49,593 bases of DNA from the NCBI GenBank assembly GCA_903873705.1, contig CAIQPK010000087.1, positions 1 to 49,593 on the forward strand. Reading direction: 5' to 3'. Positions within the stretch are counted from its first letter, which is position 1; each line of letters starts with the position of its first letter. The notes under the pieces are model-generated. The model did not search any database, was not told where the DNA came from, and saw only the letters and a program-made list of their open reading frames with translations. The position numbers and the translations under genes were made by a program. This document shows, in pieces, positions 1-49,593 of this stretch. Source of the DNA: an uncultured Acidobacteriota bacterium (GTDB taxonomy: Bacteria; Acidobacteriota; Terriglobia; Terriglobales; Acidobacteriaceae).

Positions 1-2
1 CC

Positions 3-1022
3 GCCATCCCGCACGCCGCTCCCAGCCGCGACTCCGCCGGCATGCTCCCCCAACTCCTCGGCAGCCTGGTTTCGAGCGTTCCCCTGGCGGTCTCGCGCTA
101 CGCCTCCGCCCAACTCAAGCAAGCCGTAGCCAAACTCGCCGCCACCGGCCAGTACGACAGCATCGTCTGCGACTTCCTCGCCGGCTTCCCCAACGTCCCC
201 ACACCCGGCAACACGGTCCTCTTCCAGCACAACGTCGAAACCACCATCTGGCAGCGCCACGTCACTCAGGCCGGTTCCGCGCTCCGTAAGCGCTTCTTCG
301 CCATGCAGGCCGCCAAAATGGAAGCCTACGAACGCATGGCCTGTCAGCAGTCCAAACACGTGATCGCCGTCTCGGAGATCGACGCCAAACGCATGCAGGA
401 AATGTTCGGCATCACCTCCGTCACACCGGTCCCCACCGGCGTAGACGTCGACTACTTCCGCCCCCACGTCGCCACACCCCGCACCACCGACCTCGTCTTC
501 TGCGGCTCCATGGACTGGATGCCCAACATCGACGCCGTCGAGCACTTCCTCACCGAAATCCTTCCCCTCATCCGTCAGCAGCGCCCCGAAACCACGGTCA
601 CCATCGCCGGCCGCTCCCCCGGCGCCAGCATCCTCAAGCTCGCCAAAGAACTCCCCGGCATCACCGTCACCGGCACCGTGCCCGACATGCGTCCCTACCT
701 CTGGAACGCCGGCGTCTCTATCGTCCCCATCCGCGTCGGCGGCGGCACGCGTCTCAAGGTGTACGAGTGCATGGCCGCCGGCCTGCCCGTCGTCTCCACC
801 GCCATCGGCGCCGAAGGCCTCGACTATACCAACGACCGCGATATCCTCATCGCCGACGGCCCAGCCAACTTCGCCGCTGCCTGCCTCCGCCTCCTCACGC
901 ATGATGACCAGCGCAACGCCATCGCCCAGCAAGCCCTCGACCTCGTAGAAAGCCGCTTCTCCTGGGCCGCCGTCACCCGCGACTTCGAAGCCATACTCGA
1001 AGCCAACCGTATTGCCCGATAA
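3..1022 (+). CDS. Glycosyltransferase family 4 (GT-B), 5' end outside the window
   Basis: Transfers a sugar from a nucleotide donor, probably to a growing exopolysaccharide unit at the cytoplasmic face. The frame is open upstream of the first ATG (position 42) to the window edge, and GT4 enzymes usually have about 380-420 residues, so the N-terminus is missing; this is a partial gene. From the ATG, the acceptor-domain end shows VLFQHNVET near residue 60. The donor-binding domain starts near residue 149 (DLVFCGSMDWMPN) and has the glycine-rich stretch GGGTRLKVYECMAAGLPVVS near 233-253, typical of the GT4 nucleotide-sugar site. It resembles sugar transferases of PEP-CTERM/exosortase loci, which fits the neighbours. 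The exact sugar cannot be read. A palindromic repeat lies in the 117-bp gap before the next gene. Confidence 0.85.
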   Translation, partial: AIPHAAPSRDSAGMLPQLLGSLVSSVPLAVSRYASAQLKQAVAKLAATGQYDSIVCDFLAGFPNVPTPGNTVLFQHNVETTIWQRHVTQAGSALRKRFFAMQAAKMEAYERMACQQSKHVIAVSEIDAKRMQEMFGITSVTPVPTGVDVDYFRPHVATPRTTDLVFCGSMDWMPNIDAVEHFLTEILPLIRQQRPETTVTIAGRSPGASILKLAKELPGITVTGTVPDMRPYLWNAGVSIVPIRVGGGTRLKVYECMAAGLPVVSTAIGAEGLDYTNDRDILIADGPANFAAACLRLLTHDDQRNAIAQQALDLVESRFSWAAVTRDFEAILEANRIAR

Positions 1023-1033
1023 CAGCTACTTCC

Positions 1034-1070
1034 GGGCTGCCCCATGCCGGATTCTCGGACATGGGAGACC
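1034..1070. repeat. REP-like palindromic repeat, copy 1
   Basis: An imperfect palindrome with left arm CCCATGCCGG, loop and right arm CGGACATGGG. It shares nearly every base of its core with a second copy at 45556-45590, which sits inside a coding region. This copy is intergenic, between a glycosyltransferase and the deacetylase-like gene, and lacks one T in the left arm compared with copy 2. The pattern TGCCCCATG...CATGGG resembles short dispersed repeats that I recall as common in Terriglobia genomes. Confidence 0.65.
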
Positions 1071-1139
1071 ACGCAGGCCGTCACATCACGATCGGCACCC
1101 GGCTAAAATAGAAACCGACACCCACACCGAAGGACCTCC

Positions 1140-2183
1140 GTGAAGTTTCCCAAGAACGCCGACCTCTGGCTGCCCGCCTACCTGAAAGACCGCGCCCGCA
1201 ACCTCACGCGTCGTCCGGCAAAGCGTCTTTGGGTCGCCATCACCGACCACTTCGAGCCTCACGGCAACACCACCCTCGACGTCGCCCACCAGCGCATGGC
1301 CGTCTGGCAGGACCGCTGGCCCACCATCGCCGCCAACGCCCCCAAAGACGCCCTCGGCAAGCCTCCCGTCTTCACCGCCTTCTATCCGCAGGAGGAGTAC
1401 CAGGTCGACCTCCTCAACGCCATCGCAGGTCTCTGCAAAGACGGCACCATGGACGTCGAAGTCCATCTCCACCACGATAACGACCACGCCGACAGCTTCC
1501 GCGAAAAGGTTCAGACCTTCATCACCCGCCTGCGCAACGACCACGGCCTGCTCCACGACCACAACGGCCGCATGGTCTTCGGATTCATCCACGGCAACTG
1601 GGCTCTCGACAACTCCCGCCCCGACGGCCGCTGGTGCGGCGTCCACGGCGAGCTGCAGATCCTCCGCGACCTCGGCTGCTACGCCGACTTCACCATGCCT
1701 TCACTTCCGTCGCCCACGCAGTCCCGCATCCTCAACCAGATCTACTGGACCACCGGCGACGCCGCCAAGCCCCGCGGCTTCGACCACGGCATCGAAGCCA
1801 CCGTAGGCGGCGGCAAGCAGGGCGACCTGCTCATGATCACCGGCCCCACCGGCCTCCGCTACAAAGGCCGCCTCATGCCCCGCCTCGAAACCGGCGAGCT
1901 GGCCTGCTACGACTCGCCCTCGGCCTACCGCGTCGACCGCTGGCTCGCCCTCGCCCCGCGCCTCGGCGACGACATCTTCCTCAAGCTCTACGGCCACACC
2001 GCGCGCGAAGACAACGCCGCCTCGCTGCTCGGCAGTGGCAGCACCGAAGGCAAGTTCGCCACCCTCTTCCGCCATATTCACGAAGGCGCACAGAAGCACA
2101 ACCTCGAACTCCACTGGTCCAGCGCGTTCGACATGTTCAAGGCCGTCGACAACCTCATCCAGCCGCAAGGGCAAACGCGGTGA
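1140..2183 (+). CDS. Polysaccharide-deacetylase-fold-like conserved protein of EPS loci
   Basis: 347 residues, GTG start with AGGA six bases upstream. No signal peptide is visible, so it is probably cytoplasmic. The N-terminal part has ITDHFEPHG near residue 33 and a His/Asp-rich strand (EVHLHHDNDH) near residue 103, followed by GFIHGNWALDNSRP and a conserved-looking block with CGV..EL..L...GCYADFTMPS. These blocks are what I remember from an uncharacterised family that sits among glycosyltransferases and is often placed in the glycoside hydrolase/deacetylase beta-alpha barrel superfamily. Deacetylation of a sugar would be a guess. Its stop overlaps the next gene's start (GTGA), so the two are translationally coupled. 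Confidence 0.6.
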   Translation: MKFPKNADLWLPAYLKDRARNLTRRPAKRLWVAITDHFEPHGNTTLDVAHQRMAVWQDRWPTIAANAPKDALGKPPVFTAFYPQEEYQVDLLNAIAGLCKDGTMDVEVHLHHDNDHADSFREKVQTFITRLRNDHGLLHDHNGRMVFGFIHGNWALDNSRPDGRWCGVHGELQILRDLGCYADFTMPSLPSPTQSRILNQIYWTTGDAAKPRGFDHGIEATVGGGKQGDLLMITGPTGLRYKGRLMPRLETGELACYDSPSAYRVDRWLALAPRLGDDIFLKLYGHTAREDNAASLLGSGSTEGKFATLFRHIHEGAQKHNLELHWSSAFDMFKAVDNLIQPQGQTR

Positions 2184-3340
2184 AAGTAGCCGTCGTCACC
2201 AAGTACTTCCCCACCCCCACCCACCCGTGGGCCGGCCACTCCGCCTTCCAGACCCTCCGCCTGCTCACCCAGTTCTGCGACGTCCACGCCTTCCGCCTCA
2301 TGGCAAAGTACCCTCCCGGCCTCGCTCCCGAAGACCCCTTCGGCCGCCCCGGCGACGGCGCCTGGCGCCAGACTGAAGTCCCCGTCACCTACGTCGACTA
2401 CCCCGTCTTCCCTGTCATCTCCCGACCGCTCAACGGCTACATCATGGCCAATCGCCTTCTTGCGCCCGTGCGCGCCTACCAGCCCGACATCATCCTCGAC
2501 TACATCGCCTACCCCGACGGCTTCGCCGCCGTCCGCATCGGCAAAAAGCTTGGCGTCCCCGTCGTCCTCACCCCCATCGGCTCAGACCTCAACCGCATTC
2601 CCGACCGCTTCTGCGAAAAGCTCACCCGAGCCGCCCTCCGCGACGCCGACTTCGTCACCACCGTCAGCGCGGACCTCGCCAAAACCGCGATCAAACTAGG
2701 CGCGAACCCCGCCACCACCCAACCCATCCTCAACGGCTGCGACACCACCATCTTCCACCCCGCCGCCCGCGCCGCAGCCCGCGTCACTCTCGGCCTCGAT
2801 CCCACCGAAGATATCGTCCTCTACGTAGGCCGTCTCGATGTCCGCAAAGGTCTCGTCGAGCTCATCGAAGCCGCCGCAGTTCTGCAACAGCACCGCCCCA
2901 ACCTCCGCTGTTACCTCATCGGCGACGGCCCCGACCGCCCCCGCATCCACGAAGCCATCGCCGCCGCCAATGCCGCCGCCTTCGTCATCATCAAGCCACC
3001 CGTCGACACCGCCGCAATTGCCACCTGGATGGCGGCCTCCAACCTCGTCACTCTCCCCAGCTATAACGAGGGCTGTCCCAACGTCGTCGTCGAAGCCCTC
3101 GCCGCCGGCCGCCCCGTCGTCGCCACCCGCGTTGGCGGCATCCCCGAGCTCGTCGACGACACCTGCGGCCGTCTCGTCCCCGTCCGCGAAGTCTCCCCTC
3201 TAACCGAAGCCCTTGACCAGGTCCTCACGCAGCCGTGGGATGCCCAAACCATCGCCACCCAGCACGGCCGCAGCTGGGCTGAAGTAGCGATTGATCTCTA
3301 TGCTGTCCTCCAGCGGACCACCGCCAACTACGGCCGGTAA
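2180..3340 (+). CDS. Glycosyltransferase family 4, TuaC/WbpX-like
   Basis: 386 residues when started at GTG 2180, which overlaps the upstream stop in GTGA; the open frame extends further upstream but that part is a shadow of the previous gene. The protein begins MKVAVVTKYFPTPTHPWAG, a typical GT-B N-terminal strand-loop. It continues with DYIAYPDGFAAVRIGKKLGV and a TPIGSDLN acceptor-domain motif. The donor domain starts near residue 210 (VLYVGRLDVRKGLVELI) and ends with SYNEGCPNVVVEALAAGRPV, carrying the E-x7-E type motif of GT4 enzymes. Likely role: adding a hexose to the lipid-linked repeat unit, coupled to the preceding deacetylase-like gene. Confidence 0.85.
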   Translation: MKVAVVTKYFPTPTHPWAGHSAFQTLRLLTQFCDVHAFRLMAKYPPGLAPEDPFGRPGDGAWRQTEVPVTYVDYPVFPVISRPLNGYIMANRLLAPVRAYQPDIILDYIAYPDGFAAVRIGKKLGVPVVLTPIGSDLNRIPDRFCEKLTRAALRDADFVTTVSADLAKTAIKLGANPATTQPILNGCDTTIFHPAARAAARVTLGLDPTEDIVLYVGRLDVRKGLVELIEAAAVLQQHRPNLRCYLIGDGPDRPRIHEAIAAANAAAFVIIKPPVDTAAIATWMAASNLVTLPSYNEGCPNVVVEALAAGRPVVATRVGGIPELVDDTCGRLVPVREVSPLTEALDQVLTQPWDAQTIATQHGRSWAEVAIDLYAVLQRTTANYGR

Positions 3341-3353
3341 CCCATACCGGCAA

Positions 3354-3382
3354 TTGCGGCCTCTTCTACCTCTGCGTATCCT
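3354..3382 (+). promoter_or_regulatory. Possible sigma-70 promoter for the acyltransferase gene
   Basis: TTGCGG (3354-3359) and TATCCT (3377-3382) are separated by 17 bases and lie about 50 bases before the ATG at 3431. Spacing is ideal but both hexamers deviate from consensus, so this is a candidate only. Confidence 0.35.
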
Positions 3383-3430
3383 GAACAAGACCCATCACCA
3401 GTCCGTCACTCTTGGAAACACAGCAACGCC

Positions 3431-4447
3431 ATGCGCAATAACAACTTCGACATCGTCCGTCTCGCGCTCGCGCTCATCGTCGTTCTGACCCACTGTTTCG
3501 ACCTCAGCCAGAATCCGTCGCTCGAATTCATCCTGCACCTGGTCAGCGCCCGGATCGCGGTTGAAGGCTTCTTTGCCATCTCCGGCTTCCTCATCTTCGC
3601 CAGCTACGACCGTGCCGCGAACCTTAAGGAATACTTCACCAATCGCGCGTATCGCATTCTCCCCGGATACTGGTTGTCGACCCTCTTCTGCCTCGTCATC
3701 GCCTTCTCGATGGGTCATTTCCACGTCGGCCCGTTCCTGTTCGCGAACCTCAGTTTCCTCACCTTCCTGCATCCCGGCATCCCGGGCGTCTTCGCGCGCA
3801 ACCCTGACAATGACGCGATGAATGGCGCTCTCTGGACCATCAAGATCGAGGTGATGTTCTACTTCGCCGTGCCCATCATCGTCTGGCTCTGCCGGCGCCT
3901 CCACCGCGATGCCGTCCTCGGCACGCTGTTCGTGCTCTCCATCGTCTACCGGGTGGTACTCTCCGACCGCCACGAAAGCCTTAGCATCCAGCTCCCCGGA
4001 CAACTCGCCTTTTTCATGACGGGCGCGCTCATCTACTACCACCTCAGCTTCTTCAAAAAGCACGGCATCGTGCTCATGGCAGCCTCCGCACTTGCCTTCG
4101 CATTACACACCTGGACGGGCTGGTTCTTCCTGCGTCCAGCCCCGGTGGCTGCGCTCACCCTGGGAGCCTCCCTGCTCCTGCCGCACATCAAGGGGCCCAC
4201 ACGCTGGGGCGACTTCTCCTACGGCACCTACATCCTGCATTACCCCATCATCCAGCTGCTGGTAGCCGCGGGCGTCTTTGCCTTCAACCCCTGGCTGGGA
4301 ACCGGCTTCGCCCTGCTCATCGTCGCCATCGCCGCCCCACTCTCGTGGTTCTTCGTTGAAAAGCCCGCCCTGACGCACTCTAAATCGCGTCGGCTCCGGC
4401 GAGCCGCCCTGGGTGAGGCGGCCAACTTCCCACCAGCCGTACCCTAG
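3431..4447 (+). CDS. Acyltransferase family 3 (OafA/YrhL-like) membrane protein
   Basis: 338 residues with about ten hydrophobic segments. The first segment contains RLALALIVVLTHCFD, which matches the conserved Arg and catalytic His (R-x10-H) of acyltransferase-3 proteins. These inner-membrane enzymes O-acetylate or otherwise acylate extracytoplasmic sugars. The C-terminus ends shortly after a final segment (PLSWFFVEKP) typical of the family. The length is that of a bare AT3 domain without an SGNH extension. In this locus it most likely decorates the exopolysaccharide. The stop (TAG, 4445-4447) overlaps by four bases the convergent stop of the next gene, sharing a CTAG. Confidence 0.88.
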   Translation: MRNNNFDIVRLALALIVVLTHCFDLSQNPSLEFILHLVSARIAVEGFFAISGFLIFASYDRAANLKEYFTNRAYRILPGYWLSTLFCLVIAFSMGHFHVGPFLFANLSFLTFLHPGIPGVFARNPDNDAMNGALWTIKIEVMFYFAVPIIVWLCRRLHRDAVLGTLFVLSIVYRVVLSDRHESLSIQLPGQLAFFMTGALIYYHLSFFKKHGIVLMAASALAFALHTWTGWFFLRPAPVAALTLGASLLLPHIKGPTRWGDFSYGTYILHYPIIQLLVAAGVFAFNPWLGTGFALLIVAIAAPLSWFFVEKPALTHSKSRRLRRAALGEAANFPPAVP

Positions 4448-5484
4448 CCCAAAGGCGGAAAACGCAGCCGCCTGACGTCCTCGAGTTTCTCCACGAGTTG
4501 GCTTACTTTCGCCGAAAACTTCGCGTCGTCACTCAGATGGGCAGTCGATCCCGCGGCGTTGCGCAGTGCGGCCGCACAAAACTCCGTCCGTCGAGCGGTA
4601 TCTGCCGCAACGGACGCTGCGAAGGCCGGCATCCGCAGCACCTTTCCCGGCGCAAAATACGCAAACTTCCGCACAAACCGCGCATAAGACGCCCACAGGG
4701 GATGCTCTTTCAACGCTTTGTTCCGCTTGAAGTCCCGAATGGCAGCCTGTTCAGACTGTTCGTCCAGCAGGTGTCGCTGCCCATAAAGGCCCCGCATCCG
4801 ATCCCGTAGTGCTTCCACTCTCGTCGGCGCCGGAATCAACACAGGCCTGTACGGCAGGTCGAGACCCATCGTCCAGTCCAGCCACTTGAAGGTATTGATC
4901 CGATTGGAGACAGCAACCGGGACCCATGGCACCCGGAGCGTATCGGCTACAATCGCCGCATGCATCGCATCGGCAAGCACCAGTCGGGCGCGCCGGATGC
5001 GTGCTAAAACCTCTTCACTCGGCAGCAGCGGACTCAGAAATTCCACGCCCGCTCGCCGGCAGATCTCCGGCCAGTCGCCAATGTCCAGGTTCTCGTGGTG
5101 TGGCATAAACACCACGCCCGCGCGCTCACTCTCCGGTAACGGCGAGTACTCCGGCAGCGTACTCAGCAGCAGCGCCCCGTCAGAACTCGCCAGCTCCGGT
5201 GCCAGTCCCAGCACGCGCGCCGTCAGCGGCCCCCGCACGCAGACCAGCGTCCATGACGGCCCGCCAAAACTCTTCGGCGGAGGGCCGTATCCAGCCCCAC
5301 TGCTGAACACGACGTAGTGTGTCGCATCCGGAAGCCCCGGGCCAATCACCGTACCGATGCCAAGAAAAAGCACGCCGTCATCCGGCCCGCTCATCGCTTC
5401 GGGCAGCAGTCGAGGCCACAGCCAGCGGTTCAGGTCGTCGCCGAAATTCGTTCCAGTTTCAGCGATAAAGCAAAATGGGCGCAT
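4444..5484 (-). CDS. Polysaccharide pyruvyl transferase family protein
   Basis: 346 residues. The start MRPFCFIAETGTNFGDDLNRWLWPRLLP has the NxGDDLN-type beginning of ExoV/CsaB-like pyruvyl transferases, and RRARLVLADAMHAAIVADTLRVPWVPV matches the R.H.-x2-I.A...P block near residues 165-195. Such enzymes transfer pyruvate from phosphoenolpyruvate to sugars as a ketal, giving an acidic polymer. Here the usual S.R.H is A.DAMH, so activity should not be assumed. The last 100 residues are basic and helical, without a motif I recognise. It is read opposite to the acyltransferase and ends within its stop codon. The GT2 gene upstream on the same strand is 82 bp away and may share a transcript. Confidence 0.72.
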   Translation of the reverse strand: MRPFCFIAETGTNFGDDLNRWLWPRLLPEAMSGPDDGVLFLGIGTVIGPGLPDATHYVVFSSGAGYGPPPKSFGGPSWTLVCVRGPLTARVLGLAPELASSDGALLLSTLPEYSPLPESERAGVVFMPHHENLDIGDWPEICRRAGVEFLSPLLPSEEVLARIRRARLVLADAMHAAIVADTLRVPWVPVAVSNRINTFKWLDWTMGLDLPYRPVLIPAPTRVEALRDRMRGLYGQRHLLDEQSEQAAIRDFKRNKALKEHPLWASYARFVRKFAYFAPGKVLRMPAFAASVAADTARRTEFCAAALRNAAGSTAHLSDDAKFSAKVSQLVEKLEDVRRLRFPPLG

Positions 5485-5566
5485 TCACCAGCTCAATCAA
5501 ATGGGTTATTGGAAAGGTAAACTAGGCAATCATAACGCCTGCCACGCTTCACCCGCAGGCCGCCCA

Positions 5567-6475
5567 TCAAGACCTCCACAGCGTAACCCAGTAAGCCTTA
5601 AACCGTTCCGACACCCAGAAAGGCGAAGGCCACGCCGCCAGCGACGCCTTCATGTACTTCCGTTCACCCGCCTTGTCGCCGGCCTGGCGGCAAGTCAGGC
5701 AAGCTTTATAGGCCTGGTAGCTCACAATCCGTCTCCGCCAGATCGACCGAGACACGCCGCTAAGTCCACGCAGCAACACATCATCGACCATCTTCATGGC
5801 ATCGTTGAACATGTGGTCGCCGTTACCGCTCAGTCCACCCGGGCTCATGCGGTAGTCCGTCAGCGGCTCAGGGCAAACCGACATCGGCCCCAGGCTGTGC
5901 AGTTCGAACCAGAGACACCAGTCTTCACTACCCACCTGCCGCTCATTGAACCCACCCGCCTTCTGCACCGCATCCCGTCGGGCCATCACGCAGGCCGGTG
6001 GAATCTCGGGGTTGCAGTACCGCAGCATCGGCCACAGCTTCTCGGGCAATATCGGCAGGGCATCTTCAATGTGACCATCCGTTTCACTCACCTTGTGCAA
6101 TCCGGTGTAGTTGGCCACAACATCAGGCCGGCTCTGCATCGCCTCCAGCTGCCGCTCCAGCTTGGTCGGTTCCCACCAGTCATCCGCGTCCAAAAACGCC
6201 ACAAACTCCGATTCCGCCACCCGCAGGGCAGCATTCCGTGCCTTGGCCGGACCGCCATTCTGCTGAACGATCAAAGTGACCTTATCGCCATACTCGGCAC
6301 TCAATATCTGCCGGGTAGCATCTTTGGACCCATCATCGACCACAAAAATTTCAGCCGGCGTAACGGTTTGCCGTAAAACGCTGTCCAGCGACCGCCGGAT
6401 GAAGCGTTCGCCGTTGTACACCGGAATGATGACCGCAATTGAACCCGGCATCGGAGTCATCCTACTGTCGTCCAC
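5567..6475 (-). CDS. Glycosyltransferase family 2
   Basis: 302 residues from GTG 6475, which has an AGG six bases upstream; ATGs at 6460 and 6451 are alternatives. It is a GT-A fold enzyme: IPVYNGERFIRRSLDSVL near residue 17, VVDDGSKDATR with DDGS at 47-50, and DADDWW at 96-101 as the metal/nucleotide-binding acidic motif. GSEDWCLWFEL near residue 195 is the usual ED motif for the catalytic base. No membrane segment is seen. It probably adds one sugar of the repeat unit. It diverges from the following pair of GT2 genes across a 359-bp gap. Confidence 0.88.
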   Translation of the reverse strand: MDDSRMTPMPGSIAVIIPVYNGERFIRRSLDSVLRQTVTPAEIFVVDDGSKDATRQILSAEYGDKVTLIVQQNGGPAKARNAALRVAESEFVAFLDADDWWEPTKLERQLEAMQSRPDVVANYTGLHKVSETDGHIEDALPILPEKLWPMLRYCNPEIPPACVMARRDAVQKAGGFNERQVGSEDWCLWFELHSLGPMSVCPEPLTDYRMSPGGLSGNGDHMFNDAMKMVDDVLLRGLSGVSRSIWRRRIVSYQAYKACLTCRQAGDKAGERKYMKASLAAWPSPFWVSERFKAYWVTLWRS

Positions 6476-6834
6476 CTAACCTGCCTTTCATCATCAAGCT
6501 AGCGATCAACTGGCGCATCCGCACGTTTCCAGCCTGTTCCATGGAGTATAGCGGTTATACGTCGCAAAACGATGAACCTGCGTGCGGGCCGTTCCACATC
6601 GCCGTGAACCATGCTTGAGTCCTTCGTGCCAGCCCCGGCAATCTCAAGAGGTACTTAGCCGTACGTATCATGAACATACCGACCGACAACGTTTGCTATG
6701 TCCGCTGAGCGACATTCCCGTTCTTATCTTCCGTACCTTACCCGTACACCCGCCCGCTCTAAAGCACGGCGTTCAGGCCCACTATCCAAGATAAAATTGC
6801 AGAAACGGTCGTGGGACGAGGTACTGGCTACTAA
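6476..6834. other. Intergenic region between divergent GT2 genes
   Basis: A 359-bp stretch of lower GC than its surroundings between divergent glycosyltransferase genes, so promoters for both directions are expected here. An A/T-rich GATAAAAT lies about 40 bases before the ATG at 6835. No convincing -35 partner, repeat, small gene or strong hairpin was found. A short open frame at 6582-6794 looks non-coding. Confidence 0.5.
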
Positions 6835-7767
6835 ATGATGGATCGGCGAGAAAATGTCAGCCCGTTACCGCTGACGGTCCTTGTCCCCGTGCGCAACGGG
6901 CAGGAATTCCTCGCCGAAACGCTGCAGAGCGTCCTTGCCCAAACCCACCCCATCTCCGAGATCATCGTCGTTAACGACGGATCCACCGATAACACCGCTT
7001 ACATCGCCAGTAGTTTTGGCGAGAAAATTCGCCTCGTAAACCGCAAGAACGCCGGCGTTTCAGCCGCACGAAATTACGGTCTGTCGATCGCTACCACCGA
7101 GTGGGTCGCCCTCGTTGACCACGACGATCTGTGGGAACCTAATCACCTCGCCAACATTGCCAGCGTCATCGCCGCCAACCCTGACGCCGACCTCTGCTAC
7201 ACCGGCGCCCGCTGGATGAAACAGGAAGGCAGTATCGGCCCCTACGTGCCGGGTGACACCCTCAATTTCCCCCCTGCCCAGGGGATTTTCGCCACCTTGA
7301 TGGAACGCTGCGTCTTCATGCCGAGTTCAGTGGCGCTCAAAAAGTCGACCGCCCTGCTCATCGGCGGCTTCGACACCCGCTATACCCACAGCGAGGACTG
7401 GGACCTCTGGCTCCGGCTACTCCACAACGGCGCACACTTCGTTCATTCACCCGAGCCGACGCTGCTGTACCGCGTCCATCCCGGCTCCGCCGCTCACAAT
7501 CCCCTGCGTGGCCTGCGGCAATCGCGAGACGTGGCCGAGCGCGACATTCTCCCTTATCTTTCGGTCGTCGTCCGGGCCATCCACGGCCGCCGCGTCATCA
7601 GCAGGCTGGAGGCTGAGGCGGCCATTTTATTGCGCGAGAATGGACTCCCGGGGGCGCTTACCCTTATGCTTCGGTCGATCATCCGGCACCCCTTTCACGG
7701 CATCCGCCGCTTCGGTATTGCCACCCATATGATCTTCAGGGGTTACCCAAAGCTGCCCTCGGCCTGA
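6835..7767 (+). CDS. Glycosyltransferase family 2, tandem copy A
   Basis: 310 residues. GT-A motifs: VLVPVRNGQEFL near 15, VVNDGSTDNT (NDGS at 47-50), and VDHDDLW with DHDD at 95-98. HSEDWDLWLRLL near 185 supplies the ED catalytic motif. The tail IRHPFHGIRRF...MIFRGYP is shared with the next gene. By eye the two proteins are a little over half identical along their full length, with all motifs at the same residue numbers, so they arose by tandem duplication. Both are expected to act on the cytoplasmic side of the EPS pathway, probably with different acceptors. The start ATG is doubled (ATGATG) with a GAGG about 12 bases upstream. Confidence 0.9.
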   Translation: MMDRRENVSPLPLTVLVPVRNGQEFLAETLQSVLAQTHPISEIIVVNDGSTDNTAYIASSFGEKIRLVNRKNAGVSAARNYGLSIATTEWVALVDHDDLWEPNHLANIASVIAANPDADLCYTGARWMKQEGSIGPYVPGDTLNFPPAQGIFATLMERCVFMPSSVALKKSTALLIGGFDTRYTHSEDWDLWLRLLHNGAHFVHSPEPTLLYRVHPGSAAHNPLRGLRQSRDVAERDILPYLSVVVRAIHGRRVISRLEAEAAILLRENGLPGALTLMLRSIIRHPFHGIRRFGIATHMIFRGYPKLPSA

Positions 7768-7794
7768 AGGTGCACCAGATGCACAGTAGCGATA

Positions 7795-7800
7795 TATACT
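7795..7800 (+). promoter_or_regulatory. Possible -10 element between the tandem GT2 genes
   Basis: TATACT in the A/T-rich run GATATATACT, about 30 bases before the ATG at 7831. A TGCACC about 18 bases upstream is a poor -35. It suggests that copy B may have its own promoter, but the evidence is thin. Confidence 0.3.
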
Positions 7801-7830
7801 AGCACGACGATCCCCCTCGGAGTTTTTTGC

Positions 7831-8841
7831 ATGCCGGAAATGGAAGAAAGCATGAGCGTTCCACGTCTGACTGTTCTCATCCCCGTTTACAACGGAGAGA
7901 ACTACCTGCGCGAGACCATCGAAAGCGTTCTTGCCCAGTCGTATCCTGCGACGGAAGTCCTCGTCATCAACGATGGTTCCACCGATCAAACGTCGGCTAT
8001 CGCACGTAGTTTTGGCAACAGGATTCGCCTCATCGAGCAACGCAATGCTGGCGTCTCCGGCGCTCGCAACCTGGGCATAGCGCTCGCCTCCACTGAATGG
8101 ATCGCCTTGATGGACCACGATGATCTGTGGGAAGTCAACCATCTTGAAAACCTCACCAAGGCAATTGCCGGTCATCCGCGCGCCGACCTTTGTTACACCG
8201 GGCGCCGCCACCTGGTTACGCATCCTGAGACAGGCCTTTTTCTGCGCGGTGATGTGGTCAACGTTGCCAGGGAGTCCGACATTGGAACCGTCCTCCAGGA
8301 GCGCTGCCCGTTCATGCCCAGTTCCGTTGCCATACGCCGTTCCAGCGTCATGGACATCGGCGGTTTCGATGGCCGCCACTCCAACGGACAAGACTGGGAC
8401 CTCTGGCTTCGGCTCTTCTATCACGGAGCGCAATTCGTCCATTGGCCAGAACCGACGCTGCTGTATCGCGTGCACCCGGAGTCGCGCACCAATCGCCCGC
8501 TCACAGCTTTGAACCACTACAAAAACGTCGTTGAACAGAACATCATTCCGCGCCTGCCCTTCATTCAGCGCATTACCCATGGCCCCCTTGTCATCAGCCG
8601 CCTCGAAGGCGAAGCGTCACTTTTGCTGCGTCAGAATGGCATGCCCGGAGCTATCCCTTTGATGTTGCGCTCCATTGCTCGCCATCCTTTTCACGATATC
8701 CGCCGTTACAGAATCGTGAGCCACATGCTGCTGCGCGGTTATCCGCGCAACGAGGCCCCGATCAGCGGCTCCAACGCAATGACGTCGTCCGATCTCACGC
8801 TTTCTTCGAACCATGGCAAAGTCCGCAGTGCCAACCCGTAA
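7831..8841 (+). CDS. Glycosyltransferase family 2, tandem copy B
   Basis: 336 residues; CGGAG lies about ten bases upstream of the ATG. It is a paralogue of the preceding gene with identical placement of motifs: VLIPVYNGENYL, INDGSTDQT (NDGS 47-50), MDHDDLW (DHDD 95-98) and NGQDWDLWLRLF, where the ED of copy A is replaced by QD. That leaves one acidic residue at the presumed catalytic-base position. It has an extra C-terminal tail of about 25 Ser/Asn-rich residues that copy A lacks. The 63-bp spacing suggests co-transcription with copy A. A 25-bp gap leads to the flippase gene. Confidence 0.9.
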   Translation: MPEMEESMSVPRLTVLIPVYNGENYLRETIESVLAQSYPATEVLVINDGSTDQTSAIARSFGNRIRLIEQRNAGVSGARNLGIALASTEWIALMDHDDLWEVNHLENLTKAIAGHPRADLCYTGRRHLVTHPETGLFLRGDVVNVARESDIGTVLQERCPFMPSSVAIRRSSVMDIGGFDGRHSNGQDWDLWLRLFYHGAQFVHWPEPTLLYRVHPESRTNRPLTALNHYKNVVEQNIIPRLPFIQRITHGPLVISRLEGEASLLLRQNGMPGAIPLMLRSIARHPFHDIRRYRIVSHMLLRGYPRNEAPISGSNAMTSSDLTLSSNHGKVRSANP

Positions 8842-8866
8842 TTAGACCTGACAAAAAAATAATCTG

Positions 8867-10408
8867 ATGGAATTCAAGTTGCCCGAAACAAGCTCCGCTG
8901 GAAAAATTCTGCATAACTCGATCTGGTATGGCCTTGAAACGGTCATCGAAGCGATCGTGTTTATCGGAACCAGCATTGCTGTCGCCCGATATCTCGGGCC
9001 CGACAAACTGGGCTACTTCAGCTACATCAACTTCTTCGTTACCATCGTCACCCGCACCAGTGGCACCGGACTCTCCACCGCCACGCGCAAGTACATGTCG
9101 GAGTTCATTGCGCTGGAGCAAATGGGCACCGCGCGCGCCGTCTACAATCTGGCCCATCGCTATCAACTCATCGGCTCTGTCGCTATCACCGTTCTCGGCC
9201 TGATCGGCATCGCGGTCTGGGGCGAGCCGCATTACAAGCTGATGGCATCCATCCTGATCCTGTCCATCATCCCCGGACTCATGTCATGGGTGCCGGCACA
9301 AGCCAACCAGGCGTTCGAAGACGTCTCCAACAACACCATCAGCGCTTTCGGCTACATCTTCGTCTATACAGCCATCATTATCCTCACCATCCACTTCCAT
9401 TGGGACCTCGTCGGCGTTGCCACGGCTTCCCTGGTTGGCCGCACCGCCGAAGTCTTCCTCCGCACCATCCCTCTGAACCGCATCCTGCGCAGGATGCCGC
9501 TCGCCACGCTCGACGGCGACATCATCTATCGCATTCGCCGGTACTGCATGCAGGCAATCGGCATTCAGCTCCTCATGTCGGTCGTCTGGGACCGTTCGGA
9601 GATGATCTTCCTTCGCCACTTCTCTACTCTCGAACAGACAGCTTTCTATTCCGTCAGCTTCACTTTTGCCAACAACATCCTCACCTTCGCCCGCGTCTTT
9701 GGCAGCGCCACCGGCATCACCCTCATGGTCGAAGCGGTCAGAGATCCGAACCGCGTCAACAACATCGTTCGTCACGCCAGCCGCTACCTGCTGCTCATCA
9801 CGCTCCCCATCAGCCTGGGCGCTGCCGCGCTGGCTCTCCCCGGAGTAGAGTTCGCCTACGGCTCTCGCTATCTTGGCGCCGTCCCCGCTCTTATCGTCTC
9901 CGCCATTCTGGTCATCCCGCGCGCATTCCAGATCGTCCCCGACACACTCATGCGTACCGCCGACCGTCAGAATCGTGTCCTGCTCTGGTACGGCATCACC
10001 GGCGTCCTCAACATCATTCTGGACTTCGCTCTCATCCCCCATTACGGCGCGGTCGGCGCGGCCTGGGGTAACGGTCTTGCCCAGACCTTCGGCGTCATTG
10101 CCATCTGGCTCGAAACCAAGCGCTTCTACACCTTCAGCTTCCCCATCATGGTCGCCTTCCGCATGTGCGTAGCCAACTCCATCATGGCAGCCGTCGCCTA
10201 CGTTATCAGCCACCGAATTCCCGGCCTCCCGGGCCTCTCCCTGGCCGTGTTGACGGCAGTCCCCATCTACATCCTGCTGATCAAGTACGTGGGCGGACTC
10301 GAAACCTCTGACCGTGGCCGTCTTGCTCCCATCGGCGATCACCTGCCCCGGCCGCTGCGCCGTGCCTTCCTCGCCACCATCCAGTTCGTCACTCCGGCAA
10401 CGCCGTAG
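8867..10408 (+). CDS. Polysaccharide flippase, Wzx/MATE-like (PST family)
   Basis: 513 residues with 12-14 hydrophobic segments. It begins GKILHNSIWYGLETVIEAIVFIGTSIAVARYLGPDKLGYFSYINF, the classic start of oligosaccharide flippases (first helix followed by A R.LGP...G). It has a polysaccharide synthesis C-terminal pattern with NIILDFALIPHYGAVGAAWGNG near residue 385. Wzx proteins move undecaprenyl-linked repeat units across the inner membrane for polymerisation by a Wzy-type protein; the ligase/polymerase at 13118 is the natural partner. There is no clear Shine-Dalgarno. The gene ends 78 bp before a convergent gene, with a hairpin between. Confidence 0.9.
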   Translation: MEFKLPETSSAGKILHNSIWYGLETVIEAIVFIGTSIAVARYLGPDKLGYFSYINFFVTIVTRTSGTGLSTATRKYMSEFIALEQMGTARAVYNLAHRYQLIGSVAITVLGLIGIAVWGEPHYKLMASILILSIIPGLMSWVPAQANQAFEDVSNNTISAFGYIFVYTAIIILTIHFHWDLVGVATASLVGRTAEVFLRTIPLNRILRRMPLATLDGDIIYRIRRYCMQAIGIQLLMSVVWDRSEMIFLRHFSTLEQTAFYSVSFTFANNILTFARVFGSATGITLMVEAVRDPNRVNNIVRHASRYLLLITLPISLGAAALALPGVEFAYGSRYLGAVPALIVSAILVIPRAFQIVPDTLMRTADRQNRVLLWYGITGVLNIILDFALIPHYGAVGAAWGNGLAQTFGVIAIWLETKRFYTFSFPIMVAFRMCVANSIMAAVAYVISHRIPGLPGLSLAVLTAVPIYILLIKYVGGLETSDRGRLAPIGDHLPRPLRRAFLATIQFVTPATP

Positions 10409-10427
10409 GCAACCGCCACCAAGAGAA

Positions 10428-10457
10428 ATGGGCACCGCGCCTGTATGCGATGCCCAT
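10428..10457. terminator. Hairpin between convergent genes
   Basis: Arms ATGGGCACCGC (10428-10438) and GCGATGCCCAT (10447-10457) pair with one mismatch around an 8-base loop. It lies between the flippase stop and the stop of the convergent secreted-protein gene. No strong T-run follows on either side, so termination is plausible but not certain. Confidence 0.45.
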
Positions 10458-10486
10458 CTCTATTGCGGTCTTCCCCTGGATCTCGC

Positions 10487-11518
10487 CTACTTCGCCGCCA
10501 GCGGATCAACCCGCGCCGAATCACCCAGCATCTGCCACTCGCTCACATCCACCACTTCGAAGTCAGCGGCCGTCGCGCCACCCAGCTTGTGCAGGTCCTC
10601 GTCATCCCAGCGCTTATCAGGCACGCCGCTGACGAACATGGCGCCGCCGTTATCAGCCAGCATCATGCCGTACTTCTTCAGCGCCTTCAGGATCACCTGG
10701 TTCGTCCGCGAATACTTTGAAATATCGAAATCAGCCCGCAGCCGGAACCGCGTTCCCATCGGCGGAAGCTTCGGGCTCGGGTCGCGCGATGCCTTGTGCC
10801 TTGCCGGCCAGATGTAGGACGCGCGCGTATGCGGAACCGTGAACCGCAGCGCATGATTGATCTCGCCAGCCTGAACCTCTTCATAACGCACCAGGCCTGG
10901 GAAGATCGGCAGCCCTGCGGCGTCGGCCGACGTCTTGTCCGCGCCTCGCAGCGCGTTGCTGGTCAGGTCCATCTTGATACCCGAACCCGCCTTCCAGTTT
11001 CCCGGGCTGATCTCGGTGGCGTCAAACAGCTCTTCGAGCAGGCAGCGCCGCGGATCGATAAAAATGATGTGGCGATCACCCGTCGATTGCGGTCCGCCTT
11101 CGATCGGGGCATTCTCCGGAATCGGATAATTGGCCAGGTCGCTGTCGTCGCGATATTCAAACGTCACACGCGACGGCTTGGTCCCGGCGGGCACCTCGGT
11201 AAACGGCATACCGTACGCCAGGCTCGATCCGAAGTCGGGATGAACCTTGGCGACCGCACCGATCGATTCAACATAATCCTTGGTCTTCCCATCCGCAGGC
11301 AGGTTGTCGACGGGAGTATTCCACACATTGTCCTTCGGGAACACCGGGCAGTTCCCCACGCGAGGGCCGTCCGTGTTGCTCTTGCTGTCCGCTTGCACCA
11401 CCGTGTTGTGGACGCCCAGCTCAAAGGGAGGAATGCTCCGGGTGATCCGCGGTCCCATCAGCAGAAACAACAGCAGCAGCGGAACACCTACCCACGTCAA
11501 TAACGCCTTTACATTCAC
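10487..11518 (-). CDS. Conserved secreted or membrane-anchored protein of unknown function
   Basis: 343 residues. One N-terminal hydrophobic helix (residues 6-22, LLTWVGVPLLLLFLLMG) acts as a signal or anchor; the rest is exported. Recognisable conserved blocks include CPVFPKDNVWNTPVDNLP near 58, HPDFGSSLAYGMPF, a block NAPIEGG..STGDRHIIFID, NALRGADKTSADAAGLPIFP and ADNGGAMFVSGVPDKRW near the C-terminus. I recall this pattern from hypothetical proteins of soil bacteria, especially Actinobacteria, without a characterised member. His, Asp and aromatic residues are abundant, as in carbohydrate-active folds, but no catalytic motif can be named. Position inside the EPS locus suggests a periplasmic or surface role with the polymer. 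Confidence 0.7.
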   Translation of the reverse strand: MNVKALLTWVGVPLLLLFLLMGPRITRSIPPFELGVHNTVVQADSKSNTDGPRVGNCPVFPKDNVWNTPVDNLPADGKTKDYVESIGAVAKVHPDFGSSLAYGMPFTEVPAGTKPSRVTFEYRDDSDLANYPIPENAPIEGGPQSTGDRHIIFIDPRRCLLEELFDATEISPGNWKAGSGIKMDLTSNALRGADKTSADAAGLPIFPGLVRYEEVQAGEINHALRFTVPHTRASYIWPARHKASRDPSPKLPPMGTRFRLRADFDISKYSRTNQVILKALKKYGMMLADNGGAMFVSGVPDKRWDDEDLHKLGGATAADFEVVDVSEWQMLGDSARVDPLAAK

Positions 11519-11592
11519 TCAGCATCTCCTCGGTAGCGTCAGGCGAATAAACGCCCGCCGATACCGACATAGGATACCGCATCGATCCGCGT

Positions 11593-13008
11593 CTACGGGG
11601 CTATCTTCACCGCTCCGAGCGACGCCGTTCCCGCAGCCCGCCAGACCCATTCCGCCTGCACCAACAGCAGCAGACCCACGCACCACCAGCCGCGCCACTT
11701 GTCCGCAGCAGCGCCATCCGACATCCGCCAGGCACTCACCCCCACCACCGCCAGCGGCAACAGCAAGGGAAAGTGATACGTCGGATGCGACATGCTGATC
11801 CAATACGGAACGGCATAGATCACCATCGTCACCAGCAATGCCACGTTGACCTTGTCACGCCAAAATCCCGCCGGCGCCCGAGCCATCCAGAAGGCGGCTG
11901 TCCCCGCAATCAGAAGATAGATCAGCGCCTCGCCAGCCAGCGCCGGCAGAAATACGGGCAGCCCCAACACCTTCACACCCTTCAATGCCGCCGACGTAAA
12001 CACATCAAATCCCAGGAACGCCCGCACCCGGTTAGCCGTGCGGTACACAAACATCCCCGGGTTGGCGCGAACATAAGCGATCGTCACCCGCTCGTACTCC
12101 GCCGACCTGTCCAGCTCCGGAAGCTTCTCCACCCTCTCCAGGGTCTGCGCAAACTCCGGAAACGCGTCAATCTCGTCCGAGCCCACTTTGGCATGAGAGC
12201 CGAAGTACCAGGTCTGATAAGCCGGCGTCTCGGAATTGTTTCCGTAGAACATGTTCACGGCATTCGCCGTATTGACCATCAAACGTCCCGAGAGCGCCCG
12301 GGCGTAGAGCATCCATCCGCCCAGCAACGCCAGCCCCAACAGCACTCCAGCCAGCGCCGGAACCACCCGCTTGGTAACCCACCCACACGCCAGCGGCAGC
12401 AACACCAGCAAAGGCAGGGCACTTGGCCGGATCAGTGACATCGCGCCCAGCGCTACCCCAAGGAGCAAAAACTCCGCGGTCGATGCCCGCTGCAGCACTA
12501 TCGCTACGCAACTCAGCCCGACCAGCAGCAGCGCGGCCACCGGCATCTGAGTCATCGGCTCAATGGCCATCTGAATCGCGTCCGGCAGCAGGCTGAACAC
12601 CAGCAGCACCACCCACGCCACACCGGCCATTCCCATGGCCTTCATCAATCGGTACAAACCCCAGCAGGCCACTAACCAGAAAATCAAGCTCGTCGCTCGC
12701 AACACGAGCGGACTCGCCCCTACTGCCACCAGCGGAGCAAGGTAGAGCGCTACCCCCGGTGGCCAATAGGGCACAAAGCGTTCGCCACTCACCAGCTTGC
12801 TCGCCATCGCTACATAATTCTGCGCATCGGAGGCCATTGCGGCGTGACGCGCCGCAATCAGCGCCGCCAACCGCACCGCCACGCTGACCGCAACAACGAG
12901 TCTGAACCACCGCGTCGAACGCGGGTTTTCCGCCCACGCTTGCTGTAGAGCGCCGTTGAATCGTGAGTTAAAGATAGGAATGCCCCTTTTGACGCGCTTT
13001 TCGGCCAA
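11593..13008 (-). CDS. GT39/ArnT-like polytopic glycosyltransferase
   Basis: About 471 residues from TTG 13008, with GGAG ten bases upstream; GTG 13017 or ATG 13092 would lengthen it, and the frame is open to 13242. The first membrane helix (WFRLVVAVSVAVRLAALIAA) is followed by SDAQNYVAMASKLVSGERFVPYWPPGVALYLAPL. That is the periplasmic loop pattern of dolichyl-phosphate-mannose-type transferases, with an acidic residue (D) at the usual catalytic place and a PPG in the loop. About ten further helices follow. Such enzymes use polyprenyl-phosphate sugars to glycosylate lipids or proteins outside the inner membrane. It diverges from the ligase/polymerase gene; the two frames overlap if the longest starts are used, so the shorter starts are preferred. 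Confidence 0.75.
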   Translation of the reverse strand: MAEKRVKRGIPIFNSRFNGALQQAWAENPRSTRWFRLVVAVSVAVRLAALIAARHAAMASDAQNYVAMASKLVSGERFVPYWPPGVALYLAPLVAVGASPLVLRATSLIFWLVACWGLYRLMKAMGMAGVAWVVLLVFSLLPDAIQMAIEPMTQMPVAALLLVGLSCVAIVLQRASTAEFLLLGVALGAMSLIRPSALPLLVLLPLACGWVTKRVVPALAGVLLGLALLGGWMLYARALSGRLMVNTANAVNMFYGNNSETPAYQTWYFGSHAKVGSDEIDAFPEFAQTLERVEKLPELDRSAEYERVTIAYVRANPGMFVYRTANRVRAFLGFDVFTSAALKGVKVLGLPVFLPALAGEALIYLLIAGTAAFWMARAPAGFWRDKVNVALLVTMVIYAVPYWISMSHPTYHFPLLLPLAVVGVSAWRMSDGAAADKWRGWWCVGLLLLVQAEWVWRAAGTASLGAVKIAP

Positions 13009-13117
13009 GTCTAGCACGCTCCGCCGCTTCCACTCCCCCAAATGGGGTGTCGACAATAGTTCCCCTGGGCGGCCTTTCGGCTGGCCCAGCATCCTGCCAC
13101 CGGATAAACTGGTACCA

Positions 13118-14617
13118 ATGGCATTTGTCCTCACCTTGATGTACGTCGGCATCACGCTGGTGTCTCCGGGCGCGTTCCCGGATTTCATCGCGACCCTGCG
13201 CCCCAATCTGATCATCGGCTTGTTCGCCAGCGTCGCCGGCATTTTCTATCTCGGCAGAGCCAAACTGGGAGAGCTTCCCGAAACTTATCTCGGCCTGGGC
13301 CTCTTGTTCTCTTCCGTTCTCTCCATGGCCGCCACCGGCTGGTTCGGTGGAGCGCTCACGACCCTGCTCGGCTTCGGCCCCATCATCATCATCTTCTTCT
13401 TCATCGCGGTCAGCTGCACCAATTTGTTGCGTGTCAAGCTCCTGGTAGTAGTGATGGCGCTGGTCGGATTCTTTATCCTTGCGCAGTGCTACTTCGCCGA
13501 CTCTACGGGCAATTTCATGAGCCCCTACCTGCTCACCGAAAACGTCGGAGAGCCCGGCAATCTATCCGTTCTCACCCGCTATCGCGGGATCGGCGTCCTG
13601 TCCGATCCCAACGACCTTGCTCAGCTCCTCGTCACCACTATTCCACTGCTCTTTCTCTGGTGGCGAAAGGGGCATTTCGCCAGCAACCTCCTGTTTACAA
13701 TCATTCCCGCAGGGGTCCTCGCCACCGGGATCTACCTTACCCACTCGCGTGGCGGTGCTATTGCTCTCGTAGCAATTATCCTTTTCGGCTTCAAAGATAA
13801 ACTCGGTTTTTTCGGCTCGGGAGTTGTCGCCGCAAGCGCCCTGGGTGCCCTCCTGGCCCTCAACGTCGGCGGTGGTCGTGGGCTCGATCAGGATGATGGC
13901 GGCCGCGTAGGCCTCTGGTCCACAGGCCTCACGACCTTGAAGTCACACCCCATCCTTGGGGTAGGTCCGGGCAACTTTATCAACTTCAGCGGTACCTCTC
14001 AAACCGCCCACAACTCCTTCATCCTCGGATTGGTTGAACTGGGGGCGATTGGCTACTTCTTCTGGCTGGGCATGATCGTCGCGGCATGGTTCGGCCTCAC
14101 GGCCATGATCCCCAGGCGAAAACCCAAGACCGATGACACCCTGAACACCCTTCCGCATCGAGCGTATATGCGCGGCTCCCGGCCAGCGCTTGCCGGCGCG
14201 CCTCAACTTACGCAGCCCGCGGTTGGCATGCGCATGTTATCCGCATCGTCAACACCCGCTCTCTCGGTCGCCGAAGCAGCGCCGATCGGACTCGGCAATC
14301 CGGCTCCTGCCCATCAATACGCGTGGCAGCAGGCTCTCGATGAAAACATCCCCGTTCCACCCGAAGAGCTCGGTGCCGCCGCACGCATCGTCCGCATCTC
14401 CTTTGTCGGACTACTAGTGTCCGGCTTCTTCCTCTCACGTACTTACGCCGCCAGCCTATACATCATGCTCGGTACCGCTCTCGCGCTCAAGAAGATGATC
14501 GTTCCGCGGCCCGCTCCAGACGTCAGCAAGCTCATGAAAAAGATCTTCATCGCCTGCTTCGCTACCCTCTTGTTCCTCTATCTCTTCGTCCGCTTCAACG
14601 GCTCTGCAGGCCGCTAA
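13118..14617 (+). CDS. O-antigen ligase/Wzy-like polymerase
   Basis: 499 residues from ATG 13118, just before the first membrane helix; the frame is open to TTG 12956, and ATG 12980 (AGGA immediately before it) is an alternative. About eleven helices. The Wzy_C signature is clear: THSRGGAIALVAIILFGF near residue 205, LGVGPGNF and TAHNSFILGLVELGAIGYFFWLG near 295. Members either polymerise flipped repeat units or ligate glycans to acceptors in the periplasm. It is unusual in having a roughly 90-residue polar loop (Pro/Ala/Ser-rich, residues about 330-420) between the last helices, which should face the cytoplasm or periplasm without a known domain. Confidence 0.85.
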   Translation: MAFVLTLMYVGITLVSPGAFPDFIATLRPNLIIGLFASVAGIFYLGRAKLGELPETYLGLGLLFSSVLSMAATGWFGGALTTLLGFGPIIIIFFFIAVSCTNLLRVKLLVVVMALVGFFILAQCYFADSTGNFMSPYLLTENVGEPGNLSVLTRYRGIGVLSDPNDLAQLLVTTIPLLFLWWRKGHFASNLLFTIIPAGVLATGIYLTHSRGGAIALVAIILFGFKDKLGFFGSGVVAASALGALLALNVGGGRGLDQDDGGRVGLWSTGLTTLKSHPILGVGPGNFINFSGTSQTAHNSFILGLVELGAIGYFFWLGMIVAAWFGLTAMIPRRKPKTDDTLNTLPHRAYMRGSRPALAGAPQLTQPAVGMRMLSASSTPALSVAEAAPIGLGNPAPAHQYAWQQALDENIPVPPEELGAAARIVRISFVGLLVSGFFLSRTYAASLYIMLGTALALKKMIVPRPAPDVSKLMKKIFIACFATLLFLYLFVRFNGSAGR

Positions 14618-14712
14618 AGAGGGCAACACCCGAAACTACCTTGGCGCGCGGTTCTGCAAACCGCCCGCCCCAAGCCAACAGATACGCTCCATAAAGACAG
14701 GGTCAAACAATT

Positions 14713-15816
14713 GTGGTGGGAATGAAGGTATTAAGAGTCGGTATCGTCGGCTGTGGCAAGATCGCCGACGGCCACGCTGAAGTCCTCAAGTTCATGGAAG
14801 GCGCTCAACTGGTCGCCGTCTGCGATCGCGAACTCCTGCTAGCCGAGCAGCTCGCTGTCCGCTTCGGCATCCCAGGCTTCTACGGTTCGCTCGACGAGAT
14901 GCTCGCCAAAGAACATCTCGACGTCGTGCACATCACCACGCCCCCCGGCGTCCATCTCGCGCTCACCAGGCAGTGCGTCGCCGCGGGAGCCAACGTCTAC
15001 CTCGAAAAGCCGCTCGCCCTCACCGCGAAGGACGGCCGCGCCCTCATCGAAGCCGTCACCGGCGCCGGCCTCCAGATGTCGATCAACTACTGGCCCAACT
15101 TCGACCCCGCGGCCATGGAGTTCAAGCGCATCCTCGCCTCCGGCGCCATTGGCGACCCCGTCCACGTCGAAGCCTTCATCGGCTACGACCTCGCCGGTGC
15201 CTACGGCCAGGCCCTCATGGGCGACGCCGGACACTGGGTCCACGGTATGCCCGGCAAGCTCTTCCAGAACATGATGGACCACATCTTCAACCGCGTCGTG
15301 CCGCTGCTGCCCGACGTCTCGCCCGAAGTCCACGCCTTTGCCTTCAAGCGCCGCCCTGAAGTCCGCAACGACTCCACCGATACCATGCTCGACGAGCTGC
15401 GCGTCTACCTCCGCGCCGGCGGCGTCTCCGCCTTCGGCTCGCTTTGCAGCCACGCCCGCCCGGTCGCCAACACCCTCAAGGTCTACGGCACACTCAACAC
15501 CGTCGAGCTCGACTTCTCCAACCGCACCGTCATCTTCCCTGCCTCGCAGCGTTATCCGAGCTCCCTCGGCCGCCTCGGCCCCGCCTTCCAGATGGCCTCA
15601 CGCTACTTCTCCCAGGGCTGGAAGAACCTCGGTCTCTTCCGCCGCCACGAGTTCCAGTTCTTCGCCGGTATGACCACACTCCTCGACCTCTTCTACGCCA
15701 GCATCCGCTCCGGCGGCCAACCGCCCATTCCCTATTCAGAGATCCTCCGGACCATGGACGTTATGGACCGCATCATCGAACAGGTCTACCCCGCCGCCAC
15801 CGAGGTGTCACGATGA
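14713..15816 (+). CDS. Gfo/Idh/MocA family NAD(P)-dependent oxidoreductase
   Basis: 367 residues from GTG 14713 (AGGG nine bases upstream); ATG 14722 is equally possible. The Rossmann motif VGIVGCGKIADGH lies at 9-21 and the family's EKPLA motif at 98-102 holds the catalytic-site lysine. The C-terminal alpha/beta domain follows, with GHWVHGMPGKLFQNMMDH near 175-193, in which His residues normally bind the sugar. The substrate is probably a UDP-sugar or sugar intermediate for the EPS. It overlaps the next gene by four bases (ATGA), which makes a two-gene unit of dehydrogenase plus epimerase. Confidence 0.87.
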   Translation: MVGMKVLRVGIVGCGKIADGHAEVLKFMEGAQLVAVCDRELLLAEQLAVRFGIPGFYGSLDEMLAKEHLDVVHITTPPGVHLALTRQCVAAGANVYLEKPLALTAKDGRALIEAVTGAGLQMSINYWPNFDPAAMEFKRILASGAIGDPVHVEAFIGYDLAGAYGQALMGDAGHWVHGMPGKLFQNMMDHIFNRVVPLLPDVSPEVHAFAFKRRPEVRNDSTDTMLDELRVYLRAGGVSAFGSLCSHARPVANTLKVYGTLNTVELDFSNRTVIFPASQRYPSSLGRLGPAFQMASRYFSQGWKNLGLFRRHEFQFFAGMTTLLDLFYASIRSGGQPPIPYSEILRTMDVMDRIIEQVYPAATEVSR

Positions 15817-16841
15817 AGATACTTGTCACCGGCGCCGGCGGCTTCCTCGGCAAGCGCATCGTAGAACGTCTCCTCGAACACGGCCAGACCGACATTCGCT
15901 GCATGTTGCGCGACACCAGCAAAGGCGCCGCCCTCCAAACGATTGCCGCTCGCTACCCTGCAGCCCAGGTTGAACTCTTCGCCGCCAACCTCAAGAACCC
16001 CGCCCAGATCACTGCCTCGCTCGCGGGTGTCCAGACGGTCATCCACGCCGCTGCTGCCCTCAAAGGCAGCCCCGCCGAGATGTTCCTCGACTCCGTCGTA
16101 GCCAGCCGCAACTTCCTCGACGCCGTCGCCGCACTTCCCACAGCCCAACGCCCGCGCATCGTCCTGGTCAGCTCCTTTGGCGTCTACAGCGTCGCTCCCC
16201 TCGGCCGAAACGCCATGGTGGACGAGAGCACACCTCTCGAAACCCGTCCCGCCGAACGCGACGTTTACAGCTACACCAAGCTCCGCCAGGAGCAGATGTT
16301 CTGGGAGTACCAGCAGCGCCTCAACCTCGACCTTGTCGTCCTCCGCCCCGGCGTCATCTACGGCCCCGGCAGCGGACACTTCTCCAACCGCGTCGGCCTG
16401 AGTCTCTTCGGACGCTTTGTCCACCTCGGAGGCAAGAACCTCATTCCCCTCACCTACGTCGACAACTGCGCCGAAGCCATCGTCGTCGCCGCGCTCTCGC
16501 CGCAATCCAGTGGACAGGTCTACAACGTCGTCGACGACGACATCATCACCTCCGGCCAGTACCTCTCTCAATACCAGAGGGACGTCAAGCCGATGAAGAC
16601 CGTCCCGGTCCCCTACTTCCTTTTAATGTGGGGTTCGGGAATCGTCGAACGCTACAATCTGCGCTCCAAGGGCCAACTCCCCGCGATCTTCACGCCTTAC
16701 AAAGCCGCCACCATGTGGGGGGGCAATCGCTTTTCCAACGCCAGGTTGAAAGCTCTCGGATGGCGTCCCGTTATCACGACTCGCGAAGGCCTTCAACGTT
16801 CCTTTGAGTACTTCCGCAACGAGCCAGCGAAGGCGTCGTAA
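15813..16841 (+). CDS. NAD-dependent epimerase/dehydratase (extended SDR)
   Basis: 342 residues from ATG 15813, within ATGA of the previous stop. GAGGFLG at 7-13 is the extended-SDR NAD-binding motif, VLVSSFGVYSV near 117-127 carries the Ser of the catalytic triad, and Y152-x3-K156 (YSYTK) completes it. VVLRPGVIYGPG near 178 and ITYVDN-type LTYVDNCAEAIVVAA near 214 are normal for NAD-epimerases or 3-beta-HSD-like members. It probably makes a nucleotide sugar together with the coupled oxidoreductase. The stop lies 105 bp before the exosortase frame. Confidence 0.88.
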   Translation: MKILVTGAGGFLGKRIVERLLEHGQTDIRCMLRDTSKGAALQTIAARYPAAQVELFAANLKNPAQITASLAGVQTVIHAAAALKGSPAEMFLDSVVASRNFLDAVAALPTAQRPRIVLVSSFGVYSVAPLGRNAMVDESTPLETRPAERDVYSYTKLRQEQMFWEYQQRLNLDLVVLRPGVIYGPGSGHFSNRVGLSLFGRFVHLGGKNLIPLTYVDNCAEAIVVAALSPQSSGQVYNVVDDDIITSGQYLSQYQRDVKPMKTVPVPYFLLMWGSGIVERYNLRSKGQLPAIFTPYKAATMWGGNRFSNARLKALGWRPVITTREGLQRSFEYFRNEPAKAS

Positions 16842-16946
16842 CGTGTTGTACCAATTCAGGTCACGCGAGCTTTTTGTTCTGGACTTAGCCTCGGAAGCTG
16901 TTATTCTGCCTTCACCTGCTACTATTTACCCTTCGAGGCTTTCACT

Positions 16947-17111
16947 TTGAAAACGCTGAAGACCGCTCTTCCCGTCGTCCTCCTTACCCTGTGCGTTTCC
17001 ACTAAGGCGTTCGCGCTTGGAGTTCCAGAAGTCAGTCCCACAGACGGCCTTTCGGCCCTCGCTCTGGTAGCCGGTTCAGTCATGATCTTCCGTAGCCGTT
17101 TGAAGCGCAAG
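16947..17111 (+). other. VPEID-CTERM sorting-signal protein region lacking its own stop codon
   Basis: Encodes a 55-residue unit: basic start, hydrophobic signal peptide ending in AFA, the motif VPEVSPTDG at 26-34, a 15-residue hydrophobic helix (LSALALVAGSVMIF) and the basic tail RSRLKRK. This tripartite layout is that of VPEID-CTERM targets. Frames +1 and +2 would stop almost at once after the basic tail (TGA and TAG), so a one-base change could restore a free-standing small gene. The residues between it and Met74 (with two adjacent Cys) look like translated spacer. Confidence 0.7.
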
Positions 17112-18803
17112 CTCCATTCCTGCTGTCATAGGGGTGCCTGCGAACTCCATCGAGAGCCGTTACTTATGCCCGTCGCCGATGCCGATCTCGCCGGTGCAGC
17201 TTCATTGCCCTACAACACAACGCTAGCTGATTTGAAGGCGCCCAGCACCTTGCTCGGGCGCCTTTTCATCTTCGCTGCAATGTTGATGCTCCAATACGTC
17301 GCCATCGTGCTGGTTCCGCACCCGTGGTGCACCCTGCACCGCGTAGTCGCAGGAGCCATCGTCTTCCTCGGCGTCTTCCTTTTCATCGCGCGGACCAGCC
17401 TCGCTTTTCAGCCCGAATCCCTTCCCCTGAACCGGCGCCTGCTGACCCTCTACGCCGTCAGCCTCCTCATCATCGCCGCCGTCCATGCGGCCTTGCTCAC
17501 TGTGCTCGTCGGATCCAGCCTGGCCGTCGCGATTTGGTTCACAGCGATACCCCTATCGGCCGTCACGCTTTTCTACGCACTGATTCCCACCCCCGTCATC
17601 GCCATACTGTGGCGTCGCACGCGTCTTGCCGTGCTTTACGCCACACTGGCTGCCGGCCTCATCGTCGCCATCAGCGACCGCGTCCAGGCCGTGTGGGACG
17701 CGCCCCAATCCGCAGCCAGCCTCTTCCTCCAGCGCACCACCTTCCAGGTTGTCGACCACTCGCTCCGCCTCGTCTACCCCACCGTCCACGCTGACCCCGC
17801 CACCTTCACCATCAGCCTCCCCCGTTTCGACGTCACCATCGCCGGCAGCTGTTCGGGTATTGAAGGTCTTTCCCTCACGCTCATCCTCTGCATCGGTTGG
17901 CTCTGGTACGCGCGCCGCGAACTACGTCTGGCCCGCGCCATGCTCCTCGTGCCGTGCGCCCTGGCCCTCATTTGGACGCTCAACATCATCCGCATCGACG
18001 CTCTCCTGGCCCTCGCCAATGCCGGCTATCCCGAGATCGCAGCACACGGCTTCCACTCCGATGCAGGCTGGATTGCTTTCAACTTCGTCGCACTCACGTT
18101 TCTCGCTCTAGCCAACCGCTGGCAGTGGCTAGCCAGAAATCCCGCCACAAGGGCCACCCATGTTGACGCCCCAAACATGGCGGCCACCTACCTGCTACCC
18201 TTCCTCGCAATCCTCACTGCGGGCCTGGTTTCTAAAGCTGCTTCATCCGGTTTCGAGTGGGCCTACCCCCTCCGCTTCATCGCCGCAGCGGCCGTGCTCT
18301 GGCACTTCCGCGCAACCTACCGCCGTATGGATTGGACTGTCACCTGGCTCGCTCCTGCCACGGGCGCACTGGTCTTTGCCGTCTGGATTGCTTTCAGCCG
18401 CTGGACAGCATCTTCTGCGACCAACGAAATCGGAGCCACCCTTGCGACCATGCCTCCCGCCGCTCGACTCACCTGGCTGAGCCTGCGTGTCATGGCAGCC
18501 GTCGTTACGGTTCCCATCGCCGAAGAACTAGCGTTCCGTGGCTTCCTCCTGCGCCGCATCATCGCAACCGACATCGACTCCGTAGCCTACCCCTCGGTTA
18601 CACCGCTGGCCATCGCCATCTCCTCCGCAGCATTCGGCATGATGCACGGGCAGCAATGGCTCGCCGGCATTGCGGCAGGCGTCGCTTATGCTCTGCTGAC
18701 GAAGCGGACCGGCCGCCTCGCCGACGCAATCGCTGCCCACGCCACCACCAACCTCCTGCTGGCAGCCTGGGTACTCTCGCGGTCCGACTGGGGCCTCTGG
18801 TAA
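16947..18803 (+). CDS. xrtE: Exosortase E/protease fused in frame to an N-terminal VPEID-CTERM substrate-like segment
   Basis: 618 codons from TTG 16947 (GAGG about ten bases upstream). Residues 1-55 look like a complete VPEID-CTERM protein: a signal peptide (LPVVLLTLCVSTKAFA), VPEVSPTDG, a hydrophobic helix and a basic end RSRLKRK. A stretch of about 18 residues without similarity follows, then a second possible start at ATG 17166 (residue 74). The exosortase domain has GSCSGIEG (Cys302), NIIRI (Arg349) and HGFHSD (His367/370), matching the Cys-Arg-His triad. The C-terminal CPBP/Abi protease domain has EELAFRG (526-532), GMMHG (His567) and AHATTN (His598). In the known system the substrate is a separate small gene beside exosortase E. 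Here no stop separates them, so either a fusion or internal initiation at 17166 (545 residues) applies. Confidence 0.85.
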   Translation: MKTLKTALPVVLLTLCVSTKAFALGVPEVSPTDGLSALALVAGSVMIFRSRLKRKLHSCCHRGACELHREPLLMPVADADLAGAASLPYNTTLADLKAPSTLLGRLFIFAAMLMLQYVAIVLVPHPWCTLHRVVAGAIVFLGVFLFIARTSLAFQPESLPLNRRLLTLYAVSLLIIAAVHAALLTVLVGSSLAVAIWFTAIPLSAVTLFYALIPTPVIAILWRRTRLAVLYATLAAGLIVAISDRVQAVWDAPQSAASLFLQRTTFQVVDHSLRLVYPTVHADPATFTISLPRFDVTIAGSCSGIEGLSLTLILCIGWLWYARRELRLARAMLLVPCALALIWTLNIIRIDALLALANAGYPEIAAHGFHSDAGWIAFNFVALTFLALANRWQWLARNPATRATHVDAPNMAATYLLPFLAILTAGLVSKAASSGFEWAYPLRFIAAAAVLWHFRATYRRMDWTVTWLAPATGALVFAVWIAFSRWTASSATNEIGATLATMPPAARLTWLSLRVMAAVVTVPIAEELAFRGFLLRRIIATDIDSVAYPSVTPLAIAISSAAFGMMHGQQWLAGIAAGVAYALLTKRTGRLADAIAAHATTNLLLAAWVLSRSDWGLW

Positions 18804-18832
18804 ACGCTCCTCGGCTTGGTCGTCTTAAAGTA

Positions 18833-18862
18833 CGAAGCGCAACCGTGGTCGGTTGCGCTTCG
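18833..18862. terminator. Bidirectional terminator hairpin
   Basis: A perfect 13-bp stem, CGAAGCGCAACCG (18833-18845) and CGGTTGCGCTTCG (18850-18862), with a TGGT loop. It lies between the exosortase stop (18803) and the convergent PEP-CTERM gene stop (18880). No long T-run follows, but stem strength and position support termination in both directions. Confidence 0.8.
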
Positions 18863-18879
18863 TCCGAAACTCAAGAACC

Positions 18880-19413
18880 CTATGCCCGGCGAATCCTGCG
18901 CCGCGCCGCCCCGATAGCCGCCACAACACCTGTGCCGCAAAGCATGATGGACGAAGGTTCTGGCGTTTGCACCAGGGACACAACCATGTTGAACGGCTGG
19001 TCGGATTCGTCGGTCACGATGCGCGTATTGCCGTGGAAGTCGGCGGCAACCAAACCGAACTGCACAATCCCAAGCGGGTCCAGTGTGATGATGTTTTCAT
19101 ACTGAGAAAGATTGTCCGTACCCGTAAACGTCAACGTCTTGGTGATGCCGTCAATCGTCACATCCTCCATAAAACTGAAGGAGATGATCGTTGTCAGCGT
19201 GCCAGAGTAGCCCGCCATGTAGGTGCCCACCTGGGAAACGGTCGAACCGCTGAAGCTCAACGTGAAGTTTTGTGTGCTGCCGGTATAAACCAACGTATCA
19301 GCGGCGGGGCTTAGATCAGCCGAAGCGCCCGCAAACGTGATGGTGTCGGCGTGGGCGGCGACGGAAAAAAACGCCGCACTTGAAATAGCCAAAACCGCGA
19401 GTAAGTGACGCAA
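18880..19413 (-). CDS. PEP-CTERM sorting domain protein
   Basis: 177 residues from TTG 19413, with a good GGAGG seven bases upstream. A signal peptide (LAVLAISSAAFFSVAAHA) comes first, followed by a 125-residue beta-rich, Thr/Ser-rich domain without a known family. The C-terminus is the sorting signal: TPEPSSIMLCGTGVVAAIG then ARRRIRR. An exosortase cuts at the PEP motif and releases or anchors the protein at the surface. The signal is PEP-type, not VPEID-type, so the exosortase E next door is probably not its processing enzyme; a second exosortase is expected elsewhere in the genome. Confidence 0.85.
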   Translation of the reverse strand: MRHLLAVLAISSAAFFSVAAHADTITFAGASADLSPAADTLVYTGSTQNFTLSFSGSTVSQVGTYMAGYSGTLTTIISFSFMEDVTIDGITKTLTFTGTDNLSQYENIITLDPLGIVQFGLVAADFHGNTRIVTDESDQPFNMVVSLVQTPEPSSIMLCGTGVVAAIGAARRRIRRA

Positions 19414-19822
19414 GGAAATGCCTCCAAATAGGTCAGATTCAACAGTTTCATAGCCGTTACGAGCGAGTCAAGAGCGAAATCGCAATTTAGGTCACCAAAG
19501 TTGTAGTGGCCATTCCCGTCACGGAACCCCTTCATCTTACGTCTAACCTGCTGATTTCATTGACCTATTATGAGACACGGGCTATGCTTCCCTCCCCATT
19601 CGCCGAATCGGGTTGCCCTACTGTCCGAACCGTCGTAACGCGAAGTAACGCGAAAGTAATCAGAGGGTAACCCTCCCCTTTTCTGCCAAAACAGTGGCAA
19701 TTTGAGCAACATAGGCCATCACCACACCGTCCGGAACCGAGAGCCAAAAAGGTCGTCGCACGGCCACAATCCACCCTCGTCGAGGCTGTGAAAAAACACC
19801 TGATTATTGTTGTACTTTTTGG
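19414..19822. other. Intergenic region between PEP-CTERM gene and tRNA-Leu
   Basis: 409 bp of clearly lower GC. It contains the Shine-Dalgarno and promoter region of the minus-strand PEP-CTERM gene, a perfect direct repeat of GTAACGCGAA (19634-19643 and 19644-19653) and a short GAGGG-TAA-CCCTC hairpin near 19664. No small gene with a convincing start and composition was found. Confidence 0.5.
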
Positions 19823-19908
19823 TGCCCGGGGGGGGACTTGAACCCCCACGACCTGTTAGGGTCTGCGGATTTTAAGTCCGCTGTGTCTGCCGATTTCACC
19901 ACCCGGGC
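19823..19908 (-). tRNA. tRNA-Leu(TAA)
   Basis: Reading the minus strand: acceptor GCCCGGG pairs with CCCGGGC, and the discriminator A is followed by an encoded CCA (19820-19822). The anticodon stem GCGGA/TCCGC encloses CTTAAAA, giving anticodon TAA. A long variable arm and the GTTCAAGTC T-loop confirm a class II leucine tRNA. It reads UUA, a rare codon in this C-ending genome. Confidence 0.95.
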
Positions 19909-20009
19909 CTGCCGGCGCCCCAACCGGCGCCGCACTCCATCCTACCGTAACGGAACCAACAGCCTTCCCCACCCGTACCATCCCCAGCCCAAACTCCGGC
20001 CAAACACTT

Positions 20010-21263
20010 ATGCCCTTACGCGAGATCCTCAGACAAACGCTCTCGGCCCTCTGGGACACCAAGCTCCGCAGCTTCCTCACCATGTTTGGCATCGTCTGGG
20101 GCATCACCTCGGTCATCCTGCTCGTCGGGCTCGGCATCGGCTTCAGTATCGACCAGCAAAAGCGCCTCCAGACCATCGGCACCGACATCGCCATCCTCTT
20201 CCCCGGCAAGACCGGCATCCCCTCTGGAGGCTACGCCGCCGGCCGCAACCTCACTCTCTCAGTCGATGACGCCGTCGCCATCCAGCAGCGCGCCTCCCTC
20301 ATCAAGAACGTCTCCCCCGAACTCCGCACCACCGTCTCCGAAGTCAGCCAGTGGAACGCCGCCAGCCGAGCCGTCCGTGGCGTCTGGCCGCAGTACCAGC
20401 TCTTCCGCTCGTTGGTCGCCGAGGAAGGCCGCCTCTTCATCCCCTCGGACGAAGACACCGGTGCCCGCGTCATCGTCCTCGGCGCCGACGCCAACCGCCA
20501 GCTCTTCCCCGGCAAGCCCGCCGTCGGCCAGACCCTCATGGTCGCTGGCTATCCCTACACCGTCATCGGCGTCCTCGAAAAGAAGAAGCAGAACGGCAGC
20601 TACGGCTCCGGCCCGGACAACACCCAGCTCTTCGTCCCCTACGCCTCCATGGCCCGCGACTTCCCTCCCCAGCGCCCCGGCATCTATCCCGGCTGGGTCA
20701 ACACCATCGTCGTCCAGCCCATCTCCGCCGACCAGCACGAAGCAGCCGTCCGCCAGGTTCGCCAGATCCTCGCCGAGCGCCACCACTTCGAGCCTGAAGA
20801 CCTCGACGCACTCTGGGTATGGGATACCCTCCAGGGCGCCCGCTTCACCCAGCACATCTTCCATGCCATGACGCTCTTCTTCGGCGTCGTCGCCCTGCTC
20901 ACCCTTGCACTCGGCGGCATCGGCGTCATGAACATCATGTTGGTCGCCGTCTCCGAGCGCACCCGCGAAATCGGCGTCCGTAAAGCCCTCGGCGCCACGG
21001 GCCGCGACATCCGCTACCAGTTCCTCACCGAGTCCGCCATCATTACCCTCGTTAGCGGCTCCATCGGCCTGCTCTGCGGTGTCGGCATCTGCGTGCTGCT
21101 GCGCGTCGTCCCCCTGCCCGACTTCATCCCCCACCCCACCATTTCGCCCCTCGCCATCACCGCCTCGCTCCTCACCCTCGCCGCCATCACCGTCACCGCG
21201 GGCACCTACCCTGCCTTCCGAGCCGCCAACCTCACTCCCATGGAATGCCTCAGAACCGACTGA
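20010..21263 (+). CDS. MacB-like ABC transporter permease 1
   Basis: 417 residues. First membrane helix after LRSFLTMFGIVWGITSVILLVGLGIG, then a large periplasmic MacB-type core domain (about 50-270, with QYQLFRSLVAEEGRLFIPSDE and VIVLGADANRQLFPG). Three C-terminal FtsX-family helices follow, including GGIGVMNIMLVAVSERTREIGVRKALGATGRDI near 305-335, the region that contacts the ATPase. The permease works with a cytoplasmic ABC ATPase to move or release substrates from the periplasm. No ATPase gene is in the window. The second permease follows after 76 bp. In Acidobacteriota such MacB-like permeases are often present in many copies. Confidence 0.9.
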   Translation: MPLREILRQTLSALWDTKLRSFLTMFGIVWGITSVILLVGLGIGFSIDQQKRLQTIGTDIAILFPGKTGIPSGGYAAGRNLTLSVDDAVAIQQRASLIKNVSPELRTTVSEVSQWNAASRAVRGVWPQYQLFRSLVAEEGRLFIPSDEDTGARVIVLGADANRQLFPGKPAVGQTLMVAGYPYTVIGVLEKKKQNGSYGSGPDNTQLFVPYASMARDFPPQRPGIYPGWVNTIVVQPISADQHEAAVRQVRQILAERHHFEPEDLDALWVWDTLQGARFTQHIFHAMTLFFGVVALLTLALGGIGVMNIMLVAVSERTREIGVRKALGATGRDIRYQFLTESAIITLVSGSIGLLCGVGICVLLRVVPLPDFIPHPTISPLAITASLLTLAAITVTAGTYPAFRAANLTPMECLRTD

Positions 21264-21281
21264 CCCACCGCTTTTGCCTTA

Positions 21282-21309
21282 TTCACTTTTCACTTTTCAC
21301 TATTCACTC
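21282..21309. repeat. Four tandem heptanucleotide repeats, TTCACTN
   Basis: Units TTCACTT, TTCACTT, TTCACTA and TTCACTC run head to tail and end 30 bases before the start of the second permease gene. The 7-nt periodicity and intergenic position recall the short tandemly repeated repetitive sequences known from cyanobacteria. A second four-unit heptamer array with a different sequence is at 42573. Confidence 0.75.
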
Positions 21310-21339
21310 GCATTACTCGCACCACCCGACGCTGCCGCT

Positions 21340-22596
21340 ATGAACTTAAAGGAATCCTTCCTCCAGTCCATCGACTCCCTCAACCGCAACCGTGTGCGCT
21401 CGGGTCTCACCATGCTCGGCATCATGTGGGGACTGGTCACCGTCGTGCTTCTTCTCAGCTACGGCAAAAGCCTCGGCAACACCGTCCTGCAGGGCTTCCT
21501 CGGCATCGGAGACAACGTCATCATGCTCTGGGGCGGCCAGACCTCCATGCAATCCGGCGGCGAGCGCTCCGGACAGAAGATCAAGCTCCGCGACGGCGAC
21601 ATGGAAGCCATCCGCGACGCGCTCCCCTTCCTCAAAGCCGTCTCCCGCGAAACCGACGACGGCTTCAGCGTCAAGTACGGTCCCAAGGCCGTCACCATCC
21701 AGTCCAAGGCGATCGACCTCCCCTACGGCGACATGCGCAAGCTCGATGTCGAAACCGGCCGCTTCTTCGAGGCAGCCGACTTCACCGACCGCCGCCAGGT
21801 CGTCATCTTCGGCCCTCACGCCGCCAACAAACTCTTCAGCGGCTACCCACCCGTAGGCGAGGTCGTGCAAATCGAAGGCCAGCCCTTCACCGTCATCGGC
21901 GTCCTCCGCAACAAGATCCAGGACTCCTCCAACAACGGTCCCGACAACGAAAACATCTTCGTCCCCTTCCAGGCCATGCGCACGCTTCGCAACCAGCGCG
22001 ACCCCGACTCCATCGTCTTCGAGCCTTCATCGGCCGACATGCACCTGCAAGCCGTCCAGGCCGTCCGCTCCGTTCTCGCGGAGCGTCATCACTTTGACCC
22101 CAAGGACACCAAGGCCCTCGGGGTATGGGACACCGTAGAAGACTCCGCCAGCCTCCGCCAGTTCTCCGTTGCCCTGCAGGTCCTCCTCGGTATCATCGGC
22201 GCCATGACGCTCGCCGTCGGCGGCGTCGGCGTCATGAACATCATGCTCGTCTCCGTCACCGAGCGCACCCGCGAGATTGGCCTCCTCAAAGCCCTGGGCG
22301 CTCGCCGCCGCGATATACGCCGCCAGTTCCTGCTCGAAGCCGTCACACTCACCTTCCTCGCCGGCCTTGTCGGCATGGTCGTCGCAGTCATCGTCGCGCA
22401 CCTCATCCCGCCCATGCCCCTCTACTCAGAGATGTACAAGACCGCCAACCACGAAGGCGACATCATCCTCAGCGCCTCGGGCAGCGTCATGCTCACGTCC
22501 TTCGTCATTCTCGCGCTGGTCGGCATCGTCTCCGGTCTCCTCCCCGCCATGCGCGCCGCCCGCATGGACCCCGTCGTAGCCCTGCATCACGAGTAA
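21340..22596 (+). CDS. MacB-like ABC transporter permease 2
   Basis: 418 residues from ATG 21340; the frame is open further upstream but that part overlaps the previous gene. Layout as in permease 1: one N-terminal helix (SGLTMLGIMWGLVTVVLLLSYG), a MacB core domain (about 50-270, with VVIFGPHAANKLFSG and VIGVLRNKIQDSS) and three C-terminal helices with GGVGVMNIMLVSVTERTREIGLLKALGARRRDI. The two proteins are clearly paralogous and probably pair as a heterodimer or belong to one transport unit. The ATPase partner is not encoded nearby. A heptamer repeat array lies directly upstream. Confidence 0.9.
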   Translation: MNLKESFLQSIDSLNRNRVRSGLTMLGIMWGLVTVVLLLSYGKSLGNTVLQGFLGIGDNVIMLWGGQTSMQSGGERSGQKIKLRDGDMEAIRDALPFLKAVSRETDDGFSVKYGPKAVTIQSKAIDLPYGDMRKLDVETGRFFEAADFTDRRQVVIFGPHAANKLFSGYPPVGEVVQIEGQPFTVIGVLRNKIQDSSNNGPDNENIFVPFQAMRTLRNQRDPDSIVFEPSSADMHLQAVQAVRSVLAERHHFDPKDTKALGVWDTVEDSASLRQFSVALQVLLGIIGAMTLAVGGVGVMNIMLVSVTERTREIGLLKALGARRRDIRRQFLLEAVTLTFLAGLVGMVVAVIVAHLIPPMPLYSEMYKTANHEGDIILSASGSVMLTSFVILALVGIVSGLLPAMRAARMDPVVALHHE

Positions 22597-22836
22597 TCGC
22601 CCGCGCTCCGAGAGCTCCTCCGATAATCTTCAGAATCTCCACGCCCCTGCGCCACCCGGGCGCTTCAGGCAGGCGCGAATTTTCCGCAAGATCAAAGGAA
22701 AAGGTACCTCACAGGGTTACTCTGCGTTACCGCGGTGCCCGATGTGCGGAACTAACGTTGGATTGTGACGTTTTGGGGCCTCCCTTAGCTTCGTCTTCAG
22801 ACACGGAACTTATCTAGAAGACTAAGGAAGACCAGC

Positions 22837-23610
22837 ATGACATCGCACAACATTACCCGCGTCCTCGCACGCACCGTTCGGGCCACATTGCTCACCTCTC
22901 TGGCCATGACCGCGATGGTCACCGCCGCGCACGCCACCAATCTCGTCACCAATGGCAGCTTTGAGCAGACCACCCTGCCCGGCAACTCCGGCATCGGAAG
23001 CGGCTTCAACAGCAACGCCGACAATGTCACCGGCTGGACCACCAGCGGCTACAACTTCGTTTACACCTCCGCCGCCGACGTTACGCCGGCCAATGGCGTC
23101 GAACTCTGGGGACCCGCTAACGGATCGGCCAACGGTCTCGGCGTATCGCCCGACGGCGGCAACTACGTCGCCATGGACGGCGCATACGGCGTCGGTGCAC
23201 TCTCGCAGATCATTAGCGGCCTCGTCATTGGCCAGCAGTACACCGTCAACTTCTACTTCGCCGGCGCCCAGCAGCACGGCTTCAACGGCAGCACCACCGA
23301 GCAGTTCGAAGTCAGCTTCGGAAGCGACCACCTCTTCACTCAGGTGCTCAACAATGCCAACCACGGCTTCACCGGCTGGCAGTCCGAGAGCTTCACCTAC
23401 ACCGCCAGCGCCACCTCCGAAACCCTCGCCTTCCTCGCCATCGGAACCCCCGACGGCGTCCCCCCGTTCTCCCTGCTCGATGGCGTCAGCCTTAACGCAG
23501 TAGCACCCACACCGGAGCCCGGCTCGCTCGCTCTCCTCGCCACCGGCCTCTTCGGCGTCGGCGGTATCGTGCGCTCGCGCTTCAGCAAGGCCACCGCAAA
23601 AAAAGCGTAA
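22837..23610 (+). CDS. PEP-CTERM protein with DUF642/choice-of-anchor-C-like domain
   Basis: 257 residues; AAGGAAG about nine bases upstream of the ATG. A long signal peptide (to about residue 33, AAHA) is followed by NLVTNGSFEQTTLPG and GWTTSGYN. This is the opening of DUF642-type, galactose-binding-like beta-sandwich proteins, and YVAMDGAYGVGALSQIISGLVIGQQYTVNFYFAG continues the pattern. The C-terminus is the sorting signal TPEPGSLALLATGLFGVGG then RSRFSK. Expected at the cell surface or in the matrix, possibly binding the exopolysaccharide. Its signal is PEP type, so it should be handled by a different exosortase from the one at 16947. Confidence 0.87.
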   Translation: MTSHNITRVLARTVRATLLTSLAMTAMVTAAHATNLVTNGSFEQTTLPGNSGIGSGFNSNADNVTGWTTSGYNFVYTSAADVTPANGVELWGPANGSANGLGVSPDGGNYVAMDGAYGVGALSQIISGLVIGQQYTVNFYFAGAQQHGFNGSTTEQFEVSFGSDHLFTQVLNNANHGFTGWQSESFTYTASATSETLAFLAIGTPDGVPPFSLLDGVSLNAVAPTPEPGSLALLATGLFGVGGIVRSRFSKATAKKA

Positions 23611-23631
23611 TCTGGACTAAGAGCGCACATC

Positions 23632-23658
23632 GTCCGGACGGCATTCCACCGTCCGGAC
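23632..23658 (+). terminator. Hairpin terminator after the PEP-CTERM gene
   Basis: A perfect 10-bp stem, GTCCGGACGG (23632-23641) and CCGTCCGGAC (23649-23658), with a 7-base loop, 22 bases past the stop codon. It is followed by TTGTCG rather than a T-run. Confidence 0.65.
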
Positions 23659-23697
23659 TTGTCGCATCCAGCTTTACCCGGATGACCGAATCGACCG

Positions 23698-24636
23698 ATG
23701 GACATCATTGACACCCTCAACGACCTGCCGCCCTACATGCTGCAACTCATCAAGCTCAGCATCTGGCTCGTCATCCTCGCGGCCATCTTCACGCCACTGG
23801 AGCGACTTTTTGCGCTGCACCCCAGGAAAATTTTCCGTAAAGCCATCCTCACCGACATCGGCTATTACTTCCTCACCAACCTCGCCCTCAGCACCCTGCT
23901 CAGCATCCCCGTTGCCCTGCTCGCGCGTACGGTGCACCACTTCATCCCGGCGGCCTTCTTCGCCGCAGTAGCTTCGCTGCCTCTCTGGTCCCGCGTCCTC
24001 GCTGCCTTCATCGTCGGCGACGTCGGCTTCTACTGGGGCCATCGCTGGAGCCACGAGATCCCGCTCCTCTGGCGCTTCCACGCCATCCACCACTCCGCCG
24101 AGCACGTCGACTACCTCGTCAACACCCGCGCCCACCCCATTGACATGGTCTTCACCCGCTTCTGCGGCCTCGTCCCCCTCTACTTGCTAGGGCTAGCCCA
24201 GCCCAATGCCGGCGGCGGCGCGCTCGCGCTCATCATCATCCTCGTTGGAACCGTCTGGGGCTTCTTCATCCACTCCAACGTCAAATGGCGCTTCGGTCCG
24301 CTCGAGTGGATCATCGCCACCCCCGCCTTCCACCACTGGCACCACACCAACGACGGCCCCCACGTCATCGACAAGAACTACGCCGCCACGCTCCCCTGGA
24401 TCGACAAGCTCTTCGGAACCATGTATCTCCCCAAAGACAAGCAGCCGGAAACCTACGGCATTGCTCAGCCGCTCTCGCCGCTGCTCTTCAACCAGTTAGT
24501 AGAACCCTTCTTCTTCTGGCGCGGCCCCATAACCTCCTGGCCCGAACCCGCTCCCCCACCCGGCCCCCAAACTACCGCTAAACCCGCAGAAATACAGGCC
24601 GCCACCACCGCTGACATTATTTCCCTGGATAAATAG
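23698..24636 (+). CDS. Fatty acid hydroxylase/sterol desaturase family protein
   Basis: 312 residues with four or more membrane helices. The eight-histidine di-iron pattern of the family is visible: HRWSHE near residue 114, FHAIHHSAEH near 127, and HHWHHTND near 215. Such integral membrane oxygenases hydroxylate or desaturate lipids such as fatty acids, sterols or ether lipids. The substrate cannot be read here. The Pro-rich C-terminus (PEPAPPPGPQ) is probably disordered. The last 20 bp overlap the convergent transglycosylase gene with no terminator between them. Confidence 0.88.
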   Translation: MDIIDTLNDLPPYMLQLIKLSIWLVILAAIFTPLERLFALHPRKIFRKAILTDIGYYFLTNLALSTLLSIPVALLARTVHHFIPAAFFAAVASLPLWSRVLAAFIVGDVGFYWGHRWSHEIPLLWRFHAIHHSAEHVDYLVNTRAHPIDMVFTRFCGLVPLYLLGLAQPNAGGGALALIIILVGTVWGFFIHSNVKWRFGPLEWIIATPAFHHWHHTNDGPHVIDKNYAATLPWIDKLFGTMYLPKDKQPETYGIAQPLSPLLFNQLVEPFFFWRGPITSWPEPAPPPGPQTTAKPAEIQAATTADIISLDK

Positions 24637-26935
24637 CCTTATATAACTCCCGGTTGCGCATAATAGCCTGCACATACTCGCGCGTCTCGGTGTAAGGAAT
24701 AGACTCCACCCACTCCGGAATATCCTTGTAGTCGTTGATCGCAATCCACTGGTGGATCGGCGTGTCTCCGGCGTTGTAGGCCGCGAGCGCATACTCCACC
24801 TGCCCGCTGTACCGATCCAGCGACTGTCTCAGGTCCCGCGTCCCCAGCTGCAAGTTCAGCGACGGACTAAGCAACGAGCTAACGTTGAACTTTTTCACAC
24901 CCTCGCGTCTCGCCAGCGACTTACCCACCGAGGGCAGCAGCTGCATCAACCCGTAAGCATTCGCCCGGCTCACCGCCCCAGGATTGAACTCCGACTCCTG
25001 CCGAATCAACGCCGCCACCAAATAAGGATCCAACCCATTAGCCTGCGCGTCGGCCACCAAATCATCCCAGTAGGGCCGCGGAAACAGCAGCTGCCAGTAC
25101 ACCGCCGGCACAGCCGACACCGGCAGCGAGTTCATCGGCAACCCGCTCCGCTTCATCGCCTGCACCGCCCGCGTGTACTCCCCGTAGCTCTGATAAATCT
25201 CCGCCACCGCCAGCGTTCCCCACTGCGAGGCCGTCGCACTCGCCTGAATCTCAGGCCCGATGTACTCATTCAGCGCCGCATTCGCCAGCAGCCGCGCCTT
25301 GATCAGGTTCGGCTCATTCTCCGGCAGCTGGTCGCTCAGCTGTGGCACCTCCACATGCCTCACCGAAGCCAGTGCCGGTGCCGGCGCCGGCGTTTGCCGC
25401 TGCCCCAGCACACTCGTCCGCTGCCGCGCCAGTATCGCGTAATAGCTGTTCACATAACTCGCATTCAACGCCGAGTAGTAATTCAGCGCCTGCCCGAAAT
25501 CATGCTCCACGTCTTCGTACAGCCGCCCGCGCCAGTACAGCGCCGAAGGCACTTCCGTCCCTGCCGGATATTGCGTAACCTGCTCATCCATCAACCGCGC
25601 CGCTTCCGGATACCGCCGCAGCCGGTAGTTCAGCCAGGCAGCGTGCCAGTGCGCGCTCGGCGCATACGTGCTCGTCGGAAACTGTCGCACCAGCAGCGCA
25701 TAGTCATTGATCGCCCGCTCCGGATCATGCTTCACCAGGTACATATTCCCACCCGAGTAAAGCGCTTCCTCCAGCCAGCGGCTGTGCGGATAACTCTGCA
25801 GCATCTGCGCAATCAGCGCATCATGCCCATCGAAATCCTTTTCATTCCGCCGCAGCTCCGACTGCAGGTAAAGCTTCAGAGCCGCGCTGTCATCTCCCGT
25901 CACCGGCAACCGCTCCACATCGCCCTTTGCCAACTTCTTCAGCCGCAGATCGCACACTGCCGCATAAATTTGCAGCGCATCCTTGTCCGCCTGCGTCAGC
26001 GTCGCATCATCTTTCTCCAGCGCACGATACTCACCCTGTGCCTCGGAGTAATGTTTCGCATTGAACATCGCGTCCGCATGCTGCTTGCGCTCTCCCGCCG
26101 TCAGCGGAACGTTCATCGCCGCCAGCTGCGTCTTCGCTCCCGCCGCCTCATTGCTAAGCGGATTCTTCAGATAGATCCCACGATACAGTCCCGCCGCCTG
26201 CCCCGTATTCCCCTGGGCCTGGTAAGCCCGAGCCAGCGCGTAACGCACATCCGTCTTCTCCGCCGCAGGCAGCCCCACCAGCGGCGTCAACGCCGCCAGT
26301 GCTCCCTGCGCATTGTTCTGTTGCAGAAACGCCTGCGCCATCAACACCGGAGCCTGCGCGATAAAAATGCTCCCCGGATGCCGCTCCGCAAAGTGGTCCA
26401 GAAGCGAATACGCATCCGCTCCATTGCCTCCCTGCACCGCCGCCTGCGCCCCCAGAAAGTCCGCGTAATCATCCAGCACATCGCCCTTGTTCGAAGCCCG
26501 CCGAAACGCCATCTGCGCATCCCCGAACCGGCGGTCCAGCACATACGCATGCCCCAGCGCCAGGTCCGCCGCCGCCGCCGCCTCCCCACTATGCGACGCC
26601 GCATAGGCTGCCACACCCGCATACGCCGCCGGCGTCCGCAGCGACACCAGCTGCTGCGCCATCGGCCGCAACTGCGACGACGCCACAAAGGCACTCTTCA
26701 GTCGACGGCTCTCGGCCGTCTCCTCCACGCCGCGACCCTTCGCCGCCAGCTTACCCTTCGTGCCCTTCGCCGTCGTGCCTTTACCGCTCGCCGTCTTCCG
26801 CGTAGAAGCCGGCGCTGCTTTAGCTGCCTTCTTCTTTCCCGCCGTTTGAGCCCCTGCCAACGGCGCACACGTCACCGCGCAAACCACCCCAACACACACC
26901 AGCCCCGCAACTCGTCTCAGCCCGTTCAAATCCAT
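24617..26935 (-). CDS. Soluble lytic murein transglycosylase (TPR + SLT domains)
   Basis: 772 residues. A signal peptide (GLVCVGVVCAVTCAPLAGAQ) is followed by a Lys/Ala/Thr-rich linker. A long alpha-helical TPR-like superhelix covers about residues 75-600, with repeated ALAL.H.Y and A...Y patterns. The C-terminal SLT domain includes ALIRQESEFNP, with the catalytic Glu at about 647, then AYGLMQLLPSVGK and ALAAYNAGDTPI. It cleaves peptidoglycan glycan strands to 1,6-anhydro products in the periplasm, like Slt70. The antisense strand is unusually open across the gene (24752-27124), which is a composition effect. Confidence 0.93.
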   Translation of the reverse strand: MDLNGLRRVAGLVCVGVVCAVTCAPLAGAQTAGKKKAAKAAPASTRKTASGKGTTAKGTKGKLAAKGRGVEETAESRRLKSAFVASSQLRPMAQQLVSLRTPAAYAGVAAYAASHSGEAAAAADLALGHAYVLDRRFGDAQMAFRRASNKGDVLDDYADFLGAQAAVQGGNGADAYSLLDHFAERHPGSIFIAQAPVLMAQAFLQQNNAQGALAALTPLVGLPAAEKTDVRYALARAYQAQGNTGQAAGLYRGIYLKNPLSNEAAGAKTQLAAMNVPLTAGERKQHADAMFNAKHYSEAQGEYRALEKDDATLTQADKDALQIYAAVCDLRLKKLAKGDVERLPVTGDDSAALKLYLQSELRRNEKDFDGHDALIAQMLQSYPHSRWLEEALYSGGNMYLVKHDPERAINDYALLVRQFPTSTYAPSAHWHAAWLNYRLRRYPEAARLMDEQVTQYPAGTEVPSALYWRGRLYEDVEHDFGQALNYYSALNASYVNSYYAILARQRTSVLGQRQTPAPAPALASVRHVEVPQLSDQLPENEPNLIKARLLANAALNEYIGPEIQASATASQWGTLAVAEIYQSYGEYTRAVQAMKRSGLPMNSLPVSAVPAVYWQLLFPRPYWDDLVADAQANGLDPYLVAALIRQESEFNPGAVSRANAYGLMQLLPSVGKSLARREGVKKFNVSSLLSPSLNLQLGTRDLRQSLDRYSGQVEYALAAYNAGDTPIHQWIAINDYKDIPEWVESIPYTETREYVQAIMRNRELYKAIYPGK

Positions 26936-27060
26936 GCACCTTCTTCTCTCGACTCTAAGACGCCTCCACCCTTTGAAACGTGTGTATCCGCGCTTTTGCG
27001 AACCTCATCAGGTAACCCACGCCGCGGTCACGCCGCCTCTACAGACCGCCCCGCAATCGG

Positions 27061-27069
27061 TGCTATACT
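27061..27069 (+). promoter_or_regulatory. Extended -10 promoter of tRNA-Leu(GAG)
   Basis: TGCTATACT contains an extended -10 (TG-N-TATACT), about 55 bases before the tRNA. No clear -35 is present, which an extended -10 can tolerate. Confidence 0.45.
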
Positions 27070-27124
27070 AAGCAACGGATTGCACGTCACTCCTGCCGCA
27101 CTACCGCGTGTGTCAGGCCTCTAA

Positions 27125-27206
27125 GCGGAGGTGGCGAAATTGGCAGACGCACTAGCTTGAGGTGCTAGCGCCGCAAGGCATAGGGGTTCAAGTCCCCTCC
27201 TCCGCA
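27125..27206 (+). tRNA. tRNA-Leu(GAG)
   Basis: Acceptor GCGGAGG pairs with CCTCCGC, discriminator A, and CCA is encoded at 27207-27209. The anticodon stem CTAGC/GCTAG encloses TTGAGGT, giving anticodon GAG. A short class II variable arm and GTTCAAGTC confirm leucine. Confidence 0.95.
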
Positions 27207-27234
27207 CCAAACTCAATCCAAAGGATTTAATCGA

Positions 27235-27261
27235 GGCTCACCGGAAACGGTTGGGCCTTTT
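27235..27261 (+). terminator. Terminator after tRNA-Leu(GAG)
   Basis: An imperfect stem, GGCTCACCG / CGGTTGGGCC around GAAA, followed by TTTTCCTTT. It lies about 30 bases past the tRNA, as expected for an intrinsic terminator. Confidence 0.55.
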
Positions 27262-27423
27262 CCTTTGCCACTGTAACCGTTATCGCAATCATTGCGAGAA
27301 AAGATCGTTTTGCCCAGACAGTCCGGACGCCAGTAGCAGCCCATCCCTACTAGCCGCGCGGTGTGCGCAGCATCCGCGTTCCACTATTTGCCCTGATTCT
27401 TCTGCTACTTACAAGAAAATGCA

Positions 27424-27469
27424 CAACTTAAGCGACAAGTCGAGTTGACGACATGCCTACCTGGTAGGC
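27424..27469. promoter_or_regulatory. Two palindromes upstream of imuA, candidate operator
   Basis: GCCTACC-T-GGTAGGC (27455-27469) is a perfect 15-nt palindrome ending 15 bases before the imuA ATG. Just upstream lies a nested imperfect palindrome (CAACT 27424-27428 and AGTTG 27443-27447, enclosing CGAC-AA-GTCG). ImuAB-DnaE2 cassettes are normally LexA-controlled, so one of these may be the LexA box of this lineage. Neither matches the E. coli, Bacillus or alphaproteobacterial box. Confidence 0.45.
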
Positions 27470-27484
27470 GAAGATAAAGCGAAT

Positions 27485-28264
27485 ATGGGTTCCGCTGCCG
27501 CAATTCGGGTTCAGGTCGAAGCGAGACTGGCTCAGCGCGTGCCCGCCGCCCTGACGCTCAAGATTAAGCAGGCCCCGGAGCTGTTCTCCACCGGCATAGC
27601 AGAAGTCGATGCGATGCTCGGCGGCGGCATCCCGCGCAGCAGCATTACTGAGGTCAGCGGAGCCTCCTCGACGGGGAAAACTTCGTTTGCTCTATCGGCT
27701 ATCGCCTCCATCACGCAGCTTGGTAACGCTTGCGCCTGGGTGGACGTAAGTGATGCCCTCTCGCCCGAGGCGACGGCGGCGGCAGGGGTTGAGCTGCGGC
27801 GTCTGCTCTGGCTTCGCATGTCTGCCGAGGGTGGAAAGAAAGTGAAAGTAACAGACAAGCCCTGGTCACGGTTGGAGCAAGGACTGAAAGCGACTGACTT
27901 GTTGCTCCAGACGGGAGGCTTTGGAGCCATCGTGCTCGATATGAGCGATGTGCTGCCACAACACGCACGGCGCATTCCGTTGGGGACTTGGTATCGCTTT
28001 CGATTGGCAGCGGAACATGCGCGCACTGCGTTGATCTTTCTCACGCAATCTTCTTGCGCGAGCAGTTGCGCCACGCTGGCCCTCCGCTGCGAACCGGCAG
28101 CGGCAGTTCCCTTCAGCAGCAGCGGCGAAACGCCTCTGTTCGAGCGGCAACAGTACGAGTTTGCGCGGGAGCGCAACCGCAATGAAGGTTCGCCCTTCCT
28201 GCAGCGGAAGCCGACGCAACGTGTGAGCTGGCCGGCAGAAACTCTCTGGTCAAGGGTCCGGTGA
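27485..28264 (+). CDS. imuA: ImuA, RecA-like SOS mutagenesis protein
   Basis: 259 residues. The RecA-like core starts near residue 33: FSTGIAEVDAMLGGGIPRSSITEVSGASSTGKTSFAL, with the Walker A at 59-67. A Walker-B-like strand is AIVLDMSD near 148. The ATPase region is shorter than RecA and lacks RecA's C-terminal domain, as in ImuA. In other bacteria ImuA works with ImuB and DnaE2 in error-prone translesion synthesis; gene order and overlaps here match. Codon use is less C-ending than in flanking genes, suggesting transfer as a cassette. No clear Shine-Dalgarno precedes the ATG. The stop overlaps the next start in GTGATG. Confidence 0.87.
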   Translation: MGSAAAIRVQVEARLAQRVPAALTLKIKQAPELFSTGIAEVDAMLGGGIPRSSITEVSGASSTGKTSFALSAIASITQLGNACAWVDVSDALSPEATAAAGVELRRLLWLRMSAEGGKKVKVTDKPWSRLEQGLKATDLLLQTGGFGAIVLDMSDVLPQHARRIPLGTWYRFRLAAEHARTALIFLTQSSCASSCATLALRCEPAAAVPFSSSGETPLFERQQYEFARERNRNEGSPFLQRKPTQRVSWPAETLWSRVR

Positions 28265-29751
28265 TGTATGCCGTTCTCCATCCCTCGAATTTCTTTGCGC
28301 AGGCTGCCGTACATCAGCGCCCGGAACTGCGGAAGAGACCATTTGTGGTGCTCGATGGGGAGCCGCCAACCGAAATGGTCTTCGCGGCGAATAACGCGGC
28401 ACGCTCTCTGGGCGTGGAGATCGGCATGACACGGCTTCACGCCGAAGCATTCTCTGAAGTGATTGCACTCCGTCGTGTGATCGAACATGAGCATACAGCC
28501 CATGCGTCTCTTCACCATGTCGCGTGCATGTTCTCTCCCCGTATCGAATTGGTGAAGGAGCGGCCCGGCACGTATGCACTGGACATTCACGGGATGGATC
28601 TTCTGTACGGCGATGCAGGACAGCTTGCGAACAAGTTGAGGCAAAGCGTAATGACGGCGGGATTTCTTGCCAACGTCGCAGTCGCGGAAAACTTTCACGC
28701 GGCGGTATCTCTTGCAAGTAGCAGGACTGGTGTTTCCGTTGTACCTCCGGGCTGCGAGGCGCACGCCATCGGCCAGTTGCCTCTCACGGCGCTACACCTT
28801 ACACCGGAACATGAGGCGACATTTGCGGCTTGGGGCATTCGCACCTGTGCGGATTTGGCTGGGCTGGCAGAAACAGACTTGATCGCACGTCTCGGCCAGG
28901 TGGGAAAGAAGCTACATTCTCTTGCATGTGGGACATGGCCCCACCTCATGTTTCCGATAGAGGCCAGCTTTGAGGCTGGTTTGGTGGAACGCATGGAACT
29001 GGACTTCCCGGTAGAGGAGCTGGAGCGTCTGCTTTTCCTGATTTCCTGCATGACAACGACACTGCTGGAGCGGGTTCGCGGTAAAGCACGGGCCATTGCT
29101 GCCCTTCGTGTCATACTTCGTCTCGATGGCGGCGCACAGCATGAGCGCACTGTCCGTCCCGCGTTGCCGTTGCAAGATACGCCCACGCTACTCAAGCTCA
29201 TACAACTCGATCTCGAAACGCATCCACCTGGCGCCGCAATTCTTGGGCTGGAACTGCACGCACAGTCCGCCGTTCCCTATCGAGCCCAGCACGGGCTCTT
29301 TCTCCCGCAATCGCCTCAGCCGGGACAGCTCGAAGTGATGCTTGCCCGAATGCGGAAGCTACTGGGTGAGGAACGTGTTGGTTCCCCAGAGCTGACGGAC
29401 GATCATCGACCGAACGCCTTTCGCATGGTGCCGTTCGCTCCTCCGCAGCCGCGACGAAGTGAGAGACCGTCGCTCTCGACACCCATCGCTCTGCGCGTCT
29501 CACGTCCACCGCAGATGGTCGGCGTTGCACTCACAAACCAGATACCCGTACGGGTCTTTTGGGATGGAGCAGCCTACGTTGTCTGCGATGCAGCTGGTCC
29601 GGTGCGTGTGAGTGGACAGTGGTGGTCCGAGGCCAACTGGTGCCGCGAAGAGTGGGACGTGCGATTGGAGAACGATACTGCGAAGCGGCTCTGCCGCATC
29701 GCGTTCGATCCGCGCTCGCGATGCTGGTATGTGCAGGGCACATATGACTGA
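28264..29751 (+). CDS. imuB: ImuB, Y-family polymerase-like translesion protein
   Basis: 495 residues from ATG 28264 (GTG 28261 is in frame). It has a Y-family fold but the catalytic sequence is degenerate. The N-terminus MYAVLHPSNFFAQ lacks the metal-binding DxD of active Y polymerases, and ALDIHGMDLLYGD replaces the SIDE motif. This is the known character of ImuB, which acts as a hub bridging the beta clamp, ImuA and DnaE2 rather than as a polymerase. The helix-hairpin-helix region (GIRTCADLAGLAETDLIARLG near 195) and little-finger domain follow. The stop overlaps the start of dnaE2 by eight bases. Confidence 0.88.
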   Translation: MYAVLHPSNFFAQAAVHQRPELRKRPFVVLDGEPPTEMVFAANNAARSLGVEIGMTRLHAEAFSEVIALRRVIEHEHTAHASLHHVACMFSPRIELVKERPGTYALDIHGMDLLYGDAGQLANKLRQSVMTAGFLANVAVAENFHAAVSLASSRTGVSVVPPGCEAHAIGQLPLTALHLTPEHEATFAAWGIRTCADLAGLAETDLIARLGQVGKKLHSLACGTWPHLMFPIEASFEAGLVERMELDFPVEELERLLFLISCMTTTLLERVRGKARAIAALRVILRLDGGAQHERTVRPALPLQDTPTLLKLIQLDLETHPPGAAILGLELHAQSAVPYRAQHGLFLPQSPQPGQLEVMLARMRKLLGEERVGSPELTDDHRPNAFRMVPFAPPQPRRSERPSLSTPIALRVSRPPQMVGVALTNQIPVRVFWDGAAYVVCDAAGPVRVSGQWWSEANWCREEWDVRLENDTAKRLCRIAFDPRSRCWYVQGTYD

Positions 29752-32700
29752 TTACGTGGAGTTGCACGCCCGGTCCGCTTTCAGCTTCCTCGAAGGCGCA
29801 ACCATGCCGGAGTTCCTGATACAGCAAGCGGCGCATCTGGAGATGCCCGCGATGGGATTGCTTGATCGCAACGGGTTGTATGGGGCCGCGCGGTTTCATG
29901 TCGAAGGAACTCGATGCGGAGTGCAAGCGCATATCGGCGCGGAGGTTTCATTAAGTGATCTGGGCCAGTGTCTTCAACCTGCCGCCTATCTGCCCCATCA
30001 GTTTCCGGCCGAGCCTGTGCGCTTGTCGCTCCTTGCTGAGTCGCGTATTGGCTATCAAAACCTCTCTCGACTCATTACCCAATTCAAACTGCGCGAGAAA
30101 ACGAAGGCCGAAGGCGCGGCGATCCTGGCCGACGTGGAAAAGTATTGCAACGGATTGGTCTGCCTGACTGGTGGGAACGAAGGTCCGCTGGCTGCGTCGT
30201 TAGCCCAGGGAGGCTATGACGCTGCATTTAAGACCGTGGAGACGTTGATACATCTGTTTGGATCTCGTAATGTCTATGTCGAATTACAGCGTCACTCCGA
30301 CCGTGAGGAAGAGCATCGTAACCGTGCGGCGGTTCGTATTGCACGTTCCCTGAACCTGTCTCTACTGGCGACGGGAGGCGTGAGCTACGGCACGCCATAC
30401 GAGCGCGAAGTGCTCGACATTTTTACCTGCATCCGCCATCGTAAATCACTCGATACCGCAGGCCGCCTTCTGAGCCGCAACCCTGAACGGCATCTGCACA
30501 CGGCGGCGGAGATGCACCGGCTTTTCTATGACTACCCGGAGGCCATCGCCAATACCCGCGAGTTATCGGCCCGCCTGCAATTTCAGATGACCGGGCTCGG
30601 ATACGAATTCCCGGCATATCCCGTTCCGGACGGAGAGACGATGGATTCGTTTCTTCGTAAACGGGTGGACGAAGGAATACGCCGGCGCTACCTGCCTAAG
30701 AACGATTGCGCCCTCTACGAAAAAGCCCGACAGCAAGCGGAACGCGAACTGCGGCTCATTCAGACGCTAGGGCTGGCGGGTTACTTCCTGATCGTGTGGG
30801 ATGTTGTTTGCTTCTGTAAAGACAACGGCATTCTGGTTCAAGGTCGCGGTTCTGCAGCAAATAGCGTCGTTTGCTACGCGCTCGAAATCACCATTGTCGA
30901 TTCGGTCGGACTTGACTTGCTCTTTGAGCGATTCCTTTCGGAAGAGCGTGGCGAGTGGCCGGACATCGACATTGACCTTCCCAGCGATACAGACCGTGAG
31001 CGCGCTATCCAATATGTCTATCAGCGATACGGAGAGTTGGGCGCTGCCATGACAGCCAATATCATCACGTTCCGTAGTCGGTCTGCCTCGCGGGAGGTTG
31101 GCAAGGCGCTTGGCTTCGATCAGGAGACGGCGGCGAAACTCGCCGGGCTTATGAGTGCGTGGGAGTGGAAGGCACCAAGCGATACGCTGGAAAACAGCTT
31201 CAAAGCTGCGGGACTCGATATGAAACACCGACGGATTGCTCACTATCTCCAGAAGTGCGGAGACGTACTGAGGCTACCCCGCAATCTCGGTCAGCACTCC
31301 GGAGGCATGGTGATCTGCCAAGGCCATCTTGATTCCGTCGTGCCGATTGAGCGGGCTTCGATGCCGGGCCGGACGGTGGTGCAGTGGGACAAGGACGACT
31401 GCTCCGACATGGGTATTATCAAGGTCGATCTCCTCGGCCTCGGGATGCTGGCTGTGCTCAAGGATGCCGCATATCTCGTGCCGCAGTATTACGGAGAGCC
31501 GCTGGATTATGCGCAGCTTCCCCAGGACGATGCGGTGTACGCAACCATTGCGGAAGCCGACACGATTGGACTGTTTCAAATTGAGAGCCGAGCGCAGATG
31601 TCGGCACTGCCTCGTACCAGGCCAAAGTGTTTTGCCGACTTGTCGATGCAGGTCGCCATTATCCGCCCCGGTCCAGTAACAGGAAAGTTCGTCAATCCTT
31701 ACATTGCACGTAGGCTCGGGAGAGAGCCCGTCACCTATCTACATCCATCGTTCAAACCATTTCTGGAACGAACGCTGGGCGTGCCGCTGTTTCAGGAGCA
31801 GGTGATGAAGATTGGCATGGTGGCTGCGAACCTCACAGGCGGCGAGGCCGAGGAGTTGCGCAAGGCAATGGGCGGCAAACGCTCAGAGTCCATCATCGCC
31901 GGACTCAAGGCCCGATTGCACGAGGGCATGACCGCGAATGGTTTTGATGCAGCAACGCAGGAGGAGGTGATGCGGGTGCTAGCGACCGTAAAAGAGTTTA
32001 TGTTCCCCGAATCGCACGCGCACAGCTTCGCCTCCATTGCCTATTCGAGTGCTTATACCCGGCATCACTATACCGCTGCGTATACCTGTGCTCTCTTTAA
32101 CAACCAACCGATGGGGTTCTACTCACCGGCGACTATTGCGAATGACGCGAAGCGGCATGGCATCAAAATCGTTCCCATCGACGTACAACGGTCGGATTGG
32201 TTCTGCACACTAGAAGAGTTGAGCGGCGGTGATCGCATGAAATATACCGGTCGTTTCGCGGTCCGCATGGGTCTCCGCTATGTAAAGGGTCTAAGGCGGG
32301 ACGTTGCCGAAGACATCATGGAAGCCCGCCTCACAGATGGCCCATTCGCCTCTGAGTATGATCTGCGTCGCCGTGTGCTATCCATCAAGAAAGGTGAGTT
32401 GGTCTTGCTGGCGAAAGCGGGCGCATTCAACTGGACCGGCGAGAAGCATCATCGGCGAGCTGCTCTCTGGTATGCCGAACGTGCCGGGCAAAGCGCGGGG
32501 CCGCTCTTTGAGAACACCCCGGACGAACATGAACTGCACGCTGTCGCTCCCCTGCGGCCGATGACGACTGAAGAACGGCTGGTTGCCGACTTTGACAGCA
32601 CAGGCGTAACGCTCGGCCCGCACCCAATGGCGCTTCACCGGATGGAAATGAACGCAGCTGGCGTTCTCCCCGCCGCCAGTTTGAAAGGGATGCAAGACGG

Positions 32701-32977
32701 CATGTACGCGCGTATCGCGGGGGCGGTGATTGCCAGGCAGCGTCCGGGTACAGCGGAAGGATTCATCTTCCTTAGTCTCGAAGATGAGACGGGCGTCTCC
32801 AATGCCATCATCCATCCGCATCTCTACGAGCGGAACCGCGCAACTGTGACGCGGGGCAAGTTCCTCCGTGTCGAAGGCACGCTTCAAAATCAAGACGGCG
32901 TTATCAATGTCAGAGCTTCAGCTGTTCATATCCTGGCGCTCAGCGATATCGACGTGCGTTCGCATGATTTCCATTGA
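29744..32977 (+). CDS. dnaE2: Error-prone DNA polymerase DnaE2 (ImuC)
   Basis: 1077 residues from ATG 29744, within the end of imuB; the frame extends upstream but that overlaps imuB. The N-terminal PHP domain starts YVELHARSAFSFLEGA. The polymerase catalytic acidic motif PDIDIDLPSD lies near residue 405, after the palm motif GRGSAANSVVCYAL. Then come FPESHAHSFASIAYSSAY and a C-terminal OB-fold (about 985-1065, GFIFLSLEDETGVSNAII). Length and motif order match DnaE2 rather than the replicative DnaE1. It performs damage-tolerant synthesis under SOS. Codon use differs from the neighbours, as in imuA and imuB. Confidence 0.93.
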   Translation: MTDYVELHARSAFSFLEGATMPEFLIQQAAHLEMPAMGLLDRNGLYGAARFHVEGTRCGVQAHIGAEVSLSDLGQCLQPAAYLPHQFPAEPVRLSLLAESRIGYQNLSRLITQFKLREKTKAEGAAILADVEKYCNGLVCLTGGNEGPLAASLAQGGYDAAFKTVETLIHLFGSRNVYVELQRHSDREEEHRNRAAVRIARSLNLSLLATGGVSYGTPYEREVLDIFTCIRHRKSLDTAGRLLSRNPERHLHTAAEMHRLFYDYPEAIANTRELSARLQFQMTGLGYEFPAYPVPDGETMDSFLRKRVDEGIRRRYLPKNDCALYEKARQQAERELRLIQTLGLAGYFLIVWDVVCFCKDNGILVQGRGSAANSVVCYALEITIVDSVGLDLLFERFLSEERGEWPDIDIDLPSDTDRERAIQYVYQRYGELGAAMTANIITFRSRSASREVGKALGFDQETAAKLAGLMSAWEWKAPSDTLENSFKAAGLDMKHRRIAHYLQKCGDVLRLPRNLGQHSGGMVICQGHLDSVVPIERASMPGRTVVQWDKDDCSDMGIIKVDLLGLGMLAVLKDAAYLVPQYYGEPLDYAQLPQDDAVYATIAEADTIGLFQIESRAQMSALPRTRPKCFADLSMQVAIIRPGPVTGKFVNPYIARRLGREPVTYLHPSFKPFLERTLGVPLFQEQVMKIGMVAANLTGGEAEELRKAMGGKRSESIIAGLKARLHEGMTANGFDAATQEEVMRVLATVKEFMFPESHAHSFASIAYSSAYTRHHYTAAYTCALFNNQPMGFYSPATIANDAKRHGIKIVPIDVQRSDWFCTLEELSGGDRMKYTGRFAVRMGLRYVKGLRRDVAEDIMEARLTDGPFASEYDLRRRVLSIKKGELVLLAKAGAFNWTGEKHHRRAALWYAERAGQSAGPLFENTPDEHELHAVAPLRPMTTEERLVADFDSTGVTLGPHPMALHRMEMNAAGVLPAASLKGMQDGMYARIAGAVIARQRPGTAEGFIFLSLEDETGVSNAIIHPHLYERNRATVTRGKFLRVEGTLQNQDGVINVRASAVHILALSDIDVRSHDFH

Positions 32978-33085
32978 AGTTTATCGTGTGGTCGTACAAC
33001 ACACGGTAGAAGTGAAAGCTACACATGGCGCCATTAGACCGAGGTAAAATAGTTTCAGCCTTGATCGTTTAGGTGGAGAAGCATC

Positions 33086-33259
33086 ATGCTGATTCTCCCT
33101 CTTAAGCCGGTCGCCAAGATCATCGCCGTTTTAGGGACACTGGTGTTCTGCGGCTATTTGGCATCAGTCTGCATCGAGCACAAAAACCCCTTTGGCGAAG
33201 ATTACTGGAAGGCCAAACAAGCCGAACATGCGCGAAGCGCCAGTGACGCGCACCACTAA
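33086..33259 (+). CDS. Small single-pass membrane protein, 57 residues
   Basis: An ATG at 33086 is preceded by a strong AGGTGGAGAA six bases upstream and reads 57 residues to TAA. Residues 8-30 (PVAKIIAVLGTLVFCGYLASVC) form one membrane helix with two Cys, then a soluble tail with NPFGEDYWKAKQ and a His/Ala-rich end. I do not recognise the family. The clean ribosome-binding site and membrane topology make it a likely real gene. It lies 108 bp after dnaE2 and 250 bp before the convergent barrel gene, so it probably has its own promoter. Confidence 0.65.
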   Translation: MLILPLKPVAKIIAVLGTLVFCGYLASVCIEHKNPFGEDYWKAKQAEHARSASDAHH

Positions 33260-33450
33260 AACGATAGTTCCAAGCCAATATCCGCTCGCGGTGTGGATGC
33301 CGGTCGTTGCGATTGGCTTCCTCTGGCGATTTCTGCTTTGAATGCTCCGTAGCCGAAGTTTTGGTAACGTCGTGGCTTAGCCGTTCTCAGAGTCGCAAAG
33401 CGTCGTTAGTGAAAATCTCTGCTGAGTGGGAAGCCTCACATCACTCAAAT

Positions 33451-33487
33451 AGCATAAGGCCAGCCTGGAATCGGCTGGCCTTATGCT
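33451..33487 (-). terminator. Terminator of the respiratory operon
   Basis: A perfect 15-bp inverted repeat, AGCATAAGGCCAGCC (33451-33465) and GGCTGGCCTTATGCT (33473-33487), with a 7-base loop, 22 bases past the barrel gene stop. On the minus strand A/T-rich ATTTGAGTGA follows; position and stem support a terminator. Confidence 0.8.
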
Positions 33488-33509
33488 TTCTGCGTTGTGC
33501 AACGCCGGT

Positions 33510-36218
33510 TTAGAACGCGTACAGCAGCGAGAGGCCGCCAGCGCTGATCGCGTAGTTCGGTGCGATCTCGTTGGAAGGCAGGTAGTTTGTTCCCGTGCCA
33601 TACTGCATCCCCAGGTAAGCCCAGTCGCTCGACATCATCTTCTGGAACAGGTAGAAGGCCTTGAGTGTGGTCTTCTTCTTGAACACATATGAAGCGGTCG
33701 GCGTAATCGTGAACTCGTCATCACGAATTGTCGGGTAGTTTTGTGCTGCGATGTAGAAGACCGCAGGCGTTCCCGCCGGCAACGCCGGAGCAGGTGCAGC
33801 CAGCGCCAGCGGATTGTTCACATAGCTTCCGCCAGCCACCTCTGTATACGAACGCCCGCGGTTATACAGCACTTGTGCCGCCAGCTGCAGATTGCCCGCC
33901 GACTTGCTCAGCGTGAAACCCGCAGTGTCGTACTTGTTGGTGTCGTCCTTGGTATAGCTCAGGCACGGATCGATCTTGGCCGAGGCATTTTTTGTCGCCA
34001 CCGTGGGAAAGCATCCCCCGGCAACCAGCGTGTCCGCAGCCTGTCCAACAAACGCCGTGGTGCTATTGCTGCCGTAGGCGTCGCCCCGGAACCGCATGCG
34101 CTTGTGATCGTACGTGTAGTAGACATCCAGCACGAACGCGTTAGCAGTCGTGTAGCTGGCATCCAGCGTGGCCTCCCAGAACAGGTCTTTCTTCACGCCG
34201 TACGTGGAGTTGATAAAGTCGTTCGAATCGGCTTCACCATTAGCATGCAGCGTGAACTTCTCCGTTGCCTGCCAATCCAGGTCCACAAACGCCTTCTGAC
34301 GATTGCGATCCGCGACCGTATAGCGGCGCAGGCCCAGCAGTTCGTTGATCGCATTGCGGCTGCCATACAAGCCCTGCGGTACGGCGTTATTGAGCGGTGT
34401 ATAGATAGCCGCATCGCCCGTCAGCGCCACTCCCGGCAGGTTGGTCAGCGGACCGAACCCATTGAGACCGGTGGACTTCAGGAACGAGTACAAGCTCTGG
34501 CTGGCACCGCCCGTCGGAACCTGGTTAGCCATCGGAACCAGCGCCAGGAACGCATTCTCGTTATAAGCTCCCCTGCGCCACGAGTAGTCGTAAGTGGCCC
34601 TTCCGGTGAAGCCCGCTACGGACGTCTTGTTCCAGCTCGCGCCAAGCGTGTGCTCGCTGGTAGTGCGGGCGTCAGAGCAATCGATCCAGCTGCCGGGGCA
34701 GCTGCGGTCAACCTTCTCCCACTTGTACTCCCCGGCGAACCACTGCTTCTTGGCGATCGCATACTCCGCTTCGCCCTCCGCCTGGTTGGTCTTATCGCTA
34801 TAAGGACGATTCGCGTAGATGTTCGTGTTGCTTCCCAATGTTGCCGGGTTGCCGTAGAGTCCAGCGAAGGCCGAGGTGCCGCTCTTGGACTCATTCGCAT
34901 CCTGGAAGTAGTAGGTATTCACCGGCGTCTGATTGTCGCGGTTGGCGTAGCGATAGTGCGCCACCACGTTCCACTTCTTGGCTGGCTCAGCAGTAAACTT
35001 CGCATTCACCAGGCTGCTGACTACCAGCCCATGCAGCGAAGCGGTCGGAAGCCCAAACGCCAGCTGCCCATTCTGCGCCGCTGTAATGAAGGGATCGTCC
35101 TGTGTATTCCGCCCATAGGAACCGGAAACCACCAGCTTAGCGTTGTGCTTGAACTTCTCCATAGCCGTGAACGTGAACTGGTTGAACTGGTTGCTAGGGG
35201 CCGTAGCCAGCGTCGCAGACTTGGTCAGATCGGCAACATCCTGGTACGTATACGAGTTGATGTTATCGGTGAAGTACGAACCGTAGTACGCCGCCGACAC
35301 CAGCAGCTGCTTGAAGCGATAAAACACCGCTGCGTTAGCCTGGCTGGTATCGAAGTCAATCGGGATAGGAAGAATGACGCTGTTTTCTGACACCTGCGAC
35401 GTCACCGCACCCAGGGCCTTCAGCCCCGACTTGTGCTCATACGAGTAGCTCACCGGCACGTATACGTTGCTTGCCAGCTGCAGCTTCATGCCGAACTCAA
35501 CCTTCGTACGCTTGGTCGACAGATTGACATTGTGAAACAGCGGCAGATCGGCGGCGCGAATAGTCGCATTCGTTAGCAACTGCGCAGCCGTCGGCGCGGT
35601 CAACACGCCCGCAGTGCTGTAATAGCTCCCGGATCCGGCAATCGGATCGAGCCCGCGGAAGTTCTGCGCGGTAGCGCTCTTCTGCGCCACCACCGGAAGC
35701 AGCCACGTGGAGGGCAGCGTGAAGTTATTCGTGCCCGCTCCCAGGTACGGTGTCTGGAACGAGTCGGACCGGTTAGCCAGCATCTCCGAGTACGAACCGT
35801 ACACCCGGAACTTGCCCTGCTTGCCAAACTCGGCGTACAGGCTGCGCGTCTCCAGTCCGAGGTCCGTCCCCTTCATCTGCCAGCGCCATGCGCTGTTGCT
35901 GTCATAAGCAGCGCCACCCCGGAAGTCGAAGTTGCCGACCCCGAATGGCCCTGAGTTCTGCAGCCCGTTATACTCGCCGAACTTGTATGAGCTTCCGCTT
36001 ACACCGCCCACACCAAAGTCGGCCGTCTTTCCAGGAGTAGTTTGACTTGCCGCCGTCGGTGCAGTCGCAGCCGGTGCAGCAGTCGTGGGGTTCGCCTGTG
36101 AGTACGCCTGGGTGCTGCTCCCGAAGAACACCAGGAGCAGCAGGCAAGCGATGATGTCACCACGAACGCAACCCGGCCTATTGCAGTCGGTACCGGTTTT
36201 TTTGGCGCTGGTAGTCAT
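33510..36218 (-). CDS. MtrB/PioB-like outer-membrane beta-barrel
   Basis: 902 residues from ATG 36218, with GGAAGAGG seven bases upstream; a TTG start at 36242 would add eight residues. A signal peptide (IIACLLLLVFFGSSTQAYSQ) and an Ala/Thr/Pro linker precede FKFGEY-like SSYKFGEYNGLQNSG and WRWQMKGTDLGLETRSLYAEFGKQGKFRVYGSYSEM, the N-terminal pattern of MtrB/PioB barrels. Alternating beta strands with aromatic residues continue to a C-terminus ending LLYAF, with the terminal Phe normal for outer-membrane proteins. MtrB forms a sheath through which the decaheme cytochrome conducts electrons across the outer membrane. It is 24 bp downstream of the decaheme gene. Confidence 0.9.
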   Translation of the reverse strand: MTTSAKKTGTDCNRPGCVRGDIIACLLLLVFFGSSTQAYSQANPTTAAPAATAPTAASQTTPGKTADFGVGGVSGSSYKFGEYNGLQNSGPFGVGNFDFRGGAAYDSNSAWRWQMKGTDLGLETRSLYAEFGKQGKFRVYGSYSEMLANRSDSFQTPYLGAGTNNFTLPSTWLLPVVAQKSATAQNFRGLDPIAGSGSYYSTAGVLTAPTAAQLLTNATIRAADLPLFHNVNLSTKRTKVEFGMKLQLASNVYVPVSYSYEHKSGLKALGAVTSQVSENSVILPIPIDFDTSQANAAVFYRFKQLLVSAAYYGSYFTDNINSYTYQDVADLTKSATLATAPSNQFNQFTFTAMEKFKHNAKLVVSGSYGRNTQDDPFITAAQNGQLAFGLPTASLHGLVVSSLVNAKFTAEPAKKWNVVAHYRYANRDNQTPVNTYYFQDANESKSGTSAFAGLYGNPATLGSNTNIYANRPYSDKTNQAEGEAEYAIAKKQWFAGEYKWEKVDRSCPGSWIDCSDARTTSEHTLGASWNKTSVAGFTGRATYDYSWRRGAYNENAFLALVPMANQVPTGGASQSLYSFLKSTGLNGFGPLTNLPGVALTGDAAIYTPLNNAVPQGLYGSRNAINELLGLRRYTVADRNRQKAFVDLDWQATEKFTLHANGEADSNDFINSTYGVKKDLFWEATLDASYTTANAFVLDVYYTYDHKRMRFRGDAYGSNSTTAFVGQAADTLVAGGCFPTVATKNASAKIDPCLSYTKDDTNKYDTAGFTLSKSAGNLQLAAQVLYNRGRSYTEVAGGSYVNNPLALAAPAPALPAGTPAVFYIAAQNYPTIRDDEFTITPTASYVFKKKTTLKAFYLFQKMMSSDWAYLGMQYGTGTNYLPSNEIAPNYAISAGGLSLLYAF

Positions 36219-36242
36219 GATATAGCCTCTTCCGTTGAACAA

Positions 36243-37199
36243 TTACCGTTGGAACTTGGCGCCGGCTGGATGATTCGAGCCGTGGATGGTGGAGTGGCAG
36301 CCCAGGCAACCGCGCGCATTTCCTTGCGCCGGGGGGTTCAGGCTTCCGAGTGGAATCTGTCCATTCGCCGTCGTTACGTTTCCGCCAGGCAGGTTCGCGC
36401 CGCTATAAAGGTTCTTGGCGTGATCGCTGGTGTGGCACGTCTGGCACAAGGTCGGCACCTTCACCTTCAACAAGGGTGAAAGGTTCGATCCGTGCGGCGT
36501 GTGGCAGTTGATGCAGCTGTCCGTTACCGGCTGATGCTCCCACAGGAATGGACCGCGCTTTTCAGCGTGGCAGGTGGTGCAGGTCTGGTTCACCGTCTCC
36601 TTGGCGAGCAGCGTGTTGCCATCCGAGCCGTGCACATTGTGGCAGCTCGAGCAGGTAACCTTGCCTTCCAGGATCGGGTGACGTGAGAAGCGGTGAGACT
36701 GCGCCAGCTGTGTCTTATGGCATGAGCCGCACACTTGTGGCTGTGTCACCGGGTTCAGCACCTTCTGCGTGATGGCATGACCATCGTGGCAGTCGTTGCA
36801 AGCCACGCCGTGCGTCTCGTGTTTACTTCCCGACCAGTGCGATCGGGCCAGCGTGTCGTTCTCATGGCATGCCAGGCAGGATGCATTCCGCGTCGCCACC
36901 GTAGAAAGGTTCTTGGATTTCTTCCCAAACACCACTTCCGGCGATTTACCGCCCGGATCGCCCTGGTGCTGCAGGCTCTCGCCGTGGCATCCCTGGCAGC
37001 CCGGCGTTCGCTTGTCGCCCTTCACGCCGTGCTTGGTCTGATAAATCGTCAGGATTGGCTTCGTCCAGTTCTCGTCGTGACACATCGTGCATTTCTTGTC
37101 GCCTTCGAGTGACCGGTCAACCTGTGCCTGTGCCGGCCGCGCGCCGAAAAGTATGGCTGCTCCTGCAAAGATCAATATGAACCGAATTAGTTTGCGCAT
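36243..37199 (-). CDS. DmsE/MtrA-like decaheme c-type cytochrome
   Basis: 318 residues from ATG 37199 (GGGAAGGAAACG just before); the frame is open to 37268. The signal peptide is LIRFILIFAGAAILFGARPAQA. Ten CxxCH heme motifs are present in order: CTMCH, CQGCH, CLACH, CNDCH, CGSCH, CSSCH, CTTCH, CINCH, CQTCH, CLGCH. This number, spacing and length match MtrA/PioA/DmsE, which sit in the barrel and pass electrons between periplasm and exterior. No surface decaheme partner (MtrC/OmcA) is in the window, so the complex resembles the two-part PioAB type. Confidence 0.94.
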   Translation of the reverse strand: MRKLIRFILIFAGAAILFGARPAQAQVDRSLEGDKKCTMCHDENWTKPILTIYQTKHGVKGDKRTPGCQGCHGESLQHQGDPGGKSPEVVFGKKSKNLSTVATRNASCLACHENDTLARSHWSGSKHETHGVACNDCHDGHAITQKVLNPVTQPQVCGSCHKTQLAQSHRFSRHPILEGKVTCSSCHNVHGSDGNTLLAKETVNQTCTTCHAEKRGPFLWEHQPVTDSCINCHTPHGSNLSPLLKVKVPTLCQTCHTSDHAKNLYSGANLPGGNVTTANGQIPLGSLNPPAQGNARGCLGCHSTIHGSNHPAGAKFQR

Positions 37200-37361
37200 C
37201 GTTTCCTTCCCGTACTGATCTGCAATCGTTGCCGGCTGCATTTCGATCCGAATACTTCTAGTGATCAACCCGACCCGTGTCTCGCAAGATCAATTCAGTC
37301 GCCGTAATCCTTATCGGCAAGGGGCGAAACATTGTTGACGGCCTAAACGTTGTTACCTGCC

Positions 37362-38828
37362 TCAGTGAAGTTGGCGAAGATAGGTGCTCAACGCCTCCAG
37401 GTCCTTCGCTTCCAGGGCCACGGGCTGCATACCACCCGCGGTCATCTTGATGTTGGGCGCGTGCAGAAGCGCCTCCAGTTGGGCTTCCGAATACTTCGCT
37501 CCGACGCCGGTTAGCGCGGGGGCTGCAGCAGTGCCGGTCGCGTCCTCTCCATGGCACGAATTGCACGACTGCGACTGGAACAACGCATGTCCCTTCACCA
37601 CGATCGGGTCCGCCGATGCCACGTTCGCCGGGGTTCCGCCACCGGCCGTTTCAGGAATAAAAGGGCTATTCATGAACGCCTGCGAATCGGCATCCTGCTT
37701 GTGCATCTGCGCCGCCATGGCCGGGTCGCTGTAATCGTCGTGATAGCTCGCGAAGCCAAGCCCGGTATAGCAGACCAGGAACAGCAGGAACGCCCCCACC
37801 GTGATCGGCCGCTTCCATGGTCGGCGCTCGAGCTTGCGATCCAGGAACGGGACCGCCGCGAAAACCAGCGCCAGTATCGCCGGCATAATGATGCCGCCCA
37901 CCAGCGACCAGCGGCCGCTCAAATACTTCAGCCATTGAAACGCTGGCCGGTAATACCACTCAGGCCGAGGAAGGAAGTGCGTATCCGCGGGATTCGCCGA
38001 AGGCCCAAGATCCATCGGGATCATCTTGGCAATCACCGCAAGGATGCCGATCAGCACCACGGCAAAGGCCGCATCCATCAGCACCTGACGAGGATAGAAC
38101 GGCACCGAAGGCAGCTTCGGCTCAATCGGATCTTCATTGATCGGCCCGGCCGCTCCCGCCTTGCGGAAGAAGAAGACGTGGCCAACAATGAACGCAATCA
38201 ACATGCCCGGCAGGATGAACACATGCAGCACGAAGAAGCGCGAGATGGTGAGCGTTCCCATCTGGTCGCCGCCGCGCACCAGCTTCTGAAGCAGAGGTCC
38301 AATCCACGGAACTTCCGCGATCAGGTTCGTTCCCACCGCGGTCGCAAAGTAAGCCTTTTCATCCCACGGCAGAAGATAGCCCGTGAAAGACATCCCCAGC
38401 ATCAACGCCATCAGGATGCAGCCCGAAAGCCACAACAGTTCGCGCTTGCCTTTATACGAGCCATACAGAATCGTCTGGCCCACATGCAGGCACAGCACGA
38501 TGATGATGCCGCTCGACCCGTAAGCATGAATGCTGCGGATGAACGAACCCGAAGAGACCACCTTCACCATGTAGGAAACAACGGTGTGTGCGTGGTCGGC
38601 GGAGGGAACGTAATAGAACGTCAGAAAGACGCCCGTGATGACCTGTGACATGAACAGGAACAGCAGGCCCGAACCGAACACATAGGCCCAGCGCGCGCCG
38701 CCGTGAATCGGTTCGTCGAGCGACTCGTGCAGGATCGAGTCAATGCCCGTCCGCGCGTCAAGCCAGGCGTCTGCCCGCTCGATAAAGTGGTGCCCTTCTT
38801 TGGGCTCCGGGGTGATGGGTGTGGACAT
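37362..38828 (-). CDS. Cytochrome b of a bc-type complex fused to a C-terminal cytochrome c
   Basis: 488 residues. Eight membrane helices with the paired-heme His residues in helices 2 and 4 (FIRSIHAYGSSG, LHVGQTILYGS, ISRFFVLHVFILPG). The Qo-site motif PEWY is in PRPEWYYRPAFQW near 283. After helix 8 a linker leads to a mono-heme cytochrome c domain (about 405-488) with CNSCH near 433 and a Met ligand candidate in MTAGGMQPV. The enzyme oxidises quinol and passes electrons through the Rieske protein to c hemes. The fused c domain takes the place of cytochrome c1, which is absent from the operon. Gap to the Rieske gene is 13 bp. Confidence 0.9.
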   Translation of the reverse strand: MSTPITPEPKEGHHFIERADAWLDARTGIDSILHESLDEPIHGGARWAYVFGSGLLFLFMSQVITGVFLTFYYVPSADHAHTVVSYMVKVVSSGSFIRSIHAYGSSGIIIVLCLHVGQTILYGSYKGKRELLWLSGCILMALMLGMSFTGYLLPWDEKAYFATAVGTNLIAEVPWIGPLLQKLVRGGDQMGTLTISRFFVLHVFILPGMLIAFIVGHVFFFRKAGAAGPINEDPIEPKLPSVPFYPRQVLMDAAFAVVLIGILAVIAKMIPMDLGPSANPADTHFLPRPEWYYRPAFQWLKYLSGRWSLVGGIIMPAILALVFAAVPFLDRKLERRPWKRPITVGAFLLFLVCYTGLGFASYHDDYSDPAMAAQMHKQDADSQAFMNSPFIPETAGGGTPANVASADPIVVKGHALFQSQSCNSCHGEDATGTAAAPALTGVGAKYSEAQLEALLHAPNIKMTAGGMQPVALEAKDLEALSTYLRQLH

Positions 38829-38841
38829 GATCTTTCCTCGC

Positions 38842-39393
38842 CTAAGCCATCGGTTCCTGGGTATTAACCAGTTGCCGGAAGTACCGGTAGCGGACCTTCA
38901 AGGTCCCGTTTTCAACTTTCGACTCGAGCGCGTCCATCGAACGCGGAGGCGGTCCACCAAGGCGCTGCCCATCCATCGCGAACGATCCGGAATGGCACGG
39001 GCACACAAACTTGTTCTGCGCATCCTGCCACTGCACCGAGCAGCCCAGGTGCGGGCACACGGGCGACAGGATCTTCAACACGCCATCCTTCGCCGGCAAC
39101 ACATACACCGCCGTTTGCGATGACGCCGTCTGCCACGCGTCGCGCCGTTCTACCGTGATCGTCTTCGCCACCGGAGCCGTCAACGCAGCGAAGTCGGCCG
39201 CCGGTCCGACATCGGACCAATCGCCCTCCGACTCCACCTTCTTCAGCGGAAACGTCGTGAAGCGAAACAGTGGAAGCGCCAGCAGGCCACCGACGATAGC
39301 GCCACTGATCGCAAACATCGTCGTCACGAAGGAACGCCTGCTCGTCGCCAGGGAATCCTTGATTTCTTCTTCAATTTCTTTCAGTACCGCCAT
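38842..39393 (-). CDS. Rieske [2Fe-2S] protein of the bc complex
   Basis: 183 residues. An N-terminal Arg pair (SRRSFV at 18-23) followed by one helix (MFAISGAIVGGLLALPLF) fits a Tat-exported membrane anchor. The Rieske box is complete: C113 and H115 in CPHLGC, C131 and H134 in CPCHSG, with C118 and C133 for the disulfide. GSFAMDGQRLGGPPPRSMD follows the second motif. It shuttles electrons from quinol at cytochrome b to the c-type heme. It is preceded by a 53-bp gap from the cytochrome c gene. Confidence 0.93.
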   Translation of the reverse strand: MAVLKEIEEEIKDSLATSRRSFVTTMFAISGAIVGGLLALPLFRFTTFPLKKVESEGDWSDVGPAADFAALTAPVAKTITVERRDAWQTASSQTAVYVLPAKDGVLKILSPVCPHLGCSVQWQDAQNKFVCPCHSGSFAMDGQRLGGPPPRSMDALESKVENGTLKVRYRYFRQLVNTQEPMA

Positions 39394-39446
39394 GAGCTCT
39401 CCTTGCTCTGCAAAATTCTGATCGGCCAGCTACCGCGTTGACATGC

Positions 39447-39755
39447 TTACTGAAGCTTGCGTACATACGCGGCCAGCGCCGTAATGTCGGCGTCTGACAC
39501 CTTGCCCGCAAACGCCGGCATCTTGCCTTTGCCGTTCTTGATCACGCTAAGAAGGTCGGCATTGGAAAGCTTCATCACATCGGGTGTATTGAAGGCCCGC
39601 GCTCCAAGAGCCTTTCCGGCGGGCGTGTCCCCACGGCCCGTCGCGCCGTGGCACATCTGGCACTTCTGTGTGTAGGCAGCGGGCGCACTCTGCGCATGGC
39701 CACTGGCGACGAAGACAAAGGAGGCGAAAAATGCGGCGGTCAAAATAACTTTCAT
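39447..39755 (-). CDS. Class I mono-heme cytochrome c
   Basis: 102 residues from ATG 39755 with AGAGGGA just upstream; the frame extends to 39815 but without signal-peptide logic. Signal peptide ILTAAFFASFVFVASGHAQ, then CQMCHGATGRGD and a distal Met candidate in GKMPAFAG. It is a small periplasmic electron carrier, first in the operon, likely to link the bc complex with the decaheme conduit or a terminal oxidase. Confidence 0.9.
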   Translation of the reverse strand: MKVILTAAFFASFVFVASGHAQSAPAAYTQKCQMCHGATGRGDTPAGKALGARAFNTPDVMKLSNADLLSVIKNGKGKMPAFAGKVSDADITALAAYVRKLQ

Positions 39756-40054
39756 CGAAGTCCCTCTAGTTCTGGCAAATATTTGGCTAACTACAGTCAC
39801 ATTAAGCCGTTTCACATGAAATTTATGAGCAATACAGCTCCAACGTCATAGTTCTTCCCGTTACGGAACATTCGCTTATCGCTTCACCATCTCTGCTTGC
39901 CCATCAATCACTGCAAACTCTTTCACTCATAATCGCTGCCACCCGAATCCCAGTCTGTGATGTCAGTCACAGCACGCAACTATTCGCGCCGCAACGGTCT
40001 ATAACTTGGTTCCATCGTTGTTTTCCGCGCCATTGCGCGCGCTTAAAAACAAAA
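39756..40054. other. Upstream region of the respiratory operon
   Basis: About 300 bp of lower GC. It holds the operon's 5' leader and regulatory site. A CRP-type palindrome is at 39956-39971, and on the minus strand GATTAT (39934 down to 39929) would place a start about 41 bases from the palindrome centre. No coding region was found. Confidence 0.5.
39956..39971. promoter_or_regulatory. CRP/FNR-family operator, TGTGA-N6-TCACA
   Basis: TGTGA TGTCAG TCACA is an exact match to the E. coli CRP consensus half-sites and spacing, and extends to CTGTGA/TCACAG. It lies 200 bases upstream of the first gene of the cytochrome operon, on the side where its promoter must be. A CRP/FNR-family regulator with this specificity is the obvious candidate. 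Confidence 0.55.
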
Positions 40055-40077
40055 AGGCCAGTCATCTCGACTGGCCT
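40055..40077 (-). terminator. Intrinsic terminator of the M61 peptidase gene
   Basis: A perfect 9-bp stem, AGGCCAGTC (40055-40063) and GACTGGCCT (40069-40077), with a 5-base loop. On the minus strand it is followed by TTTTTGTTTTT, a strong U-tract, 18 bases past the stop. Confidence 0.9.
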
Positions 40078-40095
40078 CGCCTCTTCTGCTGTCGA

Positions 40096-42000
40096 TTACC
40101 GGCGCATGAATATGCCCGTAGTCAAGACATCCGGGTTCGCATTGCGAACGTAATTCGGGTACTTCAAGCCACCGTGATAATCCACTCGCACCGCAAGCTT
40201 CTCTCCACTGCGCTCAATATCCAGCACGATCGGCTTTTCGTCACCCACACCTTCCGCCACCGCGTTGACCATCACCTCAGCGGAATACGCCTTACCGTTC
40301 ACCGCAGTCACCTTGTCGCCCGGTATCAACCCAGCCACGAACGCTGGGCTCTTCAGCCACACATCGCGCAGCACACCCGCCCCCGTCACAAACGTGCCAA
40401 GCGAGTAATAGAGTTCCGCCGAGTGGCTCTTATCCAACCCCAGTTTCTCCACGCTCGTCATCGTCGCTGCATGCACATAGTCGTAGCCCGCAGCCTTGAA
40501 GCCATCCATCGGCGGCGCCGCCGAAAGTTCAGTCAGCGCCTTCTTCCAGAAGCCCGCCCAATCGAAAGGCGCCACGTCATGCAACGCCTTCATCACGCCA
40601 TCGAACCGGTAAGTCAACACTCCCGGCGCCGTGTCTCCCGGCCGCCCCTCCGGCGTGCTGCCAAAGAACGCCGCCGCAAAGTCATCCAGTGATTTGCGGC
40701 CATGCGTCAGCTCCCGAATCTTCATATCCACTTCAAGCCAGCGCAGCGCGCCTTCGGGATAGTAGTCCTGCGCCAGCCGCCAGTTCGCTCCTATCGGATT
40801 CGACCCGCGCAGCACCGCCGACGCGTCCGCCGTGTCCTGCAGCGGACGCCACAAGCGTCCCGGCTTGTCTACCTGCGACGCTTCGCGCACCAACTCATTC
40901 AATCCGCTCTCCGTCGAAACGAATCCCGCGCGCACACTGACCACAAACCCGTAGTACTCCGTCAACCCCTCATACACCCACAACAAGTCATCCTGCATCG
41001 GCGTATGAAACTCCGCCGTAGCCAATCCCTCCGGCCGCCGATACTTCCCGCACCACGAGTGGATGTACTCATGCGGCAGCAGGTACCCGACACCCTCCGC
41101 CGTCTGCGCATTGGTCACATCCAGGCTCTTCACAATGTAGTCAGCGGACTGCCCATGCTCCAGGCTGTCCCCATCCAGGTGCTCCGACAGCCCCACAAGA
41201 AAATCGAAATGCCGGTAGTGATGCCCCACAAACAACCGCGTCGTCTGCCGCACCAGCTCATTCATATGCTCAAGTACCGCAGGCTGCAGCTCAAGATCGG
41301 CGGCCTTCTCCGCGCACACATCCAGCGTGTGCGTAGGCTGTATCTCCGCTGCCAGCGGATACTGCCGGCAGTGGTCGCCGGAAAGGATGGGGCTGTCCAC
41401 AAACTGATCGAGCGAAACGGTGGCATACGACGTGTCCTGCCCATGCAGCGCCGGTCCTGTCTGGTCCGCCGTGCGCAACGCCGTCGCTGACGACCAACCC
41501 TCCGGCAGATGCACGCTCGCGGCAATGGGAATGGAATGCGCCGGCACATTCGCCGGATAAAGAACGACCTCGCTGTTCTCGAGCATCCCCACGTGCGCGT
41601 TCATATGGTCCACCGAGGTCGTGTCCGACCGGCTCTGCACGGCAAGAATGTCGAAGCTCACCGCCAGCGTGCGCACCCCCGAGGGCACGGTCACATGGAA
41701 CGCAAACATGTCCACCAGGTCTCGCCGCCACGGCACCACCGGCCCATCGAAAGTATCCGCATGAAAAACCAGCCCCGTCAGGTTGTCGATTGGTCCTCCC
41801 GGAAGGTGCTCTCCCGGTATCCACTGCGGATACGCATACGTATTCACGCCCGCATGAGCCGGCAGAATCTCGCTTACATGGATCAACCGGTGCGCCGCAT
41901 CCGAAAGATCGATCCGTACCTTCACCGGCGCCATCTGCGCAGGAACAGCGGAGCAACCCAGCAGCACGACCGCAGCAGCCAAAGCAGAGCATCGTCGCAA
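40096..42000 (-). CDS. M61-family glycyl aminopeptidase-like lipoprotein with PDZ domain
   Basis: 634 residues from TTG 42000, with AGAGG eight bases upstream; the frame is open to 42240 but that part overlaps the secG region. The N-terminus [17 protein letters not shown] contains a lipobox (LLGC), suggesting an anchored lipoprotein. An N-terminal beta domain is followed by the zinc site HEYIH (in [19 protein letters not shown]) and the downstream Glu in [12 protein letters not shown]-terminal PDZ domain includes [24 protein letters not shown]. The M61 family cleaves N-terminal Gly or Ala peptides; in Acidobacteriota many copies are exported. Confidence 0.9.
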
Positions 42001-42213
42001 AGCAGTACCTCTGTGACAGAAATGATGTTGGCGCCATTCTACGCAACCCGGCCACGTACCGCGCACGGCACCCGGCCCACCCGAGGCCGCAACCCTGCGT
42101 GGTACACTCGATGCTGGATTGAACCTCCCGAGCCACACGCTCCAGAGCGCCTTCATCCCACTCATTTCGCCACAGCTCACCCGCGTGGCCGCTTCGGAAG
42201 GCTTCTCCGCAAC

Positions 42214-42507
42214 ATGGTTATTCTGCTGGTCATCATTCACGTCATCGTCTGCTTGTTCCTCATCGGCGTCGTTCTTCTGCAGCAGGGCAAGTCGGCCGAC
42301 ATGGCCGCGGCCTTCGGCGGTTCCGGCTCACAGACCGCCTTCGGTCCCCGCGGCGCAGCCAACGTCCTCACCCGCCTCACCACCTGGTCGGCGATCATCT
42401 TCATGCTCACCTCCATCAGCCTGACCGTCGTGATGTCCCGCTCCAGCCAGAGCCACTCCGTCCTCTCCGGCACGCCCAGCACCCAAACCACCCCAGCCAA
42501 GAAGTAA
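42214..42507 (+). CDS. secG: Preprotein translocase subunit SecG
   Basis: 97 residues from ATG 42214. Two membrane helices ([21 protein letters not shown] and [19 protein letters not shown]) flank the conserved loop [36 protein letters not shown], the family signature. SecG is the small accessory subunit of SecYEG, which moves exported proteins across the inner membrane. The Ser/Thr-rich C-terminal tail is short. Upstream AAGG is about 13 bases away. A terminator follows. Confidence 0.93.
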
Positions 42508-42530
42508 CGGCAACACATTCAGCACTACCC

Positions 42531-42557
42531 AAAGCGCAGGCCACCAGCCTGCGCTTT
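42531..42557 (+). terminator. Terminator after secG
   Basis: A perfect 11-bp stem, AAAGCGCAGGC (42531-42541) and GCCTGCGCTTT (42547-42557), around CACCA, followed by CACTTTTCCC. It lies 23 bases past the secG stop. Confidence 0.85.
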
Positions 42558-42572
42558 CACTTTTCCCGTACT

Positions 42573-42600
42573 TAATCCCTAATCTCTAATTTCTAATCTC
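42573..42600. repeat. Four tandem heptanucleotide repeats, TAATCTC-type
   Basis: TAATCCC, TAATCTC, TAATTTC and TAATCTC run head to tail and end four bases before the ATG of the MBL-fold gene. The array occupies the place where a Shine-Dalgarno would normally be. It has the same unit length and copy number as the unrelated array at 21282. Confidence 0.75.
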
Positions 42601-42604
42601 TCTT

Positions 42605-43237
42605 ATGATCCGCGAAACCTTCCCCGTCGGCATGCTGCAATGCAACTGCACCATCCTCGGCGATGAGACCTCCCGCGAAGCCATCGTCATCGACCCCGGC
42701 GCCGACATCCCCCGCATCCTCGCCATCCTCGCCCGCCACCAACTCACCGCAAAACAGATCGTCATCACCCACGCCCACTTCGACCACATCGCCGCCGCGC
42801 AGGAACTCAAACAAATCACCGGCGCCCCCATCATGTACAACCAGGCCGACCTCCCCCTCGTTGCCATCATGGAGCAGCAGCCCACCTGGATCGGCCTGCC
42901 CGCCACCCCCGCCGACGTCCACCCACCCGACCACTCCCCCACCGACAACGAAACCCTTTCCATCCGCGGCCTCTCGGCAACCGTCCTCCACACCCCCGGC
43001 CACACCGAAGGCAGCCTCTGCCTCCACCTACCCGAGCACCACCTCCTCATCGCGGGCGACACTCTCTTCGCCGGCGGCGTAGGCCGCACCGACTTCCCCT
43101 TCGGCAGCACCGCCAAACTCATCGACAGCATCAACACCCGCCTCCTCCCCCTCCCCGAAGCCACCACCGTCATCCCCGGCCACGGCCCCGAAACCACCAT
43201 CGGCGAAGAAAAGCTCCACAACCCCTTCCTCGGCTGA
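42605..43237 (+). CDS. MBL-fold metallohydrolase (glyoxalase II-like)
   Basis: 210 residues. The metal-binding motif is THAHFDH with H56, H58, D60 and H61. HTPGHTEGSLCLH provides the next His, AGDTLFAGGVGRTDF the bridging Asp, and VIPGHGPETTIGEE the last His. Length and motif context match the YcbL-type glyoxalase II-like group, which hydrolyses thioesters such as lactoylglutathione analogues; the real substrate is unknown. No Shine-Dalgarno is seen because the heptamer array abuts the start, so initiation may be leaderless or weak. Confidence 0.9.
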   Translation: MIRETFPVGMLQCNCTILGDETSREAIVIDPGADIPRILAILARHQLTAKQIVITHAHFDHIAAAQELKQITGAPIMYNQADLPLVAIMEQQPTWIGLPATPADVHPPDHSPTDNETLSIRGLSATVLHTPGHTEGSLCLHLPEHHLLIAGDTLFAGGVGRTDFPFGSTAKLIDSINTRLLPLPEATTVIPGHGPETTIGEEKLHNPFLG

Positions 43238-43459
43238 AAGCCTCAACTGCGAATCCTCCCCGCTTTTCTGAGCTCAAGCCCTCTGCGCTCTAAGCTGCCT
43301 CCAACCCCTCGCCCCTCAGCCCTCCCACCCTCAAGCCTCAACAAAGTAATCCGCTCCATCAAATTCTCAAATCCCCACCCTCCCTCACCGCATTCCCTCC
43401 CCTCCCCTGCACAAAATGTGTAGTCTTATGAAAATTCACCCGCCCCGGGAGAGGCCATC

Positions 43460-44761
43460 ATGGAGAATGTCAACAGGCGAACCGTATTGACCTGGCTCGG
43501 CACGGCCACCGCCGCCGCAGCCTCTGCCTCCACCACCCTCGCCCAAACCAAACCCGCCCAAACCAAACCCGCCCAAACCAAACCCGCCGCCCCCGCCATC
43601 GGCCGCAATCTCCCCGACATCACCGTGCTCGGCGCCGGAGCCTTCGGCGTCTGGACCGCACTCTGCCTCCGCGAGCGCGGCGCCAACGTCACTCTCCTCG
43701 ACAGCTACGGCGCCGGCAACGCCCGCCAGGCCTCCGGCGACGAGACCCGCATGATCCGTTGCGCCTACGGCGATCGCGAAATCTACTCCCGCTGGGCAAA
43801 AGAGGCCTTCGCTCTCTGGCACCAGCGCCAGGCCGAATTCAAGCGCCGCCTCATCTTCGTCAACGGTGTCCTCGGCCCCAACGTCCGCCAATCCGAGTTC
43901 GAAGCCCAGCAGCGCATCTACAAAAAGCTCGACATCCCCTTCGAAACCCTCTCCGCCGATGAGTGCAAAAAGCGCTGGCCCCAGGGCGGTTTCGAAGGCG
44001 ACACCAACGCCTTTTACGAACCCAACGCCGGCACCGTCAAAGCCCGCGAAGCGCTCATAGCCGCCACCGAAGTCTTTGTCCAGAAAGGTGGCACCTACAA
44101 AATAGGAATGGCCACCCTCGGCGCATCCGCCGGCGGCAAAATGACCAGCCTCAAACTAGCCGACGGCGCCACCATGAGCACCGGGATGGCCATCTTCGCC
44201 TGCGGCCCCTGGCTCCCAACGGCGCTCCCCAACCTGCTCAACAACTTCATCCGTCGCACGCGTTCAGAAATCTTCTACGTCGGCTCGCCCCCGGGAGACC
44301 TCAGCTACCACTGGGAGCGCTTCCCCAACATCCTCTTCGGCGGCGGCGGCTACGCCCTCTCCGACGTCGACTACGGCTACAAAGTCGCCCCCAGCGGCCC
44401 CGGCACCCTCACCATAGACCCCGACCGCGACGAGCGCATCGTCTCCCCCATCATGTGGGAGATGGCCCGCCGCTTTGTAGCCCACCGCACCCCCGGCCTC
44501 GTCGGACAGCCCGTCGTAGCCAGCCGCGTCTGCAACCTCGAAAACTCCGACAACGAGCACTTCATCATCGACACCCACCCTGAACTCGCCAACGTCTGGA
44601 TAGCCGGTGGCGGCTCCGGCCACGGCTTCAAAATGGGTCCCAAGACCGGCGAATACATCGCCGACCGCATCTGCGCCACAGCCGACCCCGTCGAAGAAAA
44701 AGCCCTCTTCGCCCTGAGCTCCCACAAAGCCTTCGGAGGCGGCCCCCTCCTCCGCGGTTAA
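43460..44761 (+). CDS. Tat-exported FAD-dependent oxidoreductase (DAO/sarcosine oxidase-like)
   Basis: 433 residues with GGGAGAGG just upstream of the ATG. NRRTVLTWLG at 5-14 resembles a twin-arginine signal. A linker contains AQTKP three times (28-42). The Rossmann motif VLGAGAFGVWTALCL has GAGAFG at 58-63, then VTLLDSYGAGNARQASGDETRMIR, typical of monomeric sarcosine oxidase and N-methyltryptophan oxidase relatives. The C-terminal FAD block is VWIAGGGSGHGFKMGPKTGEYIAD. It probably oxidises an amine in the periplasm; the substrate is unknown. It is followed by a repeat-rich gap. Confidence 0.87.
   Translation: MENVNRRTVLTWLGTATAAAASASTTLAQTKPAQTKPAQTKPAAPAIGRNLPDITVLGAGAFGVWTALCLRERGANVTLLDSYGAGNARQASGDETRMIRCAYGDREIYSRWAKEAFALWHQRQAEFKRRLIFVNGVLGPNVRQSEFEAQQRIYKKLDIPFETLSADECKKRWPQGGFEGDTNAFYEPNAGTVKAREALIAATEVFVQKGGTYKIGMATLGASAGGKMTSLKLADGATMSTGMAIFACGPWLPTALPNLLNNFIRRTRSEIFYVGSPPGDLSYHWERFPNILFGGGGYALSDVDYGYKVAPSGPGTLTIDPDRDERIVSPIMWEMARRFVAHRTPGLVGQPVVASRVCNLENSDNEHFIIDTHPELANVWIAGGGSGHGFKMGPKTGEYIADRICATADPVEEKALFALSSHKAFGGGPLLRG
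43541..43585 (+). repeat. Three exact 15-bp tandem repeats in the oxidoreductase linker
   Basis: GCCCAAACCAAACCC occurs three times in frame, giving AQTKP x3 just after the signal peptide. Copy number can change without breaking the frame, so linker length is expected to vary among strains. Confidence 0.8.
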
Positions 44762-45071
44762 GGAGTTCTGTTTGTATGACCGCAGGCTTCGCCTCGTAAA
44801 GGGGGTGGCTTCAGCCACCCCGTAGCGGACTCCGATAGATTCGGCCTCAGCCGAGGTAACGCTGAAAGCGCGCCGTCACACATGGAATAAGTCAGCGAAT
44901 GTGGCCAGTATGCGAGCCTTTACATGTGCGGATCATTCTGCACACTTGCCACGATGAGCAGATTTGTCTTTGCTTCTAGGTACCCCGAGGCTTCAGCCTC
45001 GGGTCTCATAGGTCCACCACAGACAGGGCTTTAGCCCGTGGGGTATGCCTTCGCCTGCACTGCCACAACCC
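44762..45071. repeat. Cluster of GGCTTCAGCC-core stem-loops (REP-like)
   Basis: A 310-bp gap between convergent genes with at least four hairpins: GGGGTGGCT-TC-AGCCACCCC (44803-44822), TCGGC-CTCA-GCCGA (44842-44855), CCCGAGGCT-TC-AGCCTCGGG (44984-45003) and GGGCT-TT-AGCCC (45026-45037). The last two are enclosed by outer arms TACCCC (44981-44986) and GGGGTA (45040-45045), making a bipartite element of 65 bp. The cores are alike, as in REP/BIME elements. It may also terminate both genes. Confidence 0.7.
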
Positions 45072-46268
45072 TCACCCCAACGCCACCAGCCGTCCCAGCC
45101 CCTCCACCCAAACCTCCGGCACGGTCAACAGACTCACCACCACCCGCCCCTCCGCCAACCCGTAAAACTCCCCCGGCTGCACCACCACCCCCACCTCCAG
45201 CGCCCGTTCAGCAAACGACCCCACCCGAGGCACCCTCACCACCGCCGTCCACCCCGCATCCATCGCCAGCCGCTCGCAATCCGACCCCGCCAGCACCGCA
45301 TCCATCACCCGCAAATTAGCCTCACAACGCGAACGAATCTGCCCTTGGATGCCGCCCCGCCCCGCCAGCCAGGCCGGCAGCGCATGCTGCACCGGCGCAT
45401 TCATCGAAAGAAACGTGTCCGCTACAATCTCCAGCCGCCCCATCGCCTCATCCGCTCCCGGTCCCGACGCCACAATCCACGAACACTTCATCTGCGGCAA
45501 CCCACAAACCTTACTCAACCCACTCAACACAAACGTCAGCGGCTGCTCCAAACCGGGTGCCCCATGTCCGGATTCTCGGACATGGGTTCGCACAATGTCC
45601 GGCCCCACCGTAAAGCTCCGAGCCTCAACCCCCGCCACACCATAATCCAGAAACACCTCATCCACCACCAGCGCCAACCCGCGCTCCGCACAAATCCTCT
45701 CCAGTTCACCCCGCTCCCGCTCCGAACAAAAGTGCCCCGTCGGATTATTCGGATGCACCACAATCACCGCCCGCGTCCGAGCACTAACCGCCGACTCCAG
45801 CGCCCCCAAATCGATCTGCCACCCCGCATGAGGGTCATAAACCAGCGGATACTCCCGCAGCCGCACCCCATCCAGCCGCGCGATGTACTCAAACAGCGGA
45901 TAACTAGGCGACGCCACCAGCACCTCATCACCCTCATCGCAAAGCAGCCGGAACAGGTAGCTGTAAGCCTCACTCGTACTCACCGTCAGGCACACCCGCT
46001 CCACCGGCACCTCCGCCCCATGATCGCGGTAGTACCCTCGCACCGCCTCCCGTGCCGACACCATCCCCAGCGCCTCCGGCTCATAAATCAGCGCTGCTCT
46101 CTCCGCCAGTGGAGCCAGCAGCGCCCGCTCGTCATACTTCAACCCGCAAGCCGTAGGGTTCGAGACCGTCAGATCCAGCGGCTCCCGCCCACTCTCCCTC
46201 GCCGCCCGCAGCTTCGCCGCAAACGCATTCTCCCCCAGTTCCCACGCCGTCCGTTCCGAAAACCGCAT
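45072..46268 (-). CDS. PLP-dependent class I/II aminotransferase with an in-frame repeat insert
   Basis: 398 residues. Fold-type I motifs: NNPTG at 174-178, the cofactor Asp in VVDEVFLDYG (203), and the Schiff-base Lys at 253 in LSGLSKVCGLPQMK. It is close to alanine/aspartate-type transaminases of the MalY/AlaA broad group; the substrate cannot be assigned. Residues about 228-239 (THVRESGHGAPG) are encoded by a palindromic repeat that has an intergenic copy at 1034, so the gene has taken up the element without losing frame. The insert lies just before the active-site strand, in a likely surface loop. The gene is read towards the REP-like cluster. Confidence 0.9.
   Translation of the reverse strand: MRFSERTAWELGENAFAAKLRAARESGREPLDLTVSNPTACGLKYDERALLAPLAERAALIYEPEALGMVSAREAVRGYYRDHGAEVPVERVCLTVSTSEAYSYLFRLLCDEGDEVLVASPSYPLFEYIARLDGVRLREYPLVYDPHAGWQIDLGALESAVSARTRAVIVVHPNNPTGHFCSERERGELERICAERGLALVVDEVFLDYGVAGVEARSFTVGPDIVRTHVRESGHGAPGLEQPLTFVLSGLSKVCGLPQMKCSWIVASGPGADEAMGRLEIVADTFLSMNAPVQHALPAWLAGRGGIQGQIRSRCEANLRVMDAVLAGSDCERLAMDAGWTAVVRVPRVGSFAERALEVGVVVQPGEFYGLAEGRVVVSLLTVPEVWVEGLGRLVALG
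45556..45590. repeat. REP-like palindromic repeat, copy 2, inside a coding region
   Basis: Perfect 10-bp arms, CCCATGTCCG (45561-45570) and CGGACATGGG (45577-45586), around GATTCT. The core is identical to the intergenic copy at 1034 except for one T. It encodes about 12 residues of the aminotransferase in the minus-strand frame. Confidence 0.75.
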
Positions 46269-46442
46269 GAGCCCATCCTAATCCGCCACAACATGAGCCC
46301 TGTCCCACCCCAACCGCACCGCCGATTCCCAAATCGGCACCAGCGCACCCAGCCAGCCTCTCCCGTCTCAACTTAGGACAACAAAAGAACTCTCTAACCA
46401 TTTGGTATGGAAGGCAGGCCATCCCGCCTTCTTCTCAACCCA

Positions 46443-49400
46443 ATGACCCGGACCCTTCGTCTCACCCTCGCCTCCGCTCTTCTCTCCCTCTTCGCCCCGT
46501 ACGCGGCGCCACAGGCCGTCAACGCTACCCAGCAGCTCACCCTCGCTGGCCTCCGCTCCAACGCCGGACACGGCAGCTTCCCCGCCGCCGCCTACGCCCC
46601 AGACGGCACCCTCTACCTCCTTTACGACCAGCACGACGGCGCACGGATCCTCAAGCTCAACCCCACCGGAACCACCCTCCTCGCCCAGGCCCAGCTAGGC
46701 TCAACTGGCGACATCCCCGTAGCCCTCGCCGTCGACCCCGCCGGCAACATCTACGTCGCCGGCACCTCCAGCGGAACCCTCACCGGAACCGCCGGCGCCG
46801 CCTTCCCCAACCGGGCCGACACCTCCACCAACTCTTTCCTAGCCAAACTCGACCCCAGCCTCAACACCCAATTCATCACCTTCCTCGGCGCCGGCCGCAC
46901 CGCCGTCACCAGTCTCGCCGTCACCGCCGACGCAGCCTTCCTGACCGGCATCACCTTCAACCCCACATTCCCCGTCACCCCCGGCGGCATCCAGCAAACC
47001 CCCGCCACCAACGCCAGCGAAGACGGCTTCGTAGAACGCTTCAACTCAACCGGCACCACCCTCATCTACGCCACCTACCTCACCGGCGCCAACGGCAACA
47101 CCGCCCCCGCCGCCATCGCCGCCGACAGCAGCGACAACGCCTACATCACCGGCTACACCTCCGCCCCCGGCTTCCCCACCATCGCCGCCCTCATCCCCTC
47201 CATCCTCGCCTCAGACTCCGGCTTCCTAACCCGCCTCAACCCCTCTGGCTCTGCGATCACCTTCTCCACCTTCATCCCCGGCGGCGGCATCAGCGGCCTC
47301 GCACTCGAAGCCTCCACCAACACCCTCCTCCTCACCGGCACCATCGCCCCCGGCCAATTCCCCATCGCAACGGCCCCCACACCGCTCGCCCCCACCACCT
47401 ACCAGTCCGTCGCCCGCATCGCCACCGACGGCCAAAGCATCCCCTCCTCCCAAATCCTGCTCCCCGGCACCCAAAGCTTCGTCACCACCTCCCCCGACGG
47501 TTCCGCCTGGATCACTGGCTCGATGATCACCGGCAACCTCACCGCCCCCCTCTTCCCCGGAACCAGCCAACCCCTCGCCCCCATCGGCGACGCCTTCGCC
47601 CTCCACCTCGGCGGCCAGCCCGCCAACCTCTTCGCCAACACCACCCTAACCACCCAACCCGCCGCTCCCACCATCTCCCCTACCGGCGCCATCGCGATCC
47701 CCGCCACCCTCAACCTCACCCTCACCCCTCCCGCCACGCCTACGCTCGACCTCCCCCTCATCAACGCCCCCAACCCCGCCCTCCCCAACACCCTCCACGA
47801 CCTCACCTGCACCGGCAACAACCAGTGCCAGCTCTCGAGCGCCTACCTCACCCTCATCTCCACCACCACCTCCGCCCCCTCCCTCACCCTCTCACTCGAC
47901 GCCTCCCCCAACCTCACTCTTCGCAACCAGGGCAGCGGAGCCGCCACCGGCCTCGCCCTCACCGCCAGCGGCTTCACTCTCTCCACCAACTGCCCCACCA
48001 CTCTCGCCCCCTCCAACACCTGCAGCATCGCCCTCGCCGGCACTGGCCCCGGAACCCTCACCGTCTCCGCCGCCAACACCCCCACCCAAACCTTTCCCAT
48101 CCCCGCCACCACCCTCACCCCCAACGCCCTCGCCGTCCAACCCGCCGAGCTCGACTTCGGCATCGTCACCTCCGCCGACGCCCCCACCCAGCGCACCCTC
48201 ACCGTCACCAACCTCAGCACCACACCGCAATCCTTCACCTCGACCCTCGACACCCTCGCCAAAACCCTCCCCTACGCCCTCACCGAATCCTCCACCGACT
48301 GCCCCTCAGACCCCAACGCACCCACCAGCGCCAAACTCCTCGCCCCCGCCGCCTCCTGCCACGTCACCCTCGTCCTCACCGCCACCACCGACGGCCCCAT
48401 CCACACCCTCTGGCGGGTCGCCAACACCGACGTCGCCATCGCCGCCGTCACCGCCACCGCCGCCCTCAACCTCTCCTCGCCCACCATCAACTTCGGCACG
48501 CAGTTCACCAACGGCCTCGCCCTCCCGCGCTATCTCTTCCTTTCCAATAACTCCTCCACACCCACCGCCCACACCACCGCTACGCTCCCCGCCGGTTCCC
48601 CCTTCGCCGTCACCGACGCCTGCCCCGATCAGCTCCCCGCACACTCCATCTGCCGCCTCACACTCACCTACAACTCCCCGAACTCCCCCTCCTCCGACTC
48701 CGCCACCCTCACCCTCGACCAGAACCTCACCCTCGCCATCACCGGCCGGACCCTCCCCCAGCAGGCCACCACCGGCTCCTCCGCCAACCCCAGCCTCTCC
48801 GTCTCACCCTCAACCCTCACCTTCGCCGACCCCGTCGCCACCACCGGCACCTCAACTGCTCAACCCGTCGTCATCAAAAACACCGGCCCCACCCCCATCA
48901 CCTTCACCACCACGCTCACCGGCGACTTCACCCAACAGAACGGCTGCCCCACCACCCTCCAGCCCGGCTCATCCTGCCAGACCCTCATCACCTTCGCGCC
49001 CTCGCAACCCGGCACCCGCCAGGGCCTCCTCGCCGTAACCTCCGGCAGCACCTTCGCGCCCACCTACGTCACCCTCACCGGCACCGCGACCCCGATCCTC
49101 CCCGCCAACAACGGCACCCTCACCCTCGGCCAGACCCTCGTCAACGAGCCCCTCGTTGCCTGGTACAAAATACAGCAACCCCTCACCTCCCTCACCCTCG
49201 CCTCCACCTCCCCAGCCTTCAACGTAGCCATCGCCGAAGACGCCGGCTTCGGCCACGGCACCCTCTCCCCCACCGCCTTCACCCCCTCCGCCACCGGCAC
49301 CTGCGGCAACTGCTACATCGCCGTCCAGTTCCTCACCGCCACCCCTGGCCCCCAATCCGCCACCCTCACCCTCGCCACGACCCCCACCGGCAACCCCTAC

Positions 49401-49593
49401 TCCCTCACCCTCACTGCCACCGCCCTCCCCGTCACCGGCCTCCTCCTCACCCCCATCACGCAGGAATTCGGCACTCTCCCCGTCCGCAGCAGCACCTCCC
49501 CCCGCCGCGTCACCCGCGCCACTCACCTCACCCCCAACACCGCCGTCCCCAACCGCTCCGCACCCACCCCCGGCGACGTCAAAATCATCTCCA
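46443..49593 (+). CDS. Large secreted protein with SBBP propeller and choice-of-anchor-D/Ig-like repeats, 3' end outside the window
   Basis: 1050 codons from ATG 46443 with no stop before the window end; ATG 46407 is in frame and would add 12 residues. A signal peptide (LRLTLASALLSLFAPYAAPQA) is followed by a region of about 420 residues with SBBP-type beta-propeller repeats (DPAGNIYVAGTSSG, NPSGSAITFSTF, SDNAYITGYTSAPGFP). From about residue 450, repeated 90-110 residue beta-sandwich units appear with the pattern L.F....G....Q...V.N.G....F......F......C...L..G..C....F.P, typical of choice-of-anchor D domains (for example PSLSVSPSTLTFADP, QQNGCPTTLQPGSSCQTLITFAP). Such proteins are abundant and exported in Acidobacteriota; the role is unknown, perhaps adhesion. 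Composition is extremely C-rich. Confidence 0.85.
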   Translation, partial: MTRTLRLTLASALLSLFAPYAAPQAVNATQQLTLAGLRSNAGHGSFPAAAYAPDGTLYLLYDQHDGARILKLNPTGTTLLAQAQLGSTGDIPVALAVDPAGNIYVAGTSSGTLTGTAGAAFPNRADTSTNSFLAKLDPSLNTQFITFLGAGRTAVTSLAVTADAAFLTGITFNPTFPVTPGGIQQTPATNASEDGFVERFNSTGTTLIYATYLTGANGNTAPAAIAADSSDNAYITGYTSAPGFPTIAALIPSILASDSGFLTRLNPSGSAITFSTFIPGGGISGLALEASTNTLLLTGTIAPGQFPIATAPTPLAPTTYQSVARIATDGQSIPSSQILLPGTQSFVTTSPDGSAWITGSMITGNLTAPLFPGTSQPLAPIGDAFALHLGGQPANLFANTTLTTQPAAPTISPTGAIAIPATLNLTLTPPATPTLDLPLINAPNPALPNTLHDLTCTGNNQCQLSSAYLTLISTTTSAPSLTLSLDASPNLTLRNQGSGAATGLALTASGFTLSTNCPTTLAPSNTCSIALAGTGPGTLTVSAANTPTQTFPIPATTLTPNALAVQPAELDFGIVTSADAPTQRTLTVTNLSTTPQSFTSTLDTLAKTLPYALTESSTDCPSDPNAPTSAKLLAPAASCHVTLVLTATTDGPIHTLWRVANTDVAIAAVTATAALNLSSPTINFGTQFTNGLALPRYLFLSNNSSTPTAHTTATLPAGSPFAVTDACPDQLPAHSICRLTLTYNSPNSPSSDSATLTLDQNLTLAITGRTLPQQATTGSSANPSLSVSPSTLTFADPVATTGTSTAQPVVIKNTGPTPITFTTTLTGDFTQQNGCPTTLQPGSSCQTLITFAPSQPGTRQGLLAVTSGSTFAPTYVTLTGTATPILPANNGTLTLGQTLVNEPLVAWYKIQQPLTSLTLASTSPAFNVAIAEDAGFGHGTLSPTAFTPSATGTCGNCYIAVQFLTATPGPQSATLTLATTPTGNPYSLTLTATALPVTGLLLTPITQEFGTLPVRSSTSPRRVTRATHLTPNTAVPNRSAPTPGDVKIIS

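What the first reader, a model, noticed from the sequence alone, without database searches (positions are those of the whole stretch)
16947..18803. VPEID-CTERM substrate apparently fused to its own exosortase E/protease
In known VPEID systems a small substrate gene lies next to exosortase E. Here a 55-residue segment with signal peptide, VPEVSPTDG, hydrophobic helix and basic tail is read straight into the exosortase with no stop, across about 18 residues that look like spacer. The exosortase triad (Cys302, Arg349, His367/370) and the CPBP EExxxR/His set all seem intact. If real, the enzyme carries its own recognition signal at its N-terminus and could cut itself free, act in cis, or make two products from starts at 16947 and 17166.
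Basis: partly seen in the sequence, partly recalled or inferred. Interest (0 to 1): 0.8.

Follow-up and report, generated by a model that had tools for sequence, protein, structure and literature searches.

The report
Sorting-signal gene joined to its enzyme
A tiny protein carrying a sorting signal and the membrane enzyme thought to cut that signal, normally two neighbouring genes, read as one continuous gene in this bacterium's assembly because the first gene's stop codon is missing; it looks like a one-off stop loss (or a sequencing error) rather than a new kind of enzyme.

Summary
Window 16947-18803 (+) is one open frame of 618 codons: a 54-55-residue VPEID-type sorting-signal protein, 18-19 linker codons, then a complete exosortase E/protease (TIGR04162, 210 bits, cut-off 150) with its conserved Cys302, Arg349, His370, Glu526/527, Arg531, His567, His598 and Asn602 intact. 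The reading as a self-carrying enzyme is only weakly supported. Four free-standing relatives of the small protein (68-81% identical) all end exactly after window residue 54, where the window has a sense codon (17109-17111). The enzyme has its own start at ATG 17166, shared with close homologues. In 66 of 87 other distinct enzyme loci I found a separate substrate gene within 1 kb upstream; 20 of those are same-frame with a single stop between. No other fusion turned up, but DNA of the closest homologues was out of reach. The linker reads like intergenic DNA. Best account: a one-codon stop loss in an ordinary tight gene pair, real or a sequencing error; reads are needed to tell which. It is the only clear VPEID-like substrate found in this genome.

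The parts
16934..16939 (+). ribosome-binding-site-like CGAGGC upstream of TTG 16947
   Evidence: duplex energy -5.9, at the 5% quantile of 500 random window positions
16947..17108 (+). VPEID-CTERM-type small substrate, 54 codons from TTG: signal peptide, VPEV, hydrophobic helix, basic tail
   Evidence: 68-81% identical to four free-standing proteins P0042-P0045; TIGR04161 16.8 bits, below cut-off 33
17109..17111 (+). sense codon at the place where all four free-standing close relatives end
   Evidence: alignment A3; sequence
17112..17165 (+). linker, reads like the former intergenic spacer
   Evidence: 17109-17165: codon log-odds -0.77 per codon (intergenic mean -0.71; in-frame enzyme stretches 5% quantile -0.10); GC3 0.53 against 0.76 in the enzyme
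17166..18803 (+). exosortase E/protease (exosortase domain plus CPBP/Rce1-like domain), own ATG start, 545 aa
   Evidence: TIGR04162 210 bits, PF09721, PF02517; database gene call P0002 starts here; start Met shared with close homologues

Best explanation
This is an ordinary exosortase E (XrtE)/VPEID-CTERM substrate-enzyme gene pair in which the stop codon of the small upstream gene is missing, so two genes that already lay in the same frame, 57 bases from the last shared substrate codon to the enzyme's ATG, read as one. Shown: the two parts, the place of the missing stop, the conserved separate start of the enzyme, and separate genes in relatives. Inferred: working enzyme is still made, either from ATG 17166 or as the N-terminally extended chain. 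The substrate's basic tail and the enzyme's N-terminus should both be cytoplasmic, so an extended chain should insert normally. The exosortase site (Cys302/Arg349/His370) would cut near VPEV as in the two-gene system, in trans or possibly in cis. The fused form is a lineage- or assembly-specific accident rather than a selected architecture. I put about two chances in three on a real substitution in this genome and one in three on a sequence error (a judgement, not a measurement).
For: Four free-standing relatives (68-81% identical) end exactly at window residue 54. P0042 and the enzyme homologue P0004 are both listed with 2 contigs, the longest 12017 bases, so they are probably neighbours (inferred). 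Close enzyme homologues start at or near the Met that is ATG 17166, for example P0005 MPVADPEQAG against MPVADADLAG. In 66 of 87 other distinct enzyme loci a separate substrate gene was found within 1 kb upstream, and in 20 of the 66 it is in the same frame with a single stop before an open enzyme frame, so one codon change would give a fusion (its 88 loci include the window's own copy L141). In the same-genus genome G203 (its locus L032 is identical over the tested stretch to L061, Granulicella sp. UBA5172) one TAA separates the two, with the enzyme's ATG the second codon after it. Linker composition is intergenic-like. No fused relative was found: 704 candidates for residues 1-80 gave none at E <= 10, and the motif scan flagged only the window and L121, which I dismissed.
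Against: No DNA was available upstream of the closest enzyme homologues P0003-P0018 (55-62% identical; metagenome scans were capped at zero), so a clade of fused genes near the window is not excluded. Gene callers would hide such fusions: the window's own record is called from ATG 17166, which also weakens the empty protein search. ATG 17166 has only a weak ribosome-binding site (-3.0, near the 25% quantile of random positions) while TTG 16947 has a better one (-5.9), so the extended chain may well be the main product. The substrate part itself is well conserved and its codon score favours the true frame, so it has not decayed.
Confidence: 0.8

Rival explanations
1. The missing stop is a sequencing or consensus error; the organism has two ordinary genes. 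(This is one branch of the best explanation, so its odds overlap with it.)
For: A single-codon difference at exactly the homologous stop position; intergenic-like linker; no fused relative found.
Against: The assembly is rated 100% complete with 1.56% contamination, and both reading frames are intact; P0002 is listed on 4 contigs, though whether those include the junction was not seen.
Confidence: 0.27
2. A real, selected fusion: the enzyme carries its own recognition signal, is displayed or activated by cutting itself, or fixes substrate and enzyme at 1:1.
For: All signal parts and catalytic residues are intact; the small protein is the only clear VPEID-like substrate found in the genome; hydrophobic segments and charges are compatible with it; good ribosome-binding site at the upstream start.
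Against: No second example; linker looks non-coding; separate start conserved.
Confidence: 0.1
3. Stop-codon readthrough of the substrate gene is a general way to make the enzyme in this family, and the window is a constitutive version of it.
For: 20 of 66 pairs are same-frame with one stop; in one of them, L035, the first 80 codons after the stop hold no ATG, GTG or TTG at all.
Against: Same frame is barely above one third (24 of 50 near pairs, p 0.035; 28 of 66 overall, p 0.12, uncorrected for kinship). 17 of the 20 have an ATG, GTG or TTG before the first helix; L042 and L095, which by my first rule had none, have GTG and ATG at its edge. In L034 and L035 likeness begins at a shared CTG five codons after the stop, where kin L138 and L139 have TTG, pointing to a rare start codon instead.
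Confidence: 0.05

Closest known systems
Exosortase E/protease with VPEID-CTERM substrate (TIGR04162 with TIGR04161) as adjacent genes, e.g. Granulicella sp. UBA5172 (L061/L032), Silvibacterium bohemicum S15 (L059), Terracidiphilus gabretensis S55 (L060)
   Same: same enzyme family, same tripartite substrate, substrate just upstream on the same strand
   Different: two genes with a stop between (same frame in L061, other frames in L059 and L060); here no stop
EpsH-CAAX protease fusions noted by Haft et al. 2006 (PMC1569441, passages read)
   Same: exosortase domain fused to a CAAX protease-like domain, as in residues 74-618 here
   Different: no substrate signal attached; [quoted passage not shown]
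JDVT-CTERM protease MrtJ / myxosortase family (NF033192, NF040914)
   Same: the CPBP part matches weakly (36 and 28 bits, below the cut-offs of 75 and 100)
   Different: the match covers the CPBP part only; those enzymes are named for other sorting signals

Membership tests
TIGR04162 exosortase E/protease | score above the curated cut-off over exosortase and protease parts | tested here: met
   210.1 bits against 150, residues 152-617
TIGR04162 exosortase E/protease | conserved Cys, Arg, His of the exosortase and EExxxR plus His of the CPBP part | tested here: met
   Cys302, Arg349, His370, Glu526/527, Arg531, His567 invariant, His598 and Asn602 nearly invariant in 31 sequences; their catalytic roles are family knowledge
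TIGR04161 VPEID-CTERM substrate | score above the curated cut-off | tested here: not met
   16.8 bits against 33; four free-standing close relatives also fall short, 14.7-20.5 bits, so I call it VPEID-type, not a certified member
TIGR04161 VPEID-CTERM substrate | signal at the C-terminus of its protein, ended by a stop after the basic tail | tested here: not met
   no stop; reads into the enzyme; the four relatives do end there
TIGR04161 VPEID-CTERM substrate | signal peptide, VPE motif, hydrophobic helix, basic tail, next to exosortase E | tested here: met
   sequence and helices (residues 1-95 are low-confidence in the model); such a gene lies within 1 kb upstream in 66 of 87 other loci
Self-processing substrate-enzyme fusion | conserved in more than one lineage | tested here: not met
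   none in 87 other loci (L121 flagged and dismissed) nor in the protein search; DNA of the closest kin not available
Self-processing substrate-enzyme fusion | cut in cis at VPEV | not testable with these tools
   structure model has residues 1-95 under pLDDT 50

The most novel reading that the evidence does not exclude
A real exosortase E that is born tethered to its only substrate: the substrate segment is nearly cargo-less (a few residues between signal peptide and VPEV), so the signal serves as a removable membrane lead or self-test of the enzyme, with the enzyme cutting its own N-terminus and the internal start at 17166 giving an unlabelled form.
Probability: 0.07. Interest if true: 0.6.

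Novelty: new variant of a known kind. Interest (0 to 1): 0.3.

Why it matters
If the fused chain is made, it pairs an exosortase with its substrate at 1:1 in a single polypeptide and gives a ready cis-cleavage assay for exosortase E. The listings I saw for exosortase E, VPEID and XrtE (20 of 26 papers listed) and for exosortase (30 of 75 listed) showed no paper whose title or abstract start is about this enzyme, and a profile search found no solved relative in the PDB at E <= 1. If it is only a lost stop, it matters as a caution: tight same-frame pairs of this kind can turn into apparent fusions by one codon change.

Tried and rejected
Indel at the junction: rejected as unneeded, since the alignment to the free-standing relatives has no gap from window residue 25 to 54 and the enzyme frame is intact. 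Three of the four relatives carry one or two extra residues before the VPE motif, far from the junction.

General readthrough: weighed through frame statistics and start codons in relatives. It is weak; a CTG or TTG start explains the odd loci better. My first list of three loci without a start codon shrank to one, L035, on recheck.

Hunting DNA of closer kin in whole genomes (28 genomes of the genus; 398 of the family; 80 of the genus of G177; 300 relatives; 397 of the order; overlapping sets) gave, apart from the own genome, at most 48% identity over most of the enzyme (G102) and up to 56% in partial matches.

Structure prediction for cis docking: enzyme modelled well, N-terminal 95 residues not. 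Alignment A4 with the small proteins added seemed to misplace them (invariant columns only in the enzyme part) and was not used.

Rows dropped: 5 loci with under 300 bases upstream (L039, L078, L085, L127, L136) and 2 where my motif rule did not locate the enzyme (L128, L146); loci with the same enzyme stretch counted once. 22 of the 88 had no substrate by my rule, L141 (the window itself) among them. L121 was flagged by the fusion scan and dismissed because it has its own separate substrate gene and the flagged stretch looks like the enzyme's own hydrophobic N-terminus.

Literature: seven searches ran. 'VPEID-CTERM' gave 0 papers and the stop-loss search 0. Nothing on a substrate-exosortase fusion showed in the listings (10 of 10; 39: 15 of 28; 42: 20 of 26; 43: 30 of 75; 51: 10 of 153). 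I read passages only of PMC1569441 and PMC11980579. The 2012 paper by Haft and others on archaeosortases is not held and I did not see it.

Full report
What is there. Window 16947-18803 (+) is a single open frame of 618 codons, 653 from stop to stop. Residues 74-618 are an exosortase E/protease: TIGR04162 at 210 bits (cut-off 150), PF09721 and PF02517 above their gathering scores. In an alignment of 31 sequences Cys302, Arg349, His370, Glu526, Glu527, Arg531 and His567 are invariant, and His598 and Asn602 nearly so. Residues 1-55 have a signal-peptide-like helix, VPEV at 26-29, a second helix and a basic tail. The TIGR04161 score is 16.8 bits, below its cut-off of 33. Free-standing relatives score 14.7-20.5, so the model is insensitive for this group.

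The junction. A search with the 55-residue segment returned four proteins, P0042-P0045, 68-81% identical, of 64, 55, 56 and 92 residues. All end with the same residues, matching window residue 54 (17106-17108). At the next codon, 17109-17111, the window has a sense codon and then stays open for 18 more codons to ATG 17166. That ATG is the start used in the database's own call of this gene (P0002, 545 aa) and corresponds to the start of close enzyme homologues such as P0005 (MPVADPEQAG against MPVADADLAG). P0042 and the enzyme homologue P0004 are both listed with 2 contigs, the longest 12017 bases, so they are probably neighbours; this is an inference.

The linker. Bases 17109-17165 have GC3 0.53 (enzyme 0.76) and a codon log-odds of -0.77 per codon. 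Intergenic stretches near the gene average -0.71, and 95% of equal-length in-frame stretches of the enzyme lie above -0.10. The enzyme is part of the training set of that score, so the contrast is somewhat flattering to it; the substrate part scores 0.06 in frame against -0.94 and -0.74 in the other two. An open run of 18 codons occurs in 68% of random places. The linker therefore looks like former spacer and its openness needs no explanation.

Relatives. In the family-wide genome search 20 of 398 genomes, the own one included, had a match at E <= 1e-40. In 18 distinct loci with a substrate, 11 substrates lay in the enzyme's frame and 8 of these had exactly one stop before an open enzyme frame. 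Adding 80 loci of named records and later genome hits, 88 distinct enzyme loci had at least 300 bases upstream; one of them, L141, is the window's own, leaving 87. In 66 a separate substrate lies within 1 kb upstream, 20 of them same-frame with a single stop. In 21 none was found by my motif rule, which is strict. Frame 0 is 28 of 66 (p 0.12) and 24 of 50 among the nearest pairs (p 0.035), not corrected for kinship, so same frame is common but not convincingly above chance. The same-genus relative (G203; its locus L032 is identical over the tested stretch to L061, Granulicella sp. UBA5172) has a single TAA, with the enzyme's ATG the second codon after it. A fusion scan flagged the window, as it should, and L121, which I dismissed because it has its own separate substrate. 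A protein search with residues 1-80 among proteins of the fused length had 704 candidates, none at E <= 10. This is weak as an absence test, because gene callers start at the internal ATG.

How it probably works. The established model, from family knowledge and the passages read in PMC1569441 and PMC11980579, is that a signal peptide exports the protein, the hydrophobic helix and basic tail hold it in the membrane, and the exosortase cuts at the signature motif. In the window the basic tail runs on into the enzyme's N-terminus. Both should be cytoplasmic, so the extended chain should be able to insert (inference from charge and hydrophobicity; the helix 31-58 did not pass my 19-residue hydrophobicity threshold there and rests on sequence likeness and the low-confidence model). 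TTG 16947 has a good ribosome-binding site (-5.9) and ATG 17166 a weak one (-3.0), so both forms, or mainly the extended one, could be made. Cutting at VPEV in trans or in cis would free the enzyme of the signal peptide. With only a few residues between the signal peptide and VPEV there is almost no cargo to release; P0042-P0045 look equally minimal.

The genome. The segment is the only clear VPEID-like substrate found in the genome: other matches to TIGR04161 or to P0044 were at chance level. The genome has three other exosortase-family genes over the PF09721 cut-off; the matched stretches of two pass XrtJ, and the third scores best with XrtD and XrtA but under their cut-offs. The PEP-CTERM-type proteins near the window gene presumably belong to those.

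What I could not settle. Whether the sense codon is real needs reads. No DNA of the closest enzyme homologues (55-62% identical) could be fetched. The structure model gives no placement of residues 1-95.

Verdict. Observation confirmed. Fusion by loss of one stop codon in a standard gene pair, real or artefact, is the best account. A functional self-carrying enzyme is possible but unsupported beyond the open frame itself.

Noticed in passing
L035 and kin L034, L138, L139, L050, L082: In L035 the first 80 codons after the substrate stop hold no ATG/GTG/TTG, though the exosortase frame follows; L034 and L035 share a CTG, and L138, L139, L050 and L082 have a TTG, as fifth codon after the substrate stop. 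Suggests a rare-start or reinitiation control of exosortase E.
   Followed up: partly
L033, L034, L035, L139, about 38-71 bases into the exosortase frame: Inverted repeat GGGAG-6 bases-CTCCC near the start of the exosortase frame; perfect 9-bp stems in L035 and L139 with one paired change, imperfect outer pairs in L033 and L034. Absent by that pattern in L036, L138, L042, L043, L046 and L050.
   Followed up: partly
L002/L045 (G136): At least six VPEID-type substrate genes lie in tandem upstream of one exosortase E.
   Followed up: no
P0042-P0045 and window 16947-17108: Substrates of this clade are nearly cargo-less: signal peptide followed almost directly by the sorting motif, so their role as surface proteins is unclear.
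   Followed up: no
window 18880-19413 (-) and 22837-23610 (+): Two PEP-CTERM-type proteins (TPEP motif) near the exosortase E gene; the second passes the PEP-CTERM cut-offs, the first falls just short. The genome has three other exosortase-family genes.
   Followed up: no
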